Shown: one piece after another, positions 1-39,212 of the stretch
Layout of the letters: each line of letters begins with the position of its first letter
Position numbering within the stretch: position 1 is the first letter of the stretch
Assembly (NCBI GenBank): GCA_947490845.1
Contig: CANLHI010000007.1
Location: 1-39,212, forward strand
Origin: Actinomycetota bacterium
Lineage (GTDB): Bacteria; Actinomycetota; Actinomycetes; Nanopelagicales; Nanopelagicaceae
Direction of reading: 5' to 3'
Length of the DNA: 39,212 nt
Program-made: the position numbers and the translations under genes
Notes under the pieces: model-generated
Told to the model about the DNA's origin: nothing
Databases searched by the model: none
Seen by the model: the letters and a program-made list of their open reading frames with translations, nothing else

Positions 1-2
1 CT

Positions 3-794
3 CAAGAAGTTATTGATAATTTATCAACTCTAGAAAATTTAGGCACTGGGAATAAGACATCTCTCAAGAGATTTAAAGCCGCTGAGGACGTTGCACAGCG
101 AGCCAAAGTAATTGCCGAAGAAGCAAAGCAAAAGCAAGCACTTGTAACCGAGCGCGTGGCAGCAGCAAAAAAAGAGGCTGATGACGCCAAAATTGAACAG
201 CAGAAAGAAGTTAATAAACTTCAAGCAGTTCAAGATAAGTTACAACGCGATCTCGCATCCGCCAAGAAAGTACGAATCACACTTGAGCAGAAACGCCAGT
301 TAGCTATTTTGGAAGAGACTCGCGCTAACGAGGCTAGTAAGGTAAAGAATCAGTCTAAAATTTGGAAAACTGGCGGACCAACAGGTGCGACAAAATCACG
401 CACAACTGAAGAGCAGCGGCTTAAGGCTGTTGAATTTGCAAAGCGGCAAGTGCTGGCCGGCAAACCATATGTTTGGGGAAGCGAAGGACCTAACTCATTC
501 GATTGCTCGGGACTTGTCTATGCCGCATATAAATACGCTGGGCTTGGTTGGCCGATTTGGGATCGCCTTAACTCAGGGCTTTTCTACACCTACACCAAGC
601 AGATTCCACTTGCCGACATGGAACCAGGAGATTTAATTTTCTATTCTTACAAGGGAACCCAAAGCACTATTCACCATATAAGCATTTATGCAGGTGGCGG
701 AATGATGTGGGAAGCCAGATCAACGGCAACGGGTCTTAGATATTCCAATATTTACAGCGTCGCCGGAATGATGCCATATGCGGGCCGAGTCTAG
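3..794 (+). CDS. NlpC/P60 family cell-wall hydrolase, C-terminal part (5' end outside window)
   Basis: This is a peptidoglycan endopeptidase of the NlpC/P60 (RipA-like) type, expected to act outside the membrane on stem peptides. The frame is open from the first bases, so the visible 263 residues are the C-terminal part; a GTG at 156 is internal. The N-terminal half is Ala/Lys/Glu/Gln-rich and strongly coiled-coil, as in RipA/PcsB-like exported hydrolases. The catalytic domain follows. It has the FDCSGL motif with the nucleophile Cys encoded at 504-506 and the HHISIYAG motif with the catalytic His. A Glu (in MMWEA) sits exactly 12 residues after that His, matching the Cys-His-Glu triad known from RipA. 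Any signal peptide would lie upstream of the window. The next gene begins 32 nt downstream on the same strand. The family call is firm; the exact bond cleaved is not shown. Confidence 0.9.
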   Translation, partial: QEVIDNLSTLENLGTGNKTSLKRFKAAEDVAQRAKVIAEEAKQKQALVTERVAAAKKEADDAKIEQQKEVNKLQAVQDKLQRDLASAKKVRITLEQKRQLAILEETRANEASKVKNQSKIWKTGGPTGATKSRTTEEQRLKAVEFAKRQVLAGKPYVWGSEGPNSFDCSGLVYAAYKYAGLGWPIWDRLNSGLFYTYTKQIPLADMEPGDLIFYSYKGTQSTIHHISIYAGGGMMWEARSTATGLRYSNIYSVAGMMPYAGRV

Positions 795-826
795 AAGTAA
801 TACGAACAATCGAGATTGAAGAAGAG

Positions 827-1648
827 ATGAAAAAATCAAAGGTTCAGAGTTTTAGGGTTAGTCTCTCTGGCTTCGCAATTGTTGCACTGATGGCTCTTAG
901 TAACAGCGCAAGTGCAGAAACTCTTGATTCGGTCTCACATATTCATCACGTAAAAGCAGTCGAGAAAAAAGTGCTTGTTTTGACTCACGAGGGTCTTTAC
1001 GAGTTAGTTACGAAGAATGACATGAAGCTAGTTGGAAAAGAAAAAATAGATGTTATGGGTTTTACAGCATTAGGCAATTCGCTGTTTGCAAGCGGACATC
1101 CTGCTCAAGGATCTAAAGCGCCAAACCCAATTGGACTTGTTAAATCTATTGATGGTGGACAAAGTTGGAAAGCTGTCTCTTTAGTCGGGAAAGTCGATTT
1201 CCACTTTTTAGAAGGTGCTAGAACTGATCTATATGGCGCAGATTCACAGAGCGGAAACTTAATTTATTCGTCGGATTCTGGAAAGAAATGGCGCAATGTA
1301 GGAGCAAACACATTCGCAGATATTGCAGTCTCACCTAAGATCTCGGGAATGGCTATAGCGTTAAAGGATTCCGAATTACTACTTACTGAAAATGCTTTTA
1401 AGACAAGCACTAAAATTAAGAGTGCTCTTAAATTTACTCAGATTGAATGGCGTAACTCGGGCCTATACGCGTTGAGTGGCAATTCACTTTATAAATCCAC
1501 GAACAAGGGTAGAACTTGGGCTGAGCTCAGTAAATTCAAAGGTACTCCAGGGATCCTTAGCGCTAGTGATCAGCTGATGCTGGTGACTGTGGGCCCAGAT
1601 ATCTACACATCATCAAATACCGGCAAAAAATTTCAAGTCGTTTCCTAG
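827..1648 (+). CDS. Exported BNR/Asp-box repeat protein
   Basis: This is a 273-residue exported protein. Residues 1-30 form a signal peptide (Lys-rich start, hydrophobic core, SNSASA cleavage site after about residue 30) without a lipobox Cys. The mature part carries four Asp-box (BNR) like turns of the pattern S-x-D/N-x-G-x-x-W/F: SIDGGQSW, SSDSGKKW, STNKGRTW and SSNTGKKF. These indicate a beta-propeller of the sialidase/YCF48-like superfamily. Similar short proteins are often labelled F510_1955 family glycosylhydrolase, but I see no sialidase Arg triad or other catalytic signature, so an enzymatic role is not supported. The start is supported by a GAAGAAGAG purine tract just before ATG 827. 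It follows the NlpC/P60 gene by 32 nt and may share its transcript. Confidence 0.7.
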   Translation: MKKSKVQSFRVSLSGFAIVALMALSNSASAETLDSVSHIHHVKAVEKKVLVLTHEGLYELVTKNDMKLVGKEKIDVMGFTALGNSLFASGHPAQGSKAPNPIGLVKSIDGGQSWKAVSLVGKVDFHFLEGARTDLYGADSQSGNLIYSSDSGKKWRNVGANTFADIAVSPKISGMAIALKDSELLLTENAFKTSTKIKSALKFTQIEWRNSGLYALSGNSLYKSTNKGRTWAELSKFKGTPGILSASDQLMLVTVGPDIYTSSNTGKKFQVVS

Positions 1649-1651
1649 TCT

Positions 1652-1679
1652 GGCTATTAGGGCGACCCTTCTTTAATAT
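1652..1679. repeat. Copy 1 of a 28-bp imperfect direct repeat
   Basis: This segment starts 4 nt after the stop of the BNR gene and matches 2361-2388 at 22 of 28 positions by hand alignment. The shared core is GGCT, then GGG, then GAC, then CTTCTTTAAT. This copy can form a tiny AGGG/CCCT hairpin followed by TCTTT. Function is unknown. Confidence 0.5.
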
Positions 1680-1717
1680 CAGTAGACATATATGTGGTCA
1701 TTAGATTAAATAGACAC

Positions 1718-2335
1718 ATGTATATCCCTAGACCTTTCCAGCCGAGTGATAAGGCGGCTCAAGAATTCTTGTCACAAATTGAATCGGGACACTTAGTAAG
1801 TAATTCTGATAAAGGTCTCATATCCACCCTACTGCCCCTAATTTATGATCAAGAAACAAATTCTCTCTTAGGGCATGTTGCAAAACTCAATGATCAAGCT
1901 TCTTTGCCAACTAATCAAGAAGCCCTCGTAATCTCTATGCTCAATGAGACTTATATATCTCCAAACTGGTATGCATCTAAAAAGGAACATCACAAAGTTG
2001 TGCCCACCTGGGATTACATGATGGTGCACGCATATGGTTATTTGGAAATACACAACGAATCTGACTGGATTTTGAATCAAGTTACTCGTCTAACTAATCA
2101 CTTTGAGGCAAATCAACCTAAACCTTGGAACGTTGACCAGGCACCAAAAGATTATGTTGATGGGGCGGTAAGAGCCATTGTTGGAATTGAACTTAAAATT
2201 AGCCGCATTGAAGTTTCATTCAAGATGAGTCAAAATAAATCTAAAGTGGATTTGGATGGGGTAATTGCTGGGCTTCAGAAAGCTGGCAAAGTATCTATCT
2301 CGGAAGCAATTGATGCTTTAAGGCAAGAGAAATAG
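1718..2335 (+). CDS. PaiB-like FMN-binding split-barrel protein
   Basis: This protein belongs to the PaiB/FMN-binding negative transcriptional regulator family (pfam FMN_bind_2), about 205 residues, the usual family length. It begins MYIPRPF, which is how PaiB proteins start, so I prefer ATG 1718 over the in-frame GTG at 1694, which would add eight residues. Family-typical segments follow in order: a GHLVS strand, STLLPLIYD, LLGHVAKLND, the ISPNWYASK loop, VPTWDYMMVHAYG, and near the end VGIELKISRIEVSFKMSQNK. In Bacillus subtilis PaiB is linked to repression of sporulation and protease genes; the biochemical role elsewhere is mostly unknown. No Shine-Dalgarno sequence is visible. The gene is flanked on both sides by copies of a 28-bp repeat. 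Confidence 0.8.
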   Translation: MYIPRPFQPSDKAAQEFLSQIESGHLVSNSDKGLISTLLPLIYDQETNSLLGHVAKLNDQASLPTNQEALVISMLNETYISPNWYASKKEHHKVVPTWDYMMVHAYGYLEIHNESDWILNQVTRLTNHFEANQPKPWNVDQAPKDYVDGAVRAIVGIELKISRIEVSFKMSQNKSKVDLDGVIAGLQKAGKVSISEAIDALRQEK

Positions 2336-2360
2336 AAGAAATCTCACTAGTTTTATTTTC

Positions 2361-2388
2361 GGCTTACGGGGTGACACTTCTTTAATTT
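2361..2388. repeat. Copy 2 of a 28-bp imperfect direct repeat
   Basis: This segment lies 25 nt after the PaiB-like stop codon, in the short gap before the convergent GNAT gene. It matches 1652-1679 at 22 of 28 positions. The small hairpin possible in copy 1 is not preserved here, which argues against a simple terminator. Confidence 0.5.
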
Positions 2389-2411
2389 AAGAAATATTTC
2401 TGTTGAACCGG

Positions 2412-2858
2412 CTAATTAAGAGGGATTCGATACTGCACAAATTCCGGCGGGTATCCAAAAGAGTCGTACAGAATTCGAGCCTGAGAATTGGTGCTCTGTG
2501 TTGTCCAATAGACCCTATTTGCGCTTTTTTCTTGCGCGCGTTCACTGACCGCGTTTATGAGGGCTCTACCAACACCTTTTCCTCTGGTATCCGAATCAAC
2601 GTATAGGTCTTCTAGGTAGCAGTAATCATTCTTCGCCCAAGTAGACGGGCGGAATAGAAAATGTGTAAAGCCAACTACTTTTCCATCAATCTCGGCTACT
2701 AAACCATTCACATTAAAGTTAGCGTCAAACAAACGTTCCCAAGTCAGATTTGTTTGACTCTCAGGTAGTGAAGCCTTATAAAAAATAAGGTAACCGCTCC
2801 ATAGCTCTAACCACCGATCTTTGTCAGTTATTTCTATTTCTCTAATATTCAGATTCAT
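2412..2858 (-). CDS. GNAT family N-acetyltransferase
   Basis: This is a 148-residue GCN5-related acetyltransferase, expected to transfer an acetyl group from acetyl-CoA to an amine. The fold order is visible: an N-terminal strand and helix (IREIEITDKDRWLELW), strand-rich VAEIDGKVVGFTHFLF, then the acetyl-CoA pyrophosphate-binding motif A with LYVDSDTRGKGVGRALI (R-G-K-G-V-G, around residue 95), and a C-terminal YDSFGY segment. The substrate cannot be told from sequence. Its ATG overlaps the stop of the upstream oxidoreductase gene by 4 nt, so it is the last gene of a three-gene minus-strand operon. This linkage suggests it acts on an amino acid or amine in that pathway, which is inference. Confidence 0.85.
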   Translation of the reverse strand: MNLNIREIEITDKDRWLELWSGYLIFYKASLPESQTNLTWERLFDANFNVNGLVAEIDGKVVGFTHFLFRPSTWAKNDYCYLEDLYVDSDTRGKGVGRALINAVSERAQEKSANRVYWTTQSTNSQARILYDSFGYPPEFVQYRIPLN

Positions 2859-4087
2859 CTAGAAAACCTTTCTGGTTTGAAGTTATTTAAGTTAACAGAT
2901 GAAGATCCATCCAATATTAGATCTGCGATAGCATTACCAGTATTTGGGGCAAGAGTAACCCCCTGCATGGCATGTCCGGATGCAATGTATAGATTACTTG
3001 CTCCAGATAGTTTTCCTATAACAGGAAGCCCGTCGGGGGTCATGGAACGAAGTCCTGATTTAGGTTGGGTGTCACCGAAGAGATTCTCAGTGAAGTATTT
3101 AGCACTAGATTTCAAAATACCTTCAGCCCGTTTGTGGTTAATTTTTAAACCGTCGCCACCAAACTCCATGGTGCCAGAAAATCTCAAGTAGCCCTGATTT
3201 GGGGTGACCGCGACTTTTGCAGAACTTAGATAAAGCGAGTTCTTTATCCGCTTTTCACCAAGAAAATCAAAGCAATAACCTTTACCAAATCGGATTGGAA
3301 TACTAATTCCAATATTTTCTAAGAGTTCACGGCTACTGGCGCCCGCAGCAACAAGCACATGATCGCTCGAAACAGTTTTTGGCCCAATTACTGCCTCTGC
3401 TCTCGATCCTTTTGTTACAAGCGATATTGGTCCGGCATGTTCAATGAAGTCAACACCAAGTTGAATGCACTTCTTTCGCAAGCCATTCATTAGCGATGTT
3501 GGATCAACAAAGTATTGATCTGAGCAATAAATTCCAAATTTCACGACATCAGATAACATCGGTTCTTTAACTTGCATTTCAGACGCTGACAACACCTTAA
3601 CCGGGGCTAGCCCATATTTTTCTACGCCATCAAATTCGACCGCATGCGAATCTAGTTCGGCTTGCGATGTGAAGGCCATCAAGACACCAGAGCGATGAAT
3701 TTCGAAATCAATACCTTGTTGAACGTAACTATCAAATGCTGAAAGTGATCCGCGACCGAACTCTGAAAGGGCGGCTAATCCATGGAGAAAGTTCTTTTGA
3801 GTTGAATACTTGAGCATCGATAACATGAAAGATATGTGTCCAGGACTCAGTTCGGGGGCAATTTTTAGCGGACTTCTTGAATCCAAGAGCCAGCGAATCG
3901 ATTTTTTGAGCGCACCTGGAGCCGGGACTGGGGCAGACATAATTGGGACAATCCAACCTGCATTTACATGAGCTGCTTCGCCAACATTGGTGCTCCGAGA
4001 AATTACGGTAACGCTTTCACCACGACTGGCTAATTCGAAGGCTGATGCAAGGCCAATAGGGCCGGCGCCTAAAATCGTGGTGCTCAT
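2855..4087 (-). CDS. FAD-dependent D-amino-acid dehydrogenase (DadA/DAO family)
   Basis: This is a 410-residue FAD oxidoreductase of the DAO/DadA family, the usual length for DadA-like dehydrogenases. The N-terminus holds the dinucleotide-binding GAGPIG motif (residues 7-12) and a second-strand VTVISRS. The C-terminal part has the family segments GLRSMTPDGLPVIG, then LYIASGHAMQGVTLAP and NTGNAIADLI, which contact the flavin. Such enzymes oxidise D-amino acids, or sometimes proline or sarcosine type amines, to imino acids and feed electrons to quinone or oxygen. It overlaps the cyclodeaminase-family gene upstream and the GNAT gene downstream by 4 nt each. An imine-forming flavoenzyme beside an imine-reducing mu-crystallin-type protein could in principle invert or catabolise an amino acid such as proline or ornithine. 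The family is clear; the substrate is not. Confidence 0.82.
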   Translation of the reverse strand: MSTTILGAGPIGLASAFELASRGESVTVISRSTNVGEAAHVNAGWIVPIMSAPVPAPGALKKSIRWLLDSRSPLKIAPELSPGHISFMLSMLKYSTQKNFLHGLAALSEFGRGSLSAFDSYVQQGIDFEIHRSGVLMAFTSQAELDSHAVEFDGVEKYGLAPVKVLSASEMQVKEPMLSDVVKFGIYCSDQYFVDPTSLMNGLRKKCIQLGVDFIEHAGPISLVTKGSRAEAVIGPKTVSSDHVLVAAGASSRELLENIGISIPIRFGKGYCFDFLGEKRIKNSLYLSSAKVAVTPNQGYLRFSGTMEFGGDGLKINHKRAEGILKSSAKYFTENLFGDTQPKSGLRSMTPDGLPVIGKLSGASNLYIASGHAMQGVTLAPNTGNAIADLILDGSSSVNLNNFKPERFSR

Positions 4088-5028
4088 AAATTTTCCAGTT
4101 CAAGGTATTTTTCAACGATAGCAGCATCTTGAATTCCCAGACCCACACTGAAGTACATAATTACTTGATCGGGCGCAGTGCGACCCAGTGCTGGATTATT
4201 TAAGAGCGAACCTAACGAGACAACTTTATTTTCAAGTTCAGGATTTTCCTTTATTGCAGCGATGACTGAACCAGATTGCGATTGGATAGTCTGACTGTCA
4301 TCTCCAAAAATCAAATCTGCTTGTGCAACAACCGAACCAGCAATTTCTTCACGATTTGGTGAAAAAGAACCAATTGAAATTATGGTTGTACCTTGCTTCG
4401 GAGCCTTTGTGATAACTGGATTTATCGTGTTGGTACAAACGAATACGAGATCAGCCGCTCCAATTGTTTCATCAAGATCTTGGGAAATTCGAACTTGGGG
4501 GAATTCATTCTCTAATCCTTTTGCATCCGCCGAAAGCGTTCTTGCGACAAGAATTAGTGATTCGGGGGAGAAAAGTTCGATGGCAGCTCGTGCGTGAGCA
4601 ATTCCTTGCAGCCCTGCTCCAATTACGGCGATAGTTTTGCTTTGTGCGGCGAGCGCTTGTGCCGCAACCATGCTTGCTGCGGTGGTACGTATACGTGTGA
4701 CGCTTTCACCATCTATAAAAGATTTTAAGGTTCCTGTTACTGGATCGAGAATACAGATGTATGCCTGAACAACTGGAAGGCCACGGGTCGCATTGGAATT
4801 AGTAACACTTCCGAATTTAACGATGGTGGGACCATTTTGTGATGCTCTGGCCACGTAAGCAAATGATGCGTCGCTACCGTTTGGAATCACCCCGCGTTTA
4901 CCCATCACGGCATCACCGCGTTCGAAAGCAGCAAAGACTTTTCGCTGTGTTTCCATGGCTATTTCCAGTGGAAATGCCTGTTCAACTGCGTTTGCGGGGA
5001 TAAGTGGAAGAGAGACTTCATTACTCAT
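4084..5028 (-). CDS. Ornithine cyclodeaminase / mu-crystallin family protein
   Basis: This NAD(P)-dependent protein of the OCD/mu-crystallin family is about 314 residues, a normal length. Members include ornithine cyclodeaminase, alanine dehydrogenase and ketimine (pyrroline-2-carboxylate) reductases. The substrate-side half holds a KFGSVTNSN segment where the family's substrate-contacting Lys lies, and VTRIRTTAASMVAAQALA. The Rossmann motif IAVIGAGLQGIAHARA follows, then ADLVFVCTNTINPVI and SIGSFSPNREEI. I use ATG 5028 because a GGGGTGAGG purine tract precedes it; ATG 5052 in the same frame would add eight residues. It is the first gene of a minus-strand operon with the D-amino-acid dehydrogenase-like gene and is divergent from the DUF917 operon across a 207-bp gap. 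The precise reaction is undetermined. Confidence 0.82.
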   Translation of the reverse strand: MSNEVSLPLIPANAVEQAFPLEIAMETQRKVFAAFERGDAVMGKRGVIPNGSDASFAYVARASQNGPTIVKFGSVTNSNATRGLPVVQAYICILDPVTGTLKSFIDGESVTRIRTTAASMVAAQALAAQSKTIAVIGAGLQGIAHARAAIELFSPESLILVARTLSADAKGLENEFPQVRISQDLDETIGAADLVFVCTNTINPVITKAPKQGTTIISIGSFSPNREEIAGSVVAQADLIFGDDSQTIQSQSGSVIAAIKENPELENKVVSLGSLLNNPALGRTAPDQVIMYFSVGLGIQDAAIVEKYLELENL

Positions 5029-5116
5029 CTGCCTCACCCCTGACCTTTCCAATGCGGATGGGCAAATGCTCTCGCAGATCTGCCTGGTGTGACCATTTTT
5101 CTGTGGGACTTACCCA

Positions 5117-5145
5117 TTGGATTACGCTCAATTGAGCCCTACTCT
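5117..5145 (+). promoter_or_regulatory. Predicted sigma-70-type promoter of the DUF917 operon
   Basis: A TTGGAT -35 box (5117-5122) and a TACTCT -10 box (5140-5145) are separated by exactly 17 bp. Transcription would begin near 5152, giving a leader of about 84 nt before ATG 5236. The assignment rests on consensus and spacing only. Confidence 0.5.
5126..5137. promoter_or_regulatory. 12-bp perfect palindrome between -35 and -10 (operator candidate)
   Basis: GCTCAATTGAGC is a perfect 12-bp palindrome lying wholly inside the spacer of the predicted DUF917-operon promoter. A symmetric site there is a classic location for a dimeric repressor. No regulator gene is present in the neighbourhood, so the binding protein is unknown. 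Confidence 0.45.
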
Positions 5146-5151
5146 TCTGCC

Positions 5152-5235
5152 TAGGGTACCCACGGTACTCCAGCTCCCGCCTCTGCCAAGAGGGCGAATC
5201 GTACGGGACTGCAGAGCTCTTTGGAGGAGTAATTA
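5152..5235 (+). promoter_or_regulatory. Structured 5' leader of the DUF917 operon
   Basis: The predicted transcript begins almost directly with a hairpin at 5154-5170 (GGGTACC, loop CAC, GGTACTC; 7 pairs including one G-U). A second 5-bp hairpin, CCTCT-GCCA-AGAGG, spans 5180-5193. An 8-bp palindrome AGAGCTCT (5213-5220) follows and abuts the Shine-Dalgarno tract GGAGGAG. The rest of the divergent gap 5029-5235 shows no gene. No known riboswitch family was recognised. Confidence 0.4.
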
Positions 5236-6309
5236 ATGCGCGTGCTAACTCTCGATGACTTGGATGACATGGTTTTAGGAGCAACGCTCCTTGGAACCGG
5301 TGGTGGCGGAGATCCGTACATAGCCCGTCTGATGGTTCGTCAAGCAATGGAAGATTTCGGAACAGTGAAAATTGTTACCCCTAGCGAACTTGATCCAGAC
5401 GGACTTGTTCTTACTGTTGCAGTAATTGGGGCACCAACCGTTATATCCGAAAAGGTTCCTGCTGGCCCAGAATTTATTGGAGTGGTTAACGCGCTCGCAA
5501 CTTATTTAGGAAAGAAGCCAGTAGCAATTATGCCAATTGAAGTAGGCGGAATGAATACGCTTATTCCACTTGCGGTTGCTGCTGAACTTGGACTACCTGT
5601 TATCGATGCAGATTCAATGCGTCGCGCATTTCCGCAAATCGAAATGACTGTCTTCACTCTTGCAGGAATTCCTTGCTCTCCTATGAGCGTTGCAGATGAA
5701 AAAGGCAACTTGATGGTCTTTGAAACAACCGATAACCAGATGGCTGAAAAGCTGGCACGTTCTGCTGTTATGCAGCTCGGACTTGCTAATGGAATCTCTT
5801 GCTACTCGATGAGTGTTCGACAAGTTGCCGAATCTGGTATTCAAGGATCCATGACATATTGCGTTGAGTTAGGAAAGCGCTTAATGGCGGTACAACGCGG
5901 CGAATCGGGCGCCTTTGACGAATTTCTAAAGTTTGCTGAAGCAAAAATCTATTTCTCAGGAAAAATCATTGATTTAGACCGTCGCACAACTGATGGTTTT
6001 GCGAAAGGAACGGTTGTGATTGAACATATGACCGACCCTAATCGCACTATGCATATAGAAATTCAGAACGAACTTCTTATCGCGACCGAAGATGGAAAAC
6101 CAATCATTACCACCCCGGATCTAATTTGTATTTTGGATTATGAGAATGCCCAACCGATTACGACTGAGACTTTGGCTTATGGCCAGCGCGTGAATGTAAT
6201 TGGACTTCCTTGCGCTCCAGAATGGCATCAGCCAGGAATGCTTGATCTTGTTGGTCCTAAGGCCTTCGGTTACGACATACCTTACGTAAAAATGGGAGGA
6301 ACAAAGTAA
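5236..6309 (+). CDS. DUF917 / S-methyl-thiohydantoin desulfurase family protein
   Basis: This 357-residue protein fits the DUF917 family (Pfam PF06032, since renamed S-Me-THD), usually about 360 residues and usually next to a HyuA-type gene, as here. The hallmark N-terminus is present: LDDMVLGATLLGTGGGGDP (residues 9-27), followed by IMPIEVGGMNTLIPL, LPVIDADSMRRAFPQIEMTV, then a C-terminal domain with TPDLICILD and PEWHQPGMLDLVGPKAFGYD. From memory, one family member is the desulfhydrase acting on 3-(5-oxo-2-thioxoimidazolidin-4-yl)propionate in bacterial ergothioneine breakdown; most members are uncharacterised. The start is fixed by GGAGGAG 8 nt upstream. Its stop and the next start share one base (TAATG), so translation is coupled to the hydantoinase. 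A role in cyclic ureide or thiohydantoin catabolism is inference. Confidence 0.85.
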   Translation: MRVLTLDDLDDMVLGATLLGTGGGGDPYIARLMVRQAMEDFGTVKIVTPSELDPDGLVLTVAVIGAPTVISEKVPAGPEFIGVVNALATYLGKKPVAIMPIEVGGMNTLIPLAVAAELGLPVIDADSMRRAFPQIEMTVFTLAGIPCSPMSVADEKGNLMVFETTDNQMAEKLARSAVMQLGLANGISCYSMSVRQVAESGIQGSMTYCVELGKRLMAVQRGESGAFDEFLKFAEAKIYFSGKIIDLDRRTTDGFAKGTVVIEHMTDPNRTMHIEIQNELLIATEDGKPIITTPDLICILDYENAQPITTETLAYGQRVNVIGLPCAPEWHQPGMLDLVGPKAFGYDIPYVKMGGTK

Positions 6310-7862
6310 TGAGCCGTCTAAAAATTGGTATTGACGTTGGTGGAACTAACACGGACGCAGTGGTTGTCGATGAAGATGGTCAAGTTATTGCAAGTACAAA
6401 ATCTGCAACAACTCTTGATCCTTCAGATGGAATTGCAAAAGCTCTTAGTGAGGTAATTGCCGGTGTAGATAAGAGCAAAATCACTCAGGCGATGCTCGGT
6501 ACAACGCACCCTGCTAATGCAATTATTCAGCGCCGTAATTTGCAGACCGTTGGTGTTCTGCGCCTTGCTGCACCCTCATCTCTAGCAATTCGTCCAGGTG
6601 CGGCTTGGCCAAAAGATTTGCACGCATCTGTAATCGGACCATCTGCAATTGTCGGCGGGGGATACGAGTACGACGGGCGTGAAATCGCACCGCTGGAAGA
6701 GAAAGCAATTCGCGAATTCGCGCAAAAGTGCAAAGGTAAAGTTTCTGCAATTGCAGTTAGCTGCGCATTTGCACCCGCTAACTACGATCAAGAACTTCGC
6801 GCAGGTGTAATTCTTGCTGAGGAACTTGGTGCAGATTTCCCTGTCTCACTTTCACATCAAGTTGGTCAGATCGGACTCTTAGAGCGCGAGAATGCAACGA
6901 TCCTTAACGCCTCGCTCTTTGGCGTAGCAGAAGGAGTTGTAAATGGTTTCCATAACGCGCTTAAAGGACACGGGCTGAAGGTGGATTCATTCTTAACGCA
7001 AAATGATGGCACGTTGATGACTGCAGAAGAGGCAATTCGTCTGCCGATTTTGACTGTCGGTTCTGGGCCCACCAACTCGATGCGTGGAGCATGTGCGCTG
7101 GCCAAGCTCTCTGATGCATTGGTAATTGACGTGGGTGGAACTTCTGCAGATTGCGGAATTTTGGTTGATGGATTCCCTCGTGAATCAGCTGCCGCCATTG
7201 AAGTTGGCGGAGTTCGTACCAACTTTCGCATGCCAGATTTGATTTCAATCGGTCTTGGTGGCGGAACAATCGTTCGTCAAGATGGAAACGGAGTTAAGTG
7301 TGGACCAGATTCTGTTGGCTACAAAGTCATTACAGAAGCGCTAATTAATGGAGGAAGCACACTCACTCTTTCTGATATCTCGACTAAGGGTGGTCGCCTC
7401 TCTGGATTCGGTGATGCTTCCAAACTTTCAGGTGTGAGTGATGAAGTTGTTAAGCAAGCTCTTGCTTGGGTTGATGAACAAATCCAAAACCTTAGTGATC
7501 GTATGAAGGCGAGTCGTTCGACTATGCCATTGATCGCTGTCGGCGGAGGCTCGCATCTAATTCCAAAGAAAATTGCTGGAATTGCAGAAGTAATTACACC
7601 AAATCACCATGCTGTTGCGAATGCATTTGGTGCAGCCATTGCTGAAGCTTCTGGAACGGTGGATCGTGTTTATCGCTATGCAGAACAAGGGCGCGATGCA
7701 TGTCTGGATGAAGCTCGTCGACTTGCAACTGAAGCCGCGGTGCGTGCTGGCGCAGACGCTAAGCAGGTGCGAATTACGGCGGTTATCGAAGTTCCAATGT
7801 CGTACTTGCCAGGTCAAGGATGTCGAGTTCAAGTAAAGGCTGCTGGCCCACTTGCAAGTTAA
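6309..7862 (+). CDS. Hydantoinase/oxoprolinase (HyuA-type) family protein
   Basis: This 517-residue protein belongs to the ASKHA-fold hydantoinase A/5-oxoprolinase family, which hydrolyses cyclic amide rings such as hydantoins or 5-oxoproline, generally with ATP. The N-terminus IGIDVGGTNTDAVVVDEDG (residues 6-24) is the phosphate-1 loop with the first acidic residue. The central VIDVGGTSADCGILVDG is the second phosphate loop, and ISIGLGGGTIVRQDG and LIAVGGGSHLIP complete the nucleotide site. At about 517 residues it is the short form that accompanies DUF917, not the roughly 700-residue HyuA that needs HyuB, and no HyuB is present. It is coupled to the DUF917 gene through a TAATG overlap, so the two products probably act on consecutive steps or as a complex. 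The specific ring substrate is unknown. Confidence 0.85.
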   Translation: MSRLKIGIDVGGTNTDAVVVDEDGQVIASTKSATTLDPSDGIAKALSEVIAGVDKSKITQAMLGTTHPANAIIQRRNLQTVGVLRLAAPSSLAIRPGAAWPKDLHASVIGPSAIVGGGYEYDGREIAPLEEKAIREFAQKCKGKVSAIAVSCAFAPANYDQELRAGVILAEELGADFPVSLSHQVGQIGLLERENATILNASLFGVAEGVVNGFHNALKGHGLKVDSFLTQNDGTLMTAEEAIRLPILTVGSGPTNSMRGACALAKLSDALVIDVGGTSADCGILVDGFPRESAAAIEVGGVRTNFRMPDLISIGLGGGTIVRQDGNGVKCGPDSVGYKVITEALINGGSTLTLSDISTKGGRLSGFGDASKLSGVSDEVVKQALAWVDEQIQNLSDRMKASRSTMPLIAVGGGSHLIPKKIAGIAEVITPNHHAVANAFGAAIAEASGTVDRVYRYAEQGRDACLDEARRLATEAAVRAGADAKQVRITAVIEVPMSYLPGQGCRVQVKAAGPLAS

Positions 7863-7874
7863 CGCCTGACTAAA

Positions 7875-8291
7875 TTGAACACTTCACAACGGCGCTCCGC
7901 TGCGCAGATCTATCGAGATTACAACGCAGCGGAGAACCGTCATGACCTTTCGGGAACAACCGCGTTGGTGGCAACAGATCTACACGTAGAGGTAAACGGC
8001 GTTCCCCAAGTTTCCTCTGGAGCAGATGATGAAGCCGCGATGGCGATTTTGTATGAGATTTACCCTGACTACCGGCGCGAGATAAAGAGAATCATTGATT
8101 CTGGTGATGAGGCTGCTGTTATTTGGAGGATGCTAGGTACGCCTTCTTCTAGTATCAAAGGAATACTCCCTTTAGATGTTGAAGGAGTTTCAGTCGTCAC
8201 TGGTGACGGTTTTGTCTTAACCAAGGCTAGCCTTTATGCAGATAGTTCGGCTCTTGACCAAGCGTTGGATCGTGCACGTGAAGCGAAGTGA
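7875..8291 (+). CDS. SnoaL-like / NTF2-fold protein
   Basis: This is a 138-residue protein with the pattern of the SnoaL/NTF2-like cone fold: an N-terminal helix (SAAQIYRDYNAAENRHDL), strand ATDLHVEVNG, a helix-rich middle (AMAILYEIYPDYRREIKRII), then alternating strands EAAVIWRMLG and GVSVVTGDGFVLTKASLYAD. Members range from ester cyclases and isomerases to non-enzymatic binding proteins, and no catalytic residue can be assigned here. The only start that keeps the whole first helix is TTG 7875, 12 nt after the hydantoinase stop; no good Shine-Dalgarno sequence is seen, so expression may rely on translational coupling. It sits between the hydantoinase and dipeptidase genes and probably shares their transcript. 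Function in the pathway is open. Confidence 0.7.
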   Translation: MNTSQRRSAAQIYRDYNAAENRHDLSGTTALVATDLHVEVNGVPQVSSGADDEAAMAILYEIYPDYRREIKRIIDSGDEAAVIWRMLGTPSSSIKGILPLDVEGVSVVTGDGFVLTKASLYADSSALDQALDRAREAK

Positions 8292-8300
8292 GGATTATTA

Positions 8301-9305
8301 ATGATCGCACTTAAATTTGCAGATTGTCATAACGATCTTTTATTGGGCGTTCTCCATCAAAAAGAACGCGGTATTGCAGATCCTTTTGGCGACTTTTGGT
8401 TGCCACAACTTAAAGCTGGCAATGTAGTTCTACAAGTTCTGCCTGTATATGTTGAAGAACAATTCATCGGTGAAGGTGCACTTCGCCGGTCAATGATTCT
8501 TTTCGAAAATGCTTGGCAAATTGCCGATCAACACAAGAGTGATGTTGTGCTCTGTTTGAATTCCGGAGACATCACCAAGGCACATGCTGAAGGGAAAATT
8601 GCTTTAGTACTGGCCGTTGAAGGCGCAGAAGCTGCCGGCAGCAGTCTGGAATTTTTTAACCTATTTTTCAAAATGGGGGTTCGACTACTTTCGCTAACCT
8701 GGAATCGCAGAACAATGTTTGCCGATGGCGTTGGCGAATCCGATACGGGTGGGAAACTAACTTCACTTGGAATCGAAGCGATTGCTGAGATGGAGAGAAT
8801 CGGCATGATTCTAGATGTCAGCCACATATCTGAAAATGGTTTCTGGCACGTTGCAGACGTTGCTAAAAAACCCTTCATAGCAAGTCACTCATCGATGTAT
8901 GAGCTTCAGCCACATCCAAGAAATCTCCGCGATAACCAAGCCACCCGAATTATTGACGGTGGTGGCTTCGTAGCCCTCAACGCATTTGGCAGTTTTCTTT
9001 CAGATACCCCAACCGTTGATTCAATGATTGATCACGTTGAATACGCCGTGAATTTAGTCGGAGAAAATAACGTTGGTTTCGGATTTGATTTCATGAAGGA
9101 TTTGATTGACCAAGTGGATCCAGTGCTAGGGAAGACGCTAGTAGATGTTTCTAAGTGGCCATTTATTCCAGGTTTAGATCGCCCGTCAGATTTGTCAACT
9201 TTTGGAGCACGATTGCTCGAAAGACTGGGTGAAGAGTTAGCAAATGATGTCGCTTGGCGCAGCATGACCAATGCTTTGGAAAAGTTATTACCTAACCGCA
9301 AGTAA
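8301..9305 (+). CDS. Membrane dipeptidase family (peptidase M19) amidohydrolase
   Basis: This is a 334-residue member of the M19 renal dipeptidase family, a TIM-barrel zinc amidohydrolase. All metal-ligand positions can be placed: HxD in DCHNDLL (His10, Asp12), the bridging Glu in AVEGAE (Glu107), His175 in DVSHISENG, His196 in ASHSS, and the catalytic-type Asp in GFGFDF (about residue 263). It has no signal peptide and is probably cytoplasmic. Known M19 activities include hydrolysis of dipeptides with a D-residue at the C-terminus and of other N-acyl or carbamoyl amino acids. In this setting, downstream of a hydantoinase, it could cleave an N-acyl or N-carbamoyl product, which is inference. 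The start is supported by GAGG before ATG 8301, and it lies 9 nt after the SnoaL-like gene. Confidence 0.85.
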   Translation: MIALKFADCHNDLLLGVLHQKERGIADPFGDFWLPQLKAGNVVLQVLPVYVEEQFIGEGALRRSMILFENAWQIADQHKSDVVLCLNSGDITKAHAEGKIALVLAVEGAEAAGSSLEFFNLFFKMGVRLLSLTWNRRTMFADGVGESDTGGKLTSLGIEAIAEMERIGMILDVSHISENGFWHVADVAKKPFIASHSSMYELQPHPRNLRDNQATRIIDGGGFVALNAFGSFLSDTPTVDSMIDHVEYAVNLVGENNVGFGFDFMKDLIDQVDPVLGKTLVDVSKWPFIPGLDRPSDLSTFGARLLERLGEELANDVAWRSMTNALEKLLPNRK

Positions 9306-9321
9306 CGGTAAGAAAAATGAC

Positions 9322-10101
9322 TTATCCGCGTGGATCGCGGTAAATATTAGGTTCAATAATTGGAACCCAAGCATCCATTTCAGCACGATCCGGAGTCTCA
9401 TATCCGAGAGCGTTGCTAATTCCCCAGTTTTGACGCAAGCGAATATCTGCGAGCATTTCGGCATAACGTAGGGGCGCAACAAGAGCATCGATAACAGGAA
9501 CTCCGAGTTCATCTTGAACTTTCTTGTAGAACCCGAATTCAATTGTGCAACCAAGCACGATTACATCGGCGCCGTCTTCTTCGACGGCCTTACGTGCTTC
9601 CTCGAGAATTCTTTCTTCTGTGCAGGCGGGATCTTTTTGAAATTCAGAAACCGTCATACGAAGTTTTCTAAATGACGCAAAGCGATCTTCAAAGCCATAC
9701 TTAACTACGTTCTCATGCATTTCTGGAATCCACTTTGAACGGCCTACTAAAATCGAAATGCGCTCACCGAGAGTGCTTGCGATATGTAGGGAAGCTTCGG
9801 CTGGAGCAGTAACCGCCATCTTGCTTGTAACTTCGCGACCTGCACGTAAAAATGGATCGTAAAAACATCCAATGACGGCTGCGTCGTATCCTTGTTCTTC
9901 GCCCCAACGAATTGCGCCCATAGTCGGACCCGCGGCGACCATTTCATATGCGTTGTATTCCAAGTGCTGCATCTTGACGCCTTTGAGCGAGCAGACATCA
10001 ATCCGCGTATCTGGATACGCCTCATCGCGAAGAGCATCGCTGATTGGTTTGTCGTAAGCATCGAATCCAACAGGATTGATCCAAAGTAGGCGACGGGACA
10101 T
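9322..10101 (-). CDS. Hydantoin / aspartate-glutamate racemase family protein
   Basis: This 259-residue protein belongs to the cofactor-independent Asp/Glu/hydantoin racemase superfamily, in which two Cys residues act as acid and base. Both are present in expected contexts: Cys79 in VIGCFYDP and Cys185 in VLGCTIEF. The opening LLWINPVGFDAYD resembles hydantoin racemases, which begin with an INPN-like motif, and YDPFLRAGRE follows the first Cys as in that subgroup. A full AGGAGG lies 6 nt before the ATG. It converges with the M19 gene, leaving only 16 nt between stops, and is divergent from the sugar ABC operon. With DUF917 and HyuA nearby, a hydantoin or carbamoyl-amino-acid epimerising role is the best guess; an Asp/Glu or maleate isomerase-like activity remains possible. 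Confidence 0.82.
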   Translation of the reverse strand: MSRRLLWINPVGFDAYDKPISDALRDEAYPDTRIDVCSLKGVKMQHLEYNAYEMVAAGPTMGAIRWGEEQGYDAAVIGCFYDPFLRAGREVTSKMAVTAPAEASLHIASTLGERISILVGRSKWIPEMHENVVKYGFEDRFASFRKLRMTVSEFQKDPACTEERILEEARKAVEEDGADVIVLGCTIEFGFYKKVQDELGVPVIDALVAPLRYAEMLADIRLRQNWGISNALGYETPDRAEMDAWVPIIEPNIYRDPRG

Positions 10102-10120
10102 ATGAACCTCCTAATAATGA

Positions 10121-10179
10121 TGAGGCGAAGCCTCAATGGCGAAATGTCAACTAACCTAGGGGTGAGGCCAAAAGGCTTC
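10121..10179. repeat. Two short hairpins upstream of the racemase gene
   Basis: TGAGGC-GAA-GCCTCA at 10121-10135 is a 6-bp stem with a GAA loop. GAGGCC-AAAA-GGCTTC at 10164-10179 is a 6-bp stem including one G-T pair. Both lie in the divergent gap 10102-10320, on the racemase leader side. Neither has a T-tract. Confidence 0.4.
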
Positions 10180-10230
10180 CCAAAGCTCGTTATTGAGCCC
10201 AAATATGCACTATTTCGTTATAAAACACCA

Positions 10231-10259
10231 TTGTTATTGGCAGCAAAAATACTTACTAT
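10231..10259 (+). promoter_or_regulatory. Predicted promoter of the ribose-type ABC operon
   Basis: TTGTTA (10231-10236) and TACTAT (10254-10259) are spaced by 17 bp. Transcription would begin near 10266, giving a leader of about 55 nt that contains the AAGGAGAAGAG ribosome-binding tract before ATG 10321. No other coding potential is seen in 10102-10320. Confidence 0.55.
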
Positions 10260-10320
10260 TCAGGCTGGGTAATTCGGCCCGCTTACCGCTTCCTACAGGA
10301 TGCGAGCATAAGGAGAAGAG

Positions 10321-11340
10321 ATGAATCTACGTTCATCATCACGACGCAGCACGCGAGCAATCGCAGCTGCTGCACTCGCGGTATCAATGCTTGCTGCTGG
10401 ATTCACAGGGATTACCTCTGCATCAGCCGCATCGCCAATCAACGTCGCATATCTATCTGCAAGCTCTGCCAACACATGGCTAAAGGCTTCAAAGGTTCAG
10501 ATGGACAAGATTGCTAAAGCAAACAATATGAAGATCACTGAGTTTGATGCACAGTTCAAGCCAGGCGAGCAAGCTAAGCAAATCCAAGATGTAATTGCAT
10601 CTGGTAAGTACAAGGCTTTGATCATCGCATCAGTAGACGGCGCTGGAATCATTCCTTCACTCCAGGACGCACTTGCTGCTGGCCTCAAGGTTGGAATTCT
10701 TAACCAAGTTGTTGGAACAAAGCTCGATACAGCTAAGCCACAATTTGCTGGACCTTCTGTAGTTGTAATGGTTCCACCAAAGACTTCCGGTGAGCGTCTA
10801 GGTAAGTTGACACTGAAGGCTTGCGAAGGAAAGACATCTTGCAAAGTTGTCTTCTTCTATGGCATCAAGGGTATTCCTCTAGATACTGCAATCAAGGAAG
10901 GTTACGATGCTGTCATCGCAACTAACCCAGCAATTTCAATCGTTGCTGAAGGCGAAGGAAAGTACCTTGGCCCAGATGTAGCGCAAAAGGCTATGCAAGA
11001 TATCTTGAGCTCAACTCCTGCCTTCGATGTTGTTGTTGGTCCAGACCAAGCAATCCAAGGCGTTGTACTTGCACTTACTGATGCAGGCAAGATGGGAACC
11101 GCAAAGCTAATTGGCTTTGGTGGTTCAAAGGCTGCCATTAATGGTGTCAAGAACGGAACTTGGTTTGCTGATCTCTTCGGAGCTCCAGGAACTGAAGGAA
11201 AGCTCTTGATGGATGCAATGGTTAAGGCCATTAAGACTGGTAAGAACTCTGGTGGAATTGATCCTGGGACTAAACTTCCTGACAGCGGTCTTGTAACAAA
11301 GGCAAACGTCAGCAAGTTCAAGGCGGAATGGAACGGTTAA
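10321..11340 (+). CDS. Sugar ABC transporter substrate-binding protein (RbsB-like)
   Basis: This is a 339-residue periplasmic-binding protein of the ribose/galactose type (Peripla_BP_4). Residues 1-36 form a signal peptide: Arg-rich start, Ala-rich core, SASA cleavage site. There is no lipobox Cys, unusual for an actinobacterial binding protein because one would expect a lipid anchor. The mature part follows the two-lobe pattern with NVAYLSASSANTW at the first strand, YKALIIASVDGAGIIPSLQDALAAGLKVGIL, and FDVVVGPDQAIQGVVLALTDAG plus KLIGFGG in the second lobe. A pair of Cys in KACEGKTSC may form a disulfide. The ATPase gene begins 68 nt later. The ligand cannot be deduced; the adjoining transaldolase points to a sugar, the adjoining racemase to an amino-acid-like compound. 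Confidence 0.88.
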   Translation: MNLRSSSRRSTRAIAAAALAVSMLAAGFTGITSASAASPINVAYLSASSANTWLKASKVQMDKIAKANNMKITEFDAQFKPGEQAKQIQDVIASGKYKALIIASVDGAGIIPSLQDALAAGLKVGILNQVVGTKLDTAKPQFAGPSVVVMVPPKTSGERLGKLTLKACEGKTSCKVVFFYGIKGIPLDTAIKEGYDAVIATNPAISIVAEGEGKYLGPDVAQKAMQDILSSTPAFDVVVGPDQAIQGVVLALTDAGKMGTAKLIGFGGSKAAINGVKNGTWFADLFGAPGTEGKLLMDAMVKAIKTGKNSGGIDPGTKLPDSGLVTKANVSKFKAEWNG

Positions 11341-11407
11341 TTCCCGATCCAGTTCGTTGATTTGAGGGAATTTCCTTCACACTTAGAGAAGAGAGTGGCA
11401 CCAAAAC

Positions 11408-12898
11408 GTGAAAATTGAAGTCAAAGAGATTTCAAAGCGTTTCGGTGCCACTCTCGCTTTAGATAGCGTTGCGCTAACTTTCGAAAGTGGAGAAATTCAT
11501 ACGCTGGTCGGCGAAAATGGTGCCGGCAAATCCACGCTAGGAAAGATTATCGCTGGTGTTTACCAGAAAGATTCCGGCACAATTCTTATAGATGGGCAAG
11601 TTGTAGAATACGCGACAACCTATGAAGCCCTCCAACGCGGAATAACAATTATTGCCCAGGAATTGTCTCTTGTTCCTGCGCGGTCAGTCATCGAGAATGT
11701 ATTTTTAGGAATAGAAGACACATCTGGACCCTTTGTTGCACGCAAGAAGTTACGGGAAAGATTTACCAAACTTGTCGCATCATCAGGAATTGATATAAAT
11801 CCTGATACGCCTGTCGGTGCCCTTAGAAATGGCGATCAACAGAAGGTGGAAATCCTGCGCGCGCTTGCTCGTAACTCAACAACCATCGTGATGGATGAGC
11901 CAACAGCACGTCTAAGTGCTGATGAAACCAGCGCGCTTAAGCACCTAATCATAGATCTCAAGGCCAAAGGCCACACAATTATTTTCGTTTCACATTTCTT
12001 AAATGATGTACTTGAAATTTCCGATAAGATTTCAATTATGCGTGATGGTCGCCTAGTGCGAACTTCCTTTCCAGCCGAGGAGAACCACAACACTTTGGTT
12101 GAAGCTATGACAGGTGCTGGATTTGGCAAGGTTTTTCCTGAGAAGTCCACCGCTTCGCAATCTGGTGCCACTGTATTAAAAGTAAATAACCTCACTGCTG
12201 GAAACCGATTCAAAGATATTTCATTTGAAATTAAATCTGGCGAGATACTAGGAATTGCTGGTTTAGTTGGTTCCGGAAGAACTGAATTAGTTAGATCAAT
12301 CTTCGGCGTTGATCGATTTGATAGTGGAAGCGTGGAATATCTGGGCGCAACTATGAATCGATTTTCACCTGCAAAATCAATCAAATTTGGGATCGGATTT
12401 CTTCCGGAATCTCGCAAAGATCAAGGAATTATCCCAGCACGTTCACTAAGTGAAAATATTTCACTACCCCATCTGAGCGCCCTCTCGCGCTTTGGATGGA
12501 TTAATAAGTCTGCAGAGCGAGGATTGGTTAATAAATTCTTCGCAATGTGTGGCATTAAGGCGGCTTCGGCACAAGTTCACATTTCAACACTTTCGGGCGG
12601 CAATCAGCAGAAAGCACTTTTTGCGCGAACTCTTGCAGGTTCTCCTAAGTTGTTCATCGCTGATGAACCAACTCGTGGAGTGGATGTCGGCTCGAAGCGG
12701 GCAATTTATGACTTGCTAACGGCGCAAGCCGCCGCTGGAATGGCGATTCTGGTTGTCTCTTCAGAACTCGACGAAGTAGTCGGAATAACTCATCGAGTAC
12801 TTGTAATGCGTGAGGGTCAGATTGTAAAAGAGCTGGCAGGGAGCGCTGTTACCGAAAACGCAGTTTTAGAAGCCGCTTTCGCAGGAAAAGTTAGTTAA
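11408..12898 (+). CDS. Sugar ABC transporter ATPase with two nucleotide-binding domains (RbsA/MglA-like)
   Basis: This is a 496-residue duplicated ATPase, the standard size for RbsA/XylG/MglA proteins. In the first domain, Walker A is GENGAGKST, the signature is LRNGDQQKVEI and Walker B ends IVMDEPTARLSADE. In the second domain the P-loop is the degenerate GLVGSGRTEL typical of this family, with signature LSGGNQQKALFARTL and FIADEPTRGVDVGS. It would couple ATP hydrolysis to uptake through the permease encoded 31 nt downstream. The start is GTG 11408; a GAGAAGAGAG tract lies upstream at somewhat long spacing. It belongs to the binding protein-ATPase-permease operon. Only one permease gene follows, as for a homodimeric RbsC-type channel. 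Confidence 0.92.
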   Translation: MKIEVKEISKRFGATLALDSVALTFESGEIHTLVGENGAGKSTLGKIIAGVYQKDSGTILIDGQVVEYATTYEALQRGITIIAQELSLVPARSVIENVFLGIEDTSGPFVARKKLRERFTKLVASSGIDINPDTPVGALRNGDQQKVEILRALARNSTTIVMDEPTARLSADETSALKHLIIDLKAKGHTIIFVSHFLNDVLEISDKISIMRDGRLVRTSFPAEENHNTLVEAMTGAGFGKVFPEKSTASQSGATVLKVNNLTAGNRFKDISFEIKSGEILGIAGLVGSGRTELVRSIFGVDRFDSGSVEYLGATMNRFSPAKSIKFGIGFLPESRKDQGIIPARSLSENISLPHLSALSRFGWINKSAERGLVNKFFAMCGIKAASAQVHISTLSGGNQQKALFARTLAGSPKLFIADEPTRGVDVGSKRAIYDLLTAQAAAGMAILVVSSELDEVVGITHRVLVMREGQIVKELAGSAVTENAVLEAAFAGKVS

Positions 12899-12929
12899 CC
12901 GTGAAATCAAATCTCAAGGAGAATGATCA

Positions 12930-13868
12930 ATGAATCTTTTGCGCCAGTCCTTAACTAAATTGGCTGTCATTTGGGCACTTGCCATCGTCTTCCTTGGCCT
13001 CACCGTCACAACTGATAACTTCTTTTCTGTCATGAATCTACGTAACATTCTTGATCAGCAGGCATTTGTTTTGATAATTGCTGGATTTGCCACAATTGTG
13101 ATTATCTCAGGTGGATTCGATGTCAGCCTGGGTGCGATTTATATTCTCTCTCCGATTGTTGCTCTAAAGGTTGAGAATACAACCGGTTCGGTTCTATATA
13201 TGGTCTTGGCTGGAGCAGCAGTGGGTATAACCGCTGGAATTATCAACGGCTTGATAATTGCCTATGGCAACATCAACTCGTTTATAACTACCTTAGCTAC
13301 GTCATTTATTTTATTTGGTCTCGCTTATATTTTGAGTGATGGATCGATTCTCATGATCTCTGATATCGAATCCCGATCATTTGTGACTACTAAAATATTT
13401 GGAATAACTTCGGCAACCTGGATGGCTTTCGTTTTCTTGATTATTTCTTGGATTTTGTTGGAACGCACCCGATTTGGGCGTTCAATATTCGCCGTAGGTG
13501 GAAATATCGAAGCGGCACGCCTTTCGGGAATTCGAGTTAATCGTATTCAAATAATTGCATTCACTCTAGGTGGTTTTGGTGCAGGTCTCGCTGGAGCACT
13601 TAATTCAATTCGCACAACTTCTGCGCAAGCATCCGATGACTTCAGTGTCATTTTTGCTGTGATTGCAGCAATTGTTGTTGGCGGAACATCCATCGCTGGC
13701 GGATCAGGAGCAATCTGGCGATCAGTGGCTGGTGTTTTCTTCATTGCAATTTTAGTTAATGGTTTTAACTTAAATGGTATTGATCCGGTATTCCAACGAA
13801 TTATCCAAGGTCTAGTTATTTTGCTTGCGGTTGGAGCTGACTCGATTCGTTCAACTCGCAAAACTTAA
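12930..13868 (+). CDS. Sugar ABC transporter permease (RbsC-like)
   Basis: This is a 312-residue integral membrane permease of the branched-chain/ribose family (BPD_transp_2), predicted by eye to have 8-10 membrane segments. Family landmarks include ILIIAGFATIVIISGGFDVSLGAIY near the first third, NGLIIAYGNINSFITTLAT, FGRSIFAVGGNIEAARLSGI, which is the loop that meets the ATPase, and VVGGTSIAGGSGAIWRSVAG. The start at ATG 12930 is supported by AAGGAG. It probably forms the homodimeric channel of the importer whose ATPase is encoded just upstream. The gene converges on the transaldolase gene; no terminator hairpin was found in the 70-bp gap between them. Confidence 0.92.
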   Translation: MNLLRQSLTKLAVIWALAIVFLGLTVTTDNFFSVMNLRNILDQQAFVLIIAGFATIVIISGGFDVSLGAIYILSPIVALKVENTTGSVLYMVLAGAAVGITAGIINGLIIAYGNINSFITTLATSFILFGLAYILSDGSILMISDIESRSFVTTKIFGITSATWMAFVFLIISWILLERTRFGRSIFAVGGNIEAARLSGIRVNRIQIIAFTLGGFGAGLAGALNSIRTTSAQASDDFSVIFAVIAAIVVGGTSIAGGSGAIWRSVAGVFFIAILVNGFNLNGIDPVFQRIIQGLVILLAVGADSIRSTRKT

Positions 13869-13938
13869 TTTTCAAACCAAGTTATCTACTAAATGCAGCA
13901 ATTCAATGACTGGGAAATTCACTAGCCCTGTTCTAGAT

Positions 13939-15015
13939 TTACTTATCTGGATTAGGAACTGTCACGTCGCGAACAAATGATTCAAGATCATTTACAGATT
14001 GCAAGAAGCCGCGCAGCGTGCGAAGCGTGGCGCCGAAGTTAGTAAATTCATCAACTTTTAAGCCATCTGCGTCATACATCTTGCGGAATTCAGGCAAGTC
14101 ATCGAGCATCGGTTGCAATATACGCGGGTCAACCGGTTCATCGATGCTATTTGGATTTGGAATGATTCCAGACTTATTGATCTTTACCTGCCAACCGTAA
14201 GGGGGGGAGATAACACAATCTCCACCGATGATCTGGCTCCAGTGCATGTGATTGCGAAATGCTGCAGATAGCAAACGAGTGCGATAGCCACGTTCTTTAT
14301 AAATCTTATGTGCGTTCTTAAATACAGCAATGCCCGCCCATTCCATGATTCCTGGATCGAGCATCACACCTGATTTTTCGGCAGAAACTTTTACCCAATC
14401 ATCCACGCGACCAACCATGATTGTGCAGACAGGACCCATCTGTGAAATATCTAGGCCTTCTGCTTCGCGACGCTTTAGTCCGCGTTCGATTGCTTCGGCA
14501 ACTGCAACCGTTTGTGCGACAGAGAAAGAAACGGTCGCGTTAAGGCTTACACCCGCATACGTTGCTTCTTCAAACGCGCTGATCGCCTCTGAAGTTACGG
14601 GAATCTTCACAATTATATTTTTAGCAAGTTTAGAGAATTCAATTGCTTGCGCAGTAAGAGCCTTGGCATCTCGGAAATTTCTTGGGTCAGTCTGTATTGA
14701 TAGGCGCCCGTTGCGTCCGTTGTATTTTTCGAATTCTGGTTCGAGAATTTTTGCTGCGTTGAGTGAGAGCTCTTTGACCATAGCCCAACCAATTGCATCA
14801 TCGGTTGCTGCTAAATTGGCTTTGGCATATTCCTTGATGCGCCCAATCCAGAAATCTTTATCTGCCTTAATCGCGCTTAGGGCGATGACCGGGTTGCATG
14901 TTGCTCCAACTATTCCCCAAGTAAGGGCATCTTTTAACTCTTTCGGATCAGCTGAGTCATTCCACAGAACTGTTTGTGAATTTTCCTTCATAATCAAGAA
15001 AGGGGACTGAGACAT
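13939..15015 (-). CDS. Transaldolase family protein
   Basis: This is a 358-residue class I aldolase of the transaldolase family (Pfam PF00923). The Schiff-base Lys is Lys137 in KNIIVKIPVT. The N-terminal acidic catalytic residue is probably Asp20 in LWNDSAD. The substrate-side Asn and Thr are in SLNATVSFS, aligning with Asn154 and Thr156 of E. coli TalB. The strand-2 motif reads GATCNPVI, not the usual ATTNPS, marking a divergent subfamily from the housekeeping actinobacterial transaldolase. GGAGG precedes the ATG. Its position, convergent with a ribose-type importer and followed upstream by a TauE/SafE exporter gene, suggests it cleaves a specific imported sugar phosphate and is not a general pentose-phosphate enzyme. 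That last step is inference. Confidence 0.85.
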   Translation of the reverse strand: MSQSPFLIMKENSQTVLWNDSADPKELKDALTWGIVGATCNPVIALSAIKADKDFWIGRIKEYAKANLAATDDAIGWAMVKELSLNAAKILEPEFEKYNGRNGRLSIQTDPRNFRDAKALTAQAIEFSKLAKNIIVKIPVTSEAISAFEEATYAGVSLNATVSFSVAQTVAVAEAIERGLKRREAEGLDISQMGPVCTIMVGRVDDWVKVSAEKSGVMLDPGIMEWAGIAVFKNAHKIYKERGYRTRLLSAAFRNHMHWSQIIGGDCVISPPYGWQVKINKSGIIPNPNSIDEPVDPRILQPMLDDLPEFRKMYDADGLKVDEFTNFGATLRTLRGFLQSVNDLESFVRDVTVPNPDK

Positions 15016-15037
15016 TTTTCCTCCGTTGAGTATTGCT

Positions 15038-15077
15038 AATTAAGGGTAACCCTAATTGCTGGTGAGGATTTAGTAAA
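15038..15077 (-). promoter_or_regulatory. Predicted transaldolase promoter with overlapping inverted repeat
   Basis: On the minus strand TTTACT (15072-15077) and TAGGGT (15049-15054) are 17 bp apart. The -10 lies inside an inverted repeat at 15038-15057, AGGGT-A-ACCCT with AATT outer arms and one bulged base on one side. A dimeric regulator could bind there and block transcription. Confidence 0.4.
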
Positions 15078-15117
15078 CTCACGCCAAGTCGCACACTCCA
15101 AAATCAATTGGGGGCAC

Positions 15118-15858
15118 TTAGGAGAGAATTAAATTAAGACCCGCGGCAGTTGCCGTTACAAGAGTGATCTTCTGAAATATTTCCAGATCAATTTTATCTA
15201 CCAATTTTCTACCCAAAATCGCACCGACAGGTACGGAAGGTAGTGCTGGAAATATGTAGTAAAACGACTCGAAATCAAGAAGACCGAGACCTAAAGTAAA
15301 TGGCAACTTAAAGATGTTTATAGCGAAGAAAAACCATGCAGTATTTCCTAGGAAATTCATCACTGAATTACGACGCATGAGTAAATAGATGCTCATAGGT
15401 GGCCCACCCGAGTTAGCCACCATGCTCATAAAGCCGGCCATTGACCCAAATACGACGCGAAGTGGTTTCGGATAGCGCAGGCTTATATCTAATTCTCGTT
15501 TTTGCAAACGTTGGCTTATTGGATAGAAAAGAACTAATAGAAGAACTATCCAACCAATTGTTTTTTTGAGTGACTCATCTGAAGAGTGCGACAAGAAATA
15601 GGCACCAACAATTACTCCGGCTATAACCGGCCAAATCAATTTCTGCAGCATTTTCCATTCGACATGTTTTCTATACACACCAATTGCGAATAGGTCTCCA
15701 AAAATTAAAAGAACTAACAAGACTCCAGTTGATTCTTTGGCTGGCATAATTGTTGCTAGCAGCGCAGCATTTACCATGCCGACTCCACCGATAGCGGTCT
15801 TTGATAAGCCAATTAAAAAGCCGATCAGCACCAAGAGAAGAATTAGACTCAGGCTCAT
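15118..15858 (-). CDS. TauE/SafE family sulfite/organosulfonate exporter-like membrane protein
   Basis: This is a 246-residue membrane protein of the TauE/SafE (DUF81) family, with about eight hydrophobic segments in two homologous halves. Landmarks are the N-terminal GFLIGLSKTAIGGVGMVNAALLA, the mid-protein GSMAGFMSMVANSGGPPMSIYLL and the C-terminal PSVPVGAILGRKLVDKI. Characterised relatives are linked to export of sulfite, sulfoacetate or sulfolactate, but many are of unknown substrate. It ends about 100 nt upstream of the transaldolase start on the same strand, so the two may be co-transcribed. A TAGACT hexamer lies 9 nt before the ATG, or 6 nt before an in-frame ATT, so the start is slightly uncertain. 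Confidence 0.82.
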   Translation of the reverse strand: MSLSLILLLVLIGFLIGLSKTAIGGVGMVNAALLATIMPAKESTGVLLVLLIFGDLFAIGVYRKHVEWKMLQKLIWPVIAGVIVGAYFLSHSSDESLKKTIGWIVLLLVLFYPISQRLQKRELDISLRYPKPLRVVFGSMAGFMSMVANSGGPPMSIYLLMRRNSVMNFLGNTAWFFFAINIFKLPFTLGLGLLDFESFYYIFPALPSVPVGAILGRKLVDKIDLEIFQKITLVTATAAGLNLILS

Positions 15859-15931
15859 AATGAATTGAGTCTAAGCGTTCGCGCGCTATTCTTTTCACTG
15901 TTGCAGGTTCGATGCCCATGGAGAGGAAGTC

Positions 15932-16762
15932 ATGCTGGAAGCGATTTTCCTAGGCGCCTTGCAAGGATTAACGGAATTCCTTCCGATTTCATCTAGCGCT
16001 CATATTCGCATAGCCGGAGAGTTATTTGGAACGAACACGGATCCAGGAGCAACCTTCACAGCTATCACTCAAATTGGCACAGAACTCGCTGTTTTGATTT
16101 ATTTTAGAAAAGACATATTGCGAATTGCAATGGCTTGGATGAATCAAATTTCTCGTCGGGCGTTGCAAGGTGATGAAGTGCGCGATGCTCGCATGGGCTG
16201 GCTAATTATTATTGGATCACTACCGATCGTAATCTTGGGCTATCTCGGACAAGATTTGATTCGTGATAATTTCCGCTCACTTTGGTTGATCGCAATCGTG
16301 TTGATTGTCTTCGGCATCATTCTTGGAATTGCAGATAAGTATGGGAAAACCGAACGCCAATTGAATCAGTTGACTCCGGCCCACGGAATTCTCTATGGCT
16401 TGGCGCAATCACTTGCCCTTGTGCCAGGTGTTTCGCGCTCTGGTGCAACTATTGCGATGGGACGCTTTCTTGGTTACAGCCGGGAAGCTGCGCTGCGCTA
16501 TTCATTTCTTTTGGCCCTGCCCGCAGTTTTCGGCAGCGGCTTGTATGAACTTAAAAATGCAATTGGCGATACTTCTTTATCTCAACCCTTCTCACTGCCC
16601 GAAACCCTGGTTGCCACCGTCATCGCCCTCTTTATTGGATATGCCGTAATTGCCTGGATTCTAAAATATATAACAACTAAGAGTTTTGCACCATTTATTG
16701 CCTATCGCATTGGCCTAGGTTCACTTCTCCTAATCGCCCTATCTACTGGAATGATCTCCTAA
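15932..16762 (+). CDS. uppP: Undecaprenyl-diphosphatase UppP (BacA)
   Basis: This 276-residue membrane enzyme dephosphorylates undecaprenyl pyrophosphate to recycle the lipid carrier for peptidoglycan synthesis. The length and motifs are those of UppP/BacA: the Glu-rich motif 1 in LGALQGLTEFLPISSSAH (about residues 7-24), and the PGVSRSGATIAMGRFLG motif 2 in the middle, with about eight hydrophobic segments. A GAGAGGAAG tract precedes ATG 15932. The stop overlaps the start of the alditol oxidase by one base (TAATG), so the two are translationally coupled even though their functions look unrelated. Confidence 0.96.
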   Translation: MLEAIFLGALQGLTEFLPISSSAHIRIAGELFGTNTDPGATFTAITQIGTELAVLIYFRKDILRIAMAWMNQISRRALQGDEVRDARMGWLIIIGSLPIVILGYLGQDLIRDNFRSLWLIAIVLIVFGIILGIADKYGKTERQLNQLTPAHGILYGLAQSLALVPGVSRSGATIAMGRFLGYSREAALRYSFLLALPAVFGSGLYELKNAIGDTSLSQPFSLPETLVATVIALFIGYAVIAWILKYITTKSFAPFIAYRIGLGSLLLIALSTGMIS

Positions 16763-17994
16763 TGAAGAATTGGTCGGGCACCGTAACTTTTGCAGATTCA
16801 CAAACATTTGCTCCAGCTACGACTGCAGAACTAGCGGAAATTGTTGCTGCTAACCCAAAGGTGCGCGCGAGAGGCAGCGCCCATAGCTTTAATGCAATTG
16901 CAGATACTGATGCAATTTCGGTTGCCTTCGAAAATTTACCGAATGACCTGGTAATCAATAAGGAAAAACAGATAGTTACCGTCTCCGCAGGAATCAAATA
17001 TGGTGAACTTGCTGTGGCACTTGAAGAACGAGGCTGGGCACTTCATAACATGGCATCACTGCCACATATTTCTGTGTCCGGTGCGATCGCAACAGCAACT
17101 CATGGATCTGGTGTTGGAAACGGAAATCTAGCTACGGCAGTACGCGGACTAGAAATAATTCTGCCCGATGGAAGTATCAAGAAAATAACTCCGGAGAACC
17201 CTGAGTTTGCTGGATATGTTGTCGGACTAGGTCTAGTTGGAATAGTTACAAAGGTAGATTTGGCGATCGAGCCAACTTTTAATATTGAACAAAGCGTTTA
17301 TCGTGGAATGTCACGCGAGACATATGCTGCAAACCTTGATGAAATCATGTCACTTGCATACAGCGTAAGTTATTTCACAACTTGGGCTGCAGCCGGCGGG
17401 GGAGAAGTTTGGGCGAAGTTTCGCAGCGGTTCTGCCGCACCCGATGGTTTGTTCGAGGCGTATCCAGCAACTTCTAATCGACATCCTTTACCAGGTTTGG
17501 ATCCAGAGCCTTGCACAGAGCAGATGGCAGTTAGCGGTCCATGGCACTTGCGATTGCCGCATTTTAAAATGGAGTTCACACCAAGTGCCGGCGATGAAAT
17601 TCAGAGCGAGTTCTTTGTTGATCGTAAAGATGCACCAGCAGCTATTGCGGCACTTGAAAAGATTGCACCTCAAATTAATGAGATCTTGTGGGTAACGGAA
17701 ATACGTGCAATCGCAGCTGATGGGTTATGGATGAGCCCGCATTTTCAGCGTGATTCAATTGGTATTCACTTCACTTGGAAGAAAGTCGATGCCGTCTATG
17801 AGTTTGTAAAGGTTGTGGAAGCAGTACTAGCGCCCTTTAAATATCGCCCGCACCTAGGAAAAGTTTATTCAGCATCTCCTGAATACATTCGGGCTGTTAT
17901 GCCAAAGATGGATGAATTCGTGCGGTTGGTAAAGGAAATCGATCCACTGAATAAGTTCGGCAATACGATGACTGACAAAATGTTAGGTCGTTAA
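16762..17994 (+). CDS. aldO: Alditol oxidase (AldO / xylitol oxidase type)
   Basis: This is a 410-residue flavoprotein of the vanillyl-alcohol-oxidase/L-gulonolactone-oxidase fold, very similar in layout to Streptomyces coelicolor AldO, which oxidises xylitol, sorbitol and other polyols at C1 to the aldose with release of H2O2. The covalent flavin His is His41 in RGSAHSFN. Other matching landmarks are NMASLPHISVSGAIATATHGSG, GLVGIVTKVDLAIEP, CTEQMAVSGPWHLRLPHFK, WVTEIRAIAADGLWMSP, and the C-terminal PHLGKVYS. No signal peptide is present, so it is cytoplasmic. It starts inside the last base of the uppP stop codon, and its own stop overlaps the convergent regX3 stop. A gulono- or arabinonolactone oxidase activity is less likely given the AldO-specific segments. 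Confidence 0.85.
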   Translation: MKNWSGTVTFADSQTFAPATTAELAEIVAANPKVRARGSAHSFNAIADTDAISVAFENLPNDLVINKEKQIVTVSAGIKYGELAVALEERGWALHNMASLPHISVSGAIATATHGSGVGNGNLATAVRGLEIILPDGSIKKITPENPEFAGYVVGLGLVGIVTKVDLAIEPTFNIEQSVYRGMSRETYAANLDEIMSLAYSVSYFTTWAAAGGGEVWAKFRSGSAAPDGLFEAYPATSNRHPLPGLDPEPCTEQMAVSGPWHLRLPHFKMEFTPSAGDEIQSEFFVDRKDAPAAIAALEKIAPQINEILWVTEIRAIAADGLWMSPHFQRDSIGIHFTWKKVDAVYEFVKVVEAVLAPFKYRPHLGKVYSASPEYIRAVMPKMDEFVRLVKEIDPLNKFGNTMTDKMLGR

Positions 17995-18677
17995 ATCTCT
18001 AACTTATAGCCAAGTCCACGAATAGTGTGGATGATTGTTGGGTTTGCTGGATCTGCTTCAACTTTTGCACGAAGGCGCTTGATGTGAACATCGAGAGTCT
18101 TGGTATCACCGAAGTAATCATTTCCCCAAACGCGGTCAATTAATTGGGTGCGAGTTAACACACGCCCGCTATTGCGCATTAGGTATTCCAATAGTTCAAA
18201 TTCTTTCAGAGGGAAAGTAACGGCAATTGAATTGACGGTTACATGGTGCTTATCTAAATCCATGCGGATTGGCCCGGCAGTTAACTCTTGATTCTCATCG
18301 TAATTAGATTGATCACCTGAATTGCGACGCATCACAGCCTTAATACGCGCCAGCAGCTCACGGGATGAATAAGGCTTGGTTACATAATCATCGGCGCCAA
18401 GTTCGAGTCCGACCACCTTGTCGATCTCAGAATCTTTAGCGGTCAACATAATTATTGGAACTTGAGAGGTGCTGCGAATAACGCGACAAACTTCGGTACC
18501 TGAAACTTCAGGAATCATTAAATCTAAAAGGATTAAATCCGGTGAGAACGAATTGAAGGATTCGATGGCTTCTTTTCCATTGACTGCTACTTGAACGTCA
18601 TAGCTCTCTTTCTTAAGCAGATAAGCCAGTGCATCGGAGAAAGAGATTTCATCTTCGACGATTAGTACTTTAGTCAT
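17991..18677 (-). CDS. regX3: Phosphate response regulator RegX3-like (OmpR family)
   Basis: This 228-residue OmpR/PhoB-type response regulator has a receiver domain (residues 1-115) with acidic pair Glu8/Asp9 in IVEDE, phospho-acceptor Asp52 in LILLDLMIP, the Thr in IIMLTAKD and the Lys in VTKPYSSREL. A winged-helix DNA-binding domain follows (about 130-228) with VTFPLKEFELLEYLMRN and the recognition-helix region TKTLDVHIKRLRAK. It is transcribed with the kinase gene upstream, whose stop overlaps its start by 4 nt. The divergent neighbours are phoU and pst, so this is the RegX3/PhoP-type phosphate regulator, expected to bind the GTTCACC repeats at 19764-19785. Confidence 0.92.
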   Translation of the reverse strand: MTKVLIVEDEISFSDALAYLLKKESYDVQVAVNGKEAIESFNSFSPDLILLDLMIPEVSGTEVCRVIRSTSQVPIIMLTAKDSEIDKVVGLELGADDYVTKPYSSRELLARIKAVMRRNSGDQSNYDENQELTAGPIRMDLDKHHVTVNSIAVTFPLKEFELLEYLMRNSGRVLTRTQLIDRVWGNDYFGDTKTLDVHIKRLRAKVEADPANPTIIHTIRGLGYKLEI

Positions 18678-19735
18678 TTGTGATCCTCTATTGATTCGTG
18701 GATTGGAAGGCGAATAGTGAAAGTGCTACCCACGTTTTCAGAGCTCCACACGGAGATTTCGCCACCGTGCTTTGTAACAATATGTTTTACGATAGAAAGA
18801 CCAAGTCCAGTGCCACCGGTTTCGCGCGAACGTGCCGGATCAACTCGATAGAAACGTTCGAAAATTCTTTCAACTTCAGCCTCCGGTATGCCAATACCTT
18901 GATCTGAGACTGCGATAGAAATGATTCCATTTTCGGTCGATGTGCTCACCGATACCTTTGTTCCTTGCGGTGAATAATTAACCGCGTTTTCAATCAGGTT
19001 ATTGATAGCCATCGTTAGCTGATCATGGTCACCTTGAATATAGGCATCTTTTGATTCCTGGAAGAACAAGCTAATTTTTCTGGCATCTGCCGTTGTGCGG
19101 CACTGATCAAGGGCCTCTTTAATTAAATCTGATGTAAGAAGTACTTCTGCCTCATGCAACGGATCTGAATCTTGCACTCGAGAGAGTTGAATAATCTCTT
19201 GCACAAGGTCAGTCAAGCGTTTTGCTTCAATCTGCATGCGAGAGGCAAATTTAGTCACCGCTTCTGAATCATCTTTGGCTTCCATTACTGCTTCACTTAG
19301 CAAAGAGAGCGCACCAATCGGCGTCTTTAGTTCGTGAGAAATATTTGCCACAAAATCACGACGAACTTCATGCACACGCTGTGCTTCACTTTCATCTCGC
19401 AACATAACCAATACAAGTTCACCGTCAGAAAGTGGAATTACATTTACCGTAATCTCGCGTTTACCTTCACCGATTGGTCCGCGTGCGATTTCAATAGTTC
19501 CGGTTTGTTTCACATTTGTGCGGCGAACTACGCGAATTGATGCCAGAAGCTCTTCACTTTGGATGCGTCCATCACGCAATATTCCGAGTTTTTCAGCCTC
19601 AGGATTGGCAAATATTGCGATCTCACCAGGGGCGACAATCAGGCTCGCACCGTCTAACTGGTTGAGGGTATTGAGCAAGAGCATAGGTAGATCACGCCTT
19701 TCCTCCGTATTTATACTCTTCTCCCGGCGCCACAT
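18674..19735 (-). CDS. senX3: SenX3-like sensor histidine kinase without membrane segments
   Basis: This 353-residue histidine kinase controls RegX3. In order it has a PAS-like sensor (about residues 18-115), the dimerisation/phospho-acceptor helix with His134 in DFVANISHELKTPIG, and a catalytic ATPase domain with NNLIENAVNYSP, DQGIGIPEAEVERIF and GGTGLGLSIVKH. Mycobacterial SenX3 is longer and has two N-terminal transmembrane helices. Here the protein opens with charged residues and goes straight into the PAS domain, so it appears cytosolic. ATG 19735 is preceded by an in-frame stop and lies exactly 6 nt after a TAGGCT -10 box, supporting a leaderless start; ATG 19684 is an alternative that also lacks membrane segments. 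The stop overlaps regX3 by 4 nt. Confidence 0.9.
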   Translation of the reverse strand: MWRREKSINTEERRDLPMLLLNTLNQLDGASLIVAPGEIAIFANPEAEKLGILRDGRIQSEELLASIRVVRRTNVKQTGTIEIARGPIGEGKREITVNVIPLSDGELVLVMLRDESEAQRVHEVRRDFVANISHELKTPIGALSLLSEAVMEAKDDSEAVTKFASRMQIEAKRLTDLVQEIIQLSRVQDSDPLHEAEVLLTSDLIKEALDQCRTTADARKISLFFQESKDAYIQGDHDQLTMAINNLIENAVNYSPQGTKVSVSTSTENGIISIAVSDQGIGIPEAEVERIFERFYRVDPARSRETGGTGLGLSIVKHIVTKHGGEISVWSSENVGSTFTIRLPIHESIEDHK

Positions 19736-19741
19736 GTGGAA

Positions 19742-19747
19742 AGCCTA
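19742..19747 (-). promoter_or_regulatory. -10 box of the leaderless senX3-regX3 promoter
   Basis: TAGGCT on the minus strand ends 6 nt before ATG 19735, so transcription would start at the start codon. The PHO box lies where the -35 element should be, which is the arrangement expected for activation by RegX3/PhoP-type regulators. Confidence 0.55.
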
Positions 19748-19763
19748 GCCCCATGTCGCACCA

Positions 19764-19785
19764 GTTCACCGTCCGTTCACCCAAT
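19764..19785. promoter_or_regulatory. PHO box: two 11-nt direct repeat units
   Basis: GTTCACC occurs at 19764-19770 and again at 19775-19781, exactly 11 nt apart, which is the core direct-repeat unit known from the Streptomyces PhoP and mycobacterial RegX3 regulons. It lies between divergent senX3 and phoU and could serve both promoters. Confidence 0.8.
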
Positions 19786-19788
19786 GGA

Positions 19789-19818
19789 TTGACTCCATTC
19801 AGCCGGTGCGCCTAGCGT
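19789..19818 (+). promoter_or_regulatory. Leaderless promoter of phoU-pst
   Basis: TTGACT (19789-19794) and TAGCGT (19813-19818) are 18 bp apart. The -10 ends 6 nt before ATG 19825, so the predicted transcript begins at the start codon. The PHO box ends 4 nt upstream of the -35. Confidence 0.6.
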
Positions 19819-19824
19819 GCGGTC

Positions 19825-20475
19825 ATGCCTCTAATCAGATCCGTATTCCAAGATGAACTAGATAGAGTCTCACAAACCCTCTTTGATTTAAGTGTGATGG
19901 TTTCGGACTCGATGGCTCGAGCGACTAAATCTGTAATGACAAAAGATTTAAAGTTAGCCGAAGAAGTAATTACTTCTGATGAAAAAATTGATACCGTCCA
20001 ACACGATTTAGATGCGCGAATCATCGACATTATTGCGCGCCAACAACCGGTTGCTTCAGATCTTCGCGCGCTCGTCACCGCACTTCGTATGTCAGCTGAC
20101 CTTGAACGTATGGGCGATCTGGCACACCACGTTGCCAAGCTGGTCCGTCTTCGTCATCCCGAAAGTGCTGTACCAGCAGAACTTCTTGCCCTGGTTGAAG
20201 CAATCGGTGAAACAGCAGAGAAGATTGCCACCAAGACAGGTGTAGTCATTTCAACTCGTGACGTTGCACTTGCCGTACAAGTTGAAAAAGATGATGATGA
20301 AATGGACAATCTGCATCGCAAGTTAATCTCAACTTTAGTTGAGCCTTCTTGGCCTCACGGTGTTGAAACAGCGATTGACTTAACTTTGCTTGGCCGTTAT
20401 TACGAGCGCTATGCCGATCATGCAGTTTCTGTTGCACGCCGCGTTATTTTCTTAGTGACAGGAAAGTTTGCTTAA
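19825..20475 (+). CDS. phoU: Phosphate signalling protein PhoU
   Basis: This 216-residue PhoU is the all-helical regulator that links the Pst transporter to the phosphate two-component system and dampens the response when phosphate is plentiful. Two PhoU repeats can be seen: residues about 15-105, with SDEKIDTVQHDLDARIIDIIARQQPVASDLR and LRMSADLERMGDLAHH, and residues about 115-205, with EKDDDEMDNLHRKLIS and LLGRYYERYADHAVSVARRV. The ExxxD metal-binding pattern typical of PhoU is present in both copies. No Shine-Dalgarno sequence is present; the -10 box 6 nt upstream implies a leaderless mRNA. It is the first gene of phoU-pstC-pstA-pstB, with pstC starting 1 nt after its stop. Confidence 0.95.
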   Translation: MPLIRSVFQDELDRVSQTLFDLSVMVSDSMARATKSVMTKDLKLAEEVITSDEKIDTVQHDLDARIIDIIARQQPVASDLRALVTALRMSADLERMGDLAHHVAKLVRLRHPESAVPAELLALVEAIGETAEKIATKTGVVISTRDVALAVQVEKDDDEMDNLHRKLISTLVEPSWPHGVETAIDLTLLGRYYERYADHAVSVARRVIFLVTGKFA

Positions 20476-20476
20476 T

Positions 20477-21457
20477 ATGTCAACTTCGACCGTCATCCCC
20501 AGCCCTCGCGAAATATCAACTGAACCCCGTCGTTCAGATAAAGTTTTTCGTGGCGTTGTTTCAGCCGGAGGATTTTCTTCTCTAGCGATTCTTGGGCTCA
20601 TTGCGATCTTCTTGGCATATCGTGGTTTCGAAGTTTTGAAAGAAGAAGGCTTAGGTTTCATTATCAATGCCGAATGGACAATTACGCAGGATGAATCCGC
20701 AAACGTAGTCGAAAGCGATTTTGGTTTAGCAGCCATGTTGGTTGGAACTATCCTTTGCGCGCTTGTCGCAGTCGTAATTGCTGTGCCAATCTCTGTTTTT
20801 TCTGCTCTTTATCTCAACTTCTATGCCCCGAACTGGCTAAAGAAAATACTTGTTGCAGTTATCGACATGATGGCCGCTTTCCCATCGATTCTTTTCGGAA
20901 TCTGGGGTTTCTTGGTACTTATGCCAAGTGTTGAATACTGGGGAAAGTTGATAAATAAGTGGCTTGGCTGGATCCCACTATTTGAAGTTAAGCCATATTT
21001 TCTATCACGTTCGCCATTTGTGGCCGGCGTTGTTCTTGCAATCATGATTATTCCGATCGTTACTTCGATTGCGCGAGAAATCTTTGCGCAGGCGCCACTT
21101 GATCGCATTCAAGCTGCATTCGCACTTGGTGCAACCCGTTGGGCAATGATCAAAGCAGTAGTAATTCCACATGGTCGCAGCGGAGTTGTTGGTGGCGCAA
21201 TGCTGGGACTTGGACGAGCGATGGGTGAAACCGTAGCCGTTTACACAGTGCTGAATATCGTTTTCCAAATTAATTGGCATGTTCTACTTGGCGCAGGTGG
21301 CAACGTAGCGTCGTTAATTATTTTAAAGTTTGGTGAAGCGAACCTGTATGAAATCAAGGGGTTAATGGCCGCTGGTTTGGTTCTTTTCCTTCTGACTCTG
21401 GCTGTAAATTTTCTTGCAGACTTTATTGTTAAGAGAACAGGAAAGTCGGGACGATGA
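20477..21457 (+). CDS. pstC: Phosphate ABC transporter permease PstC
   Basis: PstC is one of the two membrane subunits of the high-affinity phosphate importer. The protein is about 326 residues, counting from ATG 20477, which begins MSTSTVIPS; an in-frame TTG 9 nt upstream is less likely. About six hydrophobic segments are visible. Landmarks are ALYLNFYAPNWLKKILVAVIDMMAAFPSILFGIWGF, SIAREIFAQAPLDRIQAAFALGATRW with its EAA-type loop contacting PstB, and GLGRAMGETVAVYTVLN. The gene is preceded by AGGAAAG inside the end of phoU and overlaps pstA by 4 nt. Confidence 0.95.
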   Translation: MSTSTVIPSPREISTEPRRSDKVFRGVVSAGGFSSLAILGLIAIFLAYRGFEVLKEEGLGFIINAEWTITQDESANVVESDFGLAAMLVGTILCALVAVVIAVPISVFSALYLNFYAPNWLKKILVAVIDMMAAFPSILFGIWGFLVLMPSVEYWGKLINKWLGWIPLFEVKPYFLSRSPFVAGVVLAIMIIPIVTSIAREIFAQAPLDRIQAAFALGATRWAMIKAVVIPHGRSGVVGGAMLGLGRAMGETVAVYTVLNIVFQINWHVLLGAGGNVASLIILKFGEANLYEIKGLMAAGLVLFLLTLAVNFLADFIVKRTGKSGR

Positions 21458-22497
21458 CCGCCGTAGCAACACCACAAAAACCTTGGGCAAAACGCCCAAG
21501 TGATCGTCTCCGTGAAATTGCACTTTTATTAGGAGCAATTATTTTCTCTTTCGTATTTGTTGGCGCAACTGAAATGAAAGGTAAATTGGCTTACGCATTT
21601 GTCTTCTTCGCAGCTTATGGCGTCTTGACTTCAACATATGCCTTCATTAGTCGCGGAGCTCCTGCTGCAAAAGATGCCTTTGTAAGCACCTTGGTATCCC
21701 TCGGTGCGGTACTAACTGTGGTTCCAATGGCGAGCATTCTCATCACCGTCATTCAAAAAGGTGTGCCCGGCCTGCATCTTGGTCTTTTCACTAACGATAT
21801 GTCGATGGCAACCTCAACTGATCCAATTGCTACTGGTGGAATCTTGCATGCAATCACAGGAACCCTCACTCTTGTCACTTTGGCATTAGTTATGAGTATC
21901 CCGCTTGGTATTTTGACGGCTCTATACCTAACTGAAATTAAAGGCAGATTTGCCGGCCCTATTCGCTTCTTAGTTCAGGCGATGTCCGGCGTTCCATCAA
22001 TCGTCGCTGGCCTATTTATTCTCTCGGCTGTTTTATACACGATTACAAAAGAGTACTCGGCGCTTATGGGATCTCTTGCGCTTACAATTTTGATGATCCC
22101 AACAATTGCACGAACTTCTGAAGAAGTCTTACTACTTATCCCAAATGATTTGCGTGAAGCCGGTACCGCACTTGGCGGAACTCAGTGGCGCACAGTTGCC
22201 ATGATTGTTGTGCCAGCTGCGCGCAGCGGTTTGATGACTGCAATTATTTTGGGAATCGCTCGTATTGCTGGCGAGACTGCACCCCTTGTTTTACTTACCG
22301 GTGGCGGGGATAAGGTAAATCCAAATCCTTTCAGCGGTGCTGTTGGCTCATTGCCTTATTACATCTGGCGTTCATTTAACGCTGGCTCTCCGGAAGCGAT
22401 GACTCGAGCTTGGGCAGGCTTACTAGTTCTAATGGTTGTTGTTTTTATTCTTTTCATCGCAGCGCGCTCCTTATCTAACCGAAAGATCTCCAAATGA
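21454..22497 (+). CDS. pstA: Phosphate ABC transporter permease PstA
   Basis: This is the second membrane subunit of the Pst phosphate importer, 347 residues, longer at the N-terminus than many PstA proteins because of extra hydrophobic segments in residues 20-85. Family landmarks are [52 protein letters not shown], the EAA-type loop [23 protein letters not shown], and [18 protein letters not shown]. It is coupled by ATGA overlaps both to pstC upstream and to pstB downstream, so the three subunits are made together. Confidence 0.95.
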
Positions 22498-23366
22498 TTC
22501 AGACTCCTGAAAGCGAGAAAACCATGTCATCAACCACTCCAAGCTCTTTGGCCAGCGTTGCTAGCGCCAAGGCAGAACGAAGTGCGCCAACGTCAGCGCA
22601 AGGCACCGGTCTGGAAGCACGTGGAATCCATGCCTGGTTCGGTAAGAATCACGTTCTCTCAAACATTAATTTGGATTTTGCCGCAGGGTCTGTGACTGCG
22701 CTAATCGGTCCTTCTGGCTGCGGTAAGTCAACATTTATTCGTACCTTAAATCGTATGCACGAATTTATTCCAGGTGCTGCAATGGCCGGTGAGGTACTGC
22801 TTGACGGTAAAGATGTATATGCACCAGGTGTTGATGTAACTAAGATTCGCCTACAAGTGGGAATGGTTTTTCAAAAGCCAAACCCTTTCCCATCCATGAC
22901 TATTGGTGAGAATGTTCTTTCTGGCCTTAAATTAGCTCAACTCAAAGTTCACAATAAGGACGAGCTTCTTGAATCATGCTTGGTTCGTGCTGGTCTATGG
23001 AATGAAGTAAAAGATCGCCTTGATGCACACGGTGGCTCACTCTCCGGCGGGCAGCAGCAACGTCTCTGTATCGCACGCGCATTGGCTGTAAGCCCAGAAG
23101 TCCTTTTGATGGATGAACCATGTTCGGCCCTTGATCCAGGATCAACTCTGCGCATTGAAGAGACTATTCGCGAGTTATCTGATTCGATGACCATCATCAT
23201 TGTTACGCACAATATGCAGCAGGCTGCTCGAGTATCGGATTACACAGCATTCTTTTTATCTGATGGCGGCCCAGGCGAAATGATTGAAGTCGCAACCACC
23301 AGTGAGATTTTCTCTAAGCCAAAAGACCAGCGAACAGAAAATTACGTCACCGGCCGTTTCGGGTAG
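22494..23366 (+). CDS. pstB: Phosphate ABC transporter ATPase PstB
   Basis: This is the ATPase of the Pst importer, 290 residues. It has Walker [11 protein letters not shown]-loop [12 protein letters not shown], signature [16 protein letters not shown], Walker [14 protein letters not shown] and the switch His in [17 protein letters not shown]. The C-terminal [21 protein letters not shown] is the PstB hallmark. Compared with the usual 250-260 residues there is a Ser/Thr/Ala-rich N-terminal tail of about 40 residues before [15 protein letters not shown]. Starting at ATG 22524 would shorten it by ten residues, but ATG 22494 overlaps the pstA stop in the same way as the other pst genes. Confidence 0.95.
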
Positions 23367-23378
23367 CCGTAACCTGCT

Positions 23379-23438
23379 GTTCATCTAAGTGTTAACAAAC
23401 GTTTGCCACTTCGGCGCATTTAGTTAACCGCAGTTGCC
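23379..23438 (+). promoter_or_regulatory. Degenerate PHO-box-like array upstream of pstS
   Basis: GTTCATC (23379), GTTAACA (23391), GTTTGCC (23401), GTTAACC (23423) and GTTGCC (23433) resemble the GTTCACC unit and begin 12, 10, 22 and 10 nt apart, close to an 11-nt phase. This suggests pstS has its own RegX3-responsive promoter. The individual units are weak matches. Confidence 0.5.
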
Positions 23439-23484
23439 TAGTTTTCTCCTAGCACGTCACCTATATCTAATAAGGGGAAAATTA

Positions 23485-24630
23485 ATGAAAGTTTCAATGC
23501 TCGCAAAATCTGCAGCAGTTGCACTCGTTTTTGGGCTCGTCGCATCGACACCAGCTCACGCAGTAGATCTAACTGGTTCTGGCGCATCATTCCCAGCACT
23601 ACTTATCGAAGCTTGCAAGGCTCCATTCGCCACAGCTTCAGGACATTCATTTACTTACGCATCTCTTGGTTCAGGTACCGGCCGTTCAAACTCTGACAAG
23701 TCAATTGGAGATTTCTGGTTCTCAGATGCAGCTCACACAGCAACATCAAAGCGTTCAACGATTATTCACACACCAGTTGTAGCAGCACCAATCGGAATCT
23801 TGCACAACTTGCCTTCACGTAACACTCTTTCACTTTCAGCAACAACAATTGCTGGCATCTTCGCCGGAACAATCACACGTTGGAACGATCCAGCAATTGT
23901 CAAGGATAACAACCGCGCATACGAAAAGATTGTTTACAAGACAAAGGATGGTCAACTTGTTAAGGATTCAAGTGGTCAGCCAGTCGTTGCTAAGAAAATC
24001 GCAACAACAACTCGTTACACGCTTCCAGATAAGCCAATCAAGGTTGTGTATCGTCTAGATTCTTCAGGTACAACTGAAAACTTCACAAACTACCTAAATA
24101 AGTCTGCCCCATCAGTCTGGACAAAAGCGAAGTCTTCAGTTTTCACAACTTCATTCCCAGGCAACATCAACTCACCTGAAAACTTGGGTCGTGTTGTAGG
24201 CGCTAACTATTCCCAAGGTGTTGCCCAGCAAGCTGGAAAAACTCCTTACTCAATCACTTTCGCTGAAGTTAACTATGCAGTCGGAAACAAGCTAAAGGTC
24301 GCACACGTAATCAACCCATCTGGAAATGCGGTTGAACCTACTTCTGTAACTACTTCAGCTTTCCTTGCACAAGGATCAATGGATGCAAACGGAATTGTTT
24401 CATTCGACTATGCAACTAAGGAAGCTGGCGCATACACACTAGGTATCGTCTCTTACATGTTAGTTGACACAGCATATGCAGATAAGACACGTGCAGCAGC
24501 TGTAAAGGCTCTTGCTAACTTCATTCTCTCACCAGCATGTGCGAAGGATAAAGGCGAGGCACTCGGTTTCGCAGTCCTTGATGGTAACTTCAAAAAGAAA
24601 GCCGACGAGCAGAACGCAAAAATCGGTTAA
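23485..24630 (+). CDS. pstS: Phosphate ABC transporter substrate-binding protein PstS
   Basis: This is the extracellular phosphate-binding protein, about 381 residues from ATG 23485, which has AAGGGG 7 nt upstream; an earlier in-frame ATG at 23434 would add an unlikely hydrophilic extension. Residues 1-26 form a signal peptide ending in AHA, with no lipobox Cys. The phosphate-site motifs are present: DLTGSGASFPALLIEAC at the mature N-terminus, SLGSGTGRSN, TRWNDPAIV, and YRLDSSGTTENFTNYL. The C-terminus contains a single Cys (SPACAKDKGEALGF). It is separated from pstB by 118 bp holding PHO-box-like sites, and is followed by a strong intrinsic terminator, so it can be made in excess over the membrane subunits. 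Confidence 0.94.
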   Translation: MKVSMLAKSAAVALVFGLVASTPAHAVDLTGSGASFPALLIEACKAPFATASGHSFTYASLGSGTGRSNSDKSIGDFWFSDAAHTATSKRSTIIHTPVVAAPIGILHNLPSRNTLSLSATTIAGIFAGTITRWNDPAIVKDNNRAYEKIVYKTKDGQLVKDSSGQPVVAKKIATTTRYTLPDKPIKVVYRLDSSGTTENFTNYLNKSAPSVWTKAKSSVFTTSFPGNINSPENLGRVVGANYSQGVAQQAGKTPYSITFAEVNYAVGNKLKVAHVINPSGNAVEPTSVTTSAFLAQGSMDANGIVSFDYATKEAGAYTLGIVSYMLVDTAYADKTRAAAVKALANFILSPACAKDKGEALGFAVLDGNFKKKADEQNAKIG

Positions 24631-24652
24631 TTCTTAACGAACTACGAGGGGG

Positions 24653-24680
24653 AAACGGCCAGGGAAACCTGGCCGTTTTT
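24653..24680 (+). terminator. Intrinsic terminator after pstS
   Basis: A perfect 11-bp stem (24653-24663 with 24668-24678) closed by a GAAA tetraloop runs into a run of five T (24676-24680). It lies 22 nt after the pstS stop and is a textbook rho-independent terminator ending the phosphate operon. Confidence 0.92.
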
Positions 24681-24688
24681 CATTGCCC

Positions 24689-24694
24689 TAAACT
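24689..24694 (+). promoter_or_regulatory. -10 box of a leaderless promoter (acetyltransferase)
   Basis: TAAACT ends exactly 6 nt before ATG 24701, so transcription would begin at the start codon. It sits just after the pstS terminator. No convincing -35 is seen. Confidence 0.5.
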
Positions 24695-24700
24695 TCCTTA

Positions 24701-25177
24701 ATGCAGATTCGTATTGCTCAGCCAAAAGATGCCGCAGATATCCACCGCCTGATTTATGAGTTAGCGGTCTATGAGAAAGCGCCAGAGCAGATGGTTGCAA
24801 CGTTAGATCAGATAAACGTCTCTTTGTTTAACGATAACCCAGTTGCTTTCTGTCACGTTGCCAAAGTCGATGGCAAGATCGTTGGAATCGCTCTCTGGTT
24901 TTTAAATTATTCAACTTGGCTTGGTAAGCCTGGAATCTATCTAGAAGATTTATTTGTTCAGCCCGAATATCGCGGACACGGGATCGGCAAGGGTTTTATG
25001 AAGACCTTGGCGCAACTTTGTATCGAACGCGGATATGAACGCTTTCAATGGTGGGTCCTTGATTGGAATGAACCATCGATCGATTTCTATAAATCACTTG
25101 GCGCAGTTGCTATGGATGAGTGGACTGTTTTCAGACTTTCTGGCGGTGCGCTAAAGAAATTCGCTAACGAGGGTTAA
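24701..25177 (+). CDS. GNAT acetyltransferase, diamine/thialysine (SSAT-like) type
   Basis: This 158-residue GNAT protein resembles the spermidine/spermine (diamine) acetyltransferase group, which acetylates polyamines or thialysine. Typical segments are IRIAQPKDAADIHRLIYELAVYEK at the N-terminus, ALWFLNYSTWLGKPGIYLEDLFVQPEYRGHGIGKGFM, holding the acetyl-CoA motif RGHGIG, then RFQWWVLDWNEPSIDFYKSLGA near the C-terminus. The LEDLFVQPEYRGxGIG string is characteristic of the SSAT family. It has a leaderless-type start. Its 3' end overlaps by 14 nt the end of the convergent amino-acid decarboxylase gene, whose polyamine product would be a logical substrate; that link is inference. Confidence 0.85.
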   Translation: MQIRIAQPKDAADIHRLIYELAVYEKAPEQMVATLDQINVSLFNDNPVAFCHVAKVDGKIVGIALWFLNYSTWLGKPGIYLEDLFVQPEYRGHGIGKGFMKTLAQLCIERGYERFQWWVLDWNEPSIDFYKSLGAVAMDEWTVFRLSGGALKKFANEG

Positions 25178-26609
25178 CAACTCTAAAGCGAGCAAGTGTT
25201 GGATCTGTTGCATAGGCGATGCGAACACCAGCCTTTTGGGAAGCAACTAATCCACTAACAATCTGTTCAGTTAACAGTTCACCTGGTGCGATAACGGCAA
25301 CACCTGGGGGATAAGGTGCGATTAGATCTGCGGATACTCGCCCGATTGCATCACTGGCCGTAACCATTTGAGTATCGGCGAAATAAGCATCGCGCATTGA
25401 GATCTTTACTTGCGGCACAACCGACCAACTAAGTGCGGTCGCACTTGGGCGCGGAGTGCTTTGCAATGATTTCAGAATAGGAACGAGAGCCATTGCCAGC
25501 TTTTGAAAATCAGCCATGGTGTCGGCAAGTGTTGCTAGAAATACGATCGTGTCGCGATCGGCCATCTCAACTCTTATGCCGCGTTCAATTAGCGCACGTT
25601 CGACATCAACGCCAGATGCGCCTAATTGATTAGCGCGCAATACAACTTTGGCTGGATCAAAGCGTCCGCTTGGAAAATCGCTGGCGTTTAAGAAGATTGG
25701 TAGATCAAAGTTGGCTTGCACGGCCAGCTTAAATTCGGTCACATTATCTAGCAGCGCACCTAATAGCTCTGGCCCACGGGTCTGCAATAGCGCACGGACT
25801 GCATCAATTGATGCCAGGGGAGCACCAGCCGGTGATGTGGTGTGGGTTGTTTCAAAGCTTTGTTCCAGGCGATCTGCGCTGAGCAATGTTGTGCGGGCTA
25901 GTAAGAGGGCAGATGCGCTGTAGCCCGGCAACGCTTTATGAACGCTGGTGATTAAAGCATCGGCGCCAAGTTGCATGACGTGTTTTGGATAGGCATCGTG
26001 AAAACCGAAATGTCCACCCCACGCAGCATCAACGATTACTGGAATTGAATTTGCATGAGCGCTGGCAATCAGTGGTGCGATATCAGAGATTGTTCCCAAG
26101 TAACCAGGTTCGGTGAGCAATAGCGCTATTGGTTTTTGATCGAGGACTCTTTCAAACTCCGACCGAGCGATCCCAATTGGAACACCGGTTGCAGTATCTA
26201 TTTCAGGAGATAACCAAATCGGTTCAAGGCCGGCTAACACAAGGGCGCTTAGAACTGAGCGATGCGCAGTTCTGCTGAGTGCAACTTTGTCACCTGGTTT
26301 ACCGAGCGCCAGGATTACCGCTTGGTTTGCATGCGTTGATCCACCGGTTGAAAAGCGCGCAAAATCGGCGCCCCAGAATTCGGCGGCAAGTGACTCAGCC
26401 TTGCTTAAGATTTGATTAGTTAACTTAATTTCATCAAGGCCGCCATATAAAGGAATATCTGCATCAACGACCGCGCCGAGGGCTGGATCAATCTGTGATG
26501 CGCGTTGCTTGTGACCTGGAATCGTGAAAGGAGTGTGGCTGCCTTCAAAGTAGGCAAGGTAAGCATCGAGCAGTGGAGCGCTCTTGCGGAGTTCGGAATT
26601 GATCTTCAC
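25164..26609 (-). CDS. Orn/Lys/Arg decarboxylase family protein (PLP, fold type I)
   Basis: This is a 481-residue PLP enzyme of the major-domain Orn/Lys/Arg decarboxylase family, similar in size to the short Gram-positive form (SpeA/YaaO/CadA-like) that lacks the wing domain. Landmarks are TPFTIPGHKQ near residue 30, RFSTGGSTHANQAVILAL, the PLP-Asp in PVIVDAAWGGHFGFH, and the PLP-binding Lys225 in ITSVHKALPGYS, followed by TTSPAGAPLASIDAVRALL. The C-terminal AYPPGVAVIAPGE is the family's closing motif. The product would be putrescine, cadaverine or agmatine; the substrate cannot be decided. GTG 26609 lies 6 nt after a TAGGCT -10 box. It is divergent from gabT over a 58-bp gap and convergent with the SSAT-like gene. 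Confidence 0.88.
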   Translation of the reverse strand: MKINSELRKSAPLLDAYLAYFEGSHTPFTIPGHKQRASQIDPALGAVVDADIPLYGGLDEIKLTNQILSKAESLAAEFWGADFARFSTGGSTHANQAVILALGKPGDKVALSRTAHRSVLSALVLAGLEPIWLSPEIDTATGVPIGIARSEFERVLDQKPIALLLTEPGYLGTISDIAPLIASAHANSIPVIVDAAWGGHFGFHDAYPKHVMQLGADALITSVHKALPGYSASALLLARTTLLSADRLEQSFETTHTTSPAGAPLASIDAVRALLQTRGPELLGALLDNVTEFKLAVQANFDLPIFLNASDFPSGRFDPAKVVLRANQLGASGVDVERALIERGIRVEMADRDTIVFLATLADTMADFQKLAMALVPILKSLQSTPRPSATALSWSVVPQVKISMRDAYFADTQMVTASDAIGRVSADLIAPYPPGVAVIAPGELLTEQIVSGLVASQKAGVRIAYATDPTLARFRVVNPR

Positions 26610-26615
26610 TTGCTG

Positions 26616-26621
26616 AGCCTA
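26616..26621 (-). promoter_or_regulatory. -10 box of the leaderless decarboxylase promoter
   Basis: TAGGCT on the minus strand ends 6 nt before GTG 26609. The hexamer is identical to the senX3 -10 box. It shares a 58-bp divergent gap with the gabT promoter. Confidence 0.5.
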
Positions 26622-26655
26622 ACTTGTCGCGGCGCAGAAGTTAAAAAGAAGGCTC

Positions 26656-26661
26656 TATAAT
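26656..26661 (+). promoter_or_regulatory. -10 box of the leaderless gabT promoter
   Basis: A perfect TATAAT ends 6 nt before ATG 26668, implying a leaderless gabT mRNA. No clear -35 box is present 16-18 bp upstream. Confidence 0.65.
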
Positions 26662-26667
26662 TTAGCT

Positions 26668-28011
26668 ATGACAGCAAAAGTTCCTCTCCCGCAATCTCGT
26701 CACTTGGCAACCGAAATTCCTGGTCCCAAATCACTTGAATTAATTGCGCGCCGCAAGGAGGCAGTCTCTGCCGGCCTAGGCATGGCGATTCCCGCATTTA
26801 TCGAACGCGGTGAAGGTGCGATTTTGCAAGATGTCGATGGCAACCGAATCATTGATCTTGGCGCAGGAATCGGCGTTGTAAACGTTGGAAATGCTGCCCC
26901 TCGCGTTGTCACTCGCGTAGTTGAAGCAGTGCAAGCATTTACACATACCAACTTCACCACAGCGCCATATCTTGGTTACGTAGAAGTTTGCGAAGCGCTA
27001 AATCGAATTACCCCAGGCACCCATAAGAAGAAATCAATTCTGCAAAACTCTGGCGCAGAAGCCGTAGAAAATGCTATCAAGATTGCGCGCCATGCCACAA
27101 AGCGTCCAGCGATCATTGTCTTTGAAAACGCTTATCACGGCCGTACAAATTTAACGATGGCGCTCACTGCTAAGAATGTTCCATATAAAGAAGGCTTTGG
27201 TCCGTTTGCCAGCGAGATCTATCGCATGCCGATGCCTTACGCATTCCACTATGAAGGAAATAAAGCAACGATGGCACAGGATTTTCTTGATCTGGTCACA
27301 TCTAAGATCGAAAAAGAAGTTGGTGCGCATAACGTTGCCGCAATAATTATTGAACCAATTCAAGGTGAAGGTGGATTTATCGTTCCACCAAAGGGTTTCT
27401 TGCCTGGGTTATCAAAGTTTGCAACCGATCACGGAATCGTCTTTATCGCTGATGAAGTACAAACTGGTTTTGCTCGCACTGGAAATATGTTTGCATGTGA
27501 AGATGAAAACGTTGTCCCAGATATGATCGTTACTGCAAAGGGAATTGCTGGTGGATTGCCACTTGCTGCAGTTACCGCGCGCGCTGAAATCATGGATTCA
27601 TCGCATGTTGGCGGCCTGGGTGGAACATATGGTGGAAATCCAATTGCCTGTGCTGCAGCCCTTGGCGCAATTCAAACTATTGAAGAAGATAAATTGGTCG
27701 ATCGCGCCCGCCACATTGGAAAGATTCTTAGCGATTGCCTTAACGCTCTAGCTGCCAAGCATTCGATTATTGGTGAAGTGCGCGGACGTGGTGCGATGCA
27801 GGCGATTGAACTTGTAGAACCAGGCACCACCACACCAAACCCTGCGGCAATGGCTGCAGTCATTAAGTATTGCCAGAGCAAAGGTGTGCTGATCTTGACC
27901 GCTGGAACATATGGCAACGTAATCCGCTTCTTGCCACCGATTGTTATCTCCGATGAGCTGCTTAAAGATGCCCTTGGTGTGCTGGAAGAAGCCTTCGCCT
28001 CGCTTAAGTAA
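26668..28011 (+). CDS. gabT: 4-aminobutyrate aminotransferase GabT
   Basis: This 447-residue class III PLP aminotransferase converts 4-aminobutyrate and 2-oxoglutarate to succinate semialdehyde and glutamate. It matches actinobacterial GabT: LGAGIGVVNVGNAAPRVV, SGAEAVENAIKIARH, AYHGRTNLTMALTAK, IIEPIQGEGGFIVPP, PLP-Asp in FIADEVQTGFARTG, PLP-Lys291 in VTAKGIAGGLPLAAV, and GTYGGNPIACAAALG. The start at ATG 26668 fits the TATAAT box 6 nt before it. The divergent Orn/Lys/Arg decarboxylase suggests a polyamine-to-GABA link, although no putrescine oxidase or GABA semialdehyde dehydrogenase gene is in the window. A related diamine or 5-aminovalerate aminotransferase activity is possible. Confidence 0.92.
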   Translation: MTAKVPLPQSRHLATEIPGPKSLELIARRKEAVSAGLGMAIPAFIERGEGAILQDVDGNRIIDLGAGIGVVNVGNAAPRVVTRVVEAVQAFTHTNFTTAPYLGYVEVCEALNRITPGTHKKKSILQNSGAEAVENAIKIARHATKRPAIIVFENAYHGRTNLTMALTAKNVPYKEGFGPFASEIYRMPMPYAFHYEGNKATMAQDFLDLVTSKIEKEVGAHNVAAIIIEPIQGEGGFIVPPKGFLPGLSKFATDHGIVFIADEVQTGFARTGNMFACEDENVVPDMIVTAKGIAGGLPLAAVTARAEIMDSSHVGGLGGTYGGNPIACAAALGAIQTIEEDKLVDRARHIGKILSDCLNALAAKHSIIGEVRGRGAMQAIELVEPGTTTPNPAAMAAVIKYCQSKGVLILTAGTYGNVIRFLPPIVISDELLKDALGVLEEAFASLK

Positions 28012-28028
28012 TATCTAATTCACGCCTT

Positions 28029-28034
28029 TATACT
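28029..28034 (+). promoter_or_regulatory. -10 box of the leaderless TRIC-type channel gene
   Basis: TATACT ends 6 nt before ATG 28041, within the 29-bp gap after gabT. This gives the gene its own transcription start despite its closeness to gabT. Confidence 0.5.
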
Positions 28035-28040
28035 CAAGCC

Positions 28041-28652
28041 ATGGATTTAGATCTACTCGTAAATATTCTTGATTTAGCTGGCACATTTGCCTTCGCGCTA
28101 GTTGGCGCTCGCATTGCTTCTGATAAAGGATTGGATTACGGCGGTATTGCTTTTATCGCAGCTACTGCTTCCCTGGCAGGAGGCACGCTCCGAAATCTCT
28201 TGCTCGGAGAACGCCCACCTTGGGTGTTGCATGGCTGGTTATTTGTAGGAGTTTTACTCGCGGTTGTAATCACTTTAGGTATTAAACGAAATAAGCCAGT
28301 AGGTAGATTTGTTTTAGCGCTGGACACAATTGGTCTGGCAGTCTGCTCAGTATCAGGAGCACAATTCGCACTTACTCAGGGCGCACCCTTTGCGGCTGCG
28401 GTAATTCTTGGTCTAATCAGTGCGGTAACCGGGGGATTGCTGCGAGATGTTTTGTGCCAAGTTGAGCCAGTTCTACTGCACCGCGAAACTATCGGAACCT
28501 CATGTCTGGCCGGTTCACTTGTTTACGTAAGCTGTCACTATTTTTCAGTCAATGAAATCATTTCAGTTATCTTGGCAAGTATCTGCGTAATTTTAGTTCG
28601 TGAGCTTTCGATTAAATACGATTGGCACCTACCTAAAGCGGGCGGTAAGTAA
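28041..28652 (+). CDS. TRIC family (UPF0126) membrane channel protein
   Basis: This is a 203-residue membrane protein with about seven hydrophobic segments and the twofold internal repeat of bacterial TRIC/UPF0126 (YadS-like) proteins. Each half holds a Gly-rich kinked helix followed by an Arg: ASLAGGTLRNLLLGERPPW in the first half and GLISAVTGGLLRDVLCQVEP in the second. Characterised prokaryotic TRIC proteins form trimeric potassium-permeable channels, while YicG-type relatives have been linked to glycine transport. The gene follows gabT by 29 nt but has a leaderless-type promoter of its own, and the GNAT gene starts immediately after its stop. Confidence 0.88.
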   Translation: MDLDLLVNILDLAGTFAFALVGARIASDKGLDYGGIAFIAATASLAGGTLRNLLLGERPPWVLHGWLFVGVLLAVVITLGIKRNKPVGRFVLALDTIGLAVCSVSGAQFALTQGAPFAAAVILGLISAVTGGLLRDVLCQVEPVLLHRETIGTSCLAGSLVYVSCHYFSVNEIISVILASICVILVRELSIKYDWHLPKAGGK

Positions 28653-29216
28653 TTGCCACAGCACGAACCCGTTATCCAAACACCACGGTTAGAACTTCAC
28701 CATATTTCAGCACCTGACTTAGTAACACTTTTTGAAGACCGCGATGATTCACCTGCTATCTCTGGAAGGGGTTTTACCAACCCGCTACGTGTTCTAATCG
28801 ATTTTCAAGGGCCGCTGGCTTGGCGAGTTCCCCAAGTAAAGGCAGATCCGGCTTGCAATAAATGGTTCGTTCGTTGGATTGTTTTAAAAGAAAAGCAAGA
28901 AATAATTGGCAGTACCAGTTTTCATGGCGCACCAGATTCGCAAGGAATGCTTGAAATCGGCCTTGGTATTGAAAGTGAATATCAGAGGCAAGGGTTTGCC
29001 AAAGAGGCGCTACTGGGAATGTGGCGCTGGGCGCAAACTTTTCCTGATGTGAAGACCTTTCGATACACAGTCAGCCCCGATAACCTAGCATCGATAGCGG
29101 TAATAAATTATTTTGGTTTTGAATATAAAGGTCAGCAGATGGATGAAATTGATGGACCGGAAAACATTTACGAGATGAGGGCAGTAGATTTTATTGCTAA
29201 GTGGGGCAGAGGTTAA
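28653..29216 (+). CDS. GNAT family acetyltransferase (RimJ/RimL-like)
   Basis: This is a 187-residue GNAT protein of the RimJ/RimL group (Acetyltransf_3), opening with IQTPRLELHHISAPDLVTLFED, the usual start of this subgroup. The acetyl-CoA motif appears as EIGLGIESEYQRQGFAKEALLGMWRWA, with Q-R-Q-G-F-A in place of RxxGxG/A. FRYTVSPDNLASIAVINYFGFEYKG is the conserved C-terminal strand-helix. The start must be TTG 28653, directly after the stop of the channel gene, since no other start keeps the N-terminal strand. Expression is thus probably coupled. Targets in this subgroup range from ribosomal protein N-termini to antibiotics and small amines, and none can be chosen here. Its 3' end overlaps the convergent tgt gene by 4 nt. 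Confidence 0.82.
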   Translation: MPQHEPVIQTPRLELHHISAPDLVTLFEDRDDSPAISGRGFTNPLRVLIDFQGPLAWRVPQVKADPACNKWFVRWIVLKEKQEIIGSTSFHGAPDSQGMLEIGLGIESEYQRQGFAKEALLGMWRWAQTFPDVKTFRYTVSPDNLASIAVINYFGFEYKGQQMDEIDGPENIYEMRAVDFIAKWGRG

Positions 29217-30463
29217 TCGCTAGATTGCCCAGAGCGGTGCTTGTAGCGACCTAAGAATTCATCCTTCATCTCTTTGAAGTTGCCATCAATTAGCGCTTGC
29301 CGCATCTGATCAACTAAGCGCACCACGAACCGCTCGTTGTGAATTGTGGCAAGGGTAGCCGCCACCATCTCCTTGCCACGAAATAGATGGCACAGGTAGG
29401 CGCGTGTGAAATTGGCACATGTGTAACAATCACATTCGGAATCAATTGGGTTGAAATCTCGGATGTATGGGGCGTTGGAAACGTTAAAGCGCCCCTGCAT
29501 CGTATAGACGGCGCTAGATCGTGCGATACGAGATGCCAGGACGCAGTCGAAGGTGTCCACACCGTTTTCAACGCCAACAAATAGATCTTCCGGTGCGCCG
29601 ATTCCTAGCAAATGTTTTGGTTTATTTTCTGGCAAAGTTTGATTTACCCAACCAACGATTGTGCCAAGTGAATCTTTATCTAGTGCGCCACCAATTCCGA
29701 AGCCATCGAATTCGATGCCGGATGAAGACATAGAACCTAAATCACCAGCTGCCTTCTTTCGCAAATCTTCATATTGTGCGCCTTGAATTACCCCGAATAA
29801 AGCCTGATACGGCTTATCGCTGCGCACATCGGTTAGGCGCTTATGCTCATCCAGACAACGTATCGCCCAGTCATAGGTGCGCTCCATGGCAAGTTCTTGA
29901 TAGGGACGAGTGTTATGCAAAGTGGTGCACTCATCGAATGCGAAGATGATATCTGCGCCAATTTTATGTTGAATCTGCATAGATATTTCGGCGCTAAAGC
30001 GGTGCATAGATCCATCTAGGTGAGATTTAAAGGTAACGCCGTCATCATCAACATGAGCCAGTCGCTCTTTATTTCCAGCGATTACTTGATCGGATCTAAA
30101 GGTGGTGGCATCCATAGCCAAGACTTTTTTGAAACCAACACCGAGTGAGAGAACTTGAAACCCACCACTGTCGGTAAAGTTGGGACCTTGCCAATTCATA
30201 AATTTTGCTAGTCCTCCGGCCTCATCTAATACATCTGGACCAGGTTGCAAATAGAGGTGATAGGCATTTGCTAGAAGTGCTTGCGATCCCAGATCTGCCA
30301 TCGCACTTGGCAAAACTGCTTTAACTGTGGCTTTTGTACCAACTGGAATAAATGCTGGAGTTTGAATATCACCGTGCGGTGTTGAGATTGTGCCAACCCG
30401 CGCTAAAGAGTTTTCTGCGCTGTGATTGATTTGAAATGAAAATCCCGTGGGCACAAGGTTCAT
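29213..30463 (-). CDS. tgt: tRNA-guanine transglycosylase (queuine tRNA-ribosyltransferase)
   Basis: This enzyme of about 416 residues exchanges guanine 34 of GUN-anticodon tRNAs for a queuosine precursor. Landmarks are IPVGTKATVKAVLP, the base-binding NAYHLYLQPG, the catalytic Asp in FTDSGGFQVLSLG, FAFDECTT, and the nucleophile region FDGFGIGGAL. The zinc site is CDCYTCANFTRAYLCHLF followed by a His in ATIHN. ATG 30463 gives the normal family N-terminus (FSFQINH); an in-frame TTG at 30499 would add 12 residues. The residue at the preQ1/queuine discriminating position appears to be Ile, closer to the bacterial Val than to the eukaryotic Gly. No queC, queD, queE, queA or queG gene is nearby, so the source of the modified base is unknown. 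Confidence 0.95.
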   Translation of the reverse strand: MNLVPTGFSFQINHSAENSLARVGTISTPHGDIQTPAFIPVGTKATVKAVLPSAMADLGSQALLANAYHLYLQPGPDVLDEAGGLAKFMNWQGPNFTDSGGFQVLSLGVGFKKVLAMDATTFRSDQVIAGNKERLAHVDDDGVTFKSHLDGSMHRFSAEISMQIQHKIGADIIFAFDECTTLHNTRPYQELAMERTYDWAIRCLDEHKRLTDVRSDKPYQALFGVIQGAQYEDLRKKAAGDLGSMSSSGIEFDGFGIGGALDKDSLGTIVGWVNQTLPENKPKHLLGIGAPEDLFVGVENGVDTFDCVLASRIARSSAVYTMQGRFNVSNAPYIRDFNPIDSECDCYTCANFTRAYLCHLFRGKEMVAATLATIHNERFVVRLVDQMRQALIDGNFKEMKDEFLGRYKHRSGQSSD

Positions 30464-30474
30464 TGTCTCAGATA

Positions 30475-30480
30475 TAGACT
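30475..30480 (+). promoter_or_regulatory. -10 box of the leaderless MFS transporter promoter
   Basis: TAGACT ends 6 nt before ATG 30487. The whole tgt/MFS divergent gap is only 23 bp, so the two promoters must overlap; for tgt a weaker TATATC lies 7 nt before ATG 30463. Confidence 0.5.
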
Positions 30481-30486
30481 GCCCGA

Positions 30487-31740
30487 ATGCGCGCTCCAAA
30501 AATGCCTTATAAAGAGTTCACCTCTATTCTCAATCCGCATTCTCGCCGCATCGTTGCCGGAATTGCTTTGAGCGCTATTGGGCGTGGAATGACGCTTTCA
30601 CTTTTGATGGTCTATCTCCACGAGATGCGTGGATTTACAACTTCTTTTGGTGGCCTCCTAATGGCCTGGGGCGCCTTCGTTGGAATTGCATGCTCTGCTC
30701 CATTAGGCACGCTAGTCGATCGCATTGGGCCGAAAATAGTGATGGTTCTAGGATTAATTATTTCAGCCATTTCAGGCTTCGGTTTTGCATTTATATCCAC
30801 TAAGTCAACAGCCGTAATAGTTATGACTTTATTTTCGATTGGAAATCAATGCATTTGGCCGGCGCAGATGGTGATGTTGACTCGCCTTACCCCAGCGGAA
30901 ATCCGCTCGAAAATCTTCGGCTTTAACTTTATGTTAATGAACTTAGGTCTGGGCGTTGGCGGCTTATTGTCATCACTGATCATTCGTGAGAATTCACTTT
31001 TCTCATATCAAATCATGTACTTAATCGATGGCCTTACATATTTAATATTTCTCTTTATAATTTTTTGCCTAAACACCCCTGCCGGTGGGCGCTATGTGGC
31101 AAAGGAGAATGAGCCACAATCTGGCAGTTATCGTGAACTATTTGCCAACCGCAAATTAACTTATCTCACCATCGCTGGAATTATTCTGCTCACCTTTGGA
31201 TACGGCCCACTGAATTCGGGTATTCCGGTTTATGCCACTCAGTATTTAGATCTTGCGCCAAATTGGTTAGGAATTATCTTTGGCGTAAATACTTTTGCGA
31301 TAGTTGCTTTTCAGCCACTCGTTCTAAAAATTCTGGAGCGGTATTCCAAATACGCAGCGCTGGTTTCAGTTGGCTTTATCTGGGGTCTTTCTTGGCTGGC
31401 TGTAGGGATATCTCCTTACCTCTCCATGTTTATGGCAGGCATCGCACTTTGCGTTAGCCAATTAATATTTGCCTTTGGTGAGATGGTCCATGCGCCAACT
31501 AGTCCTGCGCTAATGCAAGAGATAACACCAGAACATATTCGTGGTCGCGCCAGCGCTTTAATTAGTTTGCAATGGGGCATATCTGGAATCGCAGGTCCAG
31601 CGTTAGCCGGCATAATGATTGGCGCTCATCTAGAACAGTTATGGGTGATATTGATGGCCATTGGCGTGCTTGTGCCAATTCCGTTCTTTCTTAAGGTCAA
31701 GGCTATTTCTGCCGCTGAGCAAGCGGAGAAAGATTTATAA
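30487..31740 (+). CDS. MFS family transporter
   Basis: This is a 417-residue major facilitator with 12 predicted membrane segments in two six-helix halves. The family motif A loop after helix 2 is recognisable as GTLVDRIGPKIVMVLG, preceded by GGLLMAWGAFVGIACSAPL. The second half includes FGEMVHAPTSPALMQEITPEHIRGRASALISLQWGISGIAGPALAG, typical of drug/metabolite:H+ antiporter-type MFS proteins. The substrate cannot be inferred. ATG 30487 fits the leaderless promoter; ATG 30502 is an alternative. It is divergent from tgt across only 23 bp. Confidence 0.88.
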   Translation: MRAPKMPYKEFTSILNPHSRRIVAGIALSAIGRGMTLSLLMVYLHEMRGFTTSFGGLLMAWGAFVGIACSAPLGTLVDRIGPKIVMVLGLIISAISGFGFAFISTKSTAVIVMTLFSIGNQCIWPAQMVMLTRLTPAEIRSKIFGFNFMLMNLGLGVGGLLSSLIIRENSLFSYQIMYLIDGLTYLIFLFIIFCLNTPAGGRYVAKENEPQSGSYRELFANRKLTYLTIAGIILLTFGYGPLNSGIPVYATQYLDLAPNWLGIIFGVNTFAIVAFQPLVLKILERYSKYAALVSVGFIWGLSWLAVGISPYLSMFMAGIALCVSQLIFAFGEMVHAPTSPALMQEITPEHIRGRASALISLQWGISGIAGPALAGIMIGAHLEQLWVILMAIGVLVPIPFFLKVKAISAAEQAEKDL

Positions 31741-31828
31741 CAAAGTGGTAACGACGGGGTAAAAGGAGTGTGAAAGCGCGCATAAAAGTTCCTTTTCTAC
31801 CTATTTAGGATTACTCTCCAGTATTCGC

Positions 31829-31846
31829 CTTGCAAATATCTTGCAA
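31829..31846 (+). promoter_or_regulatory. CTTGCAA direct repeat upstream of the peptide-transporter operon
   Basis: CTTGCAA occurs at 31829-31835 and 31840-31846, 11 nt apart, about one DNA turn. It lies 20 nt upstream of the first permease start, in a 126-bp gap with no other gene signal. This is a candidate regulator site, of unknown protein. Confidence 0.35.
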
Positions 31847-31866
31847 CAAGCCACTGGGGGTCGTGA

Positions 31867-32799
31867 TTGTCTGAAGTCATTCTCCGCACCCCCCAGCAGA
31901 TCGCCTGGGGCCGATTCCGCCGTAATAAGACGGGCATAGTCTCGGCAATTGTTGTTTTATTCTTTCTTTTTCTTGCCTATGGCGCACCACTGATCACACG
32001 ACTATTTGGTTTGAGCTCCACAGAAACTTATCTCGACGGACTTGATCCGCAGGGCATGCCGATTGGAGCCGGTGGCGGAATTTCTTGGCAACACCCATTT
32101 GGTTTGGAACCGGGCGCCGGCCGCGATGTTTTTTCCATGCTGCTCTACGGTTCACGTATTTCATTTAGCGTTGCAATTATTACAAGCGTTGCAGCAATCG
32201 GAATCGGAATGATTCTTGGAATTACTGCCGGATATTTCCGCGGTCGCGTTGATGCAGTCATTGGTCGATTCTCAGATCTGCTCTTCGCATTTCCATCATT
32301 TTTTATGATCATCGCACTAAGTATCCCGATGGTTGAGCGCGTTGAATCTCTCGGAATCGTTCGCGATAACGGAGCCCGCTTAACTGTTTTAATCATCTTC
32401 TTCGTCTTCTTTGGGTGGCCAGGTTTTGCACGCCTTGTGCGCTCGCAGGCGATGTCTTTGCGCGAACGCGATTTCATTATGGCCGCGCAATCACAAGGGG
32501 CATCTAACTGGCGAATTATTACCAAAGAGATGTTGCCTAACTTGTGGCCAACAGCGATTGTTTTTCTATCTCTCTCACTGCCTGGCTATTTAGCAGCAGA
32601 AGCGGTCTTCTCTTTCCTTGGAGTAGGCATTAATCCACCAGCATCAACATTTGGCCTCGTGCTCTCGGATGCAATTAAATACTGGAGAGCAGACCCTGCC
32701 TATCTCATGATTCCGTGCGCAATGCTGATTGCAATTGTGCTCGCTCTAAACCTGCTTGGTGATGCGGTGCGTGATGCCCTCGACACGAAAGCAGAGTAA
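31867..32799 (+). CDS. Peptide/oligopeptide-type ABC transporter permease (DppC/OppC-like)
   Basis: This is a 310-residue permease of the DppC/OppC type. After a cytoplasmic start (TPQQIAWGRFRRNKTGIVSAIVV) comes the N-terminal membrane helix. The extracytoplasmic loop contains the DppC-type FGLEPGAGRDVFSMLLYGSRISF, followed by five more segments. The EAA loop is RERDFIMAAQSQGASNWRIITKEMLPN, and the C-terminal part has FSFLGVGINPPASTFGLVLSDA. The start appears to be TTG 31867, with GGGGGT about 7 nt upstream as a weak ribosome-binding site. It is the first gene of the five-gene importer, an unusual order since the permease pair is split by the binding-protein gene. Confidence 0.9.
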   Translation: MSEVILRTPQQIAWGRFRRNKTGIVSAIVVLFFLFLAYGAPLITRLFGLSSTETYLDGLDPQGMPIGAGGGISWQHPFGLEPGAGRDVFSMLLYGSRISFSVAIITSVAAIGIGMILGITAGYFRGRVDAVIGRFSDLLFAFPSFFMIIALSIPMVERVESLGIVRDNGARLTVLIIFFVFFGWPGFARLVRSQAMSLRERDFIMAAQSQGASNWRIITKEMLPNLWPTAIVFLSLSLPGYLAAEAVFSFLGVGINPPASTFGLVLSDAIKYWRADPAYLMIPCAMLIAIVLALNLLGDAVRDALDTKAE

Positions 32800-32810
32800 T
32801 AAAAAGGTTT

Positions 32811-32835
32811 CCTTAAGCGAACTAGTGGCTTAAGG
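32811..32835 (+). other. Hairpin between the first permease and the binding-protein gene
   Basis: A perfect 8-bp stem CCTTAAGC/GCTTAAGG encloses a 9-nt loop. It lies 12 nt after the permease stop and has no T-tract. It may mark an RNA processing or stability point, or a weak attenuator. Confidence 0.5.
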
Positions 32836-32904
32836 GGAAATTGCCGCAGTACAGGATTGGGCTTGAAACCTAATCGTGCAAATGCAGCAAAGTTCTAACT
32901 CATT

Positions 32905-32933
32905 TCGCGGCCGCGATATGAGACGTACTCATA
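32905..32933 (+). other. Two adjoining inverted repeats next to the binding-protein ribosome site
   Basis: A 12-bp perfect palindrome TCGCGGCCGCGA (32905-32916) is followed directly by TATGAG-ACGTA-CTCATA (32917-32933), a 6-bp stem with a 5-nt loop. The AGGAGG ribosome-binding tract begins at 32934. These could be an operator or an mRNA fold that sets translation. Confidence 0.5.
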
Positions 32934-32943
32934 AGGAGGACAA

Positions 32944-34710
32944 ATGTCAGTAATGAAAATTACTGCTCGTCGCCTCATAGCAACTACAAGCGTTGCAGCA
33001 CTCGCTGCTTCCGTAGTTCTAGTAGGTGGCATGAATTCAGCTAACGCTGCAACAGCGAAGCCAGTTACTGGTGGAACTTTGAATTTCTACACACACAGTG
33101 AGCAATTTCCTAATCTAGATCCACAACGTATCTACACAGGTCGCGATATCGCGTTCTTGAGTTCATACTTGATGCGAACACTTGTTTCTTACAAGCCAGT
33201 TGCTGGAAAAGACGGAGCAAGCCTTGTTGCTGATATGGCAACTAACACTGGTGTACCAAGCAATAAAGCAAAGACATGGAAATTTACTTTGCGTCCAGGC
33301 GTTTCATGGGAAGATGGCAAGCCGGTTACATGTGCTGATGTGAAGTACGGATGGTCTCGTACATTTGCAACAGATGTATATGTAGAAGGTCCTGCTTACC
33401 CAATCACATGGCTGGATATTCCAAAGGACAAAGATGGATCATCTGCATACAAGGGTCCATATAAGAAGACTGGTCAAGCACTATTCGACAAGTCAATTAA
33501 TTGTTCTTCAGACAACCGTACAATCACATTTAACTTATCTCGTACGGTTCCAGACTTTAACTACTACCTCACATACCTAGCTGGCGGACCAGTTCCGAAG
33601 GCAAAGGACACTGGAGATAAGTACGACCTACGCCCAATGGCATCAGGTCCATACATGATCAAGAAGTACGCCATCAATGATGAAATGGTTCTTGTTCGTA
33701 ACCCAAATTGGAAGAAGTCATCAGATCCAATCCGTACTCCATATCCAGATGACATCATTGTCACATTCGGTATGGATGAAGATGTTCGTGATGCAACCGA
33801 TATGGAAGATCTAATTCCTAACGGAATCAACATGGATGGATTGCAACCAACAAATAACGTTGCATTCTTCGAGGATCCAACAAAGAAGAATCGTCGTATG
33901 AATAACTACGATCCTTACACTTCATACCTTGCAGCAAATAACTCAGCAGGTCGCCTTGATTGCCTAGATGTTCGTAAGGCTGTTTTCTTTGCCTTCGACA
34001 ACCAGTCACTCATCGACCTATCTGGTGGAACTACCTACTACGGTGAAATGGGCGATAACCCTGTTAAGCCAGTAATTGGTATGGACTATGCACCTACAAA
34101 GGGAAATATCCACGATCCAAACTTTAAGATCGGTGGAAACCCAGAGTATGCAAAGACACTACTGGAGAAGGCTAAGACTTCTTGTCCAGAAGCGTATGAC
34201 CGCGCAACAAACCCTGCAAAGGGTCTTAAGTACTACCGCGCAGATACAGCTACCAATAAGAAGGCAGCAGTACTTGTAGAGGCAGCACTTGGTAAGGCAG
34301 GTTTCGTAATCGAAACTGTTTACAAGCCAGCCGGTACATACAATGCAAACCTTGAGACATATAAGAAGGAAACTGACTTCTTATCATCTGGTTGGGGCGC
34401 AGACTGGGCGAATGCATCAACAGTTATTCCAGAACTTTGGGGTGAAGGTTGCTGTAACTACACTAATAACCAGAAGACAGCTGCATACGCACCGTTTATC
34501 AAGAAGGTAAACCTGGCACTCGTCGAGCTTGATCGTAAGAAGCAAGCGAAGATGTGGCAGGAACTTTCTCAGTACGGTATGGATCAGTACTGGTATATCC
34601 GTACAGTCTTTGGAAAGTCTCAGCAGACATGGGGCTCAAAGATCGGCGGCGTTTATTACTGGGAGCCACAGGGAAGCTTCGGCTTCGGACAGCTCTTCGT
34701 AAAGCAATAA
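32944..34710 (+). CDS. Peptide ABC transporter substrate-binding protein (SBP family 5)
   Basis: This is a 588-residue extracellular solute-binding protein of family 5 (OppA/DppA type). Residues 1-35 form a signal peptide (RR in the n-region, Ala/Val-rich core, NSANA cleavage site) with no lipobox Cys, like the other binding proteins in this window. The mature protein begins KPVTGGTLNFY and has the family motif WKFTLRPGVSWEDGKPVTCADVKYGWSR, LRPMASGPYMIKKY, and the C-terminal FLSSGWGADWANASTVIPELWG. It may carry disulfides (CSSD, SCPEAYD, EGCCNY). AGGAGG lies 4 nt before ATG 32944. Codon choice is strongly biased, suggesting high expression. The likely ligand is a di- or oligopeptide; other family 5 ligands cannot be excluded. 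Confidence 0.92.
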   Translation: MSVMKITARRLIATTSVAALAASVVLVGGMNSANAATAKPVTGGTLNFYTHSEQFPNLDPQRIYTGRDIAFLSSYLMRTLVSYKPVAGKDGASLVADMATNTGVPSNKAKTWKFTLRPGVSWEDGKPVTCADVKYGWSRTFATDVYVEGPAYPITWLDIPKDKDGSSAYKGPYKKTGQALFDKSINCSSDNRTITFNLSRTVPDFNYYLTYLAGGPVPKAKDTGDKYDLRPMASGPYMIKKYAINDEMVLVRNPNWKKSSDPIRTPYPDDIIVTFGMDEDVRDATDMEDLIPNGINMDGLQPTNNVAFFEDPTKKNRRMNNYDPYTSYLAANNSAGRLDCLDVRKAVFFAFDNQSLIDLSGGTTYYGEMGDNPVKPVIGMDYAPTKGNIHDPNFKIGGNPEYAKTLLEKAKTSCPEAYDRATNPAKGLKYYRADTATNKKAAVLVEAALGKAGFVIETVYKPAGTYNANLETYKKETDFLSSGWGADWANASTVIPELWGEGCCNYTNNQKTAAYAPFIKKVNLALVELDRKKQAKMWQELSQYGMDQYWYIRTVFGKSQQTWGSKIGGVYYWEPQGSFGFGQLFVKQ

Positions 34711-34727
34711 ACATCTAAGTTGCAAGA

Positions 34728-34761
34728 GCCAAGGTGTGCAGGGAAACCTGCACACCTTGGC
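34728..34761 (+). terminator. Strong GAAA-tetraloop hairpin after the binding-protein gene
   Basis: A perfect 15-bp stem (34728-34742 with 34747-34761) is capped by GAAA. TTGCA and TGCAA flanks can extend it with internal mismatches. The following sequence is AATGCAAGAAAG, not a T-run, so full termination is doubtful. Partial termination or 3'-end protection would raise binding-protein mRNA over the downstream genes. Confidence 0.65.
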
Positions 34762-34816
34762 AATGCAAGAAAGAATTTTCCGTACTACTTATTAACTGAT
34801 TGAAGGGAGAAGGAAG

Positions 34817-35818
34817 ATGTTCACATTTGTACTTAAGCGACTTGCGTACACCATCATTCTTCTAGCAATTGTTAGCCTTACCATTTTCTTTATCTTTGAT
34901 TTGATTCCAGTTGATCCAGCGCGCTTGGTCTGTTCAAAGCAGTGCACGCCATCACTCGTTGAAGCTAACCGCCAAAGACTCGGACTCGACGTTTCAGTCC
35001 TCGAGCAATGGTGGCGATTTATTGTGGGGCTCTTTGCGGGGCGAACATTTGGTGAAGAAGGAATTGCAATCACCTGTGCGGCGCCCGCTCTTGGCTACTC
35101 ATTCTCACGTCACGAATGTGTGACAACAATCGTTGCCGAAGCCTTCCCATTCACCCTTAGCCTGGCCTTAGGTGCATTTGTTCTCTGGTTATCTGTGGGA
35201 ATTTCTCTAGGTGTTCTTTCAGCACGCAAAAAGGGAAAGTTTGCAGATCGCGCAGCCTCAGTCTTCGTATTAGTCGGAACATCACTTCCTACCTTTATCA
35301 CCGGAATTTTAGTTGTGCTCTTTATCGTCCTTAGATTTAATCTGGTTAACCCACTAGAGCTCGGTAATTGGCATAACCCATTTACTGAACCACTGGGTTG
35401 GCTTCAGACTTTCTTCTTTCCTTGTGCCACTTTGGCCTTGGCCTATGCAGCGACATATACCCGTTTTACTCGCTCCAATGTCATCGAAACATCAAGTGAA
35501 GACTTTATTCGCACAGCGCGAGCAAAAGGCTTAAGTGAGAAAGTAATCTTGCGCAAGCACACCTTGCGTGCAGCACTTGCTCCAATCACCACAATCGCCG
35601 GCCTTGATTTCGCTGGCTTACTTGGGGGTGCAATCATCACCGAGGGAATCTTTGGACTCAATGGACTTGGCAGGCTTAGCATCAAGGCTGTTACGCAAAC
35701 TTATGATTTACCAATTATCGTTGCAACAACCCTGATTGCATCCGCCTTCGTATTAATAATGAACCTAATCGTAGATATTGCATACGCATACATTGATCCA
35801 AGAGTGCGGACCACATGA
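34817..35818 (+). CDS. Peptide/oligopeptide-type ABC transporter permease (DppB/OppB-like)
   Basis: This is a 333-residue permease of the DppB/OppB type. It opens with MFTFVLKRLAYTIILLAIVSLTIFFIFDLIPVDPA, the usual first helix and the F-D-L-I-P-V-D-P-A motif. An external loop of about 70 residues with four Cys (SKQC, TCAAP and HEC among them) follows and may be disulfide-linked. The EAA loop is EDFIRTARAKGLSEKVILRKHTLRAALAPI, and FAGLLGGAIITEGIFGLNGLGRL follows. GGGAGAAGGAAG precedes the ATG. It overlaps the first ATPase gene by 4 nt and pairs with the DppC-like permease encoded at the start of the operon. Confidence 0.92.
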   Translation: MFTFVLKRLAYTIILLAIVSLTIFFIFDLIPVDPARLVCSKQCTPSLVEANRQRLGLDVSVLEQWWRFIVGLFAGRTFGEEGIAITCAAPALGYSFSRHECVTTIVAEAFPFTLSLALGAFVLWLSVGISLGVLSARKKGKFADRAASVFVLVGTSLPTFITGILVVLFIVLRFNLVNPLELGNWHNPFTEPLGWLQTFFFPCATLALAYAATYTRFTRSNVIETSSEDFIRTARAKGLSEKVILRKHTLRAALAPITTIAGLDFAGLLGGAIITEGIFGLNGLGRLSIKAVTQTYDLPIIVATTLIASAFVLIMNLIVDIAYAYIDPRVRTT

Positions 35819-36837
35819 GTAAATTCTTAGAAGTCACCAACCTGAATGTCACATTCCCGACTCAAGATGGTGAAGTTCGCGCATCTAATGAAGTCTCCTA
35901 TTCTGTAGACCTAGGTGAAACTCTGGCAATTGTTGGTGAGTCTGGCTCTGGAAAATCGGTTTCAAACTTAGCTGTGATGGGACTTCACAACCCGACACGA
36001 ACAAAGATCACTGGAAGTGCCGTACTTAACCTTGCTAACGGTCCTGTCGATGTGATCTCAGCATCTGCCGAAACAGTTCGCCGTCTTCGTGGCAAGGCAA
36101 TGTCGATGATCTTTCAAGATCCGATGTCGGCGCTGCACCCTTTCTTTACAATTGGTGATCAAATTGCAGAAGGATGGCATCTCTATAACAAGGGTTCAAA
36201 GAAAGACGGCATCAAGAAAGCAACTGAGATGCTCGAGATTGTTGGAATTCCGGATGCCTCATCTCGAGTGCATGATTACCCACACCAATTTTCAGGGGGC
36301 ATGCGCCAGCGTGCGATGATTGCAATGGCACTTGTTAACAATCCATCGCTCTTAATTGCCGATGAACCAACTACCGCCCTTGATGTAACAGTTCAATCTC
36401 AGATCCTCAAACTTCTGAAAGATCTGCAGAAAGAATTTAATATGGCAATCATTTTGATCACCCACGATCTTGGGGTAGTCGCAGAAGTTGCCGACCGTAT
36501 CTGTGTTATGTATGGCGGGCGCATTGTTGAAAATGGCACGGTTGATGACATTTTCTATCGCCCTGAACATCCTTACACTCTTGGACTTCTTAACTCTGTT
36601 CCACGAATTTCTGATGGCCAATCTCATCGCCTACGTGCAATTCCTGGGCAACCACCATCTCTCATTAGCTTGCCATCGGGCTGCGCTTTCCAGCCTCGCT
36701 GTGAGTATTCATCCAAAGTCACATCGGGGGCTTGCAATTCTACTGTTCCATCATTGAGTGATAAAGGTTCCGGGCATCTCTCTCGCTGCCATCTTGATGT
36801 AGCCGATCTCAACAATCTCGTTAAAGATAAGGCATAG
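35815..36837 (+). CDS. Peptide ABC transporter ATPase (DppD/OppD-like)
   Basis: This is a 340-residue ATPase of the DppD/OppD type. It has Walker [13 protein letters not shown]-loop [13 protein letters not shown], signature [15 protein letters not shown], Walker [15 protein letters not shown], and the switch His in [15 protein letters not shown]. The C-terminal extension with [12 protein letters not shown] and [20 protein letters not shown] contains the Cys-rich oligopeptide-ATPase domain (oligo_HPY), which in several members binds an iron-sulfur cluster. Its start overlaps the permease stop (ATGA). The companion ATPase gene starts 3 nt after its stop, so the two form a heterodimeric motor. 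Confidence 0.94.
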
Positions 36838-36840
36838 GTC

Positions 36841-37821
36841 GTGACTGAAAATATTCTTGAATTAAATAACCTCACTAAGTTCTTCCCAGCAAAAGCTGGT
36901 GGAATATTTAGCAGAGCAAAGGGTGAAGTCCGGGCTGTCGATGGGGTAAGCCTTACCGTTGCGCGAGGTGAGACAGTAGGCCTAGTCGGTGAATCTGGCT
37001 GCGGCAAGACAACTGTTGGACGCACAGTGATGAAACTCTATGAGCCAACATCGGGCCAAATTGTTTTTGATGGTCAAGATATTACAAATCTAAAGCGTAA
37101 AGAGATGAAGCCAATTCGCTCCAAGATGCAGATGATCTTTCAGGATCCATTTTCATCTTTAAATCCCCGTCACACAGTGGGAACAATAATCTCTTCTTCC
37201 TACACAATTCATGACATCGAACCTGAAGGCGGTGTTGAACATTCGGTTCGCGAATTACTAACTTTGGTTGGACTTAACCCCGAGCACATCAACCGCTTCC
37301 CTCATGAATTCTCAGGTGGCCAACGCCAACGCATTGGAATTGCGCGATCACTTGCCCTTAAGCCAAAGTTAATTGTTGCCGATGAGCCCGTCTCGGCCCT
37401 AGATGTTTCAATTCAGGCCCAGGTGATTAACCTGCTAGATGATCTGCAGAAAGAGCTTGGACTTTCATACCTTTTCGTGGCTCACGATTTATCTATCGTG
37501 CAACATATCTCTGATCGCGTTGTTGTGATGTATCTGGGCAAAGTTATGGAGATGGCCCCGACTCGTGAACTCTTTGCAAACCCACGCCATCCTTATACCA
37601 AGGCCTTGTTATCTGCTGTTCCTGTTGCAGATCCCAAGATGGGCCGTAGCCGGGAGCGAATCATTTTGCAGGGAGATTTACCAAGCCCAGTGAACCCACC
37701 GAGTGGTTGTGTCTTTAATACTCGCTGCTGGAAGGCGCAAGATATTTGCCGCACAGCAGTTCCTGAAACTATTCAGGTGACACCGTTACAGACTGTTGCT
37801 TGCCATTTCCCAGAAGTTTAA
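36841..37821 (+). CDS. Peptide ABC transporter ATPase (DppF/OppF-like)
   Basis: This is a 326-residue ATPase of the DppF/OppF type, the second motor subunit. Walker A is [14 protein letters not shown]-loop [17 protein letters not shown], signature [16 protein letters not shown], Walker [16 protein letters not shown], and switch His [13 protein letters not shown]. The C-terminal oligo_HPY extension reads [16 protein letters not shown] then [20 protein letters not shown], again with clustered Cys. GTG 36841 starts the gene 3 nt after the DppD-like stop. It ends the operon: its TAA and the convergent lipoprotein stop are only 1 nt apart, leaving no room for a separate terminator. Confidence 0.94.
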
Positions 37822-37822
37822 A

Positions 37823-38353
37823 TTACTTAAGCGTTCCGGTTACTTCAATAACGTCTTCATTTAGCGAGACGCCAAGTTCTAAAGGCGCGCCAACTATTGA
37901 GAGGCAACCAACTCCATAAGTAAATGTCGTCGAAGCACCAGCGGCTAAAGGCTCAGTTGGAGCGCCATTGATGTTGTTATCTCCATCGAGGATATCTACG
38001 CAAACGGCGTTGGCAGATTTCATTGAGATTGCCATATTTGCAAGATCAAGTGAATTGCTGCTTTTGTTTTTCACCGTTACGTCAAACTTATTTGCGACCA
38101 TACCCTTTTGATAATTTGAGGCGTATGCACCCGGCGTAAACACAACATTTTCTTGGAATGTGATTGTCAGATCTGAGCCGAGATCAAGTGCTGCGCCAAA
38201 GCCAGTTGCCACAGTCGGTGCAATAGATTCGGTGAATTCGGATGCATCACCCGGATTGGTATTTAGGCCAGTATCACTCTTGCCGCATCCAGTAAGAGTG
38301 GTGGTTGCGGTGAGGCCAAGGATTAGTGCCTGTGCGAAGCGCTTCTTATTCAT
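37823..38353 (-). CDS. Small lipoprotein with a DUF4352-like domain
   Basis: This is a 176-residue lipoprotein. ATG 38353 gives a canonical lipoprotein signal MNKKRFAQALILGLTATTTL followed by TGC (lipid Cys at residue 23). Starting further upstream would overrun the end of the M13 peptidase gene and bury the signal. After a Ser/Asp/Gly/Asn linker the protein carries a beta-sandwich pattern: DLTITFQENVVFTPGAY, NKFDVTVKNKSSNSLDLANMAISMKS, a two-Cys segment (VCVDILDG and GVGC) and a C-terminal strand. This resembles DUF4352/telokin-like immunoprotective-type domains. A TAGAAT -10 box 7 nt upstream suggests a near-leaderless start. It converges on the peptide-transporter operon. Function is unknown. 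Confidence 0.75.
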   Translation of the reverse strand: MNKKRFAQALILGLTATTTLTGCGKSDTGLNTNPGDASEFTESIAPTVATGFGAALDLGSDLTITFQENVVFTPGAYASNYQKGMVANKFDVTVKNKSSNSLDLANMAISMKSANAVCVDILDGDNNINGAPTEPLAAGASTTFTYGVGCLSIVGAPLELGVSLNEDVIEVTGTLK

Positions 38354-38360
38354 GTGCCAA

Positions 38361-38366
38361 ATTCTA
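38361..38366 (-). promoter_or_regulatory. -10 box of the near-leaderless lipoprotein promoter
   Basis: TAGAAT on the minus strand ends 7 nt before ATG 38353, in the gap after the end of the M13 gene (stop at 38370-38372). Confidence 0.45.
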
Positions 38367-38369
38367 CCG

Positions 38370-39212
38370 CTACCAGATCTCAACGCGTTCACCTTCGGCC
38401 AGCCACAACTTATCGCCCTCAGATAATTCGAAGGCTTGATAGAAATCGCTGATATTTCGAACGATCGCATTGCAGCGGAACTCATATGGTGAATGCGGAT
38501 CAGTTGCTATGCGACGGCGCAGTTCTTCGGCACGTACCTTGCCACGCCATGCTTGCGCCCACGATAAGAAGAAACGTTGTTCCCCGGTTAAACCATCAAT
38601 TACAGGGCTCTGCGCGCCCTTTAAAGCCAATTTATAGGCCTTAAACCCAATTGCTAAGCCACCCAGGTCTCCGATGTTCTCACCGACTGTAAGGGCCCCA
38701 TTGACGTGGATATCGGGGGTTTCTTCGGGATAAAGCGCATCAAATTGCTTAATTAGAGCATTAGCGCGCTTTTCAAATTCAGTGCGATCACTCTGGGTCC
38801 ACCAATCGATCATGTTTCCATCGCCATCGAATTTAGAACCTTGATCATCAAAGCCGTGGCCGATTTCATGGCCAATAACTGCTCCAATACCGCCGTAATT
38901 AACTGCGATATCTGCCTCTAAATCAAAGAATGGTGGCTGCAAGATCGCTGCAGGAAAGACGATCTCATTTTGGATCGGATGGTAGTAAGCATTAACAGTC
39001 TGTGGGGTCATTAACCATTCAGTCTTATCAACTGGCTTGCCAATCTTTGCCAGTTCGATATCGCGGGCAAACTTGGTGATCCGACCGATATTTTCAAAGA
39101 GGCCATCGCGGGTAATTGTTAGCGCTGAATAGTCACGCCACTTATCGGGATAGCCAATCTTGGGGGTGAACTTGCCCAGCTTTTCTAGCGCCTTGGTCTT
39201 GGTTTCAGGGCT
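38370..39212 (-). CDS. M13 family (neprilysin/PepO-like) metallopeptidase, C-terminal part
   Basis: This is the C-terminal 280 residues of a zinc endopeptidase of family M13; the frame stays open to the window edge, so the start lies outside. The zinc-binding HExxH is in VIGHEIGHGFDDQG, and the third ligand Glu in GENIGDLGG. Other family landmarks are the upstream VNAYYHPIQNEIVFPAAILQPPFF and the C-terminal DPHSPYEFRCNAIVRNISDFYQAFEL. The protein ends EIW, a shortened version of the usual CxVW ending with the Cys missing, as in other bacterial PepO homologues lacking the mammalian disulfide. It would cleave short peptides, and it neighbours a peptide importer, though on the opposite strand. 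A signal peptide or membrane anchor cannot be judged here. Confidence 0.93.
   Translation of the reverse strand, partial: SPETKTKALEKLGKFTPKIGYPDKWRDYSALTITRDGLFENIGRITKFARDIELAKIGKPVDKTEWLMTPQTVNAYYHPIQNEIVFPAAILQPPFFDLEADIAVNYGGIGAVIGHEIGHGFDDQGSKFDGDGNMIDWWTQSDRTEFEKRANALIKQFDALYPEETPDIHVNGALTVGENIGDLGGLAIGFKAYKLALKGAQSPVIDGLTGEQRFFLSWAQAWRGKVRAEELRRRIATDPHSPYEFRCNAIVRNISDFYQAFELSEGDKLWLAEGERVEIW

Follow-up and report, generated by a model that had tools for sequence, protein, structure and literature searches.

In Streptomyces, binding of the response regulator PhoP to the phoU-phoRP region was observed by EMSA in S. filipinensis (PMC6283541), and by both EMSA and footprinting in S. hygroscopicus (PMC6784220). 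From this region, PhoP directly controls phoRP (PMC6283541). A weak autoregulation by RegX3 has been reported for mycobacteria (PMC3116866). These papers, and those named below, are cited from excerpts; our definition of the units of an actinobacterial PHO operator was likewise taken from excerpts of PMC6283541 and PMC4415409. A partial-term search of the open-licence PMC literature gave, among the matches listed, no account of Pho control in Planktophila or Nanopelagicales.

Here, we describe a candidate PHO operator in a stretch of 39 212 nt, referred to in full as the window, that carries genes for seven Pho components (Table 1). The products PhoU, PstC, PstA and PstB passed their NCBIfam cut-offs; PstS, the kinase and the regulator scored below theirs, yet contained fitting Pfam domains. 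Compared with solved protein chains, the regulator was closest to RegX3 of Mycobacterium tuberculosis, which it resembles over its whole length, and the next best match was MtrA, at 202 bits. The gene names given in an earlier note on this DNA are sound. The start codon of pstS was picked by eye, as the listed ORF opens at 23434. Named PhoU relatives came from Candidatus Planktophila, other Nanopelagicaceae and unnamed actinobacterial records, with 96% to Ca. Planktophila sp. Baikal-deep-G29, and the source organism is a relative of Ca. Planktophila. Several metagenome bins with near PhoU relatives (L218, L222, L223, L247, L251, L254, L276, L288 and L290) are titled Bifidobacterium breve, Streptomyces griseus or Streptomycetaceae, and look like misnamed freshwater actinobacteria.

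Table 1. Features of the Pho locus, with positions in the window
Feature	Position	Strand	Basis or remark
regX3, response regulator	17991..18677	-	2oqr, 321 bits; Pfam Response_reg and Trans_reg_C
senX3, histidine kinase, apparently lacking a membrane helix	18674..19735	-	PnpS/PhoR-type best models, below cut-off; HisKA and HATPase_c; hydropathy
Putative senX3 -10, TAGGCT	19742..19747	-	6 nt before ATG; TAnnnT 6-7 nt from start in 88/90 distinct relatives
PHO unit 1, GTTCACC	19764..19770	+	Read directly and in relatives; overlaps senX3 -35 position
PHO unit 2, GTTCACC	19775..19781	+	Read directly and in relatives
PHO unit 3 position, degenerate GGATTGA	19786..19792	+	nTTnAnn in 1/90
PHO unit 4, ATTCAGC	19797..19803	+	9 nt before phoU -10; nTTnAnn in 89/90
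Putative phoU -10, TAGCGT	19813..19818	+	6 nt before ATG; TAnnnT 6-7 nt from start in 90/90
phoU	19825..20475	+	TIGR02135, above cut-off
pstC	20468..21457	+	TIGR02138, above cut-off
pstA	21454..22497	+	TIGR00974, above cut-off
pstB	22494..23366	+	TIGR00972, above cut-off
Second PHO array, 11 nt phase	23368..23429	+	Clear units GTTCATC, GTTTGCC and GTTAACC; precedes pstS; weaker than the phoU array
Putative pstS -10, TAGTTT	23439..23444	+	9 nt after last unit
pstS, likely ATG at 23485	23485..24630	+	TIGR00975, below cut-off; PBP_like_2

Read directly from the sequence, the senX3 ATG (19735-19733, minus strand) and the phoU ATG (from 19825) leave 89 bp between them. As the earlier note had stated, two GTTCACC units with a period of exactly 11 lie in this interval (GTTCACC-N4-GTTCACC, 19764-19781), and the -10 boxes of both genes end 6 nt from their start codons. 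The complement of 19742-19747, TAGGCT, is separated from the first GTTCACC by 16 nt, close to the approximately 17 nt proposed, so that the box covers the -35 position of senX3. On the phoU side, TAGCGT does follow 18 nt past TTGACT (19789-19794); the distance from the box to TTGACT, given as 4 nt, is 7 nt when measured from the end of the second GTTCACC. Sequence comparison bore out the central proposal, one PHO box common to two divergent, leaderless-looking promoters, but the box of two units became a row of four 11 nt units, of which the third is degenerate. Unit 4 and a further array in front of pstS had escaped the note.

The row thus contains at least two direct 11 nt repeat units with a GTTCACC core, and a cognate regulator, regX3, is encoded in the window. 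PHO units at the promoters of Pho genes, retained in relatives, were found at phoU/senX3, at pstS and at pstC. Judged by its sequence, the row from 19764 to 19803 is a candidate operator that almost certainly belongs to RegX3, and the 89 bp very probably form a bidirectional PHO operator serving both the sensor genes and the uptake genes.

Conservation was followed in loci of the window's own type (type A), defined as those whose PhoU reaches 55% identity or more and whose aligned start position holds a start codon. The 93 type A loci, at least two of which (L070 and L151) are from other genera, comprise 90 distinct sequences, or 48 after removal of sequences at least 85% alike. In the genus set, 13 of 135 genomes had no PhoU match; matches in G047, G080, G021, G058 and G066, and second matches in G125 and G138, were left out of the genus loci, as was L085, which was too short. 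Twenty loci of other genera were added by hand choice beside those given by the family search. Units 1 and 2, whose columns are biased by having served as the anchor, read GTTnACC and mostly GTTCACC in type A; the anchoring made no use of unit 4, of either -10 box or of the spacing to the ATG. The start of unit 1 lies 61 nt (55 loci) or 62 nt (36 loci) upstream of the phoU start in 91 of the 93 loci, with two exceptions. Among the 90 distinct sequences, units 1, 2 and 4 are conserved and unit 3 is not: the pattern nTTnAnn occurs in a single sequence at the third period and in all but one at the fourth, whereas other offsets yield it in 68 of 7380 cases. Unit 4 is separated from the phoU -10 by 9 nt in 85 of the 90, the others having gaps of 8 nt (one), 10 nt (three) and 30 nt (one).

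The box is less uniform outside type A. With our box model, 33 of 50 loci, nearly all of other types and genera, scored below 8 bits (one of the 50, L070, belongs to type A), and the other 17 have a box scoring roughly 8 bits or higher. Fourteen of these 17 boxes stand 82-85 nt upstream of phoU, farther out by about two turns. The kinase gene is divergent from phoU in 140 of 142 loci and was not seen in the other two. Of 72 loci, among them 10 class relatives and three with fewer than 1000 downstream bases, 43 have pstC behind phoU in the same orientation.

The earlier note had assigned TTGACT as the -35 element of phoU. We rejected this assignment: TTGAC[AT] is kept in 3 of the 90 distinct relatives, and in 1 of the 48 dereplicated ones, and an in-phase PHO unit lies just downstream in 89 of the 90. 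At E. coli PhoB promoters, the repeats replace the -35 element a little upstream of the -10. The layout of unit 4 and the phoU -10 recurs at the second array of the window, in front of pstS. Of 30 distinct sequences past pstB, the window's included, 28 have the motif unit-N9-TAnnnT (two of the 30, L231 and L234, have no detected pstS), and among gaps of 5 to 15 at this position none other than 9 occurs more than once. The phoU and pstS promoters, which belong to one pathway, therefore have the same unit, direction and gap, and this argues that unit 4 does the work of a -35 element at phoU. The motif was found at none of eight pstC promoters with a box of their own. The existence of a conserved array at pstS, the last gene of the run, also led us to reject the notion that a single box governs all seven Pho components.

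Both genes flanking the operator have starts of leaderless type. In counts that preferred start codons preceded by TAnnnT, this box lies 6-7 nt upstream of the phoU start codon in 90 of 90 distinct sequences and of the senX3 start codon in 88 of 90, compared with 363 of 10 730 ATGs in these loci overall. At family level, where any start codon from -6 to +12 nt of the aligned start could score, phoU has a leaderless-type start in 132 of 132 loci (125 distinct 60 nt upstream sequences), versus 1 of 10 class relatives, for which loci came from 10 of 16 class genomes. It should be noted that this preference and this flexibility favoured the scoring of leaderless starts. Ten further family loci, in which PhoU was missed by the first query, also carry the leaderless-type signal when other queries are used. 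Eight of the 10 class relatives have a ribosome-site-like sequence before phoU and no TAnnnT box; such a string also occurs in 12 of the 132 family loci. The signal is not unique to senX3 and phoU, being present near the 5' end of 7 of the 37 long ORFs of the window. The transcripts of senX3 and phoU seem to begin exactly at their start codons. Given the counts for family and class relatives, and the leader that phoU possesses in S. filipinensis, the phoU leader seems to have been lost in the family.

SenX3 itself apparently has no membrane helix; the predicted protein begins at a PAS-like region, and an in-frame TAG lies 12 nt upstream of its ATG. In 127 family loci with a leaderless-type start, hydropathy over the first 60 residues (19-residue window) reached a maximum of 1.72, and two of them were at 1.6 or above. 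The kinases of class relatives, assessed over 100 residues rather than 60, reached 1.9-2.7 in 6 of 10. If SenX3 is indeed a soluble phosphate sensor kinase, it would depend on PhoU or another partner for contact with the transporter.

These features suggest the following mechanism. Under phosphate limitation, SenX3 would phosphorylate RegX3, and RegX3~P would occupy the core pair (units 1 and 2) head to tail, protein contacts extending the row across the weak unit 3 to unit 4. As phoU has no conserved -35 element, protein on unit 4, 9 nt upstream of the -10, would stand in for the -35 contact, as proposed for pstS. RegX3~P at unit 4 would contact RNA polymerase and switch on phoU together with the pst genes behind it, presumably as one transcript, and pstS would gain an additional rise from the array in front of it. 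At the opposite flank, unit 1, which lies over the senX3 -35 position or, in some relatives, a full helix turn more distant, would raise senX3-regX3 expression, amounting to autoregulation. Both transcripts would start at or beside the start codon. Activation of phoU by RegX3 is very likely, and we somewhat favour activation of senX3 over its repression. Taken as a whole, and resting as it does on sequence data, a bidirectional RegX3 operator that activates phoU-pst and senX3-regX3 from leaderless starts is a likely reading of the locus.

The distance between the box and the senX3 promoter is variable in a patterned way. Unit 1 is 16 nt from the senX3 -10 in 71 of the 90 distinct sequences and 26-28 nt away in 17, with no distance of 17-25 nt; two sequences had no -10 by our rule. 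A quick SenX3 tree with 87 rows requires at least six switches between the 16 nt and 26-28 nt classes, and branches with good support force three of them; some forks of this tree are weak, and in it two long branches meet (L070 with L111). Among the 17 boxed loci of the set of 50, the distance is 46-48 nt in eight, 35-36 nt in three, 32 nt in three and 16 nt in one, and was not found in two. The three loci at 32 nt (L074, L079 and L160), which are of other types, lie about 1.5 turns beyond 16 nt and break the whole-turn pattern. Most spacing steps are nevertheless near whole turns, which supports, without proving, a face-of-helix requirement. It is possible, and we put this forward tentatively, that a single directional row of RegX3 dimers drives two leaderless promoters, neither of which has a -35: in the forward direction through the unit nearest the promoter, 9 nt from the -10, and in the backward direction through the rear end of the row, at 16 nt or a turn further. 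The head-to-tail row would then be used from both ends, and the senX3 promoter, shifted mostly by whole helix turns, would amount to a natural phasing experiment across the genus.

The whole-turn jumps could instead reflect a mutational habit, the gain or loss of an 11 nt repeat unit, with no requirement for a helix face. The size of the jump equals the length of a unit, as such a habit predicts; the added stretch does not resemble one, as the position 11 nt before unit 1 has a mean of 1.3 matches out of 7 in the long class versus 1.8 in the short class. For the same reason, an extra PHO unit inside the longer spacers was rejected. We regard the mutational explanation as rather unlikely.

The sign of control at senX3 is a separate matter. 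The shared activation asserted in the earlier note can be proposed for senX3 and not read from the DNA: the repeats face phoU, and senX3 therefore reads the row in reverse. RegX3~P could activate phoU-pst while repressing senX3-regX3, from the reversed site over the senX3 -35 or once the row is filled, and so put a brake on the response. In line with this, 71 of the 90 sequences have unit 1 overlapping the -35 position of senX3, and an antisense PhoB site in the E. coli phoB promoter represses, giving negative feedback coupled to positive autoregulation (PMC6194859, in excerpt). A unit placed one turn further out, in a class of 17 sequences that recurs, would block less, and the excerpted precedents, PhoP control of phoRP in Streptomyces, which could be of either sign (PMC6283541), and weak autoregulation by RegX3 in mycobacteria (PMC3116866), lend the opposite-sign scheme little weight. 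We consider it unlikely, and keep to activation at both promoters.

Less probable still is that the box serves phoU alone, with senX3 transcribed from a constitutive leaderless promoter and the common region kept short by genome streamlining. The nearly fixed distance to the phoU -10, set beside a senX3 distance that ranges over 16 and 26-28 nt in type A and 32-48 nt in other types, fits this explanation. Among the 88 type A sequences with a senX3 -10, however, the distances bunch into two classes with nothing between them, and such bunching would be improbable without constraint.

Genome scans addressed how far the repeat exceeds chance. The exact GTTCACC pair at senX3/phoU is the only one in the organism's own genome (1.18 Mb, 79% complete); base composition predicts 0.0002 such pairs in the window and 0.007 in 1.18 Mb. 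In shuffles of the 89 bp, 80 of 20 000 contained any exact 7-mer repeated 11 nt apart. With up to three mismatches, the window gave six matches, compared with a shuffle mean of 1.96, and 2 of 100 shuffles attained six. A random origin of the repeat, without function, can be dismissed given the 0.007 pairs expected per genome and the conservation of the pair in the genus. Of these two arguments, conservation carries more weight.

The earlier note had suggested that a genome scan would list the regulon. Run on the organism's own genome, it lists nothing beyond the senX3/phoU pair: with up to two mismatches there were nine matches versus six for the reversed control pattern, so that weaker pairs are not enriched and are inseparable from noise. 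Nor were weaker pairs enriched in 13 chosen genus genomes at two mismatches (125 matches versus 140 for the control, both sums made by hand). Exact matches to GTTNACCNNNNGTTNACC (GTTNACC pairs) were more informative, numbering 105 in the 135 genus genomes versus 26 for the reversed control, with 67 at phoU and 38 elsewhere by hand count. We inspected 18 loci with matches away from phoU. At least nine of them lie just before pstC (L181, L182, L186, L187, L191, L192, L193, L196 and L208, of which L196 and L208 are overlapping matches to one site; the identity of pstC was confirmed for eight), at least one (L169) before pstS and at least one (L188) before a periplasmic-binding-protein gene, while at least seven adjoin no recognized Pho gene. 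The pair is therefore a frequent marker of Pho genes, and a pst operon away from phoU can have a box of its own.

Two further arrangements came to light in these loci. In one genus genome, an exact GTTCACC pair (L188, 1354-1371) precedes a Peripla_BP_6 gene, a possible Pho target outside phosphate uptake; similar pairs occur in some other genus genomes. In L196, the pst box is flanked by pstC on one side and a divergent RNase_T-type exonuclease gene on the other, with an inorganic pyrophosphatase adjoining, and the translations of L181, L186, L187 and L191 point to a similar placement of the box between pstC and a divergent exonuclease gene.

The freshwater lineage to which this locus belongs is abundant. 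The promoter grammar proposed here, unit-N9-TAnnnT without a -35 element, could help to find RegX3 targets in small genomes. The natural spacing variants make it testable whether a head-to-tail row of OmpR-family dimers can activate from both ends, and the apparent family-wide loss of the phoU leader is an addition to what has been described.

The locus can finally be placed beside the described systems. The mycobacterial SenX3-RegX3 pair has a closely related regulator and differs in its sensor, as SenX3 here shows no membrane helix. The E. coli Pho box shares the 11 nt direct repeats, with seven well conserved and four less conserved bases, and has a different core, CTGTCAT (excerpt of PMC4415409); in the window one row stands between two divergent, leaderless-looking promoters. 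The Streptomyces phoU-phoRP region is the nearest in form, with phoU divergent from phoR-phoP and 11 nt GTTCACC units directed toward phoU. In the S. filipinensis excerpt (PMC6283541), there are likewise four units with a poor third (3.3, 10.6, -2.8 and 6.3 bits), the last unit is close to the phoU promoter, there 4 nt from the phoU -35, and phoR is leaderless, a state that the sequence before senX3 would fit. The phoU gene of S. filipinensis, in contrast, has a 35 nt leader with a ribosome site, whereas the leaderless-type signal is found in all 132 family loci, which makes the arrangement in the window a variant and not a copy. In Streptomyces, moreover, phoU is unlinked to pstSCAB (PMC7866108, in excerpt); here the pst genes lie behind phoU. 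As the site was to be expected from Streptomyces, our finding mainly extends a known switch to a freshwater lineage. It is almost certainly an operator of the type described at Streptomyces phoU-phoRP, from which it departs in that both promoters are apparently leaderless, phoU appears to have no -35 element, the transporter genes follow phoU, and the two promoters share a common region of 89 bp.
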